Below are positions 1 to 64,000 of a stretch of DNA of 64,000 nucleotides, piece after piece. Both the position numbers and the translations under genes were made by a program. The stretch lies in NCBI RefSeq assembly GCF_947170395.1, contig NZ_CAMVTE010000012.1, positions 1-64,000 of the forward strand, read 5' to 3'. The notes under the pieces are model-generated. The model worked only from the letters and a program-made list of their open reading frames with translations, was not told where the DNA came from and ran no database searches. The number at the start of each line of letters is the position of its first letter. The first letter of the stretch is position 1. The DNA is from an uncultured Methanobrevibacter sp. (lineage in GTDB: Archaea; Methanobacteriota; Methanobacteria; Methanobacteriales; Methanobacteriaceae).

Positions 1-3000
1 CTTCACCAGAACGACCATAAGTACCAGTTTCAGTACCTAAAGCACGATTATTAGTAAAGTTAGATCCTTCAATAGTACCATTAGTACCATACCAGAACAC
101 AGCACCACCATTAGCTTTTGCAGTGTTATTCTCAAATGTAGTGTTTTCAATTTTACCATTGGTTGCACCATTTTCCCATGTGATTGCACCACCGTTAACA
201 CCAGCAGAGTTATTCTCAAAGTGGCTGTTTATAAATGAATTGTTATTACAATCTGCACGTCCTGGAACACCACGTAAGTATATTGCACCACCATTGTCAG
301 TACATGTATTGTCTATAAATTCACAATCATCTATTACACCATTTGAACCTGTCCACATGATAGCTCCTCCGTCTCCAGAGTTGCCCATCATACAAGCAAC
401 AGTTCCGTTAGCTGCATTGTTTGTGAAATTGGAACCTTTTATGATACCTCCAGTACCAAACCAGAACACAGCACCACCATTAGCACCTGCAGTGTTGTTG
501 GTAAATGTACAATCCAAGATTTGACCGTCAGTTGCACCTTCATGCCAATCGATAGCACCACCGTTTATGGAAGCTGAGTTGTTTTCGAAATTACATCGAG
601 TGAAATCACTGCCATGTGAGCTTTCCAAGTATACCGCTCCTCCGAAACCTTCCATAACTGTGAAATTGGTTACGGAATTACGTGTGAAATTACTGTCATA
701 TATCATGGTTACATTACCTGTGATATATACCGCACCACCTTTCAAAGCGGTGTTTTCTTCAAACTTGGAATCTGTAATGTTAACCTTGTTTCCTTCAATG
801 TAAAATGCACCACCACCTATGCTGCTTGTTTGATTTTCAGCATTGGCATGGTTATGTGTGAAATTACTTGAAGTCACGTTAACGTCATGACCTATGATGT
901 AAACCGCTCCACCAGCAGTGGCTGAATTCTTCAATGCATCGGATAGATTGAATTTCAAGTCATGGGTTGCGTTATTGTCTTCAAAGAGAGAATTTTTAAT
1001 AACACTGTTTGCCCCGTCAATATAACCTGCTCCGCCTTTTATTGCATGATTGTATGTGAAATTGGATTCCTCAAGTACTGTGGATCCGCCTTCAAGGTAG
1101 AAAGCACCACCTTTGATAGCTTCATTATCTTCAAATAATGAATTATATATCCAATTGTCTGTACCGTTTACAGCAACTGCACCACCCAATCCACCGTCTT
1201 CATATATTCCGACAGCAGTATTGTTAGTGAAAGTGGAGTTGATTATGTTAACGTCATTTCCCTGAATTGCAATACCTCCACCAATGGATGTAAGCTTATT
1301 CAATTCATCATTGACTGCAAATCTTAAGTCATGAGTTGCTGTATTGTTGTCAAAGTCACAACCTAAAAATGTAGTATTGAATGCAGTAATGAACACTGCT
1401 CCACCGCGAATTGCACTGTTTGATGTGAAATTTGTATAGTTGAGAGCATTTAAAGTACCATTAACATATATTGCACCACCTTTGATAGCTTGATTTGCAT
1501 CGAAAGTGACATCTACAATTCTTGTATCGTAACCGTTTACTGCAACTGCACCACCAAGACCACCATCAGGATTAACCCCAATAGCATTGTTTTCAGAGAA
1601 TAATAAATTATCCAATAAGGTGTTGTTACCTACAATATCAATAGCACCACCTTCAGCAGGTACACTATCAAATATAGGATTTAAGTTGTAAGTTAGGTTA
1701 TGTGTAGCATTATTGTACATGAATTGTGAATTTTCAACAGTTGTGTTAATACCCTTAATATAAGCTGCACCACCTTTAATAGCTCTATTATATGTAAAGT
1801 TAGTATTGTTAATAGTGGTATTAGTACCAGTTACATATAGTGCACCACCCATGATAGCTTCATTATCATCAAATATATTATCAGCAATATTTGTGTGATA
1901 ACCATCAACAGCAATAGCACCACCAAGACCACCATTAGTATCAACACCTATAGCAGCATTATATGTAAAGTTATTATTAGTTATAGTAGAATAATCACCA
2001 CTAACAGAAATAGCACCACCTATAGTAGGTAAGCTAATTACTGAACTAGCATTAAAAGATAAATTATGTGTTGCATTATTATCATAGAATGTATTACCAG
2101 TAATGTTAGTATTAGCACCATTAATGAATATTGAACCACCTTGAACAGCATTATTTGTTGTGAAGTGCATATCCTTTACAGTAGCATTAGCACCATCAAT
2201 ATATATAGCACCACCACTAACTGCTTCATTCAAAGTAAATTGGCCATCATATATTGTAGTATTATCACCTTCTACAGCAATAGCACCACCAAGACCACCA
2301 TTAATATAAAAACCTGAAGCAATATTTCTTCTGAAAGTATTATTACCTGCCACTGCTACATTATTACCATCGATATAGATAGCGCCACCCATAGTCAAAA
2401 GGGTTTCAGCACCAGGTTTAATTGAATCAATATCACGAGTAACAAGGTTGTTATCGAATGTTGAATTAACCACCTCAGTGTTGTGACCTTGAATATAAAC
2501 AGCTCCACCTTGAATAGCATTGTTTTCTTTTGCAGTGATCTTATCAAGAGTTATATCATTACCATCAATATAAACAGCACCACCTTGAACAGCAGTGTTA
2601 TTGTACAAGTTTATGTTTGAAGCGTCGATATTGCTACCCTCAATATAAACACCACCTCCTAATGTAGCATCGTTTTGTGTGAAATTAACATTGTCAAAAT
2701 CTGGATTTTGACCTATGAGGTATAAACCTCCACCCAAACCAGTATTTAGAGAATAATTACCTTCAGCAACATTACTTTCAAATGAAGTATCTTTAATGGA
2801 TACATCATTACTTTGAATAAACATAGCCCCACCGGAAGTAACTTTAGAAAGATTATCAACAATTCTACTTCCCAAATTATGAGTTGCATTGTTATTTGCA
2901 AATGTTGAATTGCCTACAGTTGCAGCATTACCCTCAATATAAACAGCACCACCTTGAATAGCACCATTTTCAACGAATTTTGAATCATAGATTCTCGCAT

Positions 3001-4384
3001 TGGAACCTACAATTTGTATTGCTCCTCCAATAGGTGCGAAATTATTCGTAAGGTTGCAGTTTGTAATGTTTGCAAAGTCACCTTGAATAAATATAGCTCC
3101 ACCGTAGTCACTTTCAGCAAAGTTATTTTCAAATCTAGAGTCTACAACTACAGTGTTATCAGCCCTTTCCGTATCAACTGTATGAATATCCATCGCTCCA
3201 CCAAATTTTTCAGCACTGTTATTGATGAATGTACAATTTTCAATGTAGTTATTTGGTCCAATAAAAGCAATAGCACCACCACCCCCACTTCTATCAGGTT
3301 TCATGACATTAGGTCCATAAGCTTGATTGCCTATGAAAGTTGTGTTATAAACTTTCATTGTACCCTTGTGACATTCAATACCTGCACCATATGATGCAGA
3401 GTTATTTTCAATGTGATTGTTGGATATAATAACATTTTCTGCATTTACACAATAAGCTGCACCGTGTACTGCATTTGTGTTATTGATAAAAGTATTATTG
3501 TCAAAAACAGCACCCACAGAGCTAACTTTAAAACATAATCCTAAAGAATTTGAATTAGCATTTGGGTCAAGACTAATAGTTCCCTTATTGTGTTTGAATA
3601 AATTATTATTAGCTTTGAAATTAGTGATTGTGCTTGAAATACATACTATAACTGAAGCAGTATTATAGTAGAATTCGCAATTTTCAATAATAGCTCCGCT
3701 TCCACTTTTATCATAATTTATAATATATGACTTCTGATAAACAGTGTTGTTTTCAAAAGTACAATTATAAAATGAAACCGCTCCATTACAAGCAATCAAA
3801 TGCCCCCTTCCAGGTGGATTCCCAGTAGTTACAGAAGACTCAAAATAATGATTTGCAAAATTAACTCCAGTAATTTTAGTATTATCAACAAATGTAATTC
3901 TAGACTTAGTAGGATGAGTTATAATTCCAGAAAAGTCAAGTGTAGCCTTTGCAGTATCAGTAGTAGAGCTACCTCCATAAATATTAATACCTGGACGTAC
4001 AGTAAAGTAAACAAAATCACCAGAATATGTCCAACCATTTAGGAAAACATTATCTCCCGGCATTAGAGTCGTATTAATGAGTAGATCTCTCAACGCTTTC
4101 ATAGTATTAGTAGATGGAGTCCAATCCTTACCTAAAACATCATCCTCATTGGAAACACCTAAAACATTACTTTTAGAGCTTACGCTAATATTGTTTTTAA
4201 TACCTGCAGAGTCATTCAACTCATTATTTACTTGATTATCATCATCAATTTGAACATTAACAGTATTAACATGATTTGTTTGTGTTAAATTAAAGTCATT
4301 ATCCGATTCAAGCGCACAAGACGCCTGAATAGTAAATATAAGAATAACTATAGCCATTATCACGATTAACTTTTTGCCTTTCAT
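1..4384 (-). CDS. Giant adhesin-like surface protein, N-terminal part (runs off left edge)
   Basis: An open minus-strand frame of about 1,461 codons continues beyond base 1, so the C-terminus and any anchor are not visible. The ATG at 4384 is preceded by a strong GGGGGTG ribosome binding site. Residues 1-28 form a secretion signal (MKGKK, then a hydrophobic core ending near SCA). After an N-terminal region of about 300 residues come many short repeats of the type F-x-N-N-x-A-x-x-GGA-(I/V)-x-(I/V), the pattern of Pmp-like right-handed beta-helix proteins. A higher-order repeat of 122-123 residues lies on top of these. The family is expanded in Methanobrevibacter, where such proteins are thought to bind host or microbial surfaces. 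No in-frame stop was seen on reading the frame; the ligand is unknown. Confidence 0.88.
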   Translation of the reverse strand, partial: MKGKKLIVIMAIVILIFTIQASCALESDNDFNLTQTNHVNTVNVQIDDDNQVNNELNDSAGIKNNISVSSKSNVLGVSNEDDVLGKDWTPSTNTMKALRDLLINTTLMPGDNVFLNGWTYSGDFVYFTVRPGINIYGGSSTTDTAKATLDFSGIITHPTKSRITFVDNTKITGVNFANHYFESSVTTGNPPGRGHLIACNGAVSFYNCTFENNTVYQKSYIINYDKSGSGAIIENCEFYYNTASVIVCISSTITNFKANNNLFKHNKGTISLDPNANSNSLGLCFKVSSVGAVFDNNTFINNTNAVHGAAYCVNAENVIISNNHIENNSASYGAGIECHKGTMKVYNTTFIGNQAYGPNVMKPDRSGGGGAIAFIGPNNYIENCTFINNSAEKFGGAMDIHTVDTERADNTVVVDSRFENNFAESDYGGAIFIQGDFANITNCNLTNNFAPIGGAIQIVGSNARIYDSKFVENGAIQGGAVYIEGNAATVGNSTFANNNATHNLGSRIVDNLSKVTSGGAMFIQSNDVSIKDTSFESNVAEGNYSLNTGLGGGLYLIGQNPDFDNVNFTQNDATLGGGVYIEGSNIDASNINLYNNTAVQGGAVYIDGNDITLDKITAKENNAIQGGAVYIQGHNTEVVNSTFDNNLVTRDIDSIKPGAETLLTMGGAIYIDGNNVAVAGNNTFRRNIASGFYINGGLGGAIAVEGDNTTIYDGQFTLNEAVSGGAIYIDGANATVKDMHFTTNNAVQGGSIFINGANTNITGNTFYDNNATHNLSFNASSVISLPTIGGAISVSGDYSTITNNNFTYNAAIGVDTNGGLGGAIAVDGYHTNIADNIFDDNEAIMGGALYVTGTNTTINNTNFTYNRAIKGGAAYIKGINTTVENSQFMYNNATHNLTYNLNPIFDSVPAEGGAIDIVGNNTLLDNLLFSENNAIGVNPDGGLGGAVAVNGYDTRIVDVTFDANQAIKGGAIYVNGTLNALNYTNFTSNSAIRGGAVFITAFNTTFLGCDFDNNTATHDLRFAVNDELNKLTSIGGGIAIQGNDVNIINSTFTNNTAVGIYEDGGLGGAVAVNGTDNWIYNSLFEDNEAIKGGAFYLEGGSTVLEESNFTYNHAIKGGAGYIDGANSVIKNSLFEDNNATHDLKFNLSDALKNSATAGGAVYIIGHDVNVTSSNFTHNHANAENQTSSIGGGAFYIEGNKVNITDSKFEENTALKGGAVYITGNVTMIYDSNFTRNSVTNFTVMEGFGGAVYLESSHGSDFTRCNFENNSASINGGAIDWHEGATDGQILDCTFTNNTAGANGGAVFWFGTGGIIKGSNFTNNAANGTVACMMGNSGDGGAIMWTGSNGVIDDCEFIDNTCTDNGGAIYLRGVPGRADCNNNSFINSHFENNSAGVNGGAITWENGATNGKIENTTFENNTAKANGGAVFWYGTNGTIEGSNFTNNRALGTETGTYGRSGE

Positions 4385-4469
4385 TTTGCGTTTTCACCCC
4401 CTGGTCCAGTCAATTAATAAAAATCAAATAATCTTAAGGCAATTAAAAGATTATTCTTTAATATTTATG

Positions 4470-4500
4470 TTTGTTGAAATATAAATAGTTTCTTGATTTT
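4470..4500 (-). promoter_or_regulatory. Probable promoter of the giant adhesin gene
   Basis: On the minus strand this stretch reads CTATTTATATTTC, a typical archaeal TATA element, about 100 bp before the adhesin start codon. The rest of the 4385-4656 intergenic region is very AT-rich and holds no other feature I can support. Confidence 0.4.
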
Positions 4501-4656
4501 CAGACAAATAATACCAAAATAGAATAAATATTGATTTTAAAATGATTTTTTGATAAGAAATATGTAAAAAATGTGTAAAAATATTGAACAATTTACATAT
4601 TCATATAAAAAAGTGGAAAAATATACTACAAAAAGGCAAAAAAATAAAAAAAAAGT

Positions 4657-5637
4657 TTAATTAATGAAATTGATTTGCTCTTCATTAATTAATAAATAGT
4701 TGATTAAATCTGTTGAATCCAAATCCTCATTTGCCAAGCTGACTGCAGTGATTTGGGAATTCAAATATGTCCTGTAATATAAAATTCCATCCTGTGTATT
4801 ATAACACGAAGTATAGATAGTATATTCATACAAATTAGGATCTGAGATAAATGTACATCCGTTCTGCTGCTCAACTGAGCCCAAAATATGGAAAAATTGA
4901 CCAACACTGCTTTTTTCATCACTGCCAGAATAGGAATTTGCACGAGTGAATGCTACCTTTGCAAACCTTGAAGATGATGACAAGTCTCCGGGAAGACCTA
5001 ATCCACCCATACCTCTGGAATATTCATCCAAATCAAAATCGCCTCCAAAAGTGTTTTCAGGATTTTTATTGGATAAGTTTCTGTAGTTATTTAAAGTAAA
5101 TAACTGCTTATCAAAAGGAGGATTATTGGTCATTACTCCTACAGGATTATCATATACTTTTAATCCATCCTCCATTGGTTCAACAACGATAGATTCACCA
5201 TTATTATCTGAAAGCATCCAATGAAGTGGAGATAAAGGCAGCTCATCAGCAAAGTTAATATTAACCAAATTGATTTCTTCAAGTAATTTTTTAGCTTCAG
5301 ATACTGAAGAAGCAGAGCCAAGTATATATGGAATAAATTCAAAAGGAGTGATATTAATCATACCATCTTCATATTCACGATAGACTGCATTTCCTGCAAA
5401 GTTAAGACCAGCCATGGCCAATCCGTTTTCATTGCAAGCATCATAATACAATGGATATCCATCAATGCCAGCAGCAATACCAATTATGGCATAATGGGTT
5501 TTGATATCATCTATTTTTCTGTATTTAAATTCATAATTTCTTGGAGTTATAGTAACTCTCTCATTATATGAAATTTCATAGTCAAAGTTACGTCCAAAAT
5601 AATGTTTTTCAGTTATGTAATTACTTGCTGTACACAT
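4657..5637 (-). CDS. bsh: Conjugated bile salt hydrolase (choloylglycine hydrolase family)
   Basis: This 326-residue Ntn-hydrolase would cleave the amide bond of glycine- or taurine-conjugated bile salts, or of related acyl amides. Cys2 follows the initiator Met directly and would become the N-terminal nucleophile after Met removal. The GRNFDYE segment near residues 15-21 supplies the conserved Arg and Asp, the TNNPPF segment the conserved Asn, and SSRFAK the late conserved Arg. Length is normal for the family and no signal peptide is seen, so it should be cytoplasmic. It starts 9 bp after the nicotinamide phosphoribosyltransferase gene, so the two are probably co-transcribed. Penicillin V acylase is the main alternative in this family; the gut-methanogen setting favours bile salts. 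Confidence 0.85.
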   Translation of the reverse strand: MCTASNYITEKHYFGRNFDYEISYNERVTITPRNYEFKYRKIDDIKTHYAIIGIAAGIDGYPLYYDACNENGLAMAGLNFAGNAVYREYEDGMINITPFEFIPYILGSASSVSEAKKLLEEINLVNINFADELPLSPLHWMLSDNNGESIVVEPMEDGLKVYDNPVGVMTNNPPFDKQLFTLNNYRNLSNKNPENTFGGDFDLDEYSRGMGGLGLPGDLSSSSRFAKVAFTRANSYSGSDEKSSVGQFFHILGSVEQQNGCTFISDPNLYEYTIYTSCYNTQDGILYYRTYLNSQITAVSLANEDLDSTDLINYLLINEEQINFIN

Positions 5638-5646
5638 ATTATCACC

Positions 5647-7056
5647 TCATAAGAAATTTGAGTAGTTAAATGCCCTTTGTTTTATATTCTCAAATTTATC
5701 ATCAATTAATAATTCCCCATTTCTGAATACAGTCTGCAGATAATCTTCACCTTCACTATCGATAGAAACTGTTTTAAAGGAATTATCTTTTTTAATTAAC
5801 TTGAATCTACCGGTTTTTGATTTTTTACTTGAATCAAGTGGGTTTTTAAAGATATCATGCCATTCGCCATCCCTCCGTTGAGCTGAACATTTGAATGCAT
5901 TTCTTTGAGTATCCCTATTTACGGCAGTGTGGAGTCCTCCGCCCATGCCGAAAATAATGTTCTGTGCAGCCCATCCGTTGGATTTCATTGCAAACAGGAT
6001 ATCACGGATTTTTTGATAGTTGAGACCATCTCCCCACAAAAGACCGATGTTCAAGTCAAATACCTTGTATCCTTTATCGGTTAGATGACATCCGAAACCT
6101 TCTGAAAGCAGATTTAAACAGTCAATAGTGGTTGAAACCGGTTCCCCACTATCCGGCCTAAACACTACTTTATTTCCTTCAACATCCAAAAAGCTTAAGA
6201 TGGCATCATTCAATTCACTGCCTGACCTTCCGGCTTCAGTCAGGAAGTTTCTGTAGTTGTATGAATCAATGACCATGGATAAAACTCCATCATTTGCCTT
6301 GTCAATGACATTGAGTATTTGTGACATTTCACCTTCAGGACCTAATGAGGTCATTACACTATGTTCTGTAGCCTGAACTGAAAATCCGTATACGTTTGAG
6401 TCATTGTAGTAGTTTTCAGGTATTGTCAATGCAGGAATTGTGTCTGTTCCAGAAAAACTGAGAAGATGAGCTGAACCGGAAAGCATTGATGATTCGGTAG
6501 ATGAAGATCCCCTATATCCGAAGTCATGGAGCATGAAATCCAAGTTTTCTTTAGATGAACCTGTCACTTCCAGATAAAAGTTGGAAAGTTTTCTAACCTC
6601 TGCAGACAGTGTAGCAACGGTTGATGGATACCAAACCTGCAGGAGCAGAGATTCCAGGTAGTTCGGCAGCCAGTATGATTTTTTATCAGTATTTTCTACA
6701 GTCATTAATACATTACTAACATCGACCGGTGTTCCTTCAGGTACGGCCTTTATTTCAATCGGGAGTTTTCCGTCATGTTCATCCAGAATATATTCCCAGC
6801 CTGCTCTGTTGAATATACCTTCGCCTAAATGAGCAGCCATAAGCTTGTCTGCTTCATCTATCTTTTCTTCTGTTACAATTTGACCTTCCAAATACTTTTT
6901 AATTATATATTGCAACCCATAAAAGATAGTCTTGTTAAATTCAGCACCCACCCTACTTTCAAGGTAAGAATAAATCTTTTCTGTGCCTTCAGGATAAAAA
7001 TAGTGATGAGTTACCTTGTAACTATCTGTCAATAAGCAAATGTTGTTTTCAATCAT
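5647..7056 (-). CDS. nadV: Nicotinamide phosphoribosyltransferase (NAMPT/NadV type)
   Basis: This 469-residue enzyme would join nicotinamide to PRPP to give NMN, the first step of NAD salvage. The N-terminal LLTDSYKVTH segment, the FRPDSGEP motif (Arg and Asp of the active site), LLWGDGLN and the glycine-rich FGMGGGLH loop are characteristic of NAMPT, and the length fits NAMPT better than the shorter nicotinate enzymes. The ATG at 7056 follows an AAGGGATATT ribosome binding site. It is the first gene of a probable two-gene unit with the bile salt hydrolase. Nicotinate phosphoribosyltransferase is the less likely alternative. Confidence 0.85.
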   Translation of the reverse strand: MIENNICLLTDSYKVTHHYFYPEGTEKIYSYLESRVGAEFNKTIFYGLQYIIKKYLEGQIVTEEKIDEADKLMAAHLGEGIFNRAGWEYILDEHDGKLPIEIKAVPEGTPVDVSNVLMTVENTDKKSYWLPNYLESLLLQVWYPSTVATLSAEVRKLSNFYLEVTGSSKENLDFMLHDFGYRGSSSTESSMLSGSAHLLSFSGTDTIPALTIPENYYNDSNVYGFSVQATEHSVMTSLGPEGEMSQILNVIDKANDGVLSMVIDSYNYRNFLTEAGRSGSELNDAILSFLDVEGNKVVFRPDSGEPVSTTIDCLNLLSEGFGCHLTDKGYKVFDLNIGLLWGDGLNYQKIRDILFAMKSNGWAAQNIIFGMGGGLHTAVNRDTQRNAFKCSAQRRDGEWHDIFKNPLDSSKKSKTGRFKLIKKDNSFKTVSIDSEGEDYLQTVFRNGELLIDDKFENIKQRAFNYSNFL

Positions 7057-7131
7057 AATATCCCTTATATATTAGTTAGTACCAGGATATTAATATAAAT
7101 TATCAAAAAAAAAAGAAAAATAGAAAAAAGA

Positions 7132-7677
7132 TTAGATATAACTAGTATCTTGTTTTCTAAAGTGTGCCTGTGGGTGGTCACATAACGGACATACTTCCGG
7201 AGCGTCTGTTCCGTAATGGATGTATCCACAGTTGTTGCATTTCCATGCGATTTCTTCATCTTTCTTAAAGACTTTACCTGCGTTGATTTTGTCGGTCAAT
7301 GCATTGTATCTGTCTTCGTGTGCTTTTTCGGTAGCACCTGCTGCATCGAAGAGGTCTGCAATATCATCAAAGCCTTCTTCACGTGCAGTTTCTGCAAATC
7401 CTTTATACATTGAAGTCCATTCTTCATGTTCACCTGCTGCTGCATCTGCAAGGTTGGTTAAAGTGTCAGGCACTTTACCGTCATGTAACAATTTGAACCA
7501 AATTTTGGCATGTTCCTTTTCGTTGTCGGATGATTCTTGGAAGATCTCTTTGATTTCCACATATCCGTCCTTTTTAGCTTGAGAAGCGTAAAATTCGTAT
7601 TTTACACGTGCTTGAGATTCACCAGCAAGTGCTGCTTTTAAGTTTTCTTCAGTTTTTGAGCCTTTTAAATCTGCCAT
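7132..7677 (-). CDS. rbr: Rubrerythrin (first of a tandem pair)
   Basis: This 181-residue protein has an N-terminal ferritin-like four-helix di-iron domain (residues about 5-135), with Glu-rich helix motifs such as AGESQAR, DNEKEHAK and ATEKAHEDRY. A C-terminal rubredoxin-like domain has paired Cys motifs (CNNCGY and CPLC). Rubrerythrins reduce hydrogen peroxide in the cytoplasm of anaerobes, using electrons passed through the rubredoxin-type iron. An AGAGGTTGAT element lies upstream of the ATG. A close paralogue lies immediately upstream at 7771-8316, and the gap between them has its own TATA box, so each may have its own promoter. Confidence 0.93.
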   Translation of the reverse strand: MADLKGSKTEENLKAALAGESQARVKYEFYASQAKKDGYVEIKEIFQESSDNEKEHAKIWFKLLHDGKVPDTLTNLADAAAGEHEEWTSMYKGFAETAREEGFDDIADLFDAAGATEKAHEDRYNALTDKINAGKVFKKDEEIAWKCNNCGYIHYGTDAPEVCPLCDHPQAHFRKQDTSYI

Positions 7678-7709
7678 TTAAATCAACCTCTAGATTAAAA
7701 TTTAATAAT

Positions 7710-7730
7710 CCCATATATAAATATTTGGTG
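7710..7730 (-). promoter_or_regulatory. Probable promoter of the downstream rubrerythrin
   Basis: The minus strand reads CACCAAATATTTATATATGG, an A-rich BRE-like stretch followed by a TATA box, about 40 bp before the start codon at 7677. Confidence 0.45.
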
Positions 7731-7770
7731 ATTAGCCGGTAACTAAAAAAAAGAAAAAGAAAGAATGAGC

Positions 7771-8316
7771 TTATTTAAAGTTAGTAGCTCTTTCTTCGAA
7801 GTGTGCTTTTGGAAGTCCGCATACAGGACATTTTTCAGGAGCATTAGGTCCTGAGAATACAAATCCGCAGTTTTCACATTTCCATTCAATGTCTGCTTCT
7901 TTGTTGAATACTGCATCGTTTTCAACGTTTGCAAGTAATGTTCTGTATCTTTCTTCATGTTCTTTTTCGATTGCTCCTACTTTTTCAAACAGGAATGCAA
8001 TCATTGGGAAACCTTCTTCTTTAGCGGTTTCTGCAAATTCCTTATACATTGAAGTCCATTCTTCGTTTTCACCGTCTGCTGCTGCATTTAGGTTAGCTAT
8101 TGTGTCTGGAATATCTTCATCGTGTAAAAGTTTAAACCAGATTTTAGCGTGTTCCCTTTCGTTTTTGGAAGTTTCCATGAAAATGTCATGGATTTGAACA
8201 TATCCTTCTTCTTTTGCTTTTGCAGCAAAGTATTGGTATTTAGTATGTGCTTGGGACTCACCAGCAAAAGCTGCTTGTAAGTTTGCTTCAGTTTTTGTAC
8301 CTTTTAAATCAGTCAT
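7771..8316 (-). CDS. rbr: Rubrerythrin (second of a tandem pair)
   Basis: This peroxide-reducing di-iron protein is a paralogue of the neighbour at 7132-7677. I chose the ATG at 8316 because a GGAGAT ribosome binding site lies 8 nt upstream of it, and this gives 181 residues, the same length as the neighbour; an upstream TTG at 8331 and ATG at 8325 are in frame but poorly placed. The ferritin-like helices ([31 protein letters not shown]) and the C-terminal rubredoxin-like CENCGF and CPVC motifs are intact. With the ferritin at 42090 it forms the iron and oxygen-defence set of this window. Confidence 0.93.
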
Positions 8317-8409
8317 AATATACATCTCCAATAATATTATTATATCTATTATCGTTTAAAAATATTTTGAACAAAAAAATAGTAAAAGGAAAAATAAGAT
8401 TACTTTTCC

Positions 8410-9234
8410 TTATGCAATATGTGAATATAACAATCCGGTAGCCCTATTGGAAGCAAACACCATGTAAGGAGTTAAAATGATATTTATAAAGCTTAATAAT
8501 GGTATATATTGACCAATAAGGGATACAATTAAATTGACAACCAGAATAATGATAAACACTGCAACAACAGTTGCAACAACCTTTCCGATTCCAATTCTTG
8601 ATATGTCTTTAGCAGCCTCCAAAATGTTTAATGATTCTGATAAACTGTCAGTCTTTGCCAATCTTGCAGTTGCCATAATCGCAATAAATGAGAAAATGAT
8701 AAAGAATATGGCTGAAATAAGAAGAGTAATTGAAAGAGAACCAAATAAACCTGACACCACATCGGCAGGAACGGGATTTGTAGCATTATTTAGCATAACG
8801 CCCCCATTGGTGTTAGTTATACTTATATATTCGCTGAACTTTAAAATATGAGCAGGCACATTGGTTATAAATGCAACAATTAAAGCAATTACTGCCGGAA
8901 TAATATAACATACGATAGATACGACGACTGATTTAATACCGCTTATAAAGTCGTTTTTCAAATCAAAGTCAGGAGCCAGTTCATCAAAAGTTATACCTGT
9001 TTTAATAACGTCAATCTGATAACCTGATAGGATAAATCCAACTAATAATGCAACAATAAACGCAATGAAAGACAATATAGCGAACATAGAATTATTGGCA
9101 AAATATATTTTTGAAAGAGCTGCTCCTCCAATCAACAATCCTATTACAAATGTAATGACTATATATATTGCAAGTGCTTTTATATTATTAGCCGGAAATT
9201 TAAAAGAATCTTTAATAATTTCTGAAATTTCCAT
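8410..9234 (-). CDS. DUF4013 family membrane protein
   Basis: This 274-residue integral membrane protein has about six hydrophobic segments. The N-terminal ISEIIKDSFKFP segment followed by a first membrane helix, and a Gly/Asp-rich polar stretch between helices 2 and 3 (around residues 75-100), fit the DUF4013 family, common in methanogens and of unknown function. It stands alone between rubrerythrin and Mch on the minus strand, with an AT-rich gap on each side. Nothing suggests a substrate. Confidence 0.75.
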   Translation of the reverse strand: MEISEIIKDSFKFPANNIKALAIYIVITFVIGLLIGGAALSKIYFANNSMFAILSFIAFIVALLVGFILSGYQIDVIKTGITFDELAPDFDLKNDFISGIKSVVVSIVCYIIPAVIALIVAFITNVPAHILKFSEYISITNTNGGVMLNNATNPVPADVVSGLFGSLSITLLISAIFFIIFSFIAIMATARLAKTDSLSESLNILEAAKDISRIGIGKVVATVVAVFIIILVVNLIVSLIGQYIPLLSFINIILTPYMVFASNRATGLLYSHIA

Positions 9235-9296
9235 TTAAACACCTTTAAAAAATTAATCTAAAATAATAAAGAAAAAAAGAAAGAATAGATGAAAAT

Positions 9297-10268
9297 CTAT
9301 TCATCTACACCAAAGGATTTTTTGAGTAAATCAGCGTTTACAAATCCTTCTTTGTAAATTTTACCAGTAGTTAAATCATTGATGACTACTTCTGCAGGAG
9401 CAAACATTCCTTTGTCGATTTGGTAGAAGTCAAATCCTGCTTCTTTGAATACATCGAAGAATGGTTTACCATATCCGTCAGCAGCTGAAGATGGTAATTG
9501 AGCAGCCACATCAGCGATGTCATCTCCTTCTTCAGATTCCACATAGTAGTATGTTCTTCCGCCGAAGAGTACTGCATCGTTGGTTTTACCCATAGCTTTA
9601 AGGCCATCAGGGTCAACAGGTGCGATAGGAGCAATACCTGCAGCATGTTTAACTTTGGTTACGTCGAATTTAATAAATTCTAACATTTTGTAGGTTCCGT
9701 TTTCCACAACTCTTCCGGAAATTTGAATAGATCCGACTAAAGAGGATGTAGGAGCTACAAGCAAGTATACGTTTTTAACGTCAACTTTACATTCATCAGC
9801 AATGTATTGTGCTACATCTTCGCCAGGCAATACATCAGCTTCCAATGTTAAAATTGCTAAATCAGCTTCAGTGTCTTCGTAATCAATTTCTTCATAAGTT
9901 TCTGCTGGCTTTAAAGCAATTGCTCTAGCAGGTCCTGAACCTAATGCAAAGAAGTCGCCTACAGATACAGACCAACCTGCTTTTTGAGAACCTAATGTTG
10001 AAATAGAAGGTGAATCAGTTTTAATCTTTACTGAAGGAAGTGCGAATTTTTCAGATAAATCTCCAGGAATTGAAATTCCAACATCAGCAAGTCCACCAAG
10101 ACAAACTTTGGTATAAAGTTCTCCAGCTTTGAAACTTCCATCTACATTAACACCACAGTCTAAAACTGTAGCGCCATTTCCTAAAGTTTCTACAGCGATG
10201 TTTAATTCATCTGCTTTTTCAATCATTACATCTACGGTTTTTTTAGCTTCTATGTTTACACTTACCAT
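9297..10268 (-). CDS. mch: Methenyltetrahydromethanopterin cyclohydrolase
   Basis: This 323-residue cytoplasmic enzyme interconverts 5-formyl-H4MPT and methenyl-H4MPT, the third step of CO2 reduction to methane. The whole sequence reads as Mch: the MVSVNIEAKKTV start, the CLGGLADVGI segment, the SQKAGWSVSVGDFFALGSG stretch, and the FGGRTYYYV and PSSAADGYGKPF segments near the C-terminus. Length matches the family. The ATG at 10268 is preceded by a GAGGTT element. It lies alone and upstream shows an AT-rich promoter region with an AACTT-TT-AAGTT inverted repeat. Confidence 0.96.
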   Translation of the reverse strand: MVSVNIEAKKTVDVMIEKADELNIAVETLGNGATVLDCGVNVDGSFKAGELYTKVCLGGLADVGISIPGDLSEKFALPSVKIKTDSPSISTLGSQKAGWSVSVGDFFALGSGPARAIALKPAETYEEIDYEDTEADLAILTLEADVLPGEDVAQYIADECKVDVKNVYLLVAPTSSLVGSIQISGRVVENGTYKMLEFIKFDVTKVKHAAGIAPIAPVDPDGLKAMGKTNDAVLFGGRTYYYVESEEGDDIADVAAQLPSSAADGYGKPFFDVFKEAGFDFYQIDKGMFAPAEVVINDLTTGKIYKEGFVNADLLKKSFGVDE

Positions 10269-10418
10269 AGTTTAACCTCATATCAAATTCTAACTTATAA
10301 CTTTTAAGTTACTGGTTAAAAATTTATATTTATTATTATATAAAAGTGACTAAATGAATTTGAAAAAAAAGTTGAAATAAACAGAACTAAAAAAGAATAA
10401 ATAAGAGGATTGAACCCC

Positions 10419-13130
10419 TTATCTGTAAACAGTTATTTTTACAGTTTTACTGGCTGATTTGAAGTTTGAATTACCTGCAAATTTAATATTTCCACTGAAA
10501 GCGCCTCTTTTGGTTAGCTTAACTGTAAATGTCGCAACACCTTTTGAATTGGTTTTTGCTGAGTATGATTTACCGTTGAGCTTTAAGGTGAGTTTTGTGT
10601 TTTTCATAACTTTACCCTTATTGTCCTTTAAAGTTGCAGTAACCTTTTTTGCATTTAATCTTAGTTTAAATGATTTATTCGGAGCAGTTAATTTAGCAGT
10701 GGCCTTTGAAACAACTATTTTTACTTTCACAGAGGACTTTAAGTAACTGCCGTCGCCCTTGAAATTTACACTAAATTCATAGGTTTTTACAGCCAGATTT
10801 ATGGCCAGTTTGACCTGTCCGTTTTTGTCTGTTTTCATGTTGTAGTTTTTCCCGGCCAATTTAAATGAAACATATTTTCCGGCCACAACCTTATTGCCGG
10901 CATCCTTAAGAGTGATTACAAGGTTTTTGCCTGAGTTATAAACAGCATTCACTTTAGGAGCTATTAGTTTTGTAGTGCTTTTGCTTACGACAATTTTAGA
11001 GCTTGCAGCAGATCCGATTAAGTTTTCATCACCTGAGAAATTAAACAATGCCTTATATTCGCCAACTCCAAGATTAAGGGGAAGTGAAACCTGACCGTTA
11101 ATGTCAGTAGTTCTATTATAATCAGCACCATTCAAACTGATAAGAATTTTCCTATTTGCCAAAGCGGAATCATTTAACGATAACCTGACAGTCAGCTGTC
11201 TGGACTGTCCATAATACATTGAAATGTCATCTGCAAGCAGTTTTGTCTCTGCCTTTTTTACTGTAATTTTGGCAGTCACATTTGAAGCAAGATATCCGGG
11301 CAAGCCTTCAAAGGCAATTTCTGCACTATAGTTTCCGGCATCAAGATCTAGCTGCAATAAAGCAATTCCATTTTCATCAGTATTTCTCACATATGTCTTG
11401 CCGTCCAATCTGATGATTACTTCCCTATTGGCCAAATTGCTTCCAGTTTCATCTTTAAGATTGATTTTCAAATTATCTGATGCCTTATAAACTCTAATTA
11501 CATCGTCTGATATGATTTCAGTTTCACAGCCAACATTGACAATGAATGTATTGGAATAGACATCTCCAATGTATTTTCCATCACTGTCCCAATATCTGCC
11601 GTCATATTTAATGGATACATCATGGTAACCTTTTGCTGAAAAGGAAACCTTTTTTGAAACCTCTCCTGTTTGCATGGAAAACATCTCAAATGGACCGTCA
11701 TCAACTGAAATATACAGGAAATTGAATGGAGCAGGCGTTGCTGTAATGTTAATGAACACGTCAGATCCTATCTTGGCGGATTTTGTAACATTAACGCTAA
11801 CGTTTTTGCTGTTTTCAACCACATAGACTTCACGAACTACAGGATAATTTCCACCAGGATAGTCAAATTCCAGATAATATTTATTTAAACCGACCTTATC
11901 ACTTGAAAGGTTAACTGATGCTGTTGCAAACTGATTTGCCGGTCTTTTGAATATTTCATCGCTTGCCAGGAGATTTCCCTTAACGTCACCTGTGAAATCG
12001 TATACGTTGAAATCTCCCCAAACCCAATCATGGGTAAGCATTGAAATGGAAAACTCTTCACCAACACTAACATAACTAGGGCAGTTTATATCAGGAAGAA
12101 CTGTTACTGTTCCTGTTGCAGTCAATGTCCCGAAATCATCCCCTTCATATGTTACGGTTATGACATTTTCACCCAAATGATTTAGGTTCCATGAGGTTAT
12201 ATTATGGGTTGCAAAGCCTTTGGAATATGTTACTGTCTGATTTTTAACATCATTATAACTGATTGACAATCTTCCTGTCGCTTCACGAGGCAGATAGATG
12301 TGAACTACATTGTCTGCAGGCAATGTCAGATAATACAAATCAAATCCAATTTCTAGCTTCGGATTGGTTGTAGGCTCAAATTCAGCCACCTGCACTGTTT
12401 CTTGGCTCAAAGTTTTAGTTAAACCATTTTCTTCAAATGTAATTTTTACATCATATCTTCCATAACCTTCAAAGAGATCAGACGGTGAAATGTATCTTGA
12501 TTTGTTGCTGCAATCGGCAATGGATTCAAAATTTCCATTTGTTAGTGTGAAATTTAATTTTCGAGAGCCGTTTACAAGAATTTCCAAGGTTCCGGTGTTG
12601 AAGTGATTAGAATCTATTACGATGAAACTTGGAGATTTCCAATACTCCTCTTCACAATAATAAGGATTCTGCAACCAGATATCAAAGTCATCCTTCTGCT
12701 TTAATGTTACCTGAGAGTTTAAAAGTGTTTTGTCAGCCTCATTGACTTTGATATTATATGTTCCGAAGTCCAATCCCAGATCTGCCGGATAAATGTTTGC
12801 GTAATATTTATTGTATGTTCCCCCATATCCGTCATCCTCTTTTGAAAAATATCCGTCGGTTACACTCAGATTTTGCTTTACAACATCATCTACAAGTATT
12901 TTTAAAGTGGTGTTGTCATTTGAATATGAGGAGATGTAAATCAGCTCCTGAGAGGACCAGTCCACCTTATCCTGTGTGTAGTTTTCCTTAACGGTAATGT
13001 AAAAGTCATTATCCCAATAGGAGCCTTCTTTTAAAACATTCACGTCTGTTAGATTATCCGAAGCGCTAACGGCTCCGAGTGATAAAATAGCCAAAATTAA
13101 GCCAATAAATAAAAAGTGTCTGAATTTCAA
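10419..13130 (-). CDS. Adhesin-like secreted protein with tandem Ig-like domains
   Basis: I chose the TTG at 13130, which has a GGGG ribosome binding site 8 nt upstream and opens directly into a signal peptide (KFRHFLFIGLILAILSLGAVSA). A longer frame exists from 13214 but would bury the signal. The mature protein of about 880 residues ends in at least four tandem Ig-like repeats of about 90-95 residues, each with a K-x-T-x-L core and a T-(D/N)-x-x-G-x-A or GQV strand motif typical of large archaeal surface proteins. No C-terminal membrane helix or LPXTG-like motif is seen; attachment may be through cell-wall binding. Ligand unknown. Confidence 0.82.
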   Translation of the reverse strand: MKFRHFLFIGLILAILSLGAVSASDNLTDVNVLKEGSYWDNDFYITVKENYTQDKVDWSSQELIYISSYSNDNTTLKILVDDVVKQNLSVTDGYFSKEDDGYGGTYNKYYANIYPADLGLDFGTYNIKVNEADKTLLNSQVTLKQKDDFDIWLQNPYYCEEEYWKSPSFIVIDSNHFNTGTLEILVNGSRKLNFTLTNGNFESIADCSNKSRYISPSDLFEGYGRYDVKITFEENGLTKTLSQETVQVAEFEPTTNPKLEIGFDLYYLTLPADNVVHIYLPREATGRLSISYNDVKNQTVTYSKGFATHNITSWNLNHLGENVITVTYEGDDFGTLTATGTVTVLPDINCPSYVSVGEEFSISMLTHDWVWGDFNVYDFTGDVKGNLLASDEIFKRPANQFATASVNLSSDKVGLNKYYLEFDYPGGNYPVVREVYVVENSKNVSVNVTKSAKIGSDVFINITATPAPFNFLYISVDDGPFEMFSMQTGEVSKKVSFSAKGYHDVSIKYDGRYWDSDGKYIGDVYSNTFIVNVGCETEIISDDVIRVYKASDNLKINLKDETGSNLANREVIIRLDGKTYVRNTDENGIALLQLDLDAGNYSAEIAFEGLPGYLASNVTAKITVKKAETKLLADDISMYYGQSRQLTVRLSLNDSALANRKILISLNGADYNRTTDINGQVSLPLNLGVGEYKALFNFSGDENLIGSAASSKIVVSKSTTKLIAPKVNAVYNSGKNLVITLKDAGNKVVAGKYVSFKLAGKNYNMKTDKNGQVKLAINLAVKTYEFSVNFKGDGSYLKSSVKVKIVVSKATAKLTAPNKSFKLRLNAKKVTATLKDNKGKVMKNTKLTLKLNGKSYSAKTNSKGVATFTVKLTKRGAFSGNIKFAGNSNFKSASKTVKITVYR

Positions 13131-13239
13131 AATAATAACCCCAATTATCTTAAATATAATTGTAGTTATGTATCTTGTAATAATTAAATGAGGTAAAGCT
13201 TTTGCTTTACTCAAAGCGAATAAATTTAAAAATGAGTTT

Positions 13240-15510
13240 CTAATCGCTTAGCCATTTCGGAGTGTAACTTAGAGAATCACAATCCAGAAACATGTCTTCC
13301 ATATGCTTTACATTAGACACATCCCATGAGTCCAGATATGACGCATCGGCAAGGTTTATGCATTTTTCAAACATTCCTGCCAGAATGGACACATTGGATA
13401 TGTTCCAGTTTTCTATCGGAGCAAGGTCAACCAATGACCTGCAGCCTAAAAACATTGCGTTCATATTAACAACATTGGAAACATCCCAGTTATGCAAAAA
13501 GGCACCTACCACTGAAATGCAGTTCCAGAACATTCCTCTCACTGATTTGACATTTCCCACATTCCAGCTGTCCAAAGGAGATATGTCGGCCAATGATTCA
13601 CAGCCAAAAAACATTCCAGCCATATCATCAACATTTGAAACGTTCCAGTCCTTTATAGGAGTTAAATCTTTTAGGGATTTGCATTCATGGAAAGTGAACT
13701 TCATTTTAGATACATTTGACACATCCAAGGATTTTAAAGATGAAATTTCAACCAAAGAATGGCATTTTGAAAACATTCCATTCATGTTTTCTATCTTATT
13801 GGAATCTGTAATGACAATTGCCTTAAGGGAGGTCAAACCGACATATTTTTCAGTCAAATCAACATCTTGCGATAAATCTTCGCTTACGAATATGACTTCC
13901 TGCCTGTTTTTCACATCTTCCCAATCGGTCAGATTTGTACCGTCCTTTAGGATAATCAATACTTTAAACTCTCCCAGATTGTTTATGCTGTCGGTTGTCT
14001 TGTTCAGTCTGTCAAATTCATGCAGATATAGATTTCCAGCAGTCACATGTCCGTTGGCATACCACATAGGATATTCCTCCAAAGCTTCACAGCCTTCAAA
14101 CACATCCTCGTCATGTTCGACCTTGATGAAAATCCACACGTTCAATTCATTCAGACTGACCAGTGACTCGCAATCCCTGAACATTTCATTGATGTTTTCC
14201 ACATTTTCAATCTTCCAGTCCTTCAAATCATTTATGCTGGTTAAAAGACTGCATCCTTCAAATAATGAAGCCATATTTGAAACCCTTTTAACGTTCCATT
14301 CCTTTAGGGCAGCTATTGAGTCAAGACTCATGCATCTTCCAAATGAAAATTCCAAAGAGGTCACTTTGCTTGTATCCCATTGATTTAAAGCGGAAATATC
14401 TTTAAGTGACTCGCAGCTTCCAAAAATTCCCGCCATGTTTTCAACATTGCTGACGTCCCAGTTTTCCAAAGCGGAAATATTTTCCAACACCAGACATCCG
14501 TTGAAAAGTTCAGACATTGACTTTACGTTTGAAACGTCCCATTTTTTTAAAGCCGAGAGATTTGTAAGTGAACTGCATCCTTCAAATAAGCTGTCGATTC
14601 TTGTTATGTTTGAAACATCCCATGACTTCAATGGTGAGATGTCAGAAAGTGAACTGCAGTCTGCAAACAGTGATAAAAGACCTGAGTTATGGGTCATGGA
14701 TGACAAGTCCCATTTCTTAAGGGCAGATATGTTTTTTAGAGATTCACATCCCCTAAACATCGCTGTAATGTTGAACACGTTTGACATGTCCCATTTTGCC
14801 AAACCAGATATGTTTTCAAGTGAAGCACAAAAATCAAAAATGCAACCCATATCACCTACATTGCCAACATTCCATTTCTTTAGGGCTGAAACATCCTTTA
14901 GGGAGATGCAATCAGAAAATATGTAATGCATATCAGTGACATTGCCAACATCCCATTTTGCCAAACCTGAAATTTTTTCAAGTGATGCGCAATCCCAAAA
15001 CATTCCGGAAATATTTTGAACTTTAGAAACGTTCCAGTCAGACAAATCGGAGAGATCTTCCAGTGAACTGCATCCGCAAAACATCAAATCCATATTTCTG
15101 ACCTTTGAAACATCCCATGAGCCTAAAGGGGAAATGTCCTCCAGAGATTCACACCCGTAAAACATCTTGCTCATGCTTGTAACCTTGGAAGTGTCCCATG
15201 TTCTTAAGGATGAGATATCCTTCAGGGATTCGCATCCGTTAAATACACCATCCATGTTTTCCACATCACCGAAACCTGCCGCAACAATAGCTTTAAGATT
15301 TTTTAAACCGGCATATCTTCCTGCAATGTCTGTTTTACCAAAGAGGTCTTCACTGATGTATATGATGTCTTCCTTGTTTCTTACTTCACGCCAACTAGTC
15401 AGATTAGACCCGTTTTCCAAAATTATAAGAACATCAGAATCATCCAATTCATAGATGCTTTGGGTTGTAGTATTCAATAGTTCAAATTCCCTTAACTGCT
15501 TGCTTATCAT
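13240..15510 (-). CDS. BspA-like protein of DUF285 leucine-rich repeats, without signal peptide
   Basis: This protein of about 756 residues is built mainly from 27-residue repeats of the form (S/A)L-x-x-WD-(V/T)-S-(N/K)-V-x-x-M-x-x-(M/L)-F-x-x-C-x-(S/A)-L, the DUF285 type of leucine-rich repeat. Two related head modules of about 80 residues, each with NxTTxSI, VLII and a YxGLxxLKAIV segment, lie near residue 10 and near residue 505. Each is followed by its own repeat array, so the gene is an unequal internal duplication. The start is either 15519 or 15510; neither gives a signal peptide or membrane helix, which is odd for a family usually displayed on the surface. Confidence 0.8.
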   Translation of the reverse strand: MISKQLREFELLNTTTQSIYELDDSDVLIILENGSNLTSWREVRNKEDIIYISEDLFGKTDIAGRYAGLKNLKAIVAAGFGDVENMDGVFNGCESLKDISSLRTWDTSKVTSMSKMFYGCESLEDISPLGSWDVSKVRNMDLMFCGCSSLEDLSDLSDWNVSKVQNISGMFWDCASLEKISGLAKWDVGNVTDMHYIFSDCISLKDVSALKKWNVGNVGDMGCIFDFCASLENISGLAKWDMSNVFNITAMFRGCESLKNISALKKWDLSSMTHNSGLLSLFADCSSLSDISPLKSWDVSNITRIDSLFEGCSSLTNLSALKKWDVSNVKSMSELFNGCLVLENISALENWDVSNVENMAGIFGSCESLKDISALNQWDTSKVTSLEFSFGRCMSLDSIAALKEWNVKRVSNMASLFEGCSLLTSINDLKDWKIENVENINEMFRDCESLVSLNELNVWIFIKVEHDEDVFEGCEALEEYPMWYANGHVTAGNLYLHEFDRLNKTTDSINNLGEFKVLIILKDGTNLTDWEDVKNRQEVIFVSEDLSQDVDLTEKYVGLTSLKAIVITDSNKIENMNGMFSKCHSLVEISSLKSLDVSNVSKMKFTFHECKSLKDLTPIKDWNVSNVDDMAGMFFGCESLADISPLDSWNVGNVKSVRGMFWNCISVVGAFLHNWDVSNVVNMNAMFLGCRSLVDLAPIENWNISNVSILAGMFEKCINLADASYLDSWDVSNVKHMEDMFLDCDSLSYTPKWLSD

Positions 15511-15559
15511 GATATACATTCCATTGAAAAGAAATTAATATATTAATTGTTTTGTTTAA

Positions 15560-15580
15560 TTCAGTATATAAAAGTTATAA
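15560..15580 (-). promoter_or_regulatory. Probable promoter of the DUF285-repeat gene
   Basis: The minus strand reads ACTTTTATATACTG, a good archaeal TATA element, about 60 bp before the start codon. Confidence 0.45.
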
Positions 15581-15604
15581 TTGCAGATTATGAATTTTTA
15601 ACAA

Positions 15605-15666
15605 AAAAGATTGATTTTGTGAGTTTTACGATGAATTAGGCATTACATCGAACTCACCAACATCAA
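15605..15666 (-). terminator. Strong hairpin terminator after the HEAT-repeat gene
   Basis: Just after the stop of the HEAT-repeat gene the minus strand can fold GTGAGTT with AACTCAC and CGATG with CATCG around a 12-nt loop. TTGAT and ATCAA flank these arms, and a run of six Ts follows. This looks like a factor-independent terminator separating the HEAT and DUF285 genes. Confidence 0.6.
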
Positions 15667-15674
15667 TTTTGACA

Positions 15675-17618
15675 CTATACATCATCACCAAGCAAGGTAA
15701 ATGCCTGACTGACAATACCTATGTCCATATCGTTATTGTAAATAAATCGCAGAAATTCCTTGTCTTTTATATTGTTTACGATTGCTCTTCTGATATGGCC
15801 TTCGGGTGTTTCACGATAAAGCTTTTGTAAAAATTCCTCGTTATGGATTTTTTCAATTACCCTTACCCTAAGTTCATAGAGGTTTTTGTCCTGTGCAAGC
15901 ATTCTCAAAAGCTTTTCATCAACTATATCATCGACATATATTCCACGTTCAAATTCACTTACTGTGTAGTCTGTTATCTTTCTGTATGCTTCATTTTGAC
16001 GGGCTTCTGCAATGTCAATCTCATCGACTTCAGCTTTAACAGTATCACTGTCGGTTATTTTCTCGCTTGCAAGGTGGCGAACCCACTGATGGGAATCATT
16101 TTTTGCAATGTCTTTCAATACAGCCTCATCATCAATTTTTTTGACAGCTTCAAGGCGGACATAATAATTCTTATCGTTAAAAGCCACATTTTCTATAACA
16201 CTTTCATCCGTTATTTTTTTAAGGGCTTCAAGACGTACCCAAGGATCCCTATCATTTTCCAAAATGTCAAGAAGGATGTTTTCATGGCTGACGCCTCTAA
16301 GTGCACCTTCCCTTATCCAGGAGTCATCGGAATCCTCAACTATTTCAGACAACAGATCCGGGCGTGTTATTCTTTTTTGAGCCTCATGGCGAACATTGAA
16401 ATTCTCATCATCCTTTGCGATTTCAAGCAGTATCAGTTCATCATCAATTCTTTTAACTGCATCAAGACGGACAAAATAGTTCTTATCCTGTTTTGCAACA
16501 TCTTCCAAGATAATCTCGTTTGTAATTCCCTTTAATGCTTCTCTTCTAACCCATGCATCCCTGTCATTGTTTACGATATCCACCAGAACGCTTTCATTGT
16601 CAATCATCTTTGCTGCTTCAACACGAACCCATGAATCGATTGACAAAAGGGCAATGTCTTCAAGCAGGTTTTTGTCACTGACTCTTTTTACTGCTTCCAT
16701 TCTAATGTATGAATCTTCACCGTCCTTTGCAATATCAGCCAACAGGTTTTCATCAGACACTTTCATGAGCGCTTCCTCACGAACCAGCGGAGCGTCATCG
16801 GTTTTTGCAATTTCAGCCAGAAACTCTTCATCACTGACATTTCCAACCGCTTCATGGCGAACCCAGTCATCCTCATCATTGTTTAAAATGTCCTTCAATA
16901 CATCTTCATCAGTGACCTTTTCAACAGCTTTCAGGCGTATCAGATAATTTTTGGCATTTTTTGCAATTTCCCCAATCAGACTTTTATCATGAACCTTTTT
17001 AAGTGCTTCTATAGAAACCTTTTCATTTTTGTCATTTATTGCAACATCAGCTAAAACATCCTGTTTTTTCAAACCGTAAACGGCTTCCATACGGACTGCC
17101 GCATTGATATCGTTTTTGGCGATGTCTGCAAGCAAATCATCATCCACCAGTCCCTTTACCGCTTCAAGACGAATGCTTACATTAACATCATTTTTTGCAA
17201 TGTCACTTAATAAAACCAAATCTCCGGTTGTCTTTACCTCCTGAAGCTGGTTGGCGGATTCATCGTCCGTTATTGAAATTTCATTTAAAGCTGATTCACT
17301 TGTAATGTTGTTTAAAGCCTTTTGAGAGATATCTGTGTTTAAATCATTTCTTGCAATTTTAACCAGAATGTCATTGTCGGTTATTCTTTCAATTGCCTGC
17401 ATGCGAATATCCATATCTGATGTGGTATTGACAATGTCTTCAAGGACTGCATCGTTTCTAATCCGTCCGATTGCCGCCAGACGAACATCTACATCACTGT
17501 CCTGTTTTGCGATTTCAGATAAAATATTCTGGTCATCCAATTTCTTTACGGCTTCAAGTCTTACTTTAGGGTCTTTGTGTTTGTATTTCGGTTTAAACAA
17601 TCTGTCAAATATTCCCAT
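15675..17618 (-). CDS. HEAT-repeat protein
   Basis: This 647-residue protein is composed almost entirely of about 19 repeats of 31 residues with the pattern (L)-x-(D/E)-I-(A/V)-x-(N/Q)-D-x-x-x-x-V-R-x-E-A-(V/L)-x-x-(I/V)-x-D-(E/D). These paired helices form a solenoid of the HEAT type, as used for protein-protein binding. A short basic start (GIFDRLFKPKYKHKD) precedes the repeats, and the last two repeats are diverged. No signal peptide, membrane segment or catalytic motif is seen, so it should be a cytoplasmic scaffold. It starts 15 bp after the nitroreductase stop and may belong to that operon; the partner is unknown. Confidence 0.8.
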   Translation of the reverse strand: MGIFDRLFKPKYKHKDPKVRLEAVKKLDDQNILSEIAKQDSDVDVRLAAIGRIRNDAVLEDIVNTTSDMDIRMQAIERITDNDILVKIARNDLNTDISQKALNNITSESALNEISITDDESANQLQEVKTTGDLVLLSDIAKNDVNVSIRLEAVKGLVDDDLLADIAKNDINAAVRMEAVYGLKKQDVLADVAINDKNEKVSIEALKKVHDKSLIGEIAKNAKNYLIRLKAVEKVTDEDVLKDILNNDEDDWVRHEAVGNVSDEEFLAEIAKTDDAPLVREEALMKVSDENLLADIAKDGEDSYIRMEAVKRVSDKNLLEDIALLSIDSWVRVEAAKMIDNESVLVDIVNNDRDAWVRREALKGITNEIILEDVAKQDKNYFVRLDAVKRIDDELILLEIAKDDENFNVRHEAQKRITRPDLLSEIVEDSDDSWIREGALRGVSHENILLDILENDRDPWVRLEALKKITDESVIENVAFNDKNYYVRLEAVKKIDDEAVLKDIAKNDSHQWVRHLASEKITDSDTVKAEVDEIDIAEARQNEAYRKITDYTVSEFERGIYVDDIVDEKLLRMLAQDKNLYELRVRVIEKIHNEEFLQKLYRETPEGHIRRAIVNNIKDKEFLRFIYNNDMDIGIVSQAFTLLGDDV

Positions 17619-17633
17619 GAAAAATCACACCTG

Positions 17634-18134
17634 TCAGTATCTGTCAAAATGAACTTTTGATTCGTCATATCTCAGTTTTGTCTCGCTTTCCTGTTCCGGC
17701 CAGCCTACGCATATTACGGAAAACGGAATGCAGAAATCCGGAATGTTAAGATATTCCTTAAGCTTCAATGTCCTATCTTCAATAGGATGGAAACCCAACC
17801 ATACCGCTCCAAGTCCTTCATGGGTTGCCTGAAGCAATATGTTTTCATTGCACGCTCCAAGGTCCTGCTCAATCATTCCAATCACCTTTGCCCGGTTCAG
17901 ATTTCCTATCGTTATTATCAAATGGGATGCGCCGGCCGCAGGTTTTGCAAATCTGTGCATTTCAGAAATTGCCTCTTTATCTTCCTTTTTATCAACGACA
18001 ATAAACTCCCATGGCTGTGCATTGCATGAGGAAGGTGCCTGCATGCCTGCCTTAAGCAGGTTTTCAATTAGCTTGTCATCTACCTTTTCGTCCTTGAATT
18101 TGCGTACGGAATGCCTTTTAAAAATGATACTCAT
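17634..18134 (-). CDS. Nitroreductase family protein
   Basis: This FMN-dependent oxidoreductase of 166 residues has the N-terminal (K)RHSVRKFK FMN-phosphate motif, the APSSCNAQPWEF segment and the GLGAVWLGFHP segment of the short nitroreductase family. The ATG at 18134 is chosen because GGTGG overlapping the end of the ClC gene serves as its ribosome binding site; a TTG twelve bases upstream is poorer. It begins 1 bp after the ClC stop, so the two genes are translationally linked. The natural substrate cannot be read from sequence. A second family member lies at 44643. Confidence 0.87.
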   Translation of the reverse strand: MSIIFKRHSVRKFKDEKVDDKLIENLLKAGMQAPSSCNAQPWEFIVVDKKEDKEAISEMHRFAKPAAGASHLIITIGNLNRAKVIGMIEQDLGACNENILLQATHEGLGAVWLGFHPIEDRTLKLKEYLNIPDFCIPFSVICVGWPEQESETKLRYDESKVHFDRY

Positions 18135-18135
18135 A

Positions 18136-19692
18136 TTAACCACCAAATAAATCCTCGATTTCCTGTCTTACAAACGGATAATCGTTTACATCCGTCAATA
18201 TATTAATCTGATCTGAATACTGAATGTTAAAGTCCTCTGTTGGGATGATATACTTGCCGTTTCTGATTACTGATACGACAATTGCATTTTTAGGAAACGG
18301 AATGTCCTTGATTTTAAAATTGATATAGTTGCAGTCAAGCGGAACAACATACTCGCTTAAAACATGTTTTGACGGTTTTTTGACATATTCCCTGTTTTTG
18401 TTTAAAAGCAATCGGTCATACAGTGACTCATATATCGGTTCATTTCCAAGAAGTGTCGGAATCACATAAGCAATCAGTGAGACTATAATCATTGCAACAA
18501 GGGATTCTGTTGAACCGCACATTTCAGCCAAAAGCACGACTCCTGTGATTGGTGATCTGACGGTTGCTGCGAAAAATCCGGCCATGGAAATGATTATGAA
18601 CTTGTAAATCAACTCATGCTCAAGACCCAGTGCAGGAACGAAAACGCTTCCAAATACCGCCCCAATATAGGCCCCCAATACCAGAATAGGCAAAAATATG
18701 CCTCCAGGAGCTCCGGATGAGAATGAAAACATTGAAAAGAGATACTTCAACACCAGCAATAACACCAATACTCCCAAAGATGGAATTGCCACATCCAACA
18801 TGTCCATCATGAAGTGTCCTCCGTCACTGATTTCAGGTATTGTCAGTGCCACAACACCGGATACCATAAATACCAATACGAATTTAAGCCATGAGGGAAT
18901 CTTAAGGCCTGAGACAAAATCGGATGATTTGATCATTCCGATATTGTAGATGTAGCCCAAAATGCCAATAAATATTCCCAAAACAATCAAAACCCAATAT
19001 GATTCAAGAGGAATGTTCAATACCGGGAAATTCAGAATGGTTGACTGGCCGAATATGGCCTTTGAGATAAAATCAGACACAATTGCTGATACCAAGGCAA
19101 TGAATACCAGAGTCTTGTCAAATCCATGATTTATTTCCTCGAAAACAAATATCACACCTGCCAAAGGTGCATTGAATGCTGCTGTAATACCAACTGCTGA
19201 ACCCACCAGAATCAGTCTTAGCTCATCTGTTTTGGAACCCTTGAAAAGTTTTGCAACTCCCTTTCCCGCCATACCTCCAATCTGAACGGACGGACCTTCA
19301 GGACCTAAAGATAAACCGCCCAATGCAGTGAGGACTCCGGCAACTATTTTAGAAAATAAAACTTTAAGCCAATTGGCTTCCATATGACCTTTTACCTCAG
19401 CATATACCTGAGGTATTCCGCTTCCAGCAGAATCAACTTCCCATTTAGTTAAAAAGTCTATTAAAAAACCCATAACGGCCAAAGCTATAAAAAACAATAT
19501 AATGTAAAGGAAATTTCCTTTAATAACAGTTAAATACCCTCTTAAAATATGCTCTGAGCCGTTAAGCAAAAATCTGTATAAACAAACCATCAATCCTGCA
19601 AATATACCCACCATTACTCCCTGAATAGTAAGTCGAAAGATATATTTTGGATTTTCAGCCACAGACTTCAATGTTTTTTCAAGAGTTTTCAT
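18136..19692 (-). CDS. ClC family chloride channel/antiporter with C-terminal regulatory domain
   Basis: This 518-residue membrane protein has the ClC selectivity signatures GSGIPQ (about residue 90) and GPEGPS (about 130), where the Glu is the gating residue. The EE pair in the FVFEEIN segment corresponds to the internal proton glutamate of ClC-ec1, favouring a chloride/proton exchanger. About ten to twelve membrane helices are followed from about residue 440 by a soluble domain resembling TrkA-C domains (NAIVVSVIRNG). No strong ribosome binding site precedes the ATG. It lies 12 bp from the upstream alkyltransferase-like gene, in a short operon with the nitroreductase. Confidence 0.9.
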   Translation of the reverse strand: MKTLEKTLKSVAENPKYIFRLTIQGVMVGIFAGLMVCLYRFLLNGSEHILRGYLTVIKGNFLYIILFFIALAVMGFLIDFLTKWEVDSAGSGIPQVYAEVKGHMEANWLKVLFSKIVAGVLTALGGLSLGPEGPSVQIGGMAGKGVAKLFKGSKTDELRLILVGSAVGITAAFNAPLAGVIFVFEEINHGFDKTLVFIALVSAIVSDFISKAIFGQSTILNFPVLNIPLESYWVLIVLGIFIGILGYIYNIGMIKSSDFVSGLKIPSWLKFVLVFMVSGVVALTIPEISDGGHFMMDMLDVAIPSLGVLVLLLVLKYLFSMFSFSSGAPGGIFLPILVLGAYIGAVFGSVFVPALGLEHELIYKFIIISMAGFFAATVRSPITGVVLLAEMCGSTESLVAMIIVSLIAYVIPTLLGNEPIYESLYDRLLLNKNREYVKKPSKHVLSEYVVPLDCNYINFKIKDIPFPKNAIVVSVIRNGKYIIPTEDFNIQYSDQINILTDVNDYPFVRQEIEDLFGG

Positions 19693-19704
19693 TATATTAA
19701 TGTT

Positions 19705-20175
19705 TTATTTTAAATCATATAAGAAATTTTCATAATTTTCAACGAAATATCGGATATTTTTTCTTCCCTTTGTCGTGAATGTATGGCCTTCAGATGCCAA
19801 TTTCTCTTTTTGATATTCGATGCCTCCAGGATATTTCGGATTCAGTTCACCGTCTTTTTTAAGAGTTCTCCAAAAAGGAATTCTATCACAATCTCTTTCA
19901 CAGCTGGCCTGAGCTGAAAGGGAAATGAATATTCCTGCCGTCATTGGACAGGTGAATTCAGCACCATATTTTTGAGCTAGAAATGACCTGATTTCACTGA
20001 CAGTAATTACATTGCCTTCCGGAATTTGAGCCATGATGCCATTATAGTCTAGCGGAGGAGCTATCAGCATCTGAGAGCCACCATATCTTTCAATTGATTT
20101 TTCATCAGCAATTTCGATAATTTTTGGCATGTCCTTTGAATCGTTTAACTTGTCATTGAATGATTTTCTTGCCAT
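19705..20175 (-). CDS. Alkyltransferase-like (MGMT-fold) protein lacking the active Cys
   Basis: This 156-residue protein has the DNA-binding winged-helix fold of O6-alkylguanine transferases: a GNVITVSEIRSFLA helix region, and IPFWRTLKKDGELNP at the place where true enzymes have PCHRV. The acceptor Cys is thus replaced (P-F-W-R), as in alkyltransferase-like proteins that bind alkylated guanine and flag it for nucleotide excision repair. The N-terminal 40 residues and a Cys-containing insertion (SCERDCDR) are unlike Ogt. The ribosome binding site AGAGGTGAT is excellent. A genuine Ogt is encoded at 55571. Function is inferred from family only. Confidence 0.7.
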   Translation of the reverse strand: MARKSFNDKLNDSKDMPKIIEIADEKSIERYGGSQMLIAPPLDYNGIMAQIPEGNVITVSEIRSFLAQKYGAEFTCPMTAGIFISLSAQASCERDCDRIPFWRTLKKDGELNPKYPGGIEYQKEKLASEGHTFTTKGRKNIRYFVENYENFLYDLK

Positions 20176-20276
20176 AATATCACCTCTAGCTTTCCTCTAA
20201 ATTTGAAATAACCAATATTTAATTGTGTTGACAAAATTATTACAAAAGAAAATTTATTGAATCTGCAAAATGATTT

Positions 20277-20594
20277 TTAATTGGAACTTCGCCATGTGTT
20301 TCCACACTTAGCGCAACGAATAAAATTAGTTGGAGCCTCATCGGCTGATCTTGTCTGTACTGTCCACCAGTAACCTTTAGTTCCACCACATTTATAGCAG
20401 GTTATTCTGGTTGTAGGCAAGGCAACATTATTTCTGTCGGTGACGATAACTTTTGCCTCGGGATTTGTTTCACCTTCAAAAGAGTACTGTTCCTCAATAT
20501 CCTCATCGGTTAATGACTTTTCATAACCGCATCTACATTTAATCTTGCCTTTTTTAGGCATTAACATCTTACCACAATCAGGACAGAATTCCAT
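20277..20594 (-). CDS. tfs: Transcription factor S (TFIIS-like RNA polymerase cleavage factor)
   Basis: This 105-residue protein has two zinc ribbons: an N-terminal CPDCG and CRCG ribbon that docks on RNA polymerase, and a C-terminal ribbon (CYKCGG and CAKCGNTWR). The latter carries the RSADEAPT loop whose Asp-Glu pair stimulates transcript cleavage by stalled polymerase. I chose the ATG at 20594 (MEFCPDCG), as in other archaeal TFS proteins, with GGTG about 9 nt upstream; an ATG at 20609 is in frame. It lies alone on the minus strand. Confidence 0.92.
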   Translation of the reverse strand: MEFCPDCGKMLMPKKGKIKCRCGYEKSLTDEDIEEQYSFEGETNPEAKVIVTDRNNVALPTTRITCYKCGGTKGYWWTVQTRSADEAPTNFIRCAKCGNTWRSSN

Positions 20595-20750
20595 ATTACT
20601 AAACACCATTTAAAATTCGTAAGTATTAATTTAATTAAACCAGTTTATAAAATTATCTACACTTTCTAAAGTATAGGAAAATTAATGTTTCTAAAAAATG
20701 AATATCTGAAAAAATAAAAAAAGAATAAATATCCTAAGATATTTACTCAC

Positions 20751-23498
20751 TTATTTTCTTCTTATGTACATGACACCAGCAACAGCACCAATTATGATTA
20801 AAACAAAAGCCATTCCATAGAGTAAATTATTATAATCAATTTCTTTTGACTCTTTTTTCTCAATTTCATATGCTTTTGAACTGTCACTTGACTCTCCAGC
20901 TTGGTTATCATCAGAAGATGAATCATCAGAAGAATCATCAGAAGATGAATCATCGGAAACCGGAGTAGCAGCTGAAGCTGCATATACAGAACCAACAGGA
21001 TTTGAAGATCTTCCTACGCTAGTACTAGTTCCTCTATTGTTAGATCCCCTATTAGTAGCTTTTGAAGATGAAGTGTCTTTAGAATTGGATTTTTGAGAAC
21101 TTCCATCATCAGTTTTTGTGTTTCCACCATTATCATTGGCATCTTTATCACTTGAAGATGAAACTGGAAGAGTATCATTTAATGCCATTAAGTATAAAAT
21201 TGCATCTCCTTCTTCAGTTTGATAAGCACCTGCCCTAATAGTATCTAACATTTCTTTATTGATTTCTTTAGTTGCAACAAATTCGACAAGAGGAGCTCTT
21301 ACTAAACCTGGTGAAGAATAATCTCCTTTGAATAATTTATTCCATTCTTCATAGTTTGCAGAACCACCAGTTGCAAATTTAGGGAATGCAACTTGAGCAA
21401 GGGTTGCAGTACCAGTTTGGGTTTGTTCATTCCAACGAATAATAATATTCACATAACTTGATTTATTTCCACCATCTGCAGTAGCTTCTGAATATCTTAA
21501 ATTGTAATAATTCTGCATACCCGGTGAAACACCAAGAAGTCTGGATAAGGTGTCATCTTTACAGTATGCTAATGTAGTAACAAGCATATATGTTTCATTT
21601 TCACCTAACGGCAATTCATCAAATACTTTATCAGCAAGCAATATTCCTGGAGAACCGCCAGGGCATACATGGTTGTGGAATAACCATGCAAGTAAAATAT
21701 CATATGCCGGGTTGTATTTAATTGAATTATCCTGAATATTATATTGTTGTGGACAAATTTCAAATTGACCAGAAGTTTGATTGTATAATAAACTGTATGA
21801 AGCAGTATTTGCATTGTTTAATGGATCTAACCAGAAGAAATCAAATACTAACTCTTTCCACAATGCAGTGTGCACTGGTAATAAAGTTGCTCTACTCAAT
21901 CTAGAACCTAAAATTTCAGCGATACCGTCATATACGCTTGTAGTATCAGTATTATCAATACGTACAAATCCAGCACTAGTTAGAACATAGAAATTAGACA
22001 TATCTTTTTCAATAGTTATATTAATTGAATTAAAGTAATTAGTAGCATTAATTGCTGCTTGTCTACCGATATTAATTAAATCCTGTTCTGTAAGAGATGA
22101 TGCTTTAAGTTCTTTATTAGAGTCTGATTCTATGTGAGTCAAATTTAAACTATAAATATAGTCCAAATCCAATCCTCTTGCATCCACATCGATTGAAGCA
22201 TCACTTGTTCCCATTATTTGAATTAATTGCTCTTCAGTTAAATATCCTAATTGATCTACAATAACTATTAATGATTCTGGATCTTTAGCTAATTTATCAA
22301 TTAACCATTTTTGATATTTTAAATCATTTGCAGAACTTGCATCAGGATTAAGTCCAGTTAAAGTTTTAAATTCTTTTTTAAGACCATCTTCATTATAAGA
22401 CATCAATATTAAAATACCAGTATTGGATGTTGTATTCCATCTTATAAATCCTGTCATTGTTGTATTAACCATAGTGTCAATACCAACATATGCTCTTTTA
22501 CCTGGAGTAATATCCATTGACCAAACAAATGAATCATCATCAGACCCTCCTGGAACTCCTACAACATAATATGCTGTATTTTCAAGTGGATTAACACCTG
22601 TTTCACCCCTAGGTGGGAAATATTTGAGTAAAGTATGAATCATTGCCTGACCACTTACTAACCCTGTACAAACATGACCATGATAAGCTGATTGAGTTAA
22701 AACATCAGCAGACAAACCTGCAGCCCAAGCATTAGCTAAACTAACATAAGAATAAGCGTCCTCAGAACCTAAAACTTTTTGTAATTCTTTCCATTTATTT
22801 GCATTCATATTTGCGCTGTCAACAGTTCCAACATATATCGGAGTCAATGTAGCATTTTTATAAAATGCCATAGTTAAATCATTTCCTCTTTTGACTACAA
22901 AAGCAAAATCAGTCGGATCAGTTCTTATAGCAGAAAGAGTTAAAATGTTTCCCTGACCATAGGTAATAAAACCATCAGCAGCATTTATAATTCCATCCAA
23001 AACGTCTTCAGTTGTTGTTCCATCAATTCTTGTTAATCCAGCAGTAGTAATTACTAAAACTTCATCAGCATTTTTAAAATCAAGTTTATTATTAGCATCA
23101 ACAGTTATATCATAACCGATTTTATAATTGTTAGTTGCTTTAAGATTAAAAATTAAATTACTTGAGTTAGCATTATCAAAAGTAATTACCTGTGAAGCTT
23201 GTTCATAACCATGTGCAGAAACAAAAATAGTATAATTTTTCTCACTGTCAACATCATCTAGAGCAATATTATATTTATTGTCATTTGAAGTTTTTTGATA
23301 AGAAACACTATTTCCATCTTGATTAACAATTATTTGAGGATTAATATTTTCATTATATTCGTAGTTAACTTCAATATTTACATCAGCGCCCTGTTTGGCA
23401 ACAGATGCAACATCCAAATCATCACTAGCTGAAACAGAAGTTATCATAACTAATGAAATGAATATTAACAAAACAATGAATAAATTTTTTTTATTCAT
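20751..23498 (-). CDS. Surface-tethered tandem FmdE-domain protein (copy 1)
   Basis: This 915-residue protein has a signal peptide (residues 1-25), a short extracellular beta-rich segment, then two FmdE-like domains. The first begins with VLVITTAGLTRIDG and carries the HGHVCTG motif at residues 273-279. The second begins with FYVLTSAGFVRID and carries FHNHVCPGG at about 607-615. A Ser/Asp-rich stalk and a C-terminal membrane helix followed by RRK anchor it outside the cell. FmdE domains bind metal through the His/Cys motif. Typical FmdE proteins are single-domain and cytosolic, so the name does not imply a subunit of formylmethanofuran dehydrogenase. A paralogue at 28529 closes the same gene block. 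A role in capturing a metal or metallo-cofactor is inferred. Confidence 0.75.
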   Translation of the reverse strand: MNKKNLFIVLLIFISLVMITSVSASDDLDVASVAKQGADVNIEVNYEYNENINPQIIVNQDGNSVSYQKTSNDNKYNIALDDVDSEKNYTIFVSAHGYEQASQVITFDNANSSNLIFNLKATNNYKIGYDITVDANNKLDFKNADEVLVITTAGLTRIDGTTTEDVLDGIINAADGFITYGQGNILTLSAIRTDPTDFAFVVKRGNDLTMAFYKNATLTPIYVGTVDSANMNANKWKELQKVLGSEDAYSYVSLANAWAAGLSADVLTQSAYHGHVCTGLVSGQAMIHTLLKYFPPRGETGVNPLENTAYYVVGVPGGSDDDSFVWSMDITPGKRAYVGIDTMVNTTMTGFIRWNTTSNTGILILMSYNEDGLKKEFKTLTGLNPDASSANDLKYQKWLIDKLAKDPESLIVIVDQLGYLTEEQLIQIMGTSDASIDVDARGLDLDYIYSLNLTHIESDSNKELKASSLTEQDLINIGRQAAINATNYFNSINITIEKDMSNFYVLTSAGFVRIDNTDTTSVYDGIAEILGSRLSRATLLPVHTALWKELVFDFFWLDPLNNANTASYSLLYNQTSGQFEICPQQYNIQDNSIKYNPAYDILLAWLFHNHVCPGGSPGILLADKVFDELPLGENETYMLVTTLAYCKDDTLSRLLGVSPGMQNYYNLRYSEATADGGNKSSYVNIIIRWNEQTQTGTATLAQVAFPKFATGGSANYEEWNKLFKGDYSSPGLVRAPLVEFVATKEINKEMLDTIRAGAYQTEEGDAILYLMALNDTLPVSSSSDKDANDNGGNTKTDDGSSQKSNSKDTSSSKATNRGSNNRGTSTSVGRSSNPVGSVYAASAATPVSDDSSSDDSSDDSSSDDNQAGESSDSSKAYEIEKKESKEIDYNNLLYGMAFVLIIIGAVAGVMYIRRK

Positions 23499-23582
23499 TT
23501 TTTTTAGTACCCCCCATAAAATTTTAAAAAAATTTTATATAATCATGTATAGACTTATAATCTACACAGATTGTCATTTAAA

Positions 23583-23610
23583 GTAATACATATATAAATA
23601 TAATTATTAC
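23583..23610. promoter_or_regulatory. Inverted repeat GTAATA-N16-TATTAC upstream of FmdE copy 1
   Basis: Perfect 6-bp half sites at 23583-23588 and 23605-23610 are separated by 16 bp, 85-112 bp before the start codon at 23498. A similar repeat with a 17-bp gap lies before the other FmdE gene. A further GTATTAC lies at 23636-23642. Such spacing fits a dimeric repressor; the regulator is unknown and AT-richness makes chance possible. Confidence 0.4.
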
Positions 23611-23713
23611 TAAATTATCATAAATTTGATAAAAAGTATTACGATGTTAAACATTAAATAAAATAACCAACTAACAAATTGAAAAACCAGAAAAAAATAA
23701 CCTCAAAAAGAAT

Positions 23714-23728
23714 CATTCATAATGAATG
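23714..23728. promoter_or_regulatory. Palindrome CATTCAT-A-ATGAATG
   Basis: A perfect 7-bp inverted repeat with a 1-bp centre lies about 220 bp upstream of the FmdE copy 1 gene, in the 573-bp gap after the membrane protein pair. It could be an operator or part of a transcript end; nothing in the sequence decides. Confidence 0.3.
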
Positions 23729-23807
23729 TGGCGCCTGTAGATTAAGAAATTAAATATTAACATATATTATAGCGAAAAGAGCTAAATAGAAAATATTTGA
23801 TGTAAAG

Positions 23808-23975
23808 ATGAAAAATAATAATCATTCACAATTAAAAGAAAATAAAAAAGAAAAAAATTTCAAAATACCTCAAACTACCCCAATTAATCTTTTTAAAAAA
23901 ACAGAAAACATATTAAAAAACAAAACAAAGTTGGCAAGCTGGCTAAAATCCAAATGCAAAATCAACAGTTCTTAA
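23808..23975 (+). CDS. Possible 55-residue basic small protein (weak)
   Basis: A plus-strand frame of 55 codons lies within the 573-bp gap at 23499-24071. The peptide is very rich in Lys and Asn, with a possible amphipathic C-terminal half (NLFKKTENILKNKTKLASW). The ribosome binding site is weak (GATGTAAAG) and the codons follow the AT-rich background, so a chance frame is quite possible. It is noted because the gap otherwise holds only regulatory-looking repeats. Confidence 0.2.
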   Translation: MKNNNHSQLKENKKEKNFKIPQTTPINLFKKTENILKNKTKLASWLKSKCKINSS

Positions 23976-24071
23976 GACTTTTTTGATACTTCATTAGAAA
24001 AAGAAACTGTTAATGTGTAAAACAGGTTGTTAATAACTGTCAATTTAATCAATCGACATTTTAAAAATAAT

Positions 24072-24461
24072 CTACATATCAAAGTAGTTTAAAACCAAAA
24101 CAATTATGCCGCAAATTGCCAGAATCATTTGGGTATCCAGAACGATGCCCGAACTTAATGTCAAAGGTCCCGGAAATACACCATCACCGAATATCATCGG
24201 CATGACATAGACAAACACCGCCGCAAATATTACAATACAGACGATGGCCAGGACAAATCTGGAATAATTGTCGGGAATTATTCCGTCTTCGATTATGCGG
24301 CTTACTCCAAAACATGCAAAGATATACATTCCAACCAGTGCTGCAATAAACGGAAGATAAGCATTTTGCAGAGTGCCTATGAAAAACCAGACCATAACAG
24401 TTACGATAACTGCTCCAATAAGGTTCATGAACATTGATTTGATTAATTCGCCAACTTTCAT
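24072..24461 (-). CDS. Small membrane protein, paralogue of the upstream gene
   Basis: This 129-residue protein has four hydrophobic segments. A central motif (YxFxxxGVxxIIEDGIIPDNYSRFVLAI) and a later PMIFGDGVFP turn are recognisably shared with the preceding gene, showing an old tandem duplication. Its ATG abuts the stop of that gene and uses GTGAT as ribosome binding site, so the two are translated together and probably form a heteromeric membrane complex. I do not recognise a named family. Position next to the DUF2149-ExbB-DUF2162 genes suggests a part in the same process. Confidence 0.7.
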   Translation of the reverse strand: MKVGELIKSMFMNLIGAVIVTVMVWFFIGTLQNAYLPFIAALVGMYIFACFGVSRIIEDGIIPDNYSRFVLAIVCIVIFAAVFVYVMPMIFGDGVFPGPLTLSSGIVLDTQMILAICGIIVLVLNYFDM

Positions 24462-24899
24462 TTAATCACGGTTAAAATGTTTGTATCTTCTGTAAATAAG
24501 GAAATTGAATATCAGCATCACTACGGCGAAAAGCGCCAAATAAAACTCCTTGCTTAATGCAAGATTGAAAAATGTGCCGCCATAGTTCAGGAATAAATAT
24601 TCTGTTGGCGGAAATGCGTTCGGACCGAACAGTAACGGTATGATAAAAACAAATGCAATATCGAATGCCAAAATGTAAAGTATTGCAACAATGAATCTTA
24701 TGTAATTATTTGGAATTTTCTGTGCTTCCACAAGATTATTTACGCCATAAACGACTAAAAAGTACAATCCAAATAAATTACCCAAATACATTCCTCCCTT
24801 AAGGTGAAATGCGTCCAGGATATCTGAAGTAACTATAGCAATTATTAATGAGGAGACAAAATTCAATATCAAAACTCTAAGAATATTACCATGCTTCAT
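24462..24899 (-). CDS. Small membrane protein, first of a tandem pair
   Basis: This 145-residue protein has four hydrophobic segments and a basic C-terminus (YRRYKHFNRD). It shares the pattern GVxNLVEAxKIPxNYIRFIVAI and PLLFGPNAFPP with the next gene but has a larger loop after that motif. The ATG at 24899 follows a clear CCGGTGAT ribosome binding site. A gap of about 107 bp separates it from the DUF2149 gene, so it may share the same transcript. Function unknown. Confidence 0.7.
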   Translation of the reverse strand: MKHGNILRVLILNFVSSLIIAIVTSDILDAFHLKGGMYLGNLFGLYFLVVYGVNNLVEAQKIPNNYIRFIVAILYILAFDIAFVFIIPLLFGPNAFPPTEYLFLNYGGTFFNLALSKEFYLALFAVVMLIFNFLIYRRYKHFNRD

Positions 24900-25006
24900 G
24901 AAATCACCGGAAAATGTTTGAAGTAAAATCAGTTATTATGTATGTATGTTAAAACATATAAGTGTTAAAAAAAAAATAGGTCAAAAAAAAGTTAAGTGTG
25001 AAAGGC

Positions 25007-25330
25007 TTAGCCTTCCACCATGATCAGCTTACCCGTAGCAGGGTCTTTATAAACCTTACCCATCTCGGTATAACCCTGACCGGAACTGTTTGAAGTGTCA
25101 GGGGTTTCATTCAACTGCTGGCCTTGATCAACTTCAGTCATTTTCTGTTGCTGCATCTGGTCTTGAATGTTATTGTCAGGGTCAATCATTGCCTGCATAT
25201 TCCAGCTTATGATAACGAAAACCAGAAAGCCCACAGCAATAACAAGCATTGCATCCACCAAGTTGGATGTACCTGCCATTGGGTCTTCTTCGACACGTTT
25301 AGCCCTTCGTCTTCCACCTTTTCTTACCAT
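25007..25330 (-). CDS. DUF2149 family protein (HmuV/ExbD-like partner)
   Basis: This 107-residue protein has a basic cytoplasmic N-terminus (VRKGGRRRAKR), the GTSNLVDAMLVIAVGF membrane helix near residues 19-44 and a soluble outer tail of 60 residues ending in DPATGKLIMVEG. One N-terminal helix with an Asp in it, next to an ExbB-type gene, is the architecture of ExbD/TolR proton-motive-force partners. I chose the ATG at 25330, which has AGTGAT upstream and begins 7 bp after the ExbB stop; the 25369 start would add residues inside the previous gene. In Bacteroidetes heme loci the DUF2149 gene is, from memory, hmuV. Confidence 0.75.
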   Translation of the reverse strand: MVRKGGRRRAKRVEEDPMAGTSNLVDAMLVIAVGFLVFVIISWNMQAMIDPDNNIQDQMQQQKMTEVDQGQQLNETPDTSNSSGQGYTEMGKVYKDPATGKLIMVEG

Positions 25331-25337
25331 AAAATCA

Positions 25338-25982
25338 CTATTTACCCATTTTATCAAGAACAGCGTCAATTAAAGCATCCAAATCAGATAGATATCTGTC
25401 ATACCATCCTGACCTGACTTTACTGATTACATAACATAATGCACCTGAACCGATACCTACAATAGTAGTGTTGAACGCAACTGTCAGAGAACTTGCAAGA
25501 GTGTTAATGTCACCTGCACCCAATGCGGCAAGTCCCGGACCCATTGGAATTAAAGTACCCATTAAACCTAACGTAGGTCCGATTTTAGTAATAATATCAG
25601 TTTTCTGTAATGTAGATTCGGTTTTTTCTTCTTCAAATTCAAATAATTTACGAGCCAAAGCTTCTCTTGATGAATTACCTAAACTTTCAGAAGATGCAAT
25701 TTCATCTAAAACCTTCTTTTGAGATTTTGGGATTTTTGCTGAAGAAATTACACTTTTCAATTTGTCCTGTGATTCAGCAGCATTGATTTCATAAATCAAA
25801 TCCCTTATTGTTCCAACGGAAACTTTACGTCTGGAAGTATATTCAGCAATAATTCCTCCCAATGCAATAATACTTATTATAACAATTACGAGCAAAATTA
25901 TAAGAACCGGAATTGTTAAGCTTTGTGAAATTACATCAAGAGATCCTGTTAAAAATTCTCCACCCGGAATATTTAAAGCCAT
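25338..25982 (-). CDS. MotA/TolQ/ExbB-type proton channel
   Basis: This 214-residue protein has a first membrane helix at about residues 22-45, a cytoplasmic segment of about 80 residues, and two C-terminal helices with the family signature: TKIGPTLGLMGTLIPMGPGL followed by LASSLTVAFNTTIVGIGSGAL. It would use the proton gradient to drive movement of a partner, here probably the DUF2149 protein. The ATG at 25982 is preceded by AGGTGA; an upstream GTG at 25991 is in frame. It lies 13 bp after DUF2162 and 7 bp before DUF2149, in the order DUF2162-ExbB-DUF2149. Confidence 0.85.
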   Translation of the reverse strand: MALNIPGGEFLTGSLDVISQSLTIPVLIILLVIVIISIIALGGIIAEYTSRRKVSVGTIRDLIYEINAAESQDKLKSVISSAKIPKSQKKVLDEIASSESLGNSSREALARKLFEFEEEKTESTLQKTDIITKIGPTLGLMGTLIPMGPGLAALGAGDINTLASSLTVAFNTTIVGIGSGALCYVISKVRSGWYDRYLSDLDALIDAVLDKMGK

Positions 25983-25995
25983 AATTTTCACCTAG

Positions 25996-26703
25996 TTATT
26001 TTAAAATACTACCTCTTCTATTTAAAACGGCACCACCCACTAATAAAATAGCGAATGCCACAATAATCATTAATAAATCTTGAGGAGAACCAATAGTAAT
26101 TGGAGTTAAAGTTTTTGTTAAAACACCTGCAATGTTTGGAATTACAATAGCTGAAAGCAGGAAGTATGCTCCAAGCAACAGCATGAAATTTCCCAAAACA
26201 ACAGGATACGGTTTTTTGATAAACCTGATGATTGTATTTGATGCAAGATAAGTCACAATCATGACTCCAACAAGTGCGGCTGCCGCATACCAGCTTAAAT
26301 TAAGTGAGCTGACGCCTATTGTTGGTGCAACAATCAATACACTGGCAATGATTGACCCGAAACAGCAAGGACAAGGAGCAATAATAGCCAGGGAAGTTGC
26401 AGTAGATGTATTCTTATCATGTATTTTCCATTCCCTTATAGTAAACAAACCTGCAACAATCATGATTGAAGCCATTATAATGTAAAATATAGTATTGTAA
26501 CTGTAGATAGCCTGAATTAGCTGTTCAGCAAATAATGACGCAATAGCTGATATTACAATTACTCCACCACCATATGCAATACAAATTGCTGCAAATAATT
26601 TTTTAGACAAATTGGCCAAACCTGAAGCCAGCCCTATCTTTATACCAAAAACAAGAACGGATGCAAAGATACCCACTTGCCATAAAACACTCATCATATC
26701 CAT
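25996..26703 (-). CDS. DUF2162 family putative transporter (HmuT-like)
   Basis: This 235-residue integral membrane protein has about six helices. A CPCC cluster at residues 111-114, between helices 3 and 4, is a striking feature of this family and could bind a metal. The ribosome binding site is AAGGAG and the start is firm. It is the first gene of the tight DUF2162-ExbB-DUF2149 set and is preceded by a 148-bp gap that can hold its own promoter, with two TATTAC elements there (26737 to 26756). Family members are called putative transporters; no substrate has been established that I know of. Confidence 0.8.
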   Translation of the reverse strand: MDMMSVLWQVGIFASVLVFGIKIGLASGLANLSKKLFAAICIAYGGGVIVISAIASLFAEQLIQAIYSYNTIFYIIMASIMIVAGLFTIREWKIHDKNTSTATSLAIIAPCPCCFGSIIASVLIVAPTIGVSSLNLSWYAAAALVGVMIVTYLASNTIIRFIKKPYPVVLGNFMLLLGAYFLLSAIVIPNIAGVLTKTLTPITIGSPQDLLMIIVAFAILLVGGAVLNRRGSILK

Positions 26704-26851
26704 ATTTAATTCTCCTTAATCAATTTGAATTTAATTTATTACAAATAACTATTACTTTAATAAAGTATTTAAATTTTATAAATTTGCGATGTGTATTCAA
26801 ACAAACATCAATATTATATTATAAAATTTGATTAATAAAATATTTTCTTTT

Positions 26852-27331
26852 TCATCGTTTTGATTTAACCAAAACCCCAATGCCTATTCCAATTATCAAT
26901 CCAATTATCAGTCCTGAAACCAGAGGAGTTATGAAATTTGAATTTTGCTGGGATTCAACATTAACATTACCTATTTTTATCAGTCCGTCCTTAACAGAAT
27001 CGTTGTTTACATCATCAACAATTATCAGTCTGTCAGATACTTCAGGATGATTTTTCAAGAATTCATTTGCTGTATCCTGATATGAAGTAACAAGAATTCT
27101 CTTGTTTGAATTGTTCAGCATATGCTCAAGCTGGTGAGCAACTTCTCCATCGGATGTGAACTTATAGACGCTGATGTTAATGTTGTTTGCATCTGCAATC
27201 TCCTTAACCAATACGCCGTTGTCGTCATTTGCAATGACCATAGTATCGGCAGTAACATCAACTCCATGAGCATATAATCCCTGAACACCGGCCAGAAGTA
27301 TAATCAAAATAATTAAAAATTTTTTCACCAT
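26852..27331 (-). CDS. Secreted membrane-tethered small protein
   Basis: This 159-residue protein has a signal peptide ending near LYA, so that the mature chain would begin with His-Gly or Ala-His-Gly. About 105 residues of soluble domain with alternating strands and helices (VVKEIADANNINISVYKF, RILVTSYQD, RLIIVDDV) follow. It ends in a glycine-rich C-terminal membrane helix with a KSKR tail. The protein faces the outside and is anchored at its C-terminus. It starts 8 bp after the CbiM stop. The His near the mature N-terminus and the position after CbiM suggest a metal-binding accessory; no family name is recognised. Confidence 0.6.
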   Translation of the reverse strand: MVKKFLIILIILLAGVQGLYAHGVDVTADTMVIANDDNGVLVKEIADANNINISVYKFTSDGEVAHQLEHMLNNSNKRILVTSYQDTANEFLKNHPEVSDRLIIVDDVNNDSVKDGLIKIGNVNVESQQNSNFITPLVSGLIIGLIIGIGIGVLVKSKR

Positions 27332-27339
27332 AAAAACAC

Positions 27340-27963
27340 CTATATTTTATTTATATTCATAATTTCAGGCTTTATTGTCCTGATTGCATAAATTATAATC
27401 GTATTTGCAAATCCTTCAATGACCCCAACAAACAAATAAAATGGAACCAGAGTGGCTAAAAGACTATCCAGATTCATGGCGCCTGACACCATTAATATCA
27501 AAATCTGGGCGAATGTGGCTAATACAATGCCAGCTACTGTTGAGATAAATATTGCCAGTTTATCATTAACGTTGTCCAATAGAGTGTAAAATCCATAAGT
27601 TACAAAGGCAACGACAACACCTATGACGAGAAAATTGGCTCCAAAACATACTATTCCACCCATATCCAGAGCCAATGCCTGCATAAGCAATCCGAAAAAT
27701 GAAACAATAGATCCGTTAAATGGCCCTAGAATGATTGCCACCAATGGAATCAAAAAGAAATGTATCGGAACTCCTAGAGGAGACGGAATAGAAAGCGAGG
27801 TTACAACCACAAAAAACACTGAAAACAGTGCAATTGAAACCATAGTCCTTTCTTTTTGGGGGTTTTTTGAAAATTTATGTAAAAAGACAGCTATAACAAT
27901 TAATGTAATGCACCAATATACTGCAGACTGTTCGATTGGAATTATTCCATCCGGCAAATGCAT
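27340..27963 (-). CDS. cbiM: CbiM/NikM-type cobalt or nickel transport membrane protein
   Basis: This 207-residue protein starts with MHLPDG, the N-terminus that in CbiM/NikM S-components folds back into the membrane and uses His2 to bind cobalt or nickel. About six helices follow, with the conserved GVPIHFFLIPLVAIILGPFNG region near residues 65-85. In ECF transporters this subunit works with CbiQ and CbiO, but no ECF ATPase gene is in the window. Its ATG overlaps the upstream stop codon by one base (TAATG), so the two are translationally coupled. Nickel versus cobalt cannot be decided; methanogens need both, for F430 and B12. Confidence 0.85.
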   Translation of the reverse strand: MHLPDGIIPIEQSAVYWCITLIVIAVFLHKFSKNPQKERTMVSIALFSVFFVVVTSLSIPSPLGVPIHFFLIPLVAIILGPFNGSIVSFFGLLMQALALDMGGIVCFGANFLVIGVVVAFVTYGFYTLLDNVNDKLAIFISTVAGIVLATFAQILILMVSGAMNLDSLLATLVPFYLFVGVIEGFANTIIIYAIRTIKPEIMNINKI

Positions 27964-28475
27964 TAAATCACCTTAATTTTATGCAATAATACAATTACAG
28001 CAAAACCGAATAAGAATGCGCATATTAAAATAGCAACATTAGTGACTGTGAAAACAGATGAATCATCATTATCATCTGCTGCTGATTCATTTACATTGCT
28101 TTCATTTGTAGCATTATCACTTACATTACCTTCGCCATTATCCAAAACAACTTCACTGGCACCATTGTCGTTGGAACTCTGGGATTTGGAAGACTCATAA
28201 CTGCTGGCTGAACTTCCCCCACCATTATTTGAACTGCCTGACGAACTGCTTTGTGAAGACTGGGAACTGGAATCAGCGCTTGAACTAGATTGAGAGTGAA
28301 CTTGAGAACTTCCAGATGAACTGTCCTGTGATGGAGACAGAGAAGAAGAACTGGCTGAAGGAGATACAACCTCTTCGGGATGATATTCTCCATGTCCAGG
28401 ATGTGCCACCACACAAGAAAAAGTCATTCCAAAAACAATCAAAATCAAAATATAAAAAACAAGTTTATGATTAAT
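27963..28475 (-). CDS. Ser-rich secreted protein with His-rich mature N-terminus; possible ATT start
   Basis: The signal peptide (HKLVFYILILIVFGMTFSCVVA) is followed at once by HPGHGEYHPEE, three His that could bind metal at the cell surface. A Ser-rich low-complexity stalk of about 75 residues, an acidic stretch and a C-terminal membrane helix follow. There is no ATG: the only in-frame conventional codon is a TTG at 28490 without a ribosome binding site. The strong AAGGTGG element sits just before an ATT at 28475, which I take as the likely start (170 residues). It precedes and couples to CbiM. CbiN- or NikN-like accessory function is a guess from position. Confidence 0.6.
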   Translation of the reverse strand: MNHKLVFYILILIVFGMTFSCVVAHPGHGEYHPEEVVSPSASSSSLSPSQDSSSGSSQVHSQSSSSADSSSQSSQSSSSGSSNNGGGSSASSYESSKSQSSNDNGASEVVLDNGEGNVSDNATNESNVNESAADDNDDSSVFTVTNVAILICAFLFGFAVIVLLHKIKVI

Positions 28476-28528
28476 TTTACCACCTTCCAAAAAAATAAAA
28501 AAAATATTTCACAAAAGTGAAATATTAA

Positions 28529-31147
28529 TTATTCTCGTTTTATATAACCGTATCCAAATATTGCACCAACTATTAATACTGCAGCAATTGCCAAAATAAT
28601 GGTATTTGAGCTAGAATCTTTTGCAGCAGGTTTTTCGGAAATTTCATATGATTTACTGTCTGATTGTGATGCACCATCATCGGAATCATCTTCAGAAGCG
28701 TCATCAGCTTCACTAGCTACACTCGCAGCAGCTGCATTAACGGTAGTTCCTACAGAATAACTGCCTCTGCTTATGGATTTGGAAACACCATTTCCAGAAT
28801 CAGGTCTTTGAACATCAGTAGTTCCATTAACCAAAGCCTGATTGCCTTTACCTTTTTCACCAGTATTTTTATTGTTATTGGTGTTGTCCTGAGGTTTAGG
28901 AGTTACTGGAAGCTTATCATCCAAACTCATAATGTAGCTGATTGAATTTCCCTGTTCAGTATCGGTAGCGCCGGAAACTATTGTCTGAAGCATGTCTTCA
29001 TTAATTTCTTTTCTGGCTGTTACTGAAATAGAAGGAGGTGCAATGAGATTTTCAGAAGAATAATCATGTTTATACAATCTGATGTATTCTTCGTACATGT
29101 CTGAGCCTTTTTTAAATGCAACACCTGAAGACCAATTTTCTAAATTAATTATTATTAAATCACCGGTTTTTGTTGCACTGTTCCATTTTATTGCAATTCC
29201 AACATTGGTACTGTTAGTACGTGAATCATCATATCTCAAATTGTAATAGTTTTCCATACCCGGAGAAACTCCTAAAAGTCTTGAGATTACATCATCTTTA
29301 CAGTTGTCATTTGTAGTGATGTAAATGAATGATTCGTTTTCATTTGTTATCGGAAGTTGTTCATAAACAAAATCAGCGATTAAATAACCCGGAGCACTAC
29401 CTCCACAAACGTGATTGTGGAATAACCATCCGACCAATACATCATATGGAGGGTCGTATTTTATTGCACTTTGAATAACATAATTCGCATTTGCGGTAGT
29501 GTTGGCGGTTTCAATTAAGCTGCCTGTGGTAACATCATACTTTAAACTGTATGATAAGGTATCCTTATTGTTGGTACTGTTTACCCAGAAGAAATCAAAT
29601 ACCAGATCTTTCCACAAAGCTGTATGTACAGGCAATAAGGTTTTTTTACTTAATCTTGATCCGAATACATCTGTGATTCCATCCAAAACCATTTCTGTAG
29701 AGGTTCCGTTTATTCTGACATAACTTGCAGATGTCAATACATACATTGTAGGATAATCCTTAGGCACATCAATGCCCTGTGATTTGAAGTAATTCAATGC
29801 CATTTTACTGGCATCAGAACCAATTTGTTTTAGTTGTTCAGAAGTTAGTTTTGTTTGTGGTTTTACAGATTGTTCTTCACGGTTTGCTTTTTTAAGGCTT
29901 AAGTTGAGAATATAATCCATATCCAAACCATGAGCACTCTTGGTTACAGATCCTTTGCCAGGTTCTTCACCCATCAAATAATATATATCATCCTGAGTGA
30001 GACCATCAAATTCATATAAAACATCAACAAGAGAAGTTGGATTATCAACTAATGTTTGAATTAACCAATTTTGATATTTCAAATCGTTTGTAGCACTTGC
30101 ATCAGGATTTAAACCTGTTTTTGCTTTAAATGTTTGTTTGATTTTTGTTTCATTATAACTCATTACAATGATTAATCCTGTCTTAGTTTGGCTGTTCCAT
30201 CTGATAAATCCTGTCATGGACTTATCAACCATGGTATCCACACCAATGTACGCCCTTTTACCTGGAGTGATATCCATTGTCCAAGTAAATGCATCATCAT
30301 CAGAGTCCCCCGGAATTCCTAAAACATAATATGCTGTGTTTTCAAGAGGCAATCCGGATTCCCCACGTGGAGGATAATATTTAAGCAATGTTTGTATCAT
30401 GGCCTGACCGCTTATGAGTCCTGTACATACATGTCCGTGGTAAGTCGCCTGGGTTAAAATATCCTTTGAGATGCCGTTAGCCCATGAATTTGCAATACTG
30501 ACATAGGAGTATGCATCTTCATTGCCGAGCAACTGTTGGATTTTTTTCCATTCCTTATCGGATATTTCAGGACCTGCGGTTCCATAATACAATGGAGTTA
30601 ATGCTCCATTTTTATAGAATGCCATTGTAAGAGTATTTGATTTTTTGATAATGAAAGCTATGTTAGTCGGATCGGTTCTTATAGCAGATAATGTTAAAAG
30701 ATTACCTTTTCCATAAGTAACATGACCGTTTGAAGCATCAATTATACCATTTAAAACATTTTCAGTAGTTATATTATTAATCCTTGTCAAACCGGCTGTA
30801 GTAATTACTAAAATATCATCTGCAGAATCAAAATCCAGCAGCTTATCTGCAGCCGAAGTGACATTATAACCAAGTTTATAGTTACTGTCATCAGCCAAAT
30901 TGGAATCGATGAATTTGGAATAACTGTTATCATTTCCTTTAGAGTTAACGCTAACTCCATTATCATTAGATAATAATTCATCATCAACATTTATTTGAGC
31001 ATTTTCCTGATTTACTGACAGTTGAGACTCCACATCAGCAGATAAATCTCCGTCAGCCAAATCAGTTGCATCACTGGCTGAAACAGCACTTATAAAACTC
31101 ATTGTTAAAATTAAAAATGTAATTATAACAATTCCATGTTTTTTCAT
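28529..31147 (-). CDS. Surface-tethered tandem FmdE-domain protein (copy 2)
   Basis: This 872-residue paralogue of the protein at 20751 has a signal peptide (residues 1-25) and two FmdE-like domains. The first has YHGHVCTG at about residues 236-243 and the second has FHNHVCGG. A polar stalk rich in Asn, Lys, Ser and Asp and a C-terminal membrane helix ending in IKRE follow. The two proteins match over most of both domains, including the TTAGLTRI and LTLSAIRTDPT segments, but differ in stalk and N-terminal spacer. The ribosome binding site AGGTGA is clear. As first gene of the block it probably leads the His-rich protein, CbiM and the following gene. Confidence 0.75.
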   Translation of the reverse strand: MKKHGIVIITFLILTMSFISAVSASDATDLADGDLSADVESQLSVNQENAQINVDDELLSNDNGVSVNSKGNDNSYSKFIDSNLADDSNYKLGYNVTSAADKLLDFDSADDILVITTAGLTRINNITTENVLNGIIDASNGHVTYGKGNLLTLSAIRTDPTNIAFIIKKSNTLTMAFYKNGALTPLYYGTAGPEISDKEWKKIQQLLGNEDAYSYVSIANSWANGISKDILTQATYHGHVCTGLISGQAMIQTLLKYYPPRGESGLPLENTAYYVLGIPGDSDDDAFTWTMDITPGKRAYIGVDTMVDKSMTGFIRWNSQTKTGLIIVMSYNETKIKQTFKAKTGLNPDASATNDLKYQNWLIQTLVDNPTSLVDVLYEFDGLTQDDIYYLMGEEPGKGSVTKSAHGLDMDYILNLSLKKANREEQSVKPQTKLTSEQLKQIGSDASKMALNYFKSQGIDVPKDYPTMYVLTSASYVRINGTSTEMVLDGITDVFGSRLSKKTLLPVHTALWKDLVFDFFWVNSTNNKDTLSYSLKYDVTTGSLIETANTTANANYVIQSAIKYDPPYDVLVGWLFHNHVCGGSAPGYLIADFVYEQLPITNENESFIYITTNDNCKDDVISRLLGVSPGMENYYNLRYDDSRTNSTNVGIAIKWNSATKTGDLIIINLENWSSGVAFKKGSDMYEEYIRLYKHDYSSENLIAPPSISVTARKEINEDMLQTIVSGATDTEQGNSISYIMSLDDKLPVTPKPQDNTNNNKNTGEKGKGNQALVNGTTDVQRPDSGNGVSKSISRGSYSVGTTVNAAAASVASEADDASEDDSDDGASQSDSKSYEISEKPAAKDSSSNTIILAIAAVLIVGAIFGYGYIKRE

Positions 31148-31666
31148 AAATACTCACCTAAATTTTTGGTATAATAAACTCTTATTATACCGAAACAATG
31201 TATTTAGTAATACTTATTTAAATATTAGTTATTACGATTCATAATACAATTTATATATTAATTATTACGAACTGAATAATTTTTAATTATATTAAAAAAA
31301 TAAACAATCTGTTCAATGAAAACTGAAAAATATTATTTTAAAAAAAAATTACCAGCATCATTATTTCCTAAAAAGAAGGCCCCAAATTTATTTAAATTCA
31401 AAATAAGAAAAGTATTACTAAATTTTAAAGTAATAATTAGATAACAATGTTAATGATATTATATTTGCAAATAAATAAAAAATCAAAGCCTAAAACGCAC
31501 CATCATTATTAATATTAAATGAAAAATGAATATAACATTGTTAATAATATCTCTTATATAAATAAACCCCACATGATTAAAATTGAGATGCTGATTTTAA
31601 CACTAGAAAATTTTATAGTTACCTAGAATAATATATTATAATGTTAATAATTTAATGAGGCAAAAC
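31148..31666. other. Divergent promoter region between FmdE copy 2 and the ligase gene
   Basis: This 519-bp AT-rich gap holds the promoters of two divergent genes. I see no coding frame. It contains repeated TATTAC/GTAATA elements (31207-31235, 31263, 31413 and 31430) and several copies of AATGTTAAT (for example near 31446, 31536 and 31639) that may be operators for either gene. Confidence 0.4.
31207..31235. promoter_or_regulatory. Inverted repeat GTAATA-N17-TATTAC upstream of FmdE copy 2
   Basis: Half sites at 31207-31212 and 31230-31235 lie 60-88 bp before the FmdE copy 2 start. The same arrangement with a 16-bp gap precedes FmdE copy 1. Shared regulation by a DNA-binding dimer is inferred; the regulator is not known. 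Confidence 0.4.
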
Positions 31667-32968
31667 ATGTTTTGGAACGAAGAAATTGAAACAATGCCAA
31701 GGCAAGACCTTGAGGAATTACAGTTAAAGAAACTTCAAAAAACTGTAAAGAGAGCTTTTGACAAGATTCCATATTACAATAAAAAATACACTGAAGCTGA
31801 AGTTTTTCCGGAAGATATTGAAACCCTAAAGGACATTGAAAAACTTCCGTTCATTACAAAAGATGATTTAAGGGAAAGCTATCCCTTCGGACTCTTTGCA
31901 GTGGACATCAAAGAAATAAAAGAACTGCATTCATCATCCGGAACAACCGGAAAACCAGTTGTATCAGGATATACCAAAAAAGACATTGACACCTGGGCTG
32001 AAACCACAGCACGTGGTCTGACCATGATGGGAATCGGTGAAGAGGATATCCTTCAAAATACACACGGTTACGGAATGTTTACAGGAGGATTCGGGGTTCA
32101 CTACGGATCCCATAAAGTCGGCGCAGCAATCATTCCGATTTCAACAGGCCAGACCAGAAGGCAAATCGAAATCATGAATGACTTTGGCACAACAGGACTT
32201 ATCTTTACCCCTTCATACGGAATACATCTTGGAGAAGTGGCCCTGGAAGAGGGAATTGACCCTAAAGATTTGGGCATTAAGGCCATCGGTTTTGGTGCTG
32301 AAGGATGGACCGAAGAGATAAGACAAAGAGTTGAAGAGCTCTTCGGATGCAAAGCATACAACATTTACGGACTGACAGAACTGATGGGTCCTGGTGTTGG
32401 AGTTGAATGTGAAGTGCAAAACGGACTCCACATTGCAGAAGACATCTACTACCCTGAAATCATTGACCCTAAAACAGGCAAGGTCATAGGCGGCGACAAG
32501 CCTGGAGAACTGGTCCTGACAAATATTGAAAGGGAAGGAATGCCAGTCATCAGATTCAGAACAAAGGATTTGACCAAACTTACCTATGAAAAATGCGAAT
32601 GCGGAAGGACACATGCAAGAATGAGCAGAATTACAGGAAGATCCGATGACATGATTAAAGTCAAAGGAGTAGCTATATTCCCATCACAGATTGAAAAAGC
32701 TTTGCTTAAAGCAGGTGATGTAGAGCCTCATTATCTAATTATAGTTACAAGACCTGGAACCCTGGATGAAATCGAAGTCAAAGTGGAAGCGTCCAAAGAC
32801 ATTTTCTTCGATGGCGTGAAGGAAATGATGGCAGTTCAAACAAAAATCGGAAAATACATTGAAAATGAAACCGGTATCAGAGTAAAAGTGACACTCGTTG
32901 AACCGAAAACCCTTCCAAGATTTGAAGGAAAAGCAAAAAGAGTAATAGATGAAAGGAATTTGCATTAG
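31667..32968 (+). CDS. paaK: Phenylacetate-CoA ligase family (PaaK-like) adenylate-forming enzyme
   Basis: This protein of about 433 residues activates an aryl-acetate or related acid with ATP and CoA. It has the LHSSSGTTGKPVVSG phosphate-binding loop (about residue 90), FGAEGWTEEIR, the YGLTELMGPG motif, and a C-terminal TGRSDDMIKVKGVAIFPSQIE hinge. I chose the ATG at 31667 (MFWNEEIETMPR), with GAGG 7 nt upstream; the ATG at 31655 overlaps that element. The following ACT-domain gene begins 8 bp later, a pairing common in methanogens, where these enzymes accompany salvage of aromatic amino acids from aryl acids. Confidence 0.88.
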   Translation: MFWNEEIETMPRQDLEELQLKKLQKTVKRAFDKIPYYNKKYTEAEVFPEDIETLKDIEKLPFITKDDLRESYPFGLFAVDIKEIKELHSSSGTTGKPVVSGYTKKDIDTWAETTARGLTMMGIGEEDILQNTHGYGMFTGGFGVHYGSHKVGAAIIPISTGQTRRQIEIMNDFGTTGLIFTPSYGIHLGEVALEEGIDPKDLGIKAIGFGAEGWTEEIRQRVEELFGCKAYNIYGLTELMGPGVGVECEVQNGLHIAEDIYYPEIIDPKTGKVIGGDKPGELVLTNIEREGMPVIRFRTKDLTKLTYEKCECGRTHARMSRITGRSDDMIKVKGVAIFPSQIEKALLKAGDVEPHYLIIVTRPGTLDEIEVKVEASKDIFFDGVKEMMAVQTKIGKYIENETGIRVKVTLVEPKTLPRFEGKAKRVIDERNLH

Positions 32969-32976
32969 GTGAAAAT

Positions 32977-33408
32977 ATGAAAATCAAACAGTTATCAATA
33001 TTTCTGCAAAATAAAATGGGGAGCTTATCAAAACCATTGGAGATACTCAGCGATGCAGACATCAACATAAGGGCAATGTGCATGGCAGATACTTCCGAAT
33101 TCGGTATTTTAAGACTTGTTGTTGATGACCCTGAAAAGGGAAAGGAAGTTTTGGAAGAAAATAACTTTTTAGTTAAAATTACCGAAATCATCGGTGTTGA
33201 AATGAACGATACACCGGGCGGTCTTACAGCAGTTTTAAAATCCATTAAAGACAACAACATTGATTTGGAATACCTTTATGCATTTACTCACGACAAGGTC
33301 GGAAAAGCTATATTACTTTTACATGCCGATGATATTGATGAGTTAATTTCCTCATTAAAAAATGACAACTTTACCATAGTATCTGCTGAAGAAGTTTATA
33401 ATCTATAA
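32977..33408 (+). CDS. Tandem ACT-domain protein
   Basis: This 143-residue protein is made of two ACT domains (residues about 3-68 and 72-140), with the first opening with the LSIFLQNKMGSLSKPLEIL pattern of amino-acid-sensing ACT folds. It has no catalytic domain. Such proteins are regularly encoded after PaaK-type ligases and probably sense an aromatic amino acid. The ribosome binding site AGGTGA sits at the end of the ligase gene, 8 bp away, so the genes form an operon. A run of Ts at 33412-33430 probably ends the transcript. Confidence 0.85.
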   Translation: MKIKQLSIFLQNKMGSLSKPLEILSDADINIRAMCMADTSEFGILRLVVDDPEKGKEVLEENNFLVKITEIIGVEMNDTPGGLTAVLKSIKDNNIDLEYLYAFTHDKVGKAILLLHADDIDELISSLKNDNFTIVSAEEVYNL

Positions 33409-33430
33409 CTTCTTTTTTTATTCTTTTTTT
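33409..33430 (+). terminator. Oligo-T transcript end after the ACT gene
   Basis: Directly after the stop codon the plus strand has two runs of seven Ts separated by a few bases, a typical archaeal termination signal. The rest of the gap to 33730 is AT-rich and holds an A/T-rich TATA-like stretch near 33652-33668 before the SDR gene, and nothing else I can name. Confidence 0.45.
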
Positions 33431-33730
33431 GAATTTCATTAAACAAAAACAAAACAGTTTAATTTTTCATATCTTTTTTTAATTTTACCGACCAATTCTA
33501 TTATTTGAAACAACTAATTTTAAAAAAATTATTTGCAAACAGTAATTTTAGGGTTAAATCTTTTGACAAACATATAACAAAATATTTTAAAATATTCAAA
33601 AAATATGGGAAATGATTCAAAATTATTTAACAAATATGAAAATTATTAGAAAAAATTTAAATACTTTTTAAAATATACAATGAAATAGAATTATCATGAT
33701 TTGACATGATTTATTAAAAAAGGTGATAAA

Positions 33731-34474
33731 ATGGGAAAACTAGACGGCAAAGTAGCAATTGCAACAGGAGCAACTTCAGGTATGGGTAGAGCAACCGCAA
33801 AGCTGTTCGCAGCTGAAGGTGCAAAAGTAGTAGTAACCGGAAGAAACAAAGAAAGAGCAAAAGAAGTAGTTGACGACATCAAAGCGGCAGGCGGAGAAGC
33901 AATCTATGTGATTGCAGATATGGCAAACCTGGATGACGTTAAAAGCATCTTTGATGCGACAATGGATGAATACGGAACAGTAGACATTCTCTTCAACAAT
34001 GCAGGAATGCTTTCAATGTCTCCATTGATGGATTTGACAATTGAAGAATGGACCAAAGTATTTAACGTTAATGTCACCTCAGCATTAGTATTAACACAAT
34101 TGGTCGCACCTGTTATGAAAGAAAAAGGAAAAGGAACCATTGTAAACACATGTTCTGTAGCTTCATTCGGAGCTCACCACGGATTTGCAGCATACGTTGA
34201 CAGTAAACATGCAATGATGGGACTTACCAGATCCATCGCATGGGAATTAGGTCCTGAAATAAGATGTAACGGTATTGCACCTGGACTTATCCACACTGCA
34301 ATGGTAGACAGTATCGGAGGCCCATCCGCAGTTCAGCAAATGATTGACCAATGTCCTGTTCAAAGATGCGGTCAACCTGACGACATTGCAACCGTAGCTC
34401 TATTTTTAGCAAGTGACGACTCTGCTTTTATTGACGGTCAAATCATAAAAGTAGACGGCGGATTTGAAATTTAA
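33731..34474 (+). CDS. Short-chain dehydrogenase/reductase
   Basis: This 247-residue NAD(P)-dependent oxidoreductase has the Rossmann motif TGATSGMGRA (residues about 12-21), an NNAG motif near 87, the catalytic Ser region VNTCSVASFG, and YVDSKH supplying Tyr and Lys. It ends in the classical VDGG segment. The TGRNKER stretch after the second strand favours NADP. The ribosome binding site AAAGGTGAT is strong. It is monocistronic, closed by a clear hairpin terminator. The substrate is not readable; 3-oxoacyl reductase and sugar or steroid dehydrogenase annotations are all possible. Confidence 0.88.
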   Translation: MGKLDGKVAIATGATSGMGRATAKLFAAEGAKVVVTGRNKERAKEVVDDIKAAGGEAIYVIADMANLDDVKSIFDATMDEYGTVDILFNNAGMLSMSPLMDLTIEEWTKVFNVNVTSALVLTQLVAPVMKEKGKGTIVNTCSVASFGAHHGFAAYVDSKHAMMGLTRSIAWELGPEIRCNGIAPGLIHTAMVDSIGGPSAVQQMIDQCPVQRCGQPDDIATVALFLASDDSAFIDGQIIKVDGGFEI

Positions 34475-34492
34475 AAATATATACCTTAAAAC

Positions 34493-34523
34493 AGGAAGTT
34501 GGAGCAATCTGACTTCCTTTTTT
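34493..34523 (+). terminator. Hairpin terminator of the SDR gene
   Basis: AGGAAGT at 34493-34499 pairs with ACTTCCT at 34512-34518 around a 12-nt loop, followed by a run of Ts. It lies 18 bp after the SDR stop and faces the end of the convergent hydrolase gene, so it may serve both strands. Confidence 0.65.
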
Positions 34524-34531
34524 AAAAAAAA

Positions 34532-35212
34532 TTAATGTAAATGATTTATAAAGTTTAAAATTTCATTTACAGCCTGTTTTTGTTGGTCTTCAGCAGAAAT
34601 AGTTGCCTTTCCATCCCCTTCCTGAGGACCGTAGTAAGCAAACTGCTCATGGTTTCCGCCTTCAATGATGAATTCCGTGAGATTATCCATCAGTTTTTTG
34701 GATTCGTTATATGCTTTCATGTTCAAAATTCCATCGTTGGACCCATAAATTGACAGGACCGGTTTTGAAATTTCTTCAGTCGGATAACCTGCAATCAGTA
34801 TTAACCCATCACTCTTATTGGTTGAATTTATATATGATGCTGCAACCAAACCGCCTAAAGAATGGCCCGACATGTAATAATGTGTGTGATTTGCGCTGTC
34901 TATTATTGGGTCTGCACTTTTTTCACCGAAAAATGCGAAATTAAATGGCATTTGAATTATATATGAATCAACGCCCTGACTTGCCAAATCCATAAACATC
35001 GGCAAATAGGAAGTGTATTCATTTTTAGCGCCAGGATAGAAAATAATTGCGCTTTCATTTCCAGGACCATCCAAAAATATTGCATTATCCATCTTAACGA
35101 CTGAAACATTTTCACTACCGTTCAAACAGTCAGTAGCAATCTTTTCAGCATGATGATATTCCGTAAAATAGAATGCTGTGTATCCAACAATTAACAAAAT
35201 TACTATTACCAA
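34532..35212 (-). CDS. Membrane-anchored alpha/beta hydrolase with 5' end displaced by an IS element
   Basis: The protein has an N-terminal membrane helix (residues 1-17), then an extracellular alpha/beta-hydrolase domain with the nucleophile elbow GHSLGG (about residue 115), an Asp in YGSNDG and a His in GGNHEQF as the probable triad. In the present genome only a TTG at 35212 can start it, with no ribosome binding site. The open frame continues upstream as K-I-K-I-I until it meets the left end of the TnpB element. Joining base 35227 to 36866, as precise excision would, gives ATG followed by KIKII in frame. The gene is therefore probably reduced in expression or inactive. Substrate unknown. 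Confidence 0.72.
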   Translation of the reverse strand: MVIVILLIVGYTAFYFTEYHHAEKIATDCLNGSENVSVVKMDNAIFLDGPGNESAIIFYPGAKNEYTSYLPMFMDLASQGVDSYIIQMPFNFAFFGEKSADPIIDSANHTHYYMSGHSLGGLVAASYINSTNKSDGLILIAGYPTEEISKPVLSIYGSNDGILNMKAYNESKKLMDNLTEFIIEGGNHEQFAYYGPQEGDGKATISAEDQQKQAVNEILNFINHLH

Positions 35213-35232
35213 TATAATTTTTATCTTAAAAA

Positions 35233-35273
35233 TGCGAGAATACCTCGACTTCTTAAGTCGAGGATGAATCGCA
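35233..35273. repeat. Left-end hairpin of the IS element
   Basis: TGCGA (35233-35237) pairs with TCGCA (35269-35273), and CCTCGACTT (35243-35251) pairs perfectly with AAGTCGAGG (35255-35263) across a 3-nt loop; 5-nt internal loops separate the stems. This is the kind of subterminal hairpin recognised by Y1 transposases. The 252 bp from here to tnpB hold no other gene. Confidence 0.75.
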
Positions 35274-35525
35274 AGTTAGGGGTACTTTTGTTTTTTTTAC
35301 TAGGTTTTTACTGTTGTTTTTATAAAATGAACTATTTTTATATAGTTATTTTTACTATTTTTCTATTTAGTGTACATTTACAATTTAGAGGGTTTGGCGA
35401 TTACTTTTCAAATGCTCTCTTTGTTTGTCTTTAAATATAGTTTGAGGCAATAAATTTTAATTGTAAGAAAAAAAACTTTTTGACATTATGAGTTTTTTTA
35501 ATAATAATGGTGGGTTTTTTTAAGG

Positions 35526-36761
35526 ATGAAAGTTGTTAATAAGCAGTTTAGGGTTAGGATTTATCCATCTCGGGCGGATAGGAATGATAAAGGCGAGAAA
35601 ATTGTTAGCATTAACAAAATCGAGTCTAATATAGGAATTTACAGATTCATCTATAACAAGGAACTGGAATTCATAAACTATTTTAGGAGTTTGTTAATTC
35701 AAAATGGTTATGATGATAATGTTATTGTGGATGATGTTTCTTGTAATGTGCTTTTGAAAATGTTACGTGAGGATTATCTGTTTTTGGAAAAAGCAGAATC
35801 CAGTAGCCGCCAACAATCACAAAGAAACCTCATACAATCCTTTAAAAGACATGAAGACCCTAAGCTAAATTCCGGATATCCGCAATTTAAAAGAAAAAAT
35901 CATACTAAACAGAATTTCAAGATAATTAACAACAATAACAATGTACGAATACAAAAGGACAAGTATGGTTTTGATAAGATAAAACTAGCTAAACTGGGTT
36001 TGGTTAAATTCAAAACCAGCAAAGAATACCATCGTATATTGCGACAAGCCAGCGACAAAAATGATCCCAGTGCGAAAATAAAACATGTAACCATCAAAAA
36101 AGAAGGCGATGAATATTATGCTGTTTTCAATATCCGATGTATGCATGTTCCCGAACGTATTATTGGTCCTCGCCAACAAGTCGGAATTGATATAGGATGC
36201 GGTAAACTCGCCGTTCTCTCCAACACTCAAGAAATACTCAATCTTGATTTAACGCAAGAAACAGACAAAATCATCCAGTATCAACGAGATATGAACCACC
36301 ACAATAAAGGTTCCATAAGATACAACGAAGCAAAAAGACTATTCCAAGTATGGTTCACCAAACTACTAAACAAAAGAAACGACTATTACGATAAAATGAC
36401 AACAGATATTGTTAAAAATAGTTGTTTTGTGGCTGTTCAAAATGAAAACATTATAGCATGGAAAAACAATAAATATTTAAGCCACAGCATACAATTGAAC
36501 GCACCACGCATCTTCATGGACAAAATAGAATACAAATGTGACTGGAACGACGTAGAATTCCAAAAAGTTCCCAGAAACTTTCCATCCACACAAATCTGCA
36601 GCAACTGCGGCAAAAGAAATAAAAATATTAGTGGATTGGATAAATTAGGAATACGAGAATGGGATTGTCCTGAATGTAATGAACATCATGATAGAGACGT
36701 CAATGCCAGTATTAATATCCTCAACAAAGGTCTAGAACTCGTAGGGACTACGGGGCAGTAA
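35526..36761 (+). CDS. tnpB: TnpB RNA-guided nuclease of the IS200/IS605 element
   Basis: This 411-residue protein starts with the typical KQFRVRIYPS strand. The RuvC-like active site looks complete: Asp222 in GIDIGCG, Glu307 in VQNENI and Asp391 in RDVNAS. The zinc finger CxxC pairs are at 358-361 and 381-384. TnpB proteins cut DNA guided by an RNA from the element's right end and help retain the element. The intact residues suggest an active nuclease. The start codon is preceded only by AAGG, so expression may be low. The C-terminus (LELVGTTGQ) is normal. Confidence 0.92.
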   Translation: MKVVNKQFRVRIYPSRADRNDKGEKIVSINKIESNIGIYRFIYNKELEFINYFRSLLIQNGYDDNVIVDDVSCNVLLKMLREDYLFLEKAESSSRQQSQRNLIQSFKRHEDPKLNSGYPQFKRKNHTKQNFKIINNNNNVRIQKDKYGFDKIKLAKLGLVKFKTSKEYHRILRQASDKNDPSAKIKHVTIKKEGDEYYAVFNIRCMHVPERIIGPRQQVGIDIGCGKLAVLSNTQEILNLDLTQETDKIIQYQRDMNHHNKGSIRYNEAKRLFQVWFTKLLNKRNDYYDKMTTDIVKNSCFVAVQNENIIAWKNNKYLSHSIQLNAPRIFMDKIEYKCDWNDVEFQKVPRNFPSTQICSNCGKRNKNISGLDKLGIREWDCPECNEHHDRDVNASINILNKGLELVGTTGQ

Positions 36762-36865
36762 AATTTCCAAAAAAAAAACAAAATCAAAAAAACCATATTT
36801 TTGGTTTTGTAAAAAAAAATTTGGTTTGCGAATCCTCTTCCTCGATAAGGGAGGGGAGGTTCAAT
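36762..36865 (+). ncRNA. Probable right-end guide (omega) RNA region
   Basis: TnpB elements encode their guide RNA at the 3' end of tnpB plus the right end, with the guide read from the flanking DNA. Here the region after tnpB has an AAAACCA/TGGTTTT hairpin (36789-36808) and the imperfect terminal stem (36834-36859). The guide would begin at about 36866. Position and hairpins support it; the exact RNA ends are not visible. Confidence 0.45.
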
Positions 36866-36958
36866 CATAAAACCAACTTACAAATATAAATTGATTCATA
36901 GAATATATAAAACTAACTAATTAAGCTAATTTAAACAAAAATAGAAAAAATGAAGAAG

Positions 36959-38308
36959 TTATTTTGGTACAACCTCTTCGATTATTTTAATATCATCCGA
37001 ATCAACCATTACCATTTTACCGTTATCAGTATAAGTAAAGGTATATACACCATCTGTTTCCTTGATTTTACCGGATATTCCATTAATGGTTTTTGGAGTC
37101 TGTCCGGGTTCATCCGAAAGACCAGCAGGCCCTGAATTAAAAGAAATCATAGTAACCGAAAACCATCCATAAGTATCATTGTTTTCGTAGAATTTTTGGA
37201 CAGTCATTCCACTTCCATCAGATTCCTGATAGGAGTATTCTGGATTTTCCGCAAAACCTTCGGGGATATTATATCCGACATCTCCTCCAGACATGAAGAA
37301 AAAGTAACTTCCGGCCAGAGCCACAATAGCTATAGCCACTACGGCAATTATAGCAATGATTAACTTCTTGCTTACTCCATAATTGCCCATAAAACCGCCG
37401 GAACCATTATCCTCAACTTCACTTTCAACCTTTGCAGGAGTATCATCTACGGGTTTTTCACTAACTTTTTTCAAATCATAATTTCCGGTTATTTTAGGAT
37501 CATCAATCGGCTTGCCCAACAGTTTGGAAGTATCCATAACCAGATTCCCGAAGTTTTCTTCAGGATTCGGATATGCATCCAACCAGTGAACATCCTTCAA
37601 ATCACCCGGTTTTTCAACATCATCAATTTTAAATGATAAAAATGGGATTTCAGATGATTTGGCAAATTCTATTTCAGTGCCGACATAATTTGAATTGACT
37701 GCATCCTTAGAATAAACTAAAATAAAACTCTGAGAATTTTTAATCATTTCAGGAACCTTTTCAACAGTATCACTGACTTTCAAATCCCGTTTTTTTATCC
37801 AGCACTTAATGCCGTTTTCTTCAAGAACATGACAAATGGCCTCCCCAGTCAGTTCATCCTCTTCACAGCAACAAATATATGCATTGTTGACATTATCCGA
37901 TTTTTTATCAGAAGATCCAAGCAATTGAGATACATCCAAAGCCAGTTCATCATAGAAATCACTTGCATCTGGATATGCATCAATTTTAGGCTTATCCTTT
38001 AAGTAGAACTGCAGTTTACCTTCAATTGTTGAATCGTCAATGCTGAAAATGAGAATAGGGATGGAATCAGAAAATGCAATGTCAATTTCTGTTGTAACAA
38101 AATTTGAGTTTTTTGCATCCTTTGAATATACCAGAATAACACTTCTGGAATCCCTAATTGCTTCAGACACGGCAAAGACCGTATCATCTTCACCCAAATC
38201 CCTTTTTTTAAACCAGCATGAATAACCCTTATCCTCTAAAAGATTACATATATCTGATGCAACGTTTTCGTCTTCAGGACTATAACAAATAAAAACATCA
38301 TTAGTCAT
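36959..38308 (-). CDS. Double TIR-domain membrane protein with extracytoplasmic sensor-like domain
   Basis: This 449-residue protein contains two TIR domains (about residues 1-130 and 140-265), each opening with a VFICYSPEDE- or YICCCEEDE-like strand and carrying a Glu (E74 in FVTTEID, E212 in YVGTEIE) at the catalytic position of NAD-cleaving TIRs. A linker, a membrane helix (about 315-338) and an outer domain of about 105 residues starting NIPEGF follow. The TIR domains face the cytoplasm. AGGTG precedes the ATG, 8 bp after the upstream TIR gene. TIR domains cleave NAD or act as adaptors in immunity; a membrane-sensing role is inferred. Confidence 0.8.
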   Translation of the reverse strand: MTNDVFICYSPEDENVASDICNLLEDKGYSCWFKKRDLGEDDTVFAVSEAIRDSRSVILVYSKDAKNSNFVTTEIDIAFSDSIPILIFSIDDSTIEGKLQFYLKDKPKIDAYPDASDFYDELALDVSQLLGSSDKKSDNVNNAYICCCEEDELTGEAICHVLEENGIKCWIKKRDLKVSDTVEKVPEMIKNSQSFILVYSKDAVNSNYVGTEIEFAKSSEIPFLSFKIDDVEKPGDLKDVHWLDAYPNPEENFGNLVMDTSKLLGKPIDDPKITGNYDLKKVSEKPVDDTPAKVESEVEDNGSGGFMGNYGVSKKLIIAIIAVVAIAIVALAGSYFFFMSGGDVGYNIPEGFAENPEYSYQESDGSGMTVQKFYENNDTYGWFSVTMISFNSGPAGLSDEPGQTPKTINGISGKIKETDGVYTFTYTDNGKMVMVDSDDIKIIEEVVPK

Positions 38309-38316
38309 TGTTACAC

Positions 38317-39135
38317 CTATATATCACCATATTCATCAACCAGTGCAGTGAAGAGACGGTCATCATCCCCTACACTATTCATGACAGATTTCCTGAATGA
38401 ATAGTCTTTTCTGATTATGTATACGTAAATCAATGATACAATCCACAGGATAATTAAAAATCTCTGTGCGATTACAACCTGAGTTAAATTATACAAACCC
38501 TGGGCACCAATAAAGTAATAGTAAATCATCAGCAGAAGAGGAACAGCACATATTATTCCTTCTACAGTAACCTTTTTCATCTTAGCCGAAATCCCCATAT
38601 AAATCAGTGCAAGAGAATATAATGGAGTGAACATGAAAATCAATGATTTCCATTCGTTTTTAACTGAAATTTGGTTGAATTCACCATTTCTAGCTTTTTC
38701 CATTACATTTTTATCAATGATCGGGTTAGCTGTTTCATCACCAATCAACCTTGATGCGTCCTTAACCAAGGTTCCGAAAACCTCATCCGGATTCGGATAT
38801 GCATCCAACCAATGATTGGTTTTTAAGAAATATTCCAATTCCCTTTCAGGCATTGATTCATCGATTTTAAAAGAAATAATTGGTTTGTTGTTTGAAAATG
38901 CTATGTTAATCTCATTGTTTACAAACTGTGATGCCTGAGAATTTGATGAAAATACTAAAACAACGATTTTTGTTGCCTTTATTGCATCCATAATCTCTTC
39001 GGCATAGGGTTTTCCTGAAACAATGTTTCTTGGAGCAATCCAACATCTCATCTTGTTTTGTTCAAGAATATGACAAATAGCATCAGCAGTAACCTTATCC
39101 TTTGTTGAATAACTTATAAAAATATCATGAGCCAT
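38317..39135 (-). CDS. TIR-domain membrane protein
   Basis: This 272-residue protein has an N-terminal TIR domain (residues 1-130: HDIFISYSTKDK, CWIAPRNI, and Glu75 in FVNNEIN at the catalytic position), then three or four membrane helices (about 165-245) and a short charged C-terminus. The ATG at 39135 has a strong GGGTGAT ribosome binding site inside the end of the previous gene; a GTG at 39144 is the alternative. It sits in an operon with the double-TIR protein and two small extracytoplasmic proteins. Toxin-like NADase or signalling function is plausible. Confidence 0.8.
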   Translation of the reverse strand: MAHDIFISYSTKDKVTADAICHILEQNKMRCWIAPRNIVSGKPYAEEIMDAIKATKIVVLVFSSNSQASQFVNNEINIAFSNNKPIISFKIDESMPERELEYFLKTNHWLDAYPNPDEVFGTLVKDASRLIGDETANPIIDKNVMEKARNGEFNQISVKNEWKSLIFMFTPLYSLALIYMGISAKMKKVTVEGIICAVPLLLMIYYYFIGAQGLYNLTQVVIAQRFLIILWIVSLIYVYIIRKDYSFRKSVMNSVGDDDRLFTALVDEYGDI

Positions 39136-39140
39136 AAAAA

Positions 39141-39641
39141 TCACCCGTTTGAGAAACTGCTTGCAAAAGACATCATGTAACTGGAGTCCCCTCCGGTCAT
39201 TTCAATGATTTGTGGGTTTCCTTTAATCTGATAGAGATTATCAACGGATTTGAAGTCAACAGAATCCTTTGGAACAATGGCAGCATAATTTACCTTGTCA
39301 TTTGATATCATGACATGAGTGCTGTTAACATCAAAGTAGCCGCAATCATATTGACCTTCTATATTTTTCTTATAATTCGATAAATCTTTTGTTTTTTTAA
39401 TTTCAACATTATGAGTCGCATATGGGCTTGTAACTATCAATGAATCCTCTGTAACGGTAGCTTCGGAATCTCCCGGAATAATAAAATCATGACCGTTCCA
39501 TGTAACCGTTGAATCAGCGGAAATAAATGCCTCAGTAACAGATGAAATCATAATAAGACCAATGCATAAAAAAACCAGAATAACTGAAAGGATAATTACA
39601 ATATTGCCTATTAAATTTTTATCCAGATTTTTTAATTGCAA
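39141..39641 (-). CDS. Membrane-anchored extracytoplasmic protein of the TIR operon
   Basis: This protein of about 166 residues has one N-terminal membrane helix (about residues 9-33), then an outer domain of about 120 residues with the DFIIPGDSEATV pattern and later NIEGQYDCGYF. A similar (D)F-x-IP-x-x-F opening and I-x-G turn occur in the other non-TIR domains of this operon. I chose the TTG at 39641 because GGTG lies about 6 nt upstream; the frame extends to 39653. Its stop lies 5 bp before the TIR gene start, so expression is coupled. No named family recognised. Confidence 0.6.
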   Translation of the reverse strand: MQLKNLDKNLIGNIVIILSVILVFLCIGLIMISSVTEAFISADSTVTWNGHDFIIPGDSEATVTEDSLIVTSPYATHNVEIKKTKDLSNYKKNIEGQYDCGYFDVNSTHVMISNDKVNYAAIVPKDSVDFKSVDNLYQIKGNPQIIEMTGGDSSYMMSFASSFSNG

Positions 39642-39689
39642 TTTCAACACCAAACAGCGCGTAATAAAAAAATAAAAAATGAAATAGGA

Positions 39690-40124
39690 TTATTTTCCTA
39701 TAAGCATTTCTTCGATTTTGTCCTGTGTTGGAGCTGAAACTTCAACAAGACAGTTACCGTCAAGATATTTGAATACTAAATCTCCAAAACTGTCAGGACC
39801 AATATAACCGTCTATATTTTTGATTGTTGTTTTTTCACCGTCTTCACCTTCTTTTAAAAGACTGTCGGAAGGTGCAGATTTATATTCAATTACCATAATA
39901 CTGTATATGTCATTATTGGAATCTGTGTAAAGACAGATATCTGTAGTAGCTATATTTGTCTCATTATCCTGAACGGACAAATCACTTTTTACAAAATCAC
40001 TTGGGATATTGAAGTCAATTCCCCTGATATTTTCTATAGTACCATCAGCTGCACTGGCGCAACTTACCATACCTACTGCAAGAATTGCAATTGCAAATAC
40101 TAATAAAATTTTCTTGTTTACCAT
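39690..40124 (-). CDS. Secreted small protein of the TIR operon
   Basis: This 144-residue protein has a signal peptide (VNKKILLVFAIAILAVGMVSCASA) followed by a 120-residue outer domain opening with GIDFNIPSDF and containing TTIKNIDGYIG, matching the outer domain at the C-terminus of the double-TIR protein (NIPEGF and KTINGISGKI). A Cys near the signal cleavage site might allow lipid attachment, but that is uncertain in archaea. The ATG at 40124 is chosen for the GGTGG just upstream; the ATG at 40139 overlaps that element. It is the first gene of the operon. Confidence 0.65.
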   Translation of the reverse strand: MVNKKILLVFAIAILAVGMVSCASAADGTIENIRGIDFNIPSDFVKSDLSVQDNETNIATTDICLYTDSNNDIYSIMVIEYKSAPSDSLLKEGEDGEKTTIKNIDGYIGPDSFGDLVFKYLDGNCLVEVSAPTQDKIEEMLIGK

Positions 40125-40140
40125 TTTTCCACCATCCATA

Positions 40141-40182
40141 AAAGTTTCACGATGAAATTAAACACTTTACGTATGAAACTTT
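40141..40182. promoter_or_regulatory. 9-bp inverted repeat in the TIR operon leader
   Basis: AAAGTTTCA at 40141-40149 and TGAAACTTT at 40174-40182 are perfect inverted copies separated by 24 bp, directly upstream of the first gene of the TIR operon. A TATA-like stretch lies farther out near 40195-40215. It may be an operator or an RNA stem covering the leader. Confidence 0.4.
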
Positions 40183-40317
40183 AATTGATAAAACTATATT
40201 TATTATTAATAATATTTAAATGATATATGTAAAAAAAAGATACCTAAGAATGAAAAATGTTCAAAAAAATAATAGAGTTATTAATAATAACTCCTAAAAA
40301 GAAATGTGAAAAATATT

Positions 40318-41301
40318 CTATTTTTCAATAGTAAATCCATGATTTTGTGCTTTTGTCACAAATACAGTACCATTATCTCCAATGATTTGTCTGGTTTTCT
40401 CAACAATGTCTGCATTTGACTCATCAAACACGGTGTATAAAACCGGACCGAATGAAGAGATACCCACACCATATGCACCGGCATCCTCAATGGCTTTCAT
40501 GGTAGGAAGATAGCTTTCATCAAGTGAATGTTCAAGTTTGTTGAATCCAACCTTTTGAAGTTCGCTTACAGCCCAACCGAAGTTTTTAATGTCCTTTTCA
40601 AGCATGAACGGAACTAAATTCATTAAAATCAGGTGGGAAACCTGTTCGACCTCTTCTTTTGGAATAGGACAATATGTCTGGAAAACGTCCACTTCATCGT
40701 CACCTTCAACATGAACTTCAATTTCAGGAATGGCTATTAAAATATTCCATTCTTGCGGAAAATCATATCTTGCAATCAGTGTTGCAGGTTTTGCTTTTGA
40801 AGCACCTGAAGGTAAAAACAAAGGTTTTTCTTCTTTGCTGTGTCCTCCATCCAATATGAACCCGCCTAAATCGTGAGTGTATGTTCCAATACCTGAAGTT
40901 CCTCCCCTTCCCACAATGCTGCTTAATTCTTTGCTTTCAACTTCAATGCCCATTGTTTCTGTAATCAAGTGAGCGGTTGAAACAGCAATCTGTGTTCCGC
41001 TTCCAAATCCGGAATGTGGAGGGTAAGTTTCATGTACAATAAATTTAAAACCAGAATCAATATTAAAATGTTCAACAGTTTTTTTCGCTGCATCGGGAAT
41101 TTTTTCTTTGCATTCCTCAATTGCCTCTTCGTCTGTAACGGTATCTGCAAATTCGAGTGTTATTCCACTTTCGGTTTGCTCAACTTCCAATACAAATTGT
41201 GGATCAGCTAATGCTAGACCAATTCCACCATCGACTCTTCTATATGACCCGTTTAAGTCTATAAGGGACATATGAATTCTTGAAGGTGCTTTAATAATCA
41301 T
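40318..41301 (-). CDS. Beta-ribofuranosylaminobenzene 5'-phosphate synthase
   Basis: This 327-residue GHMP-kinase-fold enzyme joins PRPP to 4-hydroxybenzoate or 4-aminobenzoate, an early step of tetrahydromethanopterin synthesis. The start IIKAPSRIHMSLIDLNG, the PPHSGFGSGTQIA glycine-rich loop near residue 95, and GRGGTSGIGTYTHDLGGFILDGGH are typical of beta-RFAP synthase. Length fits. The ribosome binding site is GAAGTGA. It is monocistronic. It supplies the carrier used by Mch elsewhere in this window. Confidence 0.9.
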   Translation of the reverse strand: MIIKAPSRIHMSLIDLNGSYRRVDGGIGLALADPQFVLEVEQTESGITLEFADTVTDEEAIEECKEKIPDAAKKTVEHFNIDSGFKFIVHETYPPHSGFGSGTQIAVSTAHLITETMGIEVESKELSSIVGRGGTSGIGTYTHDLGGFILDGGHSKEEKPLFLPSGASKAKPATLIARYDFPQEWNILIAIPEIEVHVEGDDEVDVFQTYCPIPKEEVEQVSHLILMNLVPFMLEKDIKNFGWAVSELQKVGFNKLEHSLDESYLPTMKAIEDAGAYGVGISSFGPVLYTVFDESNADIVEKTRQIIGDNGTVFVTKAQNHGFTIEK

Positions 41302-41399
41302 TTTTTCACTTCCATATTAATATATAACATTTAAATTTCTTAATGAAAACATATATAATATTTTCCATAATTATAGAAGAATCAACATTCCCCATTTTT

Positions 41400-42050
41400 T
41401 CAAAATTCCAAATTATCCACACTTGAAATCAATTTTTCTGCCAGATTACAAGTAACATCCATCGGTTCAAACGAATAGCACTCGTAAACAATAGTAGGGA
41501 TACCTGCCTTTGATGTCGGCTCGGTTATGAACGGAGGGCTTGACCTGAATTCAGGAGCATAATATTGAATCTCTGAAATATCATTTAAGATCAAATCCAT
41601 AAATCTTGTTGATTTTTCATCAAATCCCGGAGCAAAGACGAAATTAGTTATTTGATAATCTCCAGGGCCATTCGGACCTCTGTTGGAGTGAATATCCAAA
41701 AACAAGTCATATTTTTTGTTGATTATATCATCTCTTATGAACTCCTGAGCCAATAGCTGGCCTTCAAGACGGCCTTCGGTTTCGGAGTCGGAATCGCAGA
41801 CATTAATGTTATAGAGATAATAACAGTATTTCAAATCATCACGGGAAGTTAATTTCTCAAATAATGCCCTGTGGGATTTGCTTTCAAGAGGGTGCATTCC
41901 TATCACATAAGCTATTTTAACGCTGGATGTATCATCACCGAAAGGACCGTGAAGATGTACACTGCCCAAATCATTTTCACCGAGTAATACAGCATCATAA
42001 TCGGCAGAATCAACCTGCGCCAAATCAGTAGGACCATCAGGATAGCTCAT
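41400..42050 (-). CDS. Zinc carboxypeptidase/aspartoacylase-like protein
   Basis: This 216-residue cytoplasmic protein has an IGMHPLESKSH segment (His and Glu spaced as in HxxE zinc ligands), a later DIHSNRGPNGPGD segment with a third ligand His, and a Glu in the YECYSF segment as possible catalytic base. This layout resembles M14 peptidases and succinylglutamate desuccinylase or aspartoacylase. It is shorter than most enzymes of that group. The AGGTG ribosome binding site is good. The substrate is unknown; an amide of an amino acid is the best guess. Confidence 0.55.
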   Translation of the reverse strand: MSYPDGPTDLAQVDSADYDAVLLGENDLGSVHLHGPFGDDTSSVKIAYVIGMHPLESKSHRALFEKLTSRDDLKYCYYLYNINVCDSDSETEGRLEGQLLAQEFIRDDIINKKYDLFLDIHSNRGPNGPGDYQITNFVFAPGFDEKSTRFMDLILNDISEIQYYAPEFRSSPPFITEPTSKAGIPTIVYECYSFEPMDVTCNLAEKLISSVDNLEF

Positions 42051-42089
42051 GTAAACACCTAAAAAAATAAGTAATGACTAGAAATTAAT

Positions 42090-42590
42090 CTAGTCTTGGG
42101 ATGGTGCACGTGCACCTAATTCTTTGTTCAATTCGTAAATTAATCTGTTATCGCCATCAGCGAGTTTGATTTTAGCAACCAATTCCATTGCATTTTCTTC
42201 TTCTTCAACTTGTTCTTCAACAAACCATTGAAGGAAGTTGTTGGTTGCGTGGTCTTTTTCTTCAATAGCCAAATCAACCAAATCATTGATTAGACCGGAT
42301 ACCATTTTTTCATGTTCAAGAACATGTTCAAATGCTGCTACTGGAGAATCCCATTCGGTTTGAGGACCGTCAATTGCAGTCAGGGTTACAGAAGCTCCTC
42401 TTCTGATAATGTAATCATAGAATTTCATTCCATGTTCCAATTCTTCTTCAGCCTGTACTCTCATCCAGTTAGCAAATCCAGCTAAATCTTCATCTTCAAA
42501 GTAAGATGCCATGGATAAGTATAAATATCCAGAGTAAATTTCAGCGTTTAATTGTCCGTTTAAAGCTTTTTCCATATTTTCGGATACCAT
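42090..42590 (-). CDS. ftn: Ferritin
   Basis: This 166-residue iron-storage protein forms a 24-subunit cage and oxidises iron. It has the four-helix pattern with ferroxidase residues: Glu in [12 protein letters not shown], EExxH in [14 protein letters not shown], and the second half [22 protein letters not shown]. The ATG at 42590 follows TTGGTGAT; the longer frame from 42644 would begin without a ribosome binding site. It lies divergently from nudC, with about 85 bp between the starts. Confidence 0.93.
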
Positions 42591-42674
42591 TATATCACCA
42601 ATTATAAATTTTGTATCTGATTTCTTATATAGTTTAAGTGACATTTTAATTACCTTGACAACATACTAATTAAC

Positions 42675-43466
42675 ATGATAGAAAAGTCCATTTATGAGAA
42701 TTATGATATTGATTTTAGCGATTCCCACTCAAGTGATGATGCTTATTACTTTATTTTCAACAATGAAAGAGAATTATACCTAAATGAAGATAAAACCTTG
42801 CCAACTGTCATTAACAATACTGATTTGGATTTTAAGTTATATATAGGCAAATTTAAAGGAAAAGACACATTTGTTGTCAATGTTGAGAATAGAGATTCCT
42901 TTTATGATTTGAAGGAAGTTTATGATTTTGATAAAGACCTGTATTTAATGGCGACAAGAGCCGTTCTGGTTCGTGACTGGTATATCCAGCACCAGTTTTG
43001 CGGAAGGTGTGCGACCAAGACTGTCATAGATGAAAAGGACATGATGTTAAAATGCCCTTCATGCGGTCAAGTCCACTATCCAAGAATCGCCCCTGCAATT
43101 ATTGTGGCCATAAGAAAGAATGATGAATTGCTCATGGCTAAACACAGCTATCATGAAAACATAAGATATGCTCTGATTGCCGGTTTTGTCGAACCGGGTG
43201 AAGGCATTGAAGAGGCAGTGCACAGGGAAGTGTCTGAAGAAATAGGAATAAAAATCAAAAATCTGAAATATCAAAAAAGTCAGTCATGGCCATTTCCAAA
43301 CTCATTAATGCTTGCTTTTACAGCAGAATATGATTCTGGAGACATCAAAGTGGACGGCGATGAAATACTTAAGGCAAAATGGTTTAAAAAGGATGAAATA
43401 ATCAGATACGCTTCAGACATCAGCATTTCTGACTGGTTAATACAGCAATTCATAGACAGTTATTAA
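42675..43466 (+). CDS. nudC: NAD(H) pyrophosphatase NudC
   Basis: This 263-residue enzyme hydrolyses NADH or NAD to mononucleotides; the family also removes NAD caps from RNA. It shows the four-Cys zinc ribbon (CGRC and CPSCG, residues about 112-134), the Nudix box GFVEPGEGIEEAVHREVSEEIG (about residue 175) and the NADH-specific SQSWPFPNS motif just after. The N-terminal domain is diverged as usual. It sits alone between ferritin and the aminotransferase. The window also has an NAD salvage gene and several TIR domains. Confidence 0.92.
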   Translation: MIEKSIYENYDIDFSDSHSSDDAYYFIFNNERELYLNEDKTLPTVINNTDLDFKLYIGKFKGKDTFVVNVENRDSFYDLKEVYDFDKDLYLMATRAVLVRDWYIQHQFCGRCATKTVIDEKDMMLKCPSCGQVHYPRIAPAIIVAIRKNDELLMAKHSYHENIRYALIAGFVEPGEGIEEAVHREVSEEIGIKIKNLKYQKSQSWPFPNSLMLAFTAEYDSGDIKVDGDEILKAKWFKKDEIIRYASDISISDWLIQQFIDSY

Positions 43467-43477
43467 AAAGTTAAATT

Positions 43478-44656
43478 TTAATGTAATCCTTTATTAATGA
43501 TATTTAAAGCAGTTACTCCCGCTTTAAGCCTTCCCAAACCTTCCATCAAAAGGTCTTTAGGGCATGCTATGTTCATCCTTAAAAAACTGTCCCCACACTT
43601 GCCAAAATCACTTCCTGCAGACAAAAACAGTCCCTGATTTGTCCTTAAAAATCCTGACAGGACCTTTGAAGGAACATTTAAAGAGGAACAATCAAGCCAT
43701 AACAGATAAGTTGCATCGCATTCAACCAAATTTATCACCGGCAGTTCATCACTCAAGTAATCCCTTACAATCCGTTTGTTTTCATACAATACCTCTTTTA
43801 GCTCTTCGAGCCAATCTTCACAATCTCTGTAAGCGGCAATGACTGCTGTCGTTGCAAAGACATTACACGAATCCGAATTGTCGACATGCATCTGTGTTTT
43901 AATTTTATCAAGCAAATCCTTATTTTTTGAGTGAACTATTGAGCTTTGAAATCCTGCAATATTAAATGATTTTGAGGGGGATAAACAGGTAATTACATTT
44001 TGATAATCAGAAGAGATTTCAAACGGATTGTATTTGACTCCGGGATCTGTCAAATCACAATGGATTTCATCTGAAATCAATATGACATCATGTTTCTTGC
44101 ATAGCTCACCGATTTTTGCCAAATCCTCCTTTGACCATATTTTGCCTATTGGGTTTTGAGGATTGCACAGAATAAACATTTTAACGGCAGCTAATTTTTC
44201 ATCCAAATCATCAAAATCAATTTTATAACTGCCATTTTCATAAATCAACTCATTTTCAACCACTTTTCTGTTATTGTCTTCAATTACATAGAAAAATACA
44301 TGATAGACTGGAGTTTGGATTAATATTTCATCCCCAACATCGCTCAGACATCTTATCATTGAAGATATGGACGGCATTACACCTGTGGAATAGAGCATGT
44401 TCTCTCTTGACATCCTAAAGCCGTATCTTCTATCCCACCAGCTGATGTATGCATCAAACAGTTCATCCTCAACAATAGTATATCCGAACACGGGATGATT
44501 GGCACGAGCCAAAATTGCCTTTTCGATAGCGGGAGCTACCTTAAAATCCATATCTGCCACCCACATAGGGACATCATCACCAAACATATCCCATTTTAGT
44601 GAGCCGGTTCCGGTTCTATCAATAACGCTTTTAAAATCGTATTCAGTATTTTTCAT
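43478..44656 (-). CDS. MalY/PatB-type PLP-dependent aminotransferase or C-S lyase
   Basis: This 392-residue fold-type I enzyme has the PLP lysine in SPSKSFNIAG (about residue 230), the CNPQNPIGKIWSKEDL segment, and ISDEIHCDL with the cofactor Asp. The N-terminal WDMFGDDVPMWVADMDF segment is characteristic of MalY/PatB cystathionine beta-lyases, which split cystathionine or cysteine conjugates. The ATG at 44656 is preceded by AAGGA; an ATG at 44674 is possible, and both overlap the end of the nitroreductase gene, so the pair is coupled. Substrate not certain. Confidence 0.85.
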   Translation of the reverse strand: MKNTEYDFKSVIDRTGTGSLKWDMFGDDVPMWVADMDFKVAPAIEKAILARANHPVFGYTIVEDELFDAYISWWDRRYGFRMSRENMLYSTGVMPSISSMIRCLSDVGDEILIQTPVYHVFFYVIEDNNRKVVENELIYENGSYKIDFDDLDEKLAAVKMFILCNPQNPIGKIWSKEDLAKIGELCKKHDVILISDEIHCDLTDPGVKYNPFEISSDYQNVITCLSPSKSFNIAGFQSSIVHSKNKDLLDKIKTQMHVDNSDSCNVFATTAVIAAYRDCEDWLEELKEVLYENKRIVRDYLSDELPVINLVECDATYLLWLDCSSLNVPSKVLSGFLRTNQGLFLSAGSDFGKCGDSFLRMNIACPKDLLMEGLGRLKAGVTALNIINKGLH

Positions 44657-45158
44657 AGTGAATCCTTGTTTCATCGAATTTGTCCATGAACTTGTTTTCC
44701 CATCCTTCAGCAGGATAACCCAATGTTATTATGCAGAATGGAATTTGGTTTTCATTATCCAAACCAAACAAATCAGCAATTTTATCCATGGTTTCCTGTG
44801 TTGGAGCCACACCGTTCCAGAGCCCTCCCAGACCAAGATTTACTGCTTCAAGCAGCATGTTTTCAGCTGCTGCAGACATATCCTGCTGCCAGTGAAGTTT
44901 ATAGAATGCCCTTTCAATGTTTGCCACAAGCAAAATTGCGACAGGTGCTGTTTTAACCCTAGGTTTGATTTCAGCCAATTTCACCAGAGTCTCCCTGTTT
45001 TTAATTACAACAAACTCCCATGGTTCTGCACCCAGTCTTGATCCGGGTGCCTGCATTCCTGCCTTTAGGATTTTTAATATGTCCTCGTCACTAACTTCCT
45101 GTGAGGAATATTCACGTATACTGCGTCTTGTGTTAATAATTTCTTCAAAATCTGCCAT
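44643..45158 (-). CDS. Nitroreductase family protein (second copy)
   Basis: This 171-residue FMN-dependent oxidoreductase has INTRRSIREYS (FMN-phosphate Arg residues), APGSRLGAEPWEF and LGLGGLWNGVAP, matching the gene at 17634 in layout. The ATG at 45158 (MADFEEI) is favoured by comparison with family N-termini; 45173 is also in frame, and neither has a clear ribosome binding site. Its end overlaps the start of the MalY-type gene, so they form an operon. Substrate unknown. Confidence 0.87.
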   Translation of the reverse strand: MADFEEIINTRRSIREYSSQEVSDEDILKILKAGMQAPGSRLGAEPWEFVVIKNRETLVKLAEIKPRVKTAPVAILLVANIERAFYKLHWQQDMSAAAENMLLEAVNLGLGGLWNGVAPTQETMDKIADLFGLDNENQIPFCIITLGYPAEGWENKFMDKFDETRIHYEKY

Positions 45159-45214
45159 AATATTAAATAACATTTAATTGATATATAAAATTAGCTTAAA
45201 AAAGGAGGTGTCAC

Positions 45215-45697
45215 ATGATTAACAAAAGTGCCGGAATTCTATCAATCATTTTAGGATTGGTTTTTATGCTGTTTCCAATGTTCTCATCAGAATTAGTATC
45301 TATGATTGTTGGTTTGAGCTTATTGTTTTTTGGTATTTCAACCATGTTCATGGGCTGGAACATGAAACATGCTTTTGATACATTTTCAATGATAAGCATA
45401 GTCATCGGAATAATAGCAATAATATTCGGATTTCTGTTTGTCTTCTATATTGACGGATTATCATTCCTCGTCGGTGCCCAATTCTATATTGTTGGATTTA
45501 TAATGATGGTATTTGGTATTACTGGACTATTATCAAAATCAGAACACGTATCAAATTTCTCATCAATTCTTGTTTTAATAATGGGTATCATTGCAATAGC
45601 CCTTGCAATATTTGCCATTAACGAACCGATATACATTGCAATAATTATTGGAATTGTTTTAATTATTGAAGGAGTAAGCTTAATTTTATCCGATTAG
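45215..45697 (+). CDS. DUF308 family membrane protein
   Basis: This 160-residue protein is almost wholly hydrophobic, with six short membrane helices in three similar helical pairs; the start of each pair has an (A/S)-G-I-(L/I)-x-I-I-x-G pattern, as in the HdeD/DUF308 family. Its function in archaea is unknown; bacterial HdeD is linked to acid stress. The ribosome binding site AAAGGAGGTG is the strongest in the window. It is transcribed alone, with a run of Ts at 45709-45724 after it. Confidence 0.82.
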   Translation: MINKSAGILSIILGLVFMLFPMFSSELVSMIVGLSLLFFGISTMFMGWNMKHAFDTFSMISIVIGIIAIIFGFLFVFYIDGLSFLVGAQFYIVGFIMMVFGITGLLSKSEHVSNFSSILVLIMGIIAIALAIFAINEPIYIAIIIGIVLIIEGVSLILSD

Positions 45698-45708
45698 GCT
45701 TTCACCTT

Positions 45709-45803
45709 GTTTTTTTATTTTTTTGGACCTGGTTAAAAGTTTTACGAACCAAAATATCAACCATCACCATTTTTTAAAAAAAAACAAACAAATAACCAGG
45801 TCC
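45709..45803 (+). terminator. T-tract and 11-bp inverted repeat after the DUF308 gene
   Basis: A T-rich run (45709-45724) is followed by GGACCTGGTTA at 45725-45735, matched by its exact inverted copy TAACCAGGTCC at 45793-45803, 57 bp apart. It could be a bidirectional transcript end or the stem of a small RNA. Confidence 0.35.
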
Positions 45804-45859
45804 TGTTTTAGAATTTCCCGAATTTGAGGTGATACGCACCTACATTTCTAGATTACGCC

Positions 45860-45921
45860 ATATACTCTAGCATGTTTAACTTGGCTATCTAATTGCAAAG
45901 CCAAACATGCAATTGGTATAT
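45860..45921. ncRNA. Nested-stem hairpin, candidate small RNA
   Basis: Three stems nest in register: ATATAC (45860-45865) with GTATAT (45916-45921), GCATGT (45870-45875) with ACATGC (45905-45910), and TTGGCT (45881-45886) with AGCCAA (45899-45904). They surround a 12-nt loop with two internal loops or bulges. No coding frame covers it. It lies between convergent genes, so it may be a two-way terminator or part of a non-coding RNA; strand cannot be decided. Confidence 0.4.
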
Positions 45922-45991
45922 TGAATATGAAACATTATAAAAATAGTTGAAGTGTGAAAATGTGTTTTTTCACACTTGCGAAAGGTTTAAA

Positions 45992-46780
45992 TTACTCTTC
46001 AAAACAGGACTGTTCATTCAAATTGAACTCAATATCCTGCTCATCACAGAATTCTTCAATCCTGCCTAAAATATCATCGATATCATCCTTTGAGTATTCG
46101 TTTTTAAAGTAGTAAACAACCGGCTGGGCATTTGTATATGCTCCAATGGTTAAAAATTCCTTATTGAAAACACGTACGATAATTGTGTTGTACAATTGAA
46201 TATCGGCGATGATGTCGTTTTTGGCTTTTCCGAGTGAAGTTTCATTTCCAATTACTTTAATTTCAGAGTTTTTATAGACTCTTTTTAATTGTAATATCTT
46301 ATCTTCATCTGTCAAAATATCACCCTCCGGTTCCATTTCCTCTAATTTTTCTTTAAAGAGTTTTGCATTGTGCAATTTTTCCTGAACTTCTTCAAGTTCT
46401 TTTTGCAGGTTCTTTTCATCTTCTATCAGGGAATTGATGAATGCTTCAGATCCGTTGTTGAAGTTTTCATACATCTCAAGCACATCTCTTGGTGAGAGTA
46501 TTGAGTGGTTTTTGAAAAATTCCTTTGTGTGTGGTTTTACACGAATACTCAATGGTTTGAGCTTTTCCTTTTTGGATTTTGCATCAAAAAAATCTTCTGC
46601 AAATTCATTGCCTCTTCTGTGAAGCGCATTCATCCTTCTTGTAAACATCTTTTCGAATTCTTCTCTGGTCATGTCTTCTGGGAAGTTGAATTCAAATTCT
46701 CCTGGAGAATATGACCCTCCGAACCTCTCGTTTCCGAATACGAATTTTCTTGGGTTTTCAGTTCTTTTTTGGTTTGTCAT
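45992..46780 (-). CDS. Uncharacterised coiled-coil protein
   Basis: This 262-residue soluble protein has a charged N-terminus, a segment LSIRVKPHTKEFFKNHSILSP (about residues 75-95) that recalls a ribbon-helix-helix strand and helix, a coiled coil of about 45 residues (115-160) rich in Glu and Lys, and a C-terminal alpha/beta region of about 90 residues. The ribosome binding site GGGTGAT is good. The promoter carries two TGTATAC elements flanking the TATA box, which would suit self-repression by a DNA-binding protein. I recognise no named family. Confidence 0.6.
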   Translation of the reverse strand: MTNQKRTENPRKFVFGNERFGGSYSPGEFEFNFPEDMTREEFEKMFTRRMNALHRRGNEFAEDFFDAKSKKEKLKPLSIRVKPHTKEFFKNHSILSPRDVLEMYENFNNGSEAFINSLIEDEKNLQKELEEVQEKLHNAKLFKEKLEEMEPEGDILTDEDKILQLKRVYKNSEIKVIGNETSLGKAKNDIIADIQLYNTIIVRVFNKEFLTIGAYTNAQPVVYYFKNEYSKDDIDDILGRIEEFCDEQDIEFNLNEQSCFEE

Positions 46781-46817
46781 TTAATCACCCTATTAATTGT
46801 ATTACAAATTTGATTTT

Positions 46818-46881
46818 TGTATACACTATTATATTGTGATGAGGCAGTATATAAATGTATTCATTTTTAAAAAATGTATAC
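46818..46881 (-). promoter_or_regulatory. Promoter with paired TGTATAC elements
   Basis: TGTATAC occurs at 46818-46824 and again at 46875-46881. Between them the minus strand has CATTTATATACTG, a TATA box, so one element overlaps the expected start site and the other lies upstream. This controls the coiled-coil gene at 45992. Confidence 0.4.
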
Positions 46882-46912
46882 TTAAAAAATTTAAAAAAAA
46901 ATAATTGCCAAA

Positions 46913-47527
46913 TCACTGGCTTAAATCAGCAGCAATGTTAAATATTTCATCCAAATCCTTTGAAAACTGCTTTTCTTTTAAATTTAAAGATTCAATGCCA
47001 TTTTCGGTTGAATCAGACCGTTCGGTTTTAGAAATCTTGTAATAAGTTTCAACAACGACATTGCCGTTCAGCATCTTAAGCAAATCCTCGGACTGTTTGA
47101 GATGCGGGCGAATTGACTTTTCAAAATAATCAATCGGATACTCAATTGTGTAAAAAAGGCCTACATCAACTTTACCCTTAAATGCATTGCCAGTTTTAAA
47201 TGAAACGATTGAAAATATCAGACGTTCGAGAAATGCCATATAATGGCTTGACAGCTGGGAGAAAAACAAAGGCACACCAACGAGAAGAACATCACTTTCA
47301 AGAATCTCCTCAATCAATGGGGAAAGCTCATCCTTCCAATGACATTTACAACCCATACCCTCTTTTTTACAGATTAAACAAACCCTGCAGCCTGATAACG
47401 GCAACTTATACAAATCAACATATTTAACATCAGCTCCGACAGACTCGGCACCCTTAGCTGCACTTTTCATAAACTGTGCAGTGGATTCCTTTCTTTTCGG
47501 ATCTGCATTAATTACAACAGCTTTCAT
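46913..47527 (-). CDS. Iron-sulfur flavoprotein (flavodoxin fold), copy 1
   Basis: This 204-residue protein has the NADPH-dependent FMN reductase fold (VVINADPKRKESTA, VGVPLFFSQLSSHYMAFLERL). A compact Cys cluster of the type C-x2-C-x2-C-x(7)-C (CRVCLICKKEGMGCKC) near residues 47-62 matches the 4Fe-4S site of methanogen iron-sulfur flavoproteins. Such proteins pass electrons from ferredoxin, perhaps to oxygen or peroxide. The ribosome binding site AAGTGAT overlaps the gap of 5 bp after its paralogue. The C-terminal third differs from classical Isf. Confidence 0.8.
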   Translation of the reverse strand: MKAVVINADPKRKESTAQFMKSAAKGAESVGADVKYVDLYKLPLSGCRVCLICKKEGMGCKCHWKDELSPLIEEILESDVLLVGVPLFFSQLSSHYMAFLERLIFSIVSFKTGNAFKGKVDVGLFYTIEYPIDYFEKSIRPHLKQSEDLLKMLNGNVVVETYYKISKTERSDSTENGIESLNLKEKQFSKDLDEIFNIAADLSQ

Positions 47528-47532
47528 TTAAA

Positions 47533-48168
47533 TCACTTTTTAGACAATTCAGCTGAAATCTTAAAGACCTCTTCCAAATCCTTCGGATATTGAAGGACCA
47601 GCTGCTTTTCTTTTGCTTCCTGTGAAAAACCTGCCATGTTATATTTGGAATAATCACCTACCTGAAGAGTATCACAGACAGGATAGGATTTAATCTCGCC
47701 ATTGAGATATCCGAACAGAAATTCAATGCTTGACAGACTGTCCTTCATGGAATCCTCATAGAACTTTCTTGGAGCATTCATGGTATAGAACAATCCGACA
47801 TTCACTTTTCCGGTAAAATAGCTGGTTCCGTCATCATATGACATCACGCAAAATATCAGTCTTTCAAGCAAAGCCCTGAATCCGCTGGTAGGTTCTCCGA
47901 AATAAATCGGTGAGCCAATAAGCAATGTATCGGCTTGAAAAATCTTATCAATAACAGAAGTCAAATCATCACTGTAGTAGCACTTGCCCTTGGTTTTGTC
48001 TTTCTGTTTGCAGATTAAACAACTTCGACATCCTTTAAAAACCAAATCATATAAGTTTATAAATTCCACTTCAGCCCCTACAGATTCCGCTCCCTTTTGA
48101 GCCATTTCCATAACTTCTGCAGTATTCCATTTCTTTCTTGGACTTGCATTGATTACAATAGTTTTCAC
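47533..48168 (-). CDS. Iron-sulfur flavoprotein (flavodoxin fold), copy 2
   Basis: This 211-residue paralogue of the next gene has a matching FMN-binding start (VINASPRKKWNTAEV), the compact Cys motif CRSCLICKQKDKTKGKC, and GSPIYFGEPTSGFRALLERL. I chose the GTG at 48168 because GGGTG lies 5 nt before it; the frame extends to another GTG at 48180. With its neighbour it forms a two-gene operon of redox proteins. Electron donor and acceptor are not known. Confidence 0.8.
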   Translation of the reverse strand: MKTIVINASPRKKWNTAEVMEMAQKGAESVGAEVEFINLYDLVFKGCRSCLICKQKDKTKGKCYYSDDLTSVIDKIFQADTLLIGSPIYFGEPTSGFRALLERLIFCVMSYDDGTSYFTGKVNVGLFYTMNAPRKFYEDSMKDSLSSIEFLFGYLNGEIKSYPVCDTLQVGDYSKYNMAGFSQEAKEKQLVLQYPKDLEEVFKISAELSKK

Positions 48169-48294
48169 ATTAACACCCACTGATTAATTTTTAGATTAAT
48201 AAGCAATATATAGATGATGAAAAAATGCAGAATTTAAAAAATTTTATTTAATTTAATTCAAATATATTATATTATACAATAATGGAGTAAGAAG

Positions 48295-49590
48295 ATGATT
48301 TCAAAACTGAAAAATATAAGCCTTGGAAACTGGATGTTAATAGGAATGGTTTTAGGCTTTATCGTAGGACTGATACTAAATTTCTATGTTAATGATCCTT
48401 TCATAAAAGATACACTCCTTGTGAACAACATCTTTTATCTGGGAGGAACAGGATTCATAAGATTAATGAAAATGCTGGTTGTACCGCTTGTTTTCTTTTC
48501 AATAGTTGTGGGAGTAGCTTCCATTTCAGACATCAAAAAAATTGGTGCAATCGGAGGTCGGACAATACTCATATATCTGGTAACAACTGCATTGGCGGTT
48601 ACCATTGCCCTAATCATTGCAAGCATCATCCAGCCTGGTGTTGGATTAAATATGGCTGGCCTTACACAGGGAACCGTTACATCAAATGCAACACTAACCG
48701 ATACTATTTTAAATATAATTCCTGAAAATCCTTTCAGTTCTCTTGCTAATGGAGATATGCTACCAGTGATCATATTTGCACTTCTTGTGGGCATTATCTT
48801 AGCCAAACTAAGGGAAAAAACACAAACAGTAAACAATTTCTTTACCGAGGGAAATGAAATCATGCTGGAAATGACCCGTATCGTGATGAAATTTGCACCT
48901 ATCGGAATATTCTGCCTTATGGCCAAAACCTTCGCTTCATTGGGCTTTGACGGACTGCTGCCATTGGCAAAATATATTGGATGTGTTCTTATAGGATTGG
49001 CTATACAGGCATTCATAGTATATCCGGCATTGCTTGTCGTATTTACAAGATTAAATCCAATCAGATTCTTTAAAAAATTCATTTCAGTAATGTTTTTTGC
49101 ATTTTCATCTTCCACATCAAGTGCAACAATACCTCTGAACTTGGAAAAGCTTTCTGAACTTGGAGTTTCACGAGAAGTTTCATCATTTACAATTCCACTG
49201 GGAGCAACCATCAACATGGACGGAACCGCCATAATGCAGGGCTGTGCAGTCATGTTTGCAGCTCAGGCATATGGTATAGACTTGGGATTGAGTGCTCTTC
49301 TTACAGTAGTTTTTACTGCAGTGATGGCCTCAATCGGAACTGCAGGCGTTCCATCAGTGGGATTGATAACATTAACCATGGTATTCAACTCCGTAGGACT
49401 GCCGGTAGATGCAATTGGAGTAATCATGGGAATAGACCACATTTTAGACATGGTCAGAACAGCGGTTAATGTAACTGGAGATGCAATTTGTACCATTATA
49501 GTTTCATTTAAAAACAAATCGATTGATTTGGACATCTTTAATGGTAAAAAGGCACCTGATAAAACATGGGATGACATAACTCAATTTTAA
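48295..49590 (+). CDS. Sodium/proton:dicarboxylate or glutamate symporter (DAACS family)
   Basis: This 431-residue transporter has eight membrane helices and two re-entrant loops. Family signatures are visible: GFIRLMKMLVVPLVFFSIVVG early, the Ser-rich FAFSSSTSSATIPLNLEKL re-entrant loop (about residue 265), GATINMDGTAIMQG (the NMDGT sodium and substrate motif, about 305) and the AGVPSVGLI loop (about 345). A clear GGAG ribosome binding site precedes the ATG. It is monocistronic. The substrate is an acidic amino acid or C4-dicarboxylate; which one is unclear. Confidence 0.9.
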   Translation: MISKLKNISLGNWMLIGMVLGFIVGLILNFYVNDPFIKDTLLVNNIFYLGGTGFIRLMKMLVVPLVFFSIVVGVASISDIKKIGAIGGRTILIYLVTTALAVTIALIIASIIQPGVGLNMAGLTQGTVTSNATLTDTILNIIPENPFSSLANGDMLPVIIFALLVGIILAKLREKTQTVNNFFTEGNEIMLEMTRIVMKFAPIGIFCLMAKTFASLGFDGLLPLAKYIGCVLIGLAIQAFIVYPALLVVFTRLNPIRFFKKFISVMFFAFSSSTSSATIPLNLEKLSELGVSREVSSFTIPLGATINMDGTAIMQGCAVMFAAQAYGIDLGLSALLTVVFTAVMASIGTAGVPSVGLITLTMVFNSVGLPVDAIGVIMGIDHILDMVRTAVNVTGDAICTIIVSFKNKSIDLDIFNGKKAPDKTWDDITQF

Positions 49591-49689
49591 CATCCCATTA
49601 CTTTTTTTATTTTATAATAGGAAAATTTCTCAAAAGAATTCAAAAAAAATAGTTAAAGTGTGCAAAGCACACCAAAATTTAAAAATAAG

Positions 49690-50967
49690 TTATTTTTTAG
49701 CTTCTATAATAGTTTTTCCATTCATGTAAGGAACCAGCACTTCAGGAACTTTAACACTGCCGTCAGGCTGTTGATAGTTTTCCAAAATACAGCACATAGT
49801 CCTTTCAGTTGCAATAGCTGTACTGTTTAAAGTGTGTAAAGTTTGAGCATCTCCAGAACCTGCTCTTCCTATACGTGTTTTGGTTTTACGTGCCTGATAA
49901 TCCTTACAGTTGGTACATGAAACCAGTTCCCTAAATGCATTGGAACCCGGGAACCATGCTTCAAGGTCGTATTTTATGGCAGCATTATCATTTAATGCTG
50001 AGGACACGATAGCTATGATTTGATATGGAAGGCCTAATTTCTGATAGATTCTCTCGGTTACTTCCATCAGGTGATCATGCTGATTTCTAGAGTCTTCAGG
50101 GGCGGAATAAATGAATTGTTCGATTTTTTCAAATTGGTGGACTCTGAATATACCTAATGTATCCTTACCGTGTGAACCTGCCTCTTTTCTAAAGCATGTT
50201 GAAAGAGCACAATATCTTAAAGGCAAATCGTCAGGGGAGATGATTTCATTTCTGTGAAGAGCCGCAAGAGTTTGTTCAGCGGTTGCAATCAGATACATGT
50301 CCTCGTTTTCCACTTTGTATAATGTCTCTTCAAATTCACCCAATTCAGAAGTTTCTGCTGCAACCTCTCCTTTTACAAAGAAAGGTGTCTGCATTGGAAT
50401 ATATCCTTCAGCTTCAAGTTCTGAAAGTGCAAATTGAATCAATGCTAAATTTAAATGCAATATGTCTCTTTTCAAGTAGTAAAAACGAGCTCCTGCAATG
50501 CTTGCTGCAGTTTCAAGGTCTGCACCGTCAATTTTATTGATCAAATCAACATGGTTTAACAGCTCAAAGTCATATTCAGGGATTTCCCCATAGGTTCTCA
50601 CAACCACATTATCGTCTTCTGTATCTGAGACAGGAACATCCTCATCAATGATGTTTCCGACTTTGTATCTGTAGTCTTCCCTGAGTTTTAAATAATCGGC
50701 ATTTTTAGCAGTCAGATCTTTAATTTCAGAAGCAACCTCTTTTGACCTTGCAATTACTTCATCCAAATTACCTTCCTCTTTTGCTTTTTTGAATGATTTG
50801 GATAGTTTGTTTTTTTCTGATCTTAAAGAATTGAGTTTTCTTTCACCTTCTCTCCATAAGGTGTCGTATTCAATTACCTTTTCAACATTTTCAGTGCCTC
50901 TGAATCTCTTTTTCTCAGAGTCAATAATTATTTCCGGATTTTCTCTGAATAATTTTATATCTAACAA
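49690..50967 (-). CDS. serS: Seryl-tRNA synthetase
   Basis: This 425-residue class II synthetase charges tRNA-Ser. An N-terminal coiled-coil tRNA-binding arm (about residues 30-100) is followed by the catalytic core with motif 2 (FRKEAGSHGKDTLGIFRVHQF) and motif 3 (NSTAIATERTMCCILENY). It is of the common bacterial/eukaryotic type, not the rare methanogen type. Translation starts at a TTG at 50967, supported by AGGGGA 6 nt upstream. It is transcribed alone. Confidence 0.95.
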   Translation of the reverse strand: MLDIKLFRENPEIIIDSEKKRFRGTENVEKVIEYDTLWREGERKLNSLRSEKNKLSKSFKKAKEEGNLDEVIARSKEVASEIKDLTAKNADYLKLREDYRYKVGNIIDEDVPVSDTEDDNVVVRTYGEIPEYDFELLNHVDLINKIDGADLETAASIAGARFYYLKRDILHLNLALIQFALSELEAEGYIPMQTPFFVKGEVAAETSELGEFEETLYKVENEDMYLIATAEQTLAALHRNEIISPDDLPLRYCALSTCFRKEAGSHGKDTLGIFRVHQFEKIEQFIYSAPEDSRNQHDHLMEVTERIYQKLGLPYQIIAIVSSALNDNAAIKYDLEAWFPGSNAFRELVSCTNCKDYQARKTKTRIGRAGSGDAQTLHTLNSTAIATERTMCCILENYQQPDGSVKVPEVLVPYMNGKTIIEAKK

Positions 50968-51113
50968 TTTTTGTCCCCTAAAATATTTTATTCACTATTA
51001 ATTATGATTGTTTTGTATTTTAAAGTTAATGTATGAATTTAAAAAAAATAGCATCAAAAAAAGAAATCAAATATAAAAAAAAGTGGTTTGATATGGCATC
51101 CCTGCCAATTTTT

Positions 51114-51485
51114 CTAAAGCAAAGCCTGTCTGAATGATGCCTTCACATCATTTTTAATATCATCCGAATAGGTTTCGCCGTCTACACTCACCATAGCTAT
51201 TTCATACAGTATCTTGTTTAATGACTTGCCCTTTTCTGTCAATCTGTATTTCACGTTTTTCCTATCATATCTGTCGGCTATACGGTCTATCAAACCGTTT
51301 TTCTCCATATCTTTCAGACAGTTACTTAGAACCTTGTTTGAAAGTTCAGGTTTGTCTTCCTTGAATTCATGAAAACGGGTTTTACCTAAGAATAAATCAC
51401 GAATGATCTGAATTACCCATTTTTTGCTTATCAATTTAACAACTAATTCTATAGGACATGATTTAATGTGCTTTATGGTTTCCAT
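51114..51485 (-). CDS. HxlR-family transcriptional regulator
   Basis: This 123-residue winged-helix protein has the HxlR pattern: an early Cys (SCPIELVVKLISKKWVIQII), then GKTRFHEFKEDKPELSNKVLSNCLKDMEKNGLIDRI as recognition region and wing. The single Cys near residue 10 is the redox- or aldehyde-sensing residue in some family members. The ribosome binding site GGGGGT is strong. It is divergent from the structured RNA region at 51605; the shared gap could contain its operator, but no target is evident. Confidence 0.88.
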   Translation of the reverse strand: METIKHIKSCPIELVVKLISKKWVIQIIRDLFLGKTRFHEFKEDKPELSNKVLSNCLKDMEKNGLIDRIADRYDRKNVKYRLTEKGKSLNKILYEIAMVSVDGETYSDDIKNDVKASFRQALL

Positions 51486-51564
51486 GATTGTACCCCCTAA
51501 AAATTGATAGGTTATTATGACTTGTTTTTAAAGTATATAAACCTTTTGTTTTTTAGGTGACCGA

Positions 51565-51592
51565 ATGGTTACAAAAAGCATTTATATTCAAA
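51565..51592 (+). promoter_or_regulatory. TATA promoter before the structured RNA
   Basis: TTACAAAAAGCATTTATATTC contains an A-rich BRE-like stretch and a TATA box (about 51579-51588). Transcription should start about 25 bp later, near 51608, which is where the first hairpin begins. Confidence 0.5.
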
Positions 51593-51604
51593 AAGCATAA
51601 GTTC

Positions 51605-51858
51605 CAATTGAAAGTTACACCGGCGTAGCTTTCACCACCCGAGATAGAGCAGATATAGCTAAGGAATGAAAATGAGACGTATTTTCCCAAAATACAAGTT
51701 CGAATCTATTAAATAAGCGATTTAGCGTCAACGTTATTTAACCTCCAAACAAATTCCCTATCAGATAATCATTGGATTTCCAAATGGAATTTTTTGAGAT
51801 GCATTGCGCATCACCCCAAGAGGTGAAATCAAAAAATTTCTCTATCTCAAATCTTTTT
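51605..51858 (+). ncRNA. Candidate structured non-coding RNA of about 250 nt
   Basis: No coding frame covers this stretch, yet it is dense with complementary segments. Hairpin 1 pairs 51610-51618 with 51625-51633 (9 bp, one GT pair). A long-range stem pairs GAGATAGAG (51641-51649) with CTCTATCTC (51840-51848). Inside it lie GTATTTT/AAAATAC (51679-51695), TTAAATAA/TTATTTAA (51709-51741) and AATTTTTTGA/TCAAAAAATT (51788-51838), the last enclosing GATGC/GCATC. A TATA box lies about 25 bp upstream and a T-run (51853-51858) follows the closing stem. I do not recognise it as RNase P, SRP RNA, a tRNA or a named riboswitch. It could be a leader of the gene at 51943. Confidence 0.6.
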
Positions 51859-51942
51859 TAATGGAAAATATTATCTTAATGAATTCCAAATATATTACTG
51901 TAAATCAAATATTTACTTAAAAATATTTTTGGAGAGAGTAGT

Positions 51943-52269
51943 ATGGAAATAAAATACAACCAAAGGTCATATAATTATCCAAGTATCATTAAAGGTTTGT
52001 TGCACGAAATTTCAAAAAAGGACTTTGATCACTTTCACATAGTTTACAGCAGCGACAATTACGGAAATTTCTACAAAAATGAAGACAAACTAATTGAATT
52101 TAGGGAAGACCACATCAAGGAAACCTGTGAAAACGGAGACGTAATCTACTGGGACTACGAAAACATCTGTAAAATCAAAGTTACCAAAAATCATGAAATA
52201 GAACCTGAAGAGGAAACCGACGTATTTGATGACAACGACCTCTGGACAGGTAACAGAATACAGTTCTAA
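51943..52269 (+). CDS. Small acidic hypothetical protein
   Basis: This 108-residue soluble protein is rich in Asp, Glu, Tyr and His, with alternating strand-like and helical stretches (KYNQRSYNYPSIIKGLLHEI, FDHFHIVYSSDNYGNFYK). No signal peptide, membrane helix or known motif is seen. A GGAG ribosome binding site supports the start. The 85 bp between the end of the structured RNA candidate and this gene leave open whether the RNA is its leader. Function unknown. Confidence 0.65.
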   Translation: MEIKYNQRSYNYPSIIKGLLHEISKKDFDHFHIVYSSDNYGNFYKNEDKLIEFREDHIKETCENGDVIYWDYENICKIKVTKNHEIEPEEETDVFDDNDLWTGNRIQF

Positions 52270-52311
52270 AATTAAAAAAATTTGTACAGATATTATTCTG
52301 TACAAAAAAAC

Positions 52312-52665
52312 TTATTTTAAAAGTTTTTCTTCCCACTCTTTAACCTTAAAGCCAACCAGAACAAAGTCATCGCCAACGACAATAGGCCTTTTTACAAGCA
52401 TTCCGTCAGTTGCAAGAATGTCAAACTGTTCCTGTTCGGACATGTCAGGAAGCCTGTCCTTAAGCTTATTTTCCCTATAGACTTTTCCGCTTGTGTTGAA
52501 AAATCTTTTAAGCGGAAGACCTGACTTGTTATACCATGCTTCAATTTCATCGGCTGCGGGATTATCTTCTACAATGTGTCTTGATTCATATTCAATTTCA
52601 TGTTCATCTAGCCAGTTTTTGGCTTTTCTGCAAGTTGAACATTTTGGGTATTGTACAAACAACAT
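52312..52665 (-). CDS. ArsC/Spx-family thioredoxin-fold protein
   Basis: This 117-residue protein has the N-terminal CSTCRKA motif (CxxC plus Arg) and the late KRPIVVGDDFVLVGFK segment (the cis-Pro region) of the ArsC/Spx/YffB family. The second Cys of the CxxC makes it closer to the Spx/MgsR or YffB groups than to plasmid arsenate reductases. No ars genes are nearby. No ribosome binding site is visible before the ATG, so it may be leaderless. The substrate, if any, is unknown. Confidence 0.85.
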   Translation of the reverse strand: MLFVQYPKCSTCRKAKNWLDEHEIEYESRHIVEDNPAADEIEAWYNKSGLPLKRFFNTSGKVYRENKLKDRLPDMSEQEQFDILATDGMLVKRPIVVGDDFVLVGFKVKEWEEKLLK

Positions 52666-52696
52666 AATGATAGATTGGCCTTTCGGCTAAAAATAG

Positions 52697-53209
52697 TTAA
52701 TTATTCTGACGAATCAGTCTGATAAGGGAAACCACACCGATCAGTGCTGTTACACTTTCAATGACTGCAGATGAAAAGTCAAAGATTGCTAAAAAATACA
52801 CTACATAAATTGCGCTGTTTACTATAAAACCTGTTTTGATTGTTTTGATTGACTTGAGATAGTAGTTGCACAATGTAATCTGGACAATGGCTATTATCGG
52901 CAACCATCCGACAATTCCCATGGTATTGACCAAAACTCCCAGAACTACAGAAATTATTATGAAAAATACAGTCAGTTTAAAGGTTAGCCTGTCCTTATAG
53001 ACAAGGGCATTACGGGTTGCTGCTATCGCCATGGTTGTAACGCCTGTCCATGAGAGGAAAAAAACAGATGAAATCATTAAGATAAAGGCATTTAGAAACT
53101 GGTATTTGTAGGCTTTCTTTTCATCGTTCACCCACATGCTCAAAATGATGAAAATGCCTGCTATTAATGATATTAAATTACCAATTACAATGTTTAATGC
53201 CAAATCCAT
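52697..53209 (-). CDS. YgjV-family inner membrane protein
   Basis: This 170-residue protein has five or six membrane helices, with the WVNDEKKAYKYQFLNAF motif after the first helix and a TRNALVYKDRL loop, as in YgjV proteins. The family has no firm function. It lies 33 bp from the HAD phosphatase gene and is likely to be transcribed with it. Confidence 0.75.
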   Translation of the reverse strand: MDLALNIVIGNLISLIAGIFIILSMWVNDEKKAYKYQFLNAFILMISSVFFLSWTGVTTMAIAATRNALVYKDRLTFKLTVFFIIISVVLGVLVNTMGIVGWLPIIAIVQITLCNYYLKSIKTIKTGFIVNSAIYVVYFLAIFDFSSAVIESVTALIGVVSLIRLIRQNN

Positions 53210-53242
53210 ACTAATCTATCTGTTAAAATCATTAAATATAAT

Positions 53243-53893
53243 TCACGGTGAGGCAAACTCCAGAAGATCGTCAAACTCATCAACGGCCTTCAGGATATAG
53301 TCATCCTCATAATCACTCTGATTGCCGTAACCCCATTTTACAATTATGCAGTCAATTCCTGCATTTTTTGCTGTTTGAATATCAGTTTTGGAGTCCCCGA
53401 TGTATACAGCTTCGCTTTTATCTACATTGGCCTTTTCAATTATCTTTAAAACTCCATAAGGATCAGGTTTTGAAGGGTGAATTTCGTCATGGCCTTCAAT
53501 CATTAAAAAATCAATGTCAGCGAAGAATCTGGCGACAAACTCATTTAGCGAATAGGTCAGCCTGTTGGAATTGACAGCCAGCAATATGCCCTTTTCATGT
53601 AATTTTTTCAACAGTCCTAGAGATTCGGCAAAAGGAACGGTATTTTCTTTTTTTGATGAGTCATAAATTTCAAGATAAGTGTTTTTAAATGGTTCAAAAT
53701 TCTCATCCGTCCTGTTTTCACCTAGAACCAGTGAAACAATATCCTCAATGTTTCCCCCAAGACGGCCCAAATATTGCTCACGTGTCATGGTTGGAAGATT
53801 GTAAATTTCCAAAGCCTTGTTGAAACATATTACAACATCACCTACAGAATCGAATAATGTTCCGTCGAAATCAAATATAAAAAGTTTTTTCAT
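53243..53893 (-). CDS. HAD-superfamily phosphatase (phosphoglycolate phosphatase-like)
   Basis: This 216-residue hydrolase shows all HAD motifs: DFDGTL (residues 8-13, nucleophile Asp8), the Ser in VNSNR, the Lys in SKPDP, and GDSKTD with the magnesium Asp pair. The helical cap between residues about 20 and 90 places it in subclass I with Gph. The substrate could be 2-phosphoglycolate, a sugar phosphate or a nucleotide. It is followed by the YgjV gene and preceded, 21 bp away, by the MFS transporter. Confidence 0.9.
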   Translation of the reverse strand: MKKLFIFDFDGTLFDSVGDVVICFNKALEIYNLPTMTREQYLGRLGGNIEDIVSLVLGENRTDENFEPFKNTYLEIYDSSKKENTVPFAESLGLLKKLHEKGILLAVNSNRLTYSLNEFVARFFADIDFLMIEGHDEIHPSKPDPYGVLKIIEKANVDKSEAVYIGDSKTDIQTAKNAGIDCIIVKWGYGNQSDYEDDYILKAVDEFDDLLEFASP

Positions 53894-53914
53894 AATTAAA
53901 AATTGGTTCTGTTT

Positions 53915-55093
53915 CTATTTATTTTTTCTTAAAGAGTACAGACATATCGGAAGAGCCATCAATGTTATTATTGAAGAAATGAAATATACCGGAGCATAAC
54001 CGCTGGTTTGTGATACAAAGCTTCCAAGCAGTGCAGGTCCAAAGCCCATTGTGGCATCACAGAATATGAAGAATGTGGAAATGGCATAGGACCTTCTATG
54101 TTCAGCCGCATTTCTTGTAACGATTGCAGTGCAGGCGGAATTGAGTGTTCCAAAACCGAGTGCGGCACAAATAGCACAAATGAATACCGTTACTGTAGAC
54201 GGATAGAATGCAATTAAAAACAAGCCAATTGACTGTGCTAAAATTCCTGTAACACATACAATCATATCTCCATGCCTGTCCTGAATTTTACCTGCAACAG
54301 GCCTGGATAAGACCAGAACTACCGAATAGATTATGAAAAACCATGAAAATGCAGCTGTTAAGTTGACCTGAGTTGCATAAAGTCTGTAAAATGAGAGAAT
54401 TGAAACATAACCGAGACTTGTCAGGGCTGTGAAAAGTGAAACAGGAATTGCACCAATTTCAAGAACCTTTTCAATGCCTGCGGCGTCATTTTCAACTGTT
54501 TCAACTTCCCTGTTTGCAGGATCATAATCACTGACATCAACAAAGTTAATGAATATTAACGCAAGAGCTGAAAATATGCTTGCTGCCATAAAACATCCTG
54601 TTGATCCCACATAATCATATAAAAATCCTCCGATGTAAGGGCCAAGCCCGACAGCTATTGTTGTTCCAAGCATAAAGTATCCGAACGCTTCTCCAAAACG
54701 TTTTTTGGGAAGAACTGCAGATGCTATTGTTACAATTGCATTGGCTGTTGCACCAAAACCTATTCCGTGAATAAACCTGACAATCAAAAGCAGAGTTACG
54801 TCATCTACAATGAAATACAAAAGACATGAGAGAAAATGGATGCTCATGAAAATTAATGCTGTCTTTCTCCAGCCGATTCTTTCCAAAGCATTGCCAGAGT
54901 ATATTCTTGAGCAAAGCCCTCCAAAAATGTATATTCCTGAAACCAGACCTGCAACAGTTGCTGAAGTGCCCATGGAAGTGGCATATTCTGTTACGGTTGA
55001 CATTAACACATACATTACAAGAGCTGAAAATAGCAACGCACCGAATACCAGAAAAAATGGTCTGGTAAAAATTTTATCCTCATGACTGTTCAT
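53915..55093 (-). CDS. MFS transporter
   Basis: This 392-residue protein has twelve membrane helices, the SGIYIFGGLCSRIYSGNALERIGWRK motif A loop after helix 2, and RPVAGKIQDRHGD in the matching place of the second half. The middle loop (residues about 190-215) is acidic. Proteins of this shape are proton-driven exporters of drugs or metabolites; the substrate is unknown. No strong ribosome binding site precedes the ATG. It is downstream of the tRNA-like pair. Confidence 0.87.
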   Translation of the reverse strand: MNSHEDKIFTRPFFLVFGALLFSALVMYVLMSTVTEYATSMGTSATVAGLVSGIYIFGGLCSRIYSGNALERIGWRKTALIFMSIHFLSCLLYFIVDDVTLLLIVRFIHGIGFGATANAIVTIASAVLPKKRFGEAFGYFMLGTTIAVGLGPYIGGFLYDYVGSTGCFMAASIFSALALIFINFVDVSDYDPANREVETVENDAAGIEKVLEIGAIPVSLFTALTSLGYVSILSFYRLYATQVNLTAAFSWFFIIYSVVLVLSRPVAGKIQDRHGDMIVCVTGILAQSIGLFLIAFYPSTVTVFICAICAALGFGTLNSACTAIVTRNAAEHRRSYAISTFFIFCDATMGFGPALLGSFVSQTSGYAPVYFISSIITLMALPICLYSLRKNK

Positions 55094-55138
55094 TGAATTT
55101 ATATTTGTAGATTAAATATTTTAAATATTATTATAAAA

Positions 55139-55243
55139 GCCCAGGGCTGGATTTGAACCAGCATCTTTCAGTTTAACGGACACTGAATATAATTTCATGC
55201 CGTCTTACAAACGGCACTTTTTGCCATGTTATACGACCTGAGC
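55139..55243 (-). tRNA. tRNA-like gene with an insertion hairpin in the D-loop region
   Basis: On the minus strand GCTCAGG and CCTGGGC form a 7-bp acceptor stem, and GCTGG-TTCAAAT-CCAGC is a canonical T-arm. The total is 105 nt, about 30 more than a normal tRNA, because a hairpin (TGCCGT/ACGGCA with a 7-nt loop) seems inserted in the D-loop region. A second arm, TTCAGT/ACTGAA with loop GTCCGTTAA, is in the anticodon-arm position. The anticodon cannot be assigned: GTT would put C at position 33, and the inserted hairpin shows GTA in its loop. It may be a decayed or specialised tRNA. Confidence 0.4.
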
Positions 55244-55260
55244 ACAATATTGATTTGAGA

Positions 55261-55335
55261 GCCCGAGGCTGGATTTGAACCAACATATCACGTTTACCGG
55301 ACGTGCGTGATTGATACCCATTACACTACTCAGGC
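55261..55335 (-). tRNA. tRNA-like gene, possible tRNA-Thr(GGT) with C33
   Basis: On the minus strand this 75-nt element has the acceptor stem GCCTGAG/CTCGGGC, a short GTG/CAC D-stem, the anticodon stem CACGT/ACGTG with loop CCGGTAA and the T-arm GTTGG-TTCAAAT-CCAGC. The loop reads GGT at 34-36 but has C instead of the nearly universal U at 33. The T-arm is almost the same as that of the neighbour 17 nt downstream, so the two are related and probably co-transcribed. Confidence 0.55.
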
Positions 55336-55570
55336 AAAAAAAATAACTTAAACGAAACATTAGGAGAGATTTGATTTTGTTTTCACCGCTAGGAAATCCG
55401 AACACTTCCTGCAAATCATCTCACTTGGTTTTTTGCTCACTTCTATTTTTAATATTAGATTCATAAACAGTAATCACTGTCAGCGACCACGTTCATCCAA
55501 TCCATATGAAATATCTGATTGTGAATATATTTAAATCACTGAAAGGATTTTCTTTAATCAAAAAATAGCA
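55336..55570 (-). other. Leader region of the tRNA-like pair with promoter and stem structure
   Basis: No coding frame is supported here. On the minus strand a TATA-like stretch lies at about 55523-55536. Further along, GAGATTTG (55366-55373) can pair with CAAATCATCTC (55412-55422) with a small bulge, enclosing an AGGAA/TTCCT hairpin (55391-55410), and CAGT-GATT-ACTG lies at 55468-55479. This suggests a structured transcript that runs into the tRNA-like genes. Confidence 0.35.
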
Positions 55571-56068
55571 TTAAACTTTATAGTTGTCAATGTTTTCAAT
55601 ATTTAAGAGCGCAATTTTTCTGTCGATACCGCCGGCATATCCTGTCAGCTTTCCACCCGCTCCCAAAACCCTGTGGCAGGGAATCAGTATGGCTATGGGA
55701 TTGTGTCCCACTGCACCGCCTACTGCCTGAGCGGACATTGAATCAGACAGTTTGGAAGCAATTTCACCATATGTTAGGGTTTCGCCATATGGTATTTCAG
55801 ACAGTATTTTCCAAACTTTCTTTCTAAAATCGGAACCTTCCGGTTTAAGCTTGAAATCAATTTCAGGGTTTAGACCATTGAAATAGTCATCAAACCATTT
55901 TTTAACATCCGCAAAAATAGCCAAATCATCTCTTTTGGAAATGTCTTTGTCAATTGATGATGGGAAATGCTTTTGGCCGCAAAACCAAACACCGCAGATT
56001 GCCTCACCGTCACTTACAATCAGCATTTCTCCGATTGGTGAGGTATAGTTACTTGAATAGTACATCAT
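55571..56068 (-). CDS. ogt: Methylated-DNA--protein-cysteine methyltransferase
   Basis: This 165-residue suicide repair protein takes the methyl group from O6-methylguanine. It has the helix-turn-helix IPYGETLTYGEIASKL, the Asn in GHNPIAILIPCHRVLG, and the acceptor Cys in PCHRV, all intact, with GKLTGYAGG after it. It starts 2 bp after the cfbC stop codon, so it is the last gene of the purF-U32-cfbC-ogt run. It contrasts with the Cys-less relative at 19705. Confidence 0.94.
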   Translation of the reverse strand: MMYYSSNYTSPIGEMLIVSDGEAICGVWFCGQKHFPSSIDKDISKRDDLAIFADVKKWFDDYFNGLNPEIDFKLKPEGSDFRKKVWKILSEIPYGETLTYGEIASKLSDSMSAQAVGGAVGHNPIAILIPCHRVLGAGGKLTGYAGGIDRKIALLNIENIDNYKV

Positions 56069-56070
56069 AT

Positions 56071-56865
56071 CTACATGTAAGACTTGAAAAATTCCTCAAA
56101 GTCCTCATCACCCATAGGTTCCGGAGTTGATATCTTTTCATTGTCCATAATGCTTGAAGCAAGAGTCATGTATTCTTGTGCTTCATCACTTTCAGGGTAT
56201 TTTTCTACAACGGTTTTTGCATCTAATTCAGCTTCCTGAATTAAATTGCTTCTATGAATAGTACCAATAACATGTGTTCCTATCTTTTTTGCAAAGTCGT
56301 TAACAATCTGCTCCTCATTATCAACATTTCTGCAGTTGCATACAATACCGCTCAAATTGCCCTTAAGCTTTTTAACACCACGAACAATATTGTTTGCCGC
56401 ATAAAGTGACATATATTCACCTGAAGTTACAATCAGCACTTCATCGGCATACTTTTCACGCAAAGGCACTGAAAATCCTCCGCATACAACATCACCAAGC
56501 ACATCATATACGACAACATCCAAATCATCATCAAAAATTCCCAGGTTTTCAAGCCTTTTCATGGCCACAATGACACCACGTCCGGCACATCCGACACCAG
56601 GTTCGGGACCTCCACTTTCAACACATAAAATATCCTTAAATCCTTTAAAAACCAAATCGTCACGGACAGGTTTCCTGTTATCCTTTAAAGTATTGACTAC
56701 TGTAGGGATTCTTTTCCCATATAATGTACGTGTAGTGTCTGCTTTCGGATCACAACCGATTACCAGACAGTTCAAATCCTGACTGCCCCATACGGCAGAC
56801 AAATTAGCCACAGTAGTGCTCTTTCCAATTCCGCCTTTTCCATAAATAGCTATTTTTTTAATCAT
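56071..56865 (-). CDS. cfbC: NifH-like ATPase, probably CfbC of F430 biosynthesis
   Basis: This 264-residue protein has the P-loop GKGGIGKST, the switch regions and two Cys that hold the shared 4Fe-4S cluster of the dimer (GVGCAGRG and DVVCGGF). No nif genes are near. In methanogens the NifH homologue of this length is the reductase part of Ni-sirohydrochlorin a,c-diamide reductive cyclase (CfbCD), which makes the F430 precursor. The ATG at 56865 is preceded by GAGAGGA and overlaps the U32 gene by 8 bp. NifH proper is the main alternative. Confidence 0.8.
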   Translation of the reverse strand: MIKKIAIYGKGGIGKSTTVANLSAVWGSQDLNCLVIGCDPKADTTRTLYGKRIPTVVNTLKDNRKPVRDDLVFKGFKDILCVESGGPEPGVGCAGRGVIVAMKRLENLGIFDDDLDVVVYDVLGDVVCGGFSVPLREKYADEVLIVTSGEYMSLYAANNIVRGVKKLKGNLSGIVCNCRNVDNEEQIVNDFAKKIGTHVIGTIHRSNLIQEAELDAKTVVEKYPESDEAQEYMTLASSIMDNEKISTPEPMGDEDFEEFFKSYM

Positions 56866-58105
56866 TAACATTCCTCTCGACTAATTTGTATACAAAATCA
56901 TTGTGCCTTACCTTTTTATCAATAGCTATTGCTACATTACAGCCCCTTTTGACTTCATTTACATTTTCACCGCTGATTTGCATTGAATCGATTGTATGGG
57001 TGATGGAGCCTGTAGTCTGGCCCTGAATCATGATTTTATCACCTAATGCCAAATCATCCCATATCCTTATTTCAGCCGCCTTGACCTTATTGTAGTAATT
57101 TACAACCTGGCCAATGTCCTTTTTGATATATCTTGACTGGTTATCCTCACTTGTCTCGAAAGGTGTTGAGAAATAAAAATTGGTATCGAATCCACGATTG
57201 AATACTCCTGAAAGCTCATCCATCCATTCCTTTTTAACTTCATATTCTGATGGATTTTCCAAATAACTGTCAATTGCCTGTCTGTATACACCAGTAACCA
57301 TTGCACCATAATCCGGACTTCTGGCCCTTCCCTCTATTTTAAATGAAGCGACACCGCTTTTTATCAGTTCGGGAATGTGTTCTATCATGCACATGTCCTT
57401 TGGAGAAAAGAAATTTGTCCTGTAACTTCCGTCATCACTTCCGGTAATGATGAACCTTTCATCATCAACATCTGAAAAGTTGACAACATCGTCATCGCCC
57501 TGCTCATATGTCAATGTCCAGTTCTTACGGCAAGGCTGCAGACAGTCCCCACAGTTTGCGCTGCGGCCATATAATCCGTAGCTTAAAAAACATCTTCCGG
57601 AAATGGCCATGCATATTGCACCGTGAATAAATATTTCAGTTTCAATCAGGGATTTTTTTGTGATGTCTGTAATTTCATCCAAGGACAGCTCACGGGACAG
57701 TATTGCCCTTTTTGCACCCAATTTCTTAAGAGTTTTTAAAGTAAAAGAATTAGTTACATTTTCCTGAACGCTGATGTGTGCTTCAAGACCGTGTGAAACC
57801 GTATCCTCTATCAGTCCGATATCAGATAAAATCAGTCCGTCAATTTCCGATGATGAAATGGTCTCCATTTTACGCTTTAGTTCACGGGCAAGGCGTTCAT
57901 TTAAAATAATATTTGTACATAAATAGGTTTTAGCCCCATAATCCTTGGCAATTTTGGATACTTCAGGCAAATCACTTAAAGAAAAGTTTTTTGCATTGGC
58001 CCTCATGTTATAATCATCAAGGCCAAAGTAAACTGCATCCGCCCCATTTTCCAAAACAGCACGCAATGAAATAAAATTTCCTGCCGGAGCTAATAATTCC
58101 ACCAT
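56858..58105 (-). CDS. Peptidase U32 family protein
   Basis: This 415-residue protein has the start ELLAPAGNFISLRAVLENGADAVYFG, the GAICMAISGRCFLSYGLYGRSANCGDCLQPCR cluster of four Cys (about residues 165-195), which probably holds an iron-sulfur cluster, and KIEGRARSPDY, all of U32. Family members shown to act modify RNA by hydroxylation in bacteria or support cofactor synthesis; the peptidase name is historic. It begins 6 bp after purF and overlaps cfbC. No target is clear in archaea. Confidence 0.85.
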   Translation of the reverse strand: MVELLAPAGNFISLRAVLENGADAVYFGLDDYNMRANAKNFSLSDLPEVSKIAKDYGAKTYLCTNIILNERLARELKRKMETISSSEIDGLILSDIGLIEDTVSHGLEAHISVQENVTNSFTLKTLKKLGAKRAILSRELSLDEITDITKKSLIETEIFIHGAICMAISGRCFLSYGLYGRSANCGDCLQPCRKNWTLTYEQGDDDVVNFSDVDDERFIITGSDDGSYRTNFFSPKDMCMIEHIPELIKSGVASFKIEGRARSPDYGAMVTGVYRQAIDSYLENPSEYEVKKEWMDELSGVFNRGFDTNFYFSTPFETSEDNQSRYIKKDIGQVVNYYNKVKAAEIRIWDDLALGDKIMIQGQTTGSITHTIDSMQISGENVNEVKRGCNVAIAIDKKVRHNDFVYKLVERNVND

Positions 58106-58111
58106 ATAAAT

Positions 58112-59533
58112 CTAAGGTTTATAGTAAGTTTCAGCTTCAATGCCTTCAGGAAGATCTGTAGGATATTCCTCATTAACACAACCTAAACAGAGATTCTCTT
58201 TAGGCATTCCGATAGCTTCAACCAATGCAGGCAGGGTAATGTAGCCTAAAGAATCAATGTCCAGTTGCTTTTGAATCTCTTCGACTGAATTGTTGGCAGC
58301 AATCAACTCTTTTTTGGTTGCCATGGCCACACCGTAATAACATGGTGAAATTACAGGAGGACAACCTACCAAAAAGTGAATTTCTGCCGGTTCTGCTTCC
58401 TTAACAAGGTCAAGCAGTTGCTTGGAAGTGGTTCCTCTTACTATACTGTCATCGATTAGAATAATTTTTTTGCCTTTGATTGCTTCTTTTATAGGGTTCA
58501 GTTTGACTCTAACGGCAAGTTCCCTTTCTTCCTGAGTCGGCATGATGAATGTTCTTCCTACATATCTGTTCTTTATTAAACCTTCACCATATGGAATTCC
58601 GGAAGCTCTGGAATATCCGATTGCTGCAGGAATTGAAGAATCGGGAACGGGAATAACCAGATCAGCATCAATAGGATATAACTCATGCAACTGACGGCCG
58701 ATATTCATTCTGGTTTCATAAACATTGACTCCGTCAATTGTACTGTCAGGTCTTGCAAAGTAAACATATTCAAACATACAGTGGGAAAGTTTGCATTTTC
58801 GTGCACTTTCCAGCATATGGGATTGGATTTCACCGTCTTTAAAGTAAACGACTTCACCAGGAACAATGTCTCTAATGAATTCCGCATTGATTACATCAAA
58901 AGCAACAGTTTCTGATGCTAAAATGAATTCATCATCCCTTTTTGCAATTGCAAGAGGTTTTATTCCCATCGGATCCCTTACACCATATAATTCACCATCA
59001 ACCAAAATTGTCAATGCATATGAACCAACAAGCTTTTTACAAACGGATTCAATAGCATCCAAAACATCTTTATCATTATCGTAATGTGCTTTTTTAAGCA
59101 TGTAACAGATTACTTCAGAATCGCAGTCTGATTTGAAATAGAATCCTTCTTCAATCAGTTCATTTCTTAACTCTTCGGAGTTGACAATGTCTCCATTATG
59201 AGCCATTGCGATAAATCCATCTCCAAAATCAGTTACAAAAGGCTGTGAATTTTCCAATTTTGACTGGCCAGTAGTTGAATATCTGACATGTCCGATAGCT
59301 TTGTTTCCTGATAAATTTTGGATTTCATAATCCCTAAATACATCGGTTATCAAACCCATACCGCAGTAATGGGTCAAGCCTTTTTCAATGTCAAAAGCAG
59401 CTATACCTGCAGATTCCTGACCTCTGTGCTGTAAAGCATACAAACAATAATAAACAAAAGGGGACATGTTTTTAGATTCATCACTACAATGAATTCCAAC
59501 AATACCACACTTATCTTCCATCTCACCTTGCAT
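58112..59533 (-). CDS. purF: Amidophosphoribosyltransferase
   Basis: This 473-residue enzyme starts purine synthesis by joining glutamine-derived ammonia to PRPP. An N-terminal glutaminase has Cys exposed by processing (EDKCGIVGIH). The PRTase domain has the PRPP loop IILIDDSIVRGTTSKQL (about residue 355). Four late Cys, including CLGCVNEEYP, suggest an iron-sulfur cluster as in the Bacillus enzyme. The ATG at 59533 has GGGAG 7 nt upstream. An internal ATG at 59521 is closer to the Cys, but its AAGGTGAG is too near. It leads the U32-cfbC-ogt run. Confidence 0.95.
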   Translation of the reverse strand: MQGEMEDKCGIVGIHCSDESKNMSPFVYYCLYALQHRGQESAGIAAFDIEKGLTHYCGMGLITDVFRDYEIQNLSGNKAIGHVRYSTTGQSKLENSQPFVTDFGDGFIAMAHNGDIVNSEELRNELIEEGFYFKSDCDSEVICYMLKKAHYDNDKDVLDAIESVCKKLVGSYALTILVDGELYGVRDPMGIKPLAIAKRDDEFILASETVAFDVINAEFIRDIVPGEVVYFKDGEIQSHMLESARKCKLSHCMFEYVYFARPDSTIDGVNVYETRMNIGRQLHELYPIDADLVIPVPDSSIPAAIGYSRASGIPYGEGLIKNRYVGRTFIMPTQEERELAVRVKLNPIKEAIKGKKIILIDDSIVRGTTSKQLLDLVKEAEPAEIHFLVGCPPVISPCYYGVAMATKKELIAANNSVEEIQKQLDIDSLGYITLPALVEAIGMPKENLCLGCVNEEYPTDLPEGIEAETYYKP

Positions 59534-59606
59534 TTATAAACTCCCTATAAAATAATATAATTATAATTATCTAAAAACTAGTATAAAATAATAATGTTTA
59601 ATTCAT

Positions 59607-60503
59607 TTAATCCCAAAAATTTTCAAATGAATTCGGAATATCATATTCATCACGGACTTCAGGAACCTTTTCATCAGGGACAGTATCATTTAACTCCCTT
59701 TTTAAATCTTCAGAATTTTCATCGACAAATATTAAAGCTGTTCTGACAATATTCAGCCATTCAATAGCTTTTGTTTTGGACTCGGCTGCGATATAATTTT
59801 GACCAACAATGATATTTTCCGGTTTGAACTTGTTGGTGGCTATTACAATTCTCTCTGAGTCTGCCAAATCCTGTCTGAATGTGTCCTGCCAAAGTTCTTC
59901 GAGATTGAATATTTCCAGAATATCCTTAGAATAGATATCCTCATAGCGCAATTTGAATGCAGAAAAATCAGATCTTAAATCATCAATATCTTCCATCAGC
60001 TCCTTATTTTCCTGAGTCAATACCTCGTTTTCCTTTATCAACTGATTATAGTCATCCAACAGATTGTTATAGTTGTGGGTTACCTTCATCAGTTTGTTTT
60101 CCAATGTATGGATATTGATCAGATTCAGGGAATAGGACAAAGTGGATTTGATTATTGAATTTAGAATTTCCTTTTCAGCCAGGTGGAAATCGATTGATTC
60201 ATCTTCAACAATAATGTTATTATAATCAAACAATCCTATATGGTTAAAATCAGTTTTTAATTCATTAAAAAGAATATTATATGTTTCATCATGACCATAT
60301 CCGCCAACAAGCAGAATATCGGCACCGCTGGCCACTTTCTTGACAACACTCAATTCCACAGTAGGAATTATGGATGAAACAATAATGTTGTAGTCATTTT
60401 CAAGCTGGATATTGTTTACAGCCTTTGAGACAAGTTGTGCAACATCCAGTCCGGAAACGATTATGCGAACGTCAATTTTAGATTCGTGGTTTTCATTTTC
60501 CAT
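59607..60503 (-). CDS. Uncharacterised coiled-coil protein
   Basis: This 298-residue soluble protein has an N-terminal alpha/beta domain (residues 10-95, with IRII-like strands, an ILLVGGYGHDETY segment and alternating helices) that looks like a P-loop-less Rossmann or receiver fold. A coiled coil of about 60 residues (145-205, QENKELMEDIDDLR) and an acidic C-terminal region follow. No catalytic motif is visible. It starts 9 bp from the galE stop, so it belongs to the ferredoxin-GGR-galE run. I know no named family. Confidence 0.6.
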   Translation of the reverse strand: MENENHESKIDVRIIVSGLDVAQLVSKAVNNIQLENDYNIIVSSIIPTVELSVVKKVASGADILLVGGYGHDETYNILFNELKTDFNHIGLFDYNNIIVEDESIDFHLAEKEILNSIIKSTLSYSLNLINIHTLENKLMKVTHNYNNLLDDYNQLIKENEVLTQENKELMEDIDDLRSDFSAFKLRYEDIYSKDILEIFNLEELWQDTFRQDLADSERIVIATNKFKPENIIVGQNYIAAESKTKAIEWLNIVRTALIFVDENSEDLKRELNDTVPDEKVPEVRDEYDIPNSFENFWD

Positions 60504-60512
60504 GAAAATTAC

Positions 60513-61481
60513 CTAGATTATATTCATTTTTTCATGCCAATTCCATGCTGACTCTACAATCTGTTCCAGGTCATATTGAGGAGTCCAGCCCAGTTTTTCA
60601 TGAATTTTGGTTGAATCAGCTATCAGTATTGCAGGGTCACCTTCACGGCGCTTGTCAACTTTTACTTCAAAGTCCTTGCCTGTGACCTTTTTGCACATGT
60701 CAATTACTTCACGAACGGAATATCCTTCACCGTTTCCCAGATTGAAAATGTTGGATTCATTTTCATTGCATAAATATTCATATGCCTTAATATGAGCATC
60801 GGCCAGGTCATTGACATGGATATAATCACGGATGCATGTTCCGTCTGGAGTATCGTAGTCATCACCAAAAATGGATATGCTATCCCTTTTGCCAATAGCC
60901 GCATCCAAAACTAAAGGAATCAGATGGGTTTCAGGATCGTGGAGTTCCCCGATTTCACCATCAAAATCACAACCAGCCGCATTAAAGTATCTTAAAGACA
61001 CATAATTGAAATCACCTTTGTCAGCTTCTCTTTGAAGAGCCTTTTCAGTGATGAATTTGGAGTGCCCGTAAGGGTTGATTGGTTTTAAAGCAGTATCTTC
61101 TGTAATTGGAATCTGTTCAGGATTTCCGTAAACAGCGGCGGTTGATGAAAGAATAAATTTGTCAACACCGAATTCCCTCATTACCTTCAGGAGATTTAAG
61201 GTGTTTTTATAATTATTCTTGAAATATTTTTGAGGAAGTTCAACTGATTCCGCTACTGATGAAAAAGCAGCAAAGTGGATTACGCCATCAATGTCATATT
61301 TTTCAAAGACTTCCCTTATATCGCCGCTACCGAAGTCATAGTTTTCAAAATTTCCCCATTTTACAAAATTTTCATAACCTTTGCAAAGATTATCTACAAC
61401 TACAGTATCATAACCGGCATTATGCAATGCCTTGTTAGTATGAGCACCTATATATCCTGCTCCACCAGTAACTAAAATCAT
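60513..61481 (-). CDS. galE: UDP-glucose 4-epimerase
   Basis: This 322-residue NAD-dependent enzyme of the extended SDR family has the GGAGYIGAH dinucleotide motif (residues 6-14), the catalytic SSTAAVYG Ser/Thr and YGHSK Tyr-Lys pair (about residue 146), and SLRYFNAAGCD. It interconverts UDP-glucose and UDP-galactose or their N-acetyl forms for wall and surface sugars. The ribosome binding site AGGTG lies at the end of the preceding gene, so it is part of a run with GGR. Other sugar epimerases are possible. Confidence 0.9.
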   Translation of the reverse strand: MILVTGGAGYIGAHTNKALHNAGYDTVVVDNLCKGYENFVKWGNFENYDFGSGDIREVFEKYDIDGVIHFAAFSSVAESVELPQKYFKNNYKNTLNLLKVMREFGVDKFILSSTAAVYGNPEQIPITEDTALKPINPYGHSKFITEKALQREADKGDFNYVSLRYFNAAGCDFDGEIGELHDPETHLIPLVLDAAIGKRDSISIFGDDYDTPDGTCIRDYIHVNDLADAHIKAYEYLCNENESNIFNLGNGEGYSVREVIDMCKKVTGKDFEVKVDKRREGDPAILIADSTKIHEKLGWTPQYDLEQIVESAWNWHEKMNII

Positions 61482-61489
61482 TTAAACAC

Positions 61490-62668
61490 CTATACGAATT
61501 TACCTAATTTGAGTAAAGCTTTTGGAGATATTTTTATTAATTTCTTAACGATTTCAGTTGTTGAAATCTTATCAAAGCTTTCTCCCTGGAATGCATGACC
61601 AATACTGTCCAATTCTTCATCGGATAATGTCAGCAAGTATTCCTGTACCTTTTTATATCTTTTGATTTCATGGTCCAGTTCTTCATGTGCCATTTCATCA
61701 TATAATTTCAGGTATTTTTTGGAGCAGTCTTCTTTGATAGCTTGTGCAGCAACTTTACCTGCACACATTCCACCAGTCATACCGGAGATGATTCCTCCAC
61801 CGGTTAACGGGTTAACTTGACCTGCAGCATCTCCAACTACCATAATGTTATCATCATAAAGTTTTTTGGTCATTCCACCAACAGGGTCTCCACCTACATT
61901 CATCTCAACAGCCTGAGCATTTTTCAAGTAAGGAGAATTGGCAACAAAATCATCCAAGTATTCTTTTGCTGTTTTTTCAGCTTTGTGAGGTAAAATTGCC
62001 AAACCTACATTTGCAATGTCGTCTCCTTTAGGGAAAATCCATACATAACCGCCAGGTGCGCATGAACCTAAGTAAAATTCGATTACAGCAGGTTTTTCAA
62101 ATTCAACATTACACATTTCGTATTGTACACCAGATTCCATTTCTTTTGGTTTTGCAGCCGGTCTTAAACCTGCCCATCTTGCAACGTGGCCTTCAGGACC
62201 GTCAGCGGCAATCAAGATTTTACATTTGTAATCTATTTTTTCACCCATGGATTCTGTCATGACAATATAACCGTCATCGATTTTTTCAATACCTGTAACT
62301 AAAGTTTTGATTCTGATTTCCGCACCGGCTCTTGCAGCATCCATTGCCATATGCTTATCAAAAACTTTTCTTTCTAAAATATAACCTGCTTCTGGTATTT
62401 TTACCTGATCTTCGGTTAACCATACGTCAGTTCCGTCAGGTGTCTGGATTCTTACGCCCTCAATTTTTTGGGTGACCCAACGAGGGGAAGGTTCAATTCC
62501 CAATTTTTCAAGTCCTTGAATTGAAACTCCTTCAGCACATCTTTTTGGTGCTCCAATTTCAGATTTTTTATCCATTAAAATAACTTTTGCTCCACCTAAT
62601 GCAGCGTGTTTTGCTGCAGATGAACCTGCAGGTCCTGAACCTACTACTATAACATCAGTTTCTATCAT
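61490..62668 (-). CDS. Geranylgeranyl reductase (archaeal lipid saturation)
   Basis: This 392-residue flavoenzyme would saturate the isoprenoid chains of archaeal lipids (digeranylgeranylglycerophospholipid reductase). It has the FAD motif VVGSGPAGSSAAKHAA, the PKRCAEGVSIQGL Cys segment typical of the family, a DGPEGHVARWAGL stretch and the MVVGDAAGQVNPLTGGGI FAD motif near residue 290. A ferredoxin gene lies 4 bp upstream and probably supplies its electrons. Confidence 0.9.
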   Translation of the reverse strand: MIETDVIVVGSGPAGSSAAKHAALGGAKVILMDKKSEIGAPKRCAEGVSIQGLEKLGIEPSPRWVTQKIEGVRIQTPDGTDVWLTEDQVKIPEAGYILERKVFDKHMAMDAARAGAEIRIKTLVTGIEKIDDGYIVMTESMGEKIDYKCKILIAADGPEGHVARWAGLRPAAKPKEMESGVQYEMCNVEFEKPAVIEFYLGSCAPGGYVWIFPKGDDIANVGLAILPHKAEKTAKEYLDDFVANSPYLKNAQAVEMNVGGDPVGGMTKKLYDDNIMVVGDAAGQVNPLTGGGIISGMTGGMCAGKVAAQAIKEDCSKKYLKLYDEMAHEELDHEIKRYKKVQEYLLTLSDEELDSIGHAFQGESFDKISTTEIVKKLIKISPKALLKLGKFV

Positions 62669-62672
62669 ATAA

Positions 62673-62840
62673 TCAATCCTCTTTTTCTAAAGCATCAATA
62701 GGACATGCTTTAATACATGTATCACAATCTTTACAGTCATCATCGTCAAAGACTAAAGCATACTCTCTGACTTGAATCAAATTTCTCGGACAAACTCCAG
62801 CACATTCTCCACAGAATGAGCACCAATCTTTAACTATCAT
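62673..62840 (-). CDS. 2[4Fe-4S] ferredoxin
   Basis: This 55-residue protein has two cluster motifs: CSFCGECAGVCP (residues 7-18) and CKDCDTCIKACP (37-48). An AAGGAGAT ribosome binding site lies 5 nt before the ATG. It ends 4 bp before the geranylgeranyl reductase gene. Ferredoxin-dependent geranylgeranyl reductases are known in methanogens, so this is most likely its electron donor. The upstream promoter has a CTTTTATATATT TATA box near 62890-62905. Confidence 0.93.
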   Translation of the reverse strand: MIVKDWCSFCGECAGVCPRNLIQVREYALVFDDDDCKDCDTCIKACPIDALEKED

Positions 62841-62963
62841 AAAATATCTCCTTAAATATTAACAGTTTATGTTATGAATACTAAGTTTTTTATAATATAT
62901 AAAAGTTTAGTAAAAAATAGGCATTTTTAATGAATTAAAAAGAAAAAAATAAGTTTTAAGGTA

Positions 62964-63389
62964 CTATTTTATCAATAATACCGGAACATCAGAAGTTCTT
63001 AGAAGCCTTTCTGAAACTGAACCAATTTGAGTGTCAGAAACGCTATTTTCCTCAAAAGATACAAATCTGTTATTATTTGCTCCATGAGCATGGATTACAA
63101 CCAAATCAGCACGAGTCTGGTCAATAATAAACTTCATATCCCTTAAGGGGTCAGCAGTGAGCAGATGTTCAACAACTTCAACACCGACCTTTTCTGCCTG
63201 GGCAGTGATTTTTGCCAAAATCGCATCCCCCGAATCCTCTTCGGAATCATAGCTGTTGAATGAAAACTCCTCAAGGACATGGACTGCTGCAATTTTGGAG
63301 TTGAATTTCTGAGCTATTTCGATTGCAACATCCGCTGCCTTGTATCCATACTCAGATCCGTCAACAGGAACGCAAATAACTTCAAACAC
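62964..63389 (-). CDS. Universal stress protein (UspA family)
   Basis: This 141-residue protein has the USP fold: strand CVPVDGSEYGYKAAD at the N-terminus, VVIHAHGANNN in the middle and a C-terminal GSVSERLLRTSDVPVLLI, with the G-x2-G-x(9)-G-S/T nucleotide site only partly kept. ATP binding is therefore uncertain. I chose the GTG at 63389, which has AAGGTGAT 7 nt upstream inside the preceding gene; a TTG at 63395 is in frame. The start overlaps the stop codon of the ABC ATPase gene. Confidence 0.87.
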   Translation of the reverse strand: MFEVICVPVDGSEYGYKAADVAIEIAQKFNSKIAAVHVLEEFSFNSYDSEEDSGDAILAKITAQAEKVGVEVVEHLLTADPLRDMKFIIDQTRADLVVIHAHGANNNRFVSFEENSVSDTQIGSVSERLLRTSDVPVLLIK

Positions 63390-64000
63390 TAACAATCACC
63401 TTTCAAATAGTCAGCATGACAGAACTCAATGAAGTTGTCAACGATTTCATCAATGTTTTCGCTGTCATCAATGATTTTACCGTCATCCATAAAGATAGCC
63501 CTGTTACTTAATTCCTTAATGAAGTCAGTGTTGTGAGAAATCATTACAATAGTAATTCCATATTCCTTTGAAATCTTTTTAAGTGAATTGGTAACATCCC
63601 TTAAAGTTACAGGGTCCAAATCACCGAACGGTTCATCCAAAAGCAGGAATTTAGGTCTTGAAACCAGAATCAGTGCAAGCATCACACGTACCTTTTGACC
63701 ACCGGAAAGCTCATATGATCTCCTGTGCAAAATATCCAAATCCAAATCAAGACTTTCAAAGATATCTGCAACAGCTTCCTTGGTTGCTGTTTCAGGAAAT
63801 CTTGGGAACAGATCATTTAATATTTCTGCATCCAAACCTATTTGTTCGAGACGATGTTTTGCTTCGGTTTCAGGCAAATCAGTCAACTGATAAAATGAAT
63901 CCAACAGTTCATCACCAATTCCTATTCTTTTAGCTCTTTCCTGAGCTTCTTTTACAACATCCTGATTCTTATAACCCAGCCTTGTTGCCAACTGGCTCAA
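63389..64000 (-). CDS. atwA: Methyl-CoM reductase component A2-like ABC ATPase, C-terminal part (runs off right edge)
   Basis: Only the last 203 or so residues are in the window. They contain an ABC signature (LSGGQKVRV), Walker B (FLLLDEPFGDLDP), and the His switch (MISHNTD), ending with HADYLKGDC. The segment resembles the second ABC half of component A2 (AtwA), the ATP-using protein that helps activate methyl-CoM reductase. The gene continues past base 64000, so Walker A is not visible and other soluble ABC proteins are not fully excluded. Confidence 0.7.
   Translation of the reverse strand: MSQLATRLGYKNQDVVKEAQERAKRIGIGDELLDSFYQLTDLPETEAKHRLEQIGLDAEILNDLFPRFPETATKEAVADIFESLDLDLDILHRRSYELSGGQKVRVMLALILVSRPKFLLLDEPFGDLDPVTLRDVTNSLKKISKEYGITIVMISHNTDFIKELSNRAIFMDDGKIIDDSENIDEIVDNFIEFCHADYLKGDC

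Follow-up and report, generated by a model that had tools for sequence, protein, structure and literature searches.

Ten consecutive genes on one strand of the window, a 64,000-nucleotide stretch of a contig from an uncultured Methanobrevibacter sp. (NZ_CAMVTE010000012.1, positions 1 to 64,000), probably encode a nickel acquisition system that is under NikR-type control, is induced by nickel limitation and uses an HmuTUV-like ExbB motor. We assign this reading a probability of about 0.6, with nickel binding, transport and the ligand being inferred. It is built on observations made directly in the genomes, namely the gene content, its recurrence, its place relative to CobN loci, the operator-like sites and a C-terminal tag shared by otherwise unrelated surface proteins.

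Table 1. Features of the cluster and of its upstream regions, in window coordinates.
Feature	Position	Strand	Evidence
FmdE_A promoter, candidate NikR-type operator, GTAATAACTAATATTTAAATAAGTATTAC, over TATA-like box	31207..31235	-	Motif scan
FmdE_A, tandem-FmdE protein of 872 aa, secreted, tethered at the C-terminus	28529..31147	-	Pfam, alignment, structure model
Short tethered protein, 175 aa, Ser-rich stalk, C-terminal TM	27963..28490	-	Alignment, hydropathy
Solitary CbiM	27340..27963	-	Pfam 1.1e-39, alignment
SP159, 159 aa, tethered alpha/beta domain	26852..27331	-	Alignment; AlphaFold pLDDT 84
DUF2162 predicted transporter, APCPCCFG motif	25996..26703	-	Pfam 7.7e-67
ExbB/MotA/TolQ-type proton channel subunit	25338..25991	-	Pfam MotA_ExbB, E 1.4e-10
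DUF2149, putative ExbD-like single-TM partner	25007..25330	-	Pfam; start at conserved Met14
Mem1, membrane protein of the window clade	24462..24899	-	Neighbourhood comparison, hydropathy
Mem2, adjoins Mem1	24072..24461	-	Neighbourhood comparison, hydropathy
FmdE_B promoter, candidate NikR-type operator, GTAATAATTATATTTATATATGTATTAC	23583..23610	-	Motif scan
FmdE_B, second tandem-FmdE protein, 915 aa, secreted and tethered	20751..23498	-	Pfam, tag profile

The genes run from 31147 to 20751 in the order FmdE_A, 175-aa protein, CbiM, SP159, DUF2162, ExbB, DUF2149, Mem1, Mem2 and FmdE_B. ORF and Pfam analysis bore out, down to the coordinates, the gene inventory of an earlier note on this DNA, which had placed tandem FmdE proteins at both ends of an array on one strand. 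Hydropathy profiles revealed an N-terminal signal and a C-terminal TM helix in FmdE_A, in FmdE_B and in the 175-aa and 159-aa proteins, the latter two matching the short tethered proteins of that note; in FmdE_A both elements were also plain in the predicted structure model. The nearest named genomes are goat-gut Methanobrevibacter MAGs with 82-83% identity, in which the same cluster is present. Mem1 and Mem2 (24072-24899) occur only in the window clade and in a small number of close relatives; among the latter, L103 has them together with the triplet of DUF2162, ExbB and DUF2149 genes but lacks FmdE.

FmdE_A and FmdE_B each contain two PF02663 domains above the Pfam cut-off, and these account for all four FmdE matches of the genome. 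Domain 2 of FmdE_A has a complete HxHxC...C site (H577-x-H579-x-C581 ... C616), and domain 1 carries H237-x-H239-x-C241 with Ser at the fourth ligand position. FmdE crystal structures have a metal site of His-His-Cys-Cys (His-x-His-x-Cys...Cys), and metal transporters adjoin most PF02663 genes (PMC2954224). The best PDB fold match of FmdE_A was 2glz, an FmdE structure (probability 1.00, E 2e-3); a PDB sequence search with the tandem-FmdE profile yielded nothing useful. The likeness to the structurally known family members (B8FYU2_DESHY, Q9HJ63_THEAC, Q2LQ23_SYNAS) lies in the core with its HxHxC motif, present here in two copies, the second of which keeps the fourth ligand Cys as in PF02663. 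Unlike those proteins, the cluster proteins are exported, tandem, approximately 900 aa long and tethered, no zinc-finger domain was seen in them, and their genes are not in an fmd operon.

Within the triplet, the DUF2149 gene was taken to begin inside a longer ORF (25007-25369) because the conserved start corresponds to Met14. An Asp at the start of the TM helix (D39 of the 120-aa ORF, within NLVDAMLV) was invariant in 53 homologues; its context recalls ExbD, and no Pfam ExbD match was obtained. Bacterial hmu operons have the order permease - ExbB - DUF2149, with HmuT termed a hypothetical protein or a putative permease (PMC10434189, PMC13227078). The hmuTUV-like arrangement proposed earlier was confirmed by Pfam as far as gene order is concerned, without a sequence comparison of HmuT and DUF2162. 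This order is shared with the HmuYRSTUV heme-iron system of Bacteroidota, which comprises the dechelatase HmuS, HmuT, the ExbB-like HmuU and the DUF2149 protein HmuV, and archaeal loci related to the cluster keep a CobN/HmuS homologue ahead of the triplet, as HmuYRSTUV does. Unlike HmuYRSTUV, the cluster operates without an outer membrane, its genes include no TonB-dependent receptor and no HmuY as judged from ORFs and Pfam, and it has tandem FmdE proteins and CbiM in place of CobN as well as a nickel-type operator. A function of the DUF2162 CPCC motif as a general metal path was ruled out, since the motif is missing from DUF2162 of the divergent FmdE-type clades.

The cluster CbiM likewise resembles the CbiMNQO/NikMNQO ECF transporters with NikK/NikL in keeping Met1-His2 and His68. 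These residues, known from NikM as metal ligands, were invariant in the alignment, which included the two canonical CbiM proteins of the genome. Unlike those transporters, the cluster has no N, Q or O gene: ORF and Pfam analysis detected no CbiN, CbiQ or CbiO beside its CbiM. The absence of CbiO and CbiQ described before therefore holds within the cluster and not for the genome, which has two complete CbiMNQO sets elsewhere (C28 and C3). Both short tethered proteins are predicted to start with His after signal cleavage, and they may act in a NikK-, NikL- or CbiN-like manner. The predicted mature N-terminus of the 175-aa protein is HPGHGEYHPEE, and HPGHG or HPGHS follows the signal peptide in every listed homologue, a list that was itself selected by the HPGHG motif. 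SP159 is predicted to begin with HGVDVT after cleavage and has an invariant H66-x-L-E-H70; its fold matches were generic Rossmann-like only. On these grounds, and in the absence of a profile match, SP159 was rejected as a stand-alone CobN head domain.

Upstream of both FmdE genes an inverted repeat, AGTAATA-N16/17-TATTACT, lies over the TATA box. The site of FmdE_A is located 60 bp upstream of the gene start, with a second copy (13/14) nearby at 31241-31268, and that of FmdE_B 85 bp upstream. The two 14/14 matches of the window to GTAATA-N16/17-TATTAC fall exactly at these promoters, compared to 0.0 in shuffled versions of the window. Only four exact copies occur in the 2.25 Mb genome; of the other two, one precedes an ABC operon of NikABCDE type with five genes and one lies in an unrelated intergenic region. 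Across 21 genomes, an exact site was found at most 700 bp upstream of 20/33 tandem-FmdE genes, with 0.04 expected at random placement. As the motif was derived from the same upstream regions that were later counted and the 21 genomes are related, this count measures placement specificity and not independent discovery. Whole-genome site totals did not exceed those of a reversed-pattern control in most genomes, so that only placement is informative, and motif abundance alone was dropped as evidence. The delta-proteobacterial NikR signal in reversed orientation is GTAACAC-N13/14-GTGTTAC (PMC545781), which the half-site of the cluster matches with T for C, and the genome encodes one NikR. NikR control is inferred from the motif, and other regulators could bind these sites.

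Similar sites were observed at further loci. The ABC operon (NikABCDE/Opp-type; G000 C23, L239:2813-8004), with its site 157 bp upstream of the binding protein and the same site in at least four relatives, is a candidate further nickel importer. The DUF3344 surface gene that belongs to CobN-type triplets likewise has operator-like sites in front of it. In another genus, three exact sites surround mcrB, hypA and short elpA/elpB-like genes (L242, G031:C3:50800-58200), a placement that would fit a common nickel regulon for MCR, HypA and Elp. The promoters of the genome's own nikMNQO and cbiMNQO operons contained no site above 12/14. In several Methanobrevibacter, a conserved copy is placed between, or just upstream of, a gene for a TadA/FlaI-type secretion ATPase and its neighbour (L227-L234, L243), without an evident link to nickel. 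The nikR gene itself (L245:5719-7447, G000:C41) is followed by a methyltransferase-like gene and by a gene that, by eye, resembles those of hydrogenase maturation proteases.

Published data on a homologous locus strongly suggest nickel control of the cluster. By locus-tag count, the DUF2162 gene of Methanothermobacter marburgensis, as which genome G019 was taken by inference from gene order, is MTBMA_c10530, located between amt2 (c10450) and CobN (c10550-10570), the published tags used being these and amt1 c10420, ABC c10830 and vor c10900 (PMC3087415). 'Transporter MTBMA_c10530' rises under nickel limitation, and the authors of that work suggest a role in nickel transport (PMC12350162); hmd and Elp also rise under nickel limitation in this organism. 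Sites of 12-13/14 precede its FmdE, CobN and DUF2162 genes and occur in the elpX-hmd intergenic region, elp and hmd having been named by homology and from sequence. Scanning 160 kb of this genome gave 10 such sites compared to 3.6 in shuffles, nine of them inside two 20-kb pieces that hold the FmdE/CobN/DUF2162 and elpX-hmd operons. The locus MTBMA_c10510-c10590 (tandem FmdE, CobN, DUF2162, ExbB and DUF2149; tags by count), which is without a name in the literature found, shares the homologous triplet and tandem FmdE with the window cluster, but it has CobN and lacks CbiM, HPGHG and SP proteins.

The grouping of these genes is not accidental. Genes for tandem FmdE were present in 53 of 150 Methanobacteriales genomes, and within 9 kb of them we found an HPGHG gene at 38/64 loci, CbiM and an SP159 homologue at 32/64 each, and DUF2162 at 26/64; the 64 loci include four that entered the set as CobN loci. 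Other genera (L206-L210) also show the complete order FmdE-HPGHG-CbiM-SP-DUF2162-ExbB-DUF2149, and variants exist with CobN (L080, L116) or without the triplet (L113, L121), while some tandem-FmdE genes are solitary or accompanied only by an HPGHG gene and some triplets are solitary. The pairing of FmdE-CbiM with the triplet is scattered over the DUF2162 tree, where the FmdE+CbiM label requires 6 changes, at least five of them forced by well-supported branches; the placement of the divergent DUF2162 clades is unsure because their branches are long. A GC-rich Actinomycetota contig (L114, CAKZMC010000150.1) carries in line a DUF2162-like gene, ExbB, DUF2149 and a tandem FmdE of 1062 aa with the same C-terminal KxYEV tag, implying that the system is not solely archaeal. 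The idea of a conserved neighbourhood of tandem FmdE genes and the triplet thus survived, with co-occurrence in several genera and on this one Actinomycetota contig. Beside some FmdE cassettes (L113, L115, L117, L122-L124) lies a gene for a ModE/TOBE-type regulator, identified by Pfam/NCBIfam in L113 and by eye in the rest.

The history of the site links the cluster to CobN. In the window, the triplet is flanked on one side by a TFIIS-like zinc-ribbon gene and on the other by a gene that its sequence marks as phenylacetate-CoA-ligase-like; in many close relatives the triplet occupies this site unaccompanied by FmdE or CobN. In basal relatives of the clade of the window triplet, an exported CobN goes with the triplet: it directly precedes DUF2162 in L072 and L102 and lies a few kb upstream in L069 and L071. 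A middle group retains only the triplet, and in the goat-gut group the upstream position is taken by the FmdE cassette. Since the closest outgroups possess CobN and the goat-gut group the FmdE cassette, the cassette stands at the former place of CobN, and the CobN tree agrees with this DUF2162-based history. This supports, in position, the suggestion of the earlier note that FmdE proteins fill the place of CobN/HmuS. Its statement that no CobN-like HmuS is seen applies to the cluster, from which CobN is absent, and fails for the genome, which has two: one on C25 with a second DUF2162-ExbB-DUF2149 triplet and one alone on C8. That the orphan C8 CobN is the relocated partner of the window triplet is unsupported, as it belongs to a distant lineage and has 23% identity to the C25 CobN. 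The second triplet (L084, G000:C25:2500-22400) is preceded by the exported CobN and followed by the gene for a large surface protein; in relatives, a NikR-type site precedes the surface gene of this type, and L084 is a candidate nickel-tetrapyrrole system.

Otherwise unrelated, FmdE and CobN both end in a KxYE[VI]xK box and a subsequent TM helix, the box being KSYEISEK in FmdE_A and KAYEIEKK in FmdE_B. In the window genome, a profile of this tag gave E-values below 1e-8 for both FmdE proteins and both CobN proteins and none better than 3e-4 for anything else, three of the four matched proteins having been part of the profile itself. Some other large surface proteins of Methanothermobacter also bear the tag, and an 897-aa beta-helix surface protein adjoining a CobN-less triplet (L078:10712-13405) has a KVYEITQK box before its C-terminal TM, making it a possible third kind of motor partner. 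The role of the tag is inferred: surface anchoring alone is possible, and so is docking to the motor. Because the FmdE-HPGHG-CbiM-SP cassette is found where relatives keep exported CobN, an HmuS-like dechelatase, one motor appears to have alternative surface partners. Taken further, this would amount to a TonB-box-like principle in single-membrane cells, in which one ExbB-DUF2149-DUF2162 motor powers unrelated surface proteins (FmdE, CobN, possibly others) in turn via KxYE[VI]xK, enabling them to remove nickel from chelates or nickel tetrapyrroles (F430, for example) and to deliver it to the membrane. We offer this generalization only tentatively and would not rely on it.

For the window cluster, we propose that a nickel-loaded NikR-type repressor would occupy the GTAATA-N16/17-TATTAC sites that lie over the TATA boxes of both FmdE genes. 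At low nickel, the tandem FmdE proteins would be made, exported and tethered by the C-terminal KxYE[VI] tag and TM helix, and their HxHxC...C sites may then capture nickel or a nickel chelate outside the membrane. A proton-driven ExbB-DUF2149 motor together with DUF2162 would act on the tethered protein and make it release the metal, the N-terminal-His tethered proteins (HPGHG..., HGVDVT...) would pass Ni2+ to CbiM, and CbiM would admit it alone or with CbiQO/NikQO modules encoded elsewhere. These steps are inferences. Whether the ligand is free Ni2+, a chelate or a tetrapyrrole is inferred, as are nickel binding and transport, there being no binding, transport or knockout data.

The principal alternative is uptake of a metallo-tetrapyrrole (F430 or its breakdown products, a corrinoid or heme) with the metal coming along, FmdE either holding the ring or stripping the metal like CobN/HmuS and the motor with DUF2162 moving ring or metal. 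At other loci this triplet goes with exported CobN/HmuS-like proteins, and in Bacteroidota it is linked through HmuYRSTUV to heme use; the KxYEV-TM tag is common to FmdE and CobN, and the cleft of the FmdE dimer is big enough for a sizeable ligand (PMC2954224). However, CbiM, the HPGHG protein and the NikR-type sites point to a free metal ion entering the cell, and the FmdE-CbiM super-operons L206-L210 have no CobN. We regard this alternative as unlikely, though it deserves to be kept in view. Metallo-tetrapyrroles, which the earlier note had named beside metals as substrates, are neither demonstrated nor excluded; uptake of metals is supported, with nickel favoured by the NikR-type sites and the rise of MTBMA_c10530. 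The gut setting it had envisaged needs widening: as thermophilic Methanothermobacter carries a form of the cluster, the system is not gut-specific.

A system for cobalt, or for nickel and cobalt broadly, could be argued from the family name of CbiM, from the closeness of CbiM and NikM and from the need of methanogens for both metals. We give it very little weight, because the operator-like sites are common to nickel-linked genes (nik-type ABC, hypA, mcr, hmd, elp) and no cobalamin riboswitch or other Rfam match was present at 18000-33000; on the latter ground, cobalamin riboswitch control of the cluster was rejected. It seems equally improbable that FmdE serves the nickel regulon at the cell surface as a sensor, buffer or adhesin and that the adjoining triplet has a different purpose. 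The solitary FmdE genes, those with only an HPGHG gene and the solitary triplets would fit this, but joint occurrence with the triplet and CbiM is repeated on separate branches in one operon-like order, and FmdE bears the same tag as CobN, the triplet's other partner. A nickel acquisition system remains our preferred reading.

Methanogens need much nickel for F430 and NiFe hydrogenases, and its acquisition under scarcity is poorly known. For the unnamed 'Transporter' that a 2025 Nature study found to be up under nickel limitation, the cluster offers a probable identity (DUF2162, by tag count), a motor, surface partners and a candidate nickel-responsive operator. A 2025 EMBO J study could not assign a function to archaeal HmuS/CobN homologues, and the cluster joins both questions. 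The long-unexplained FmdE-family proteins thereby gain a testable role in nickel capture.
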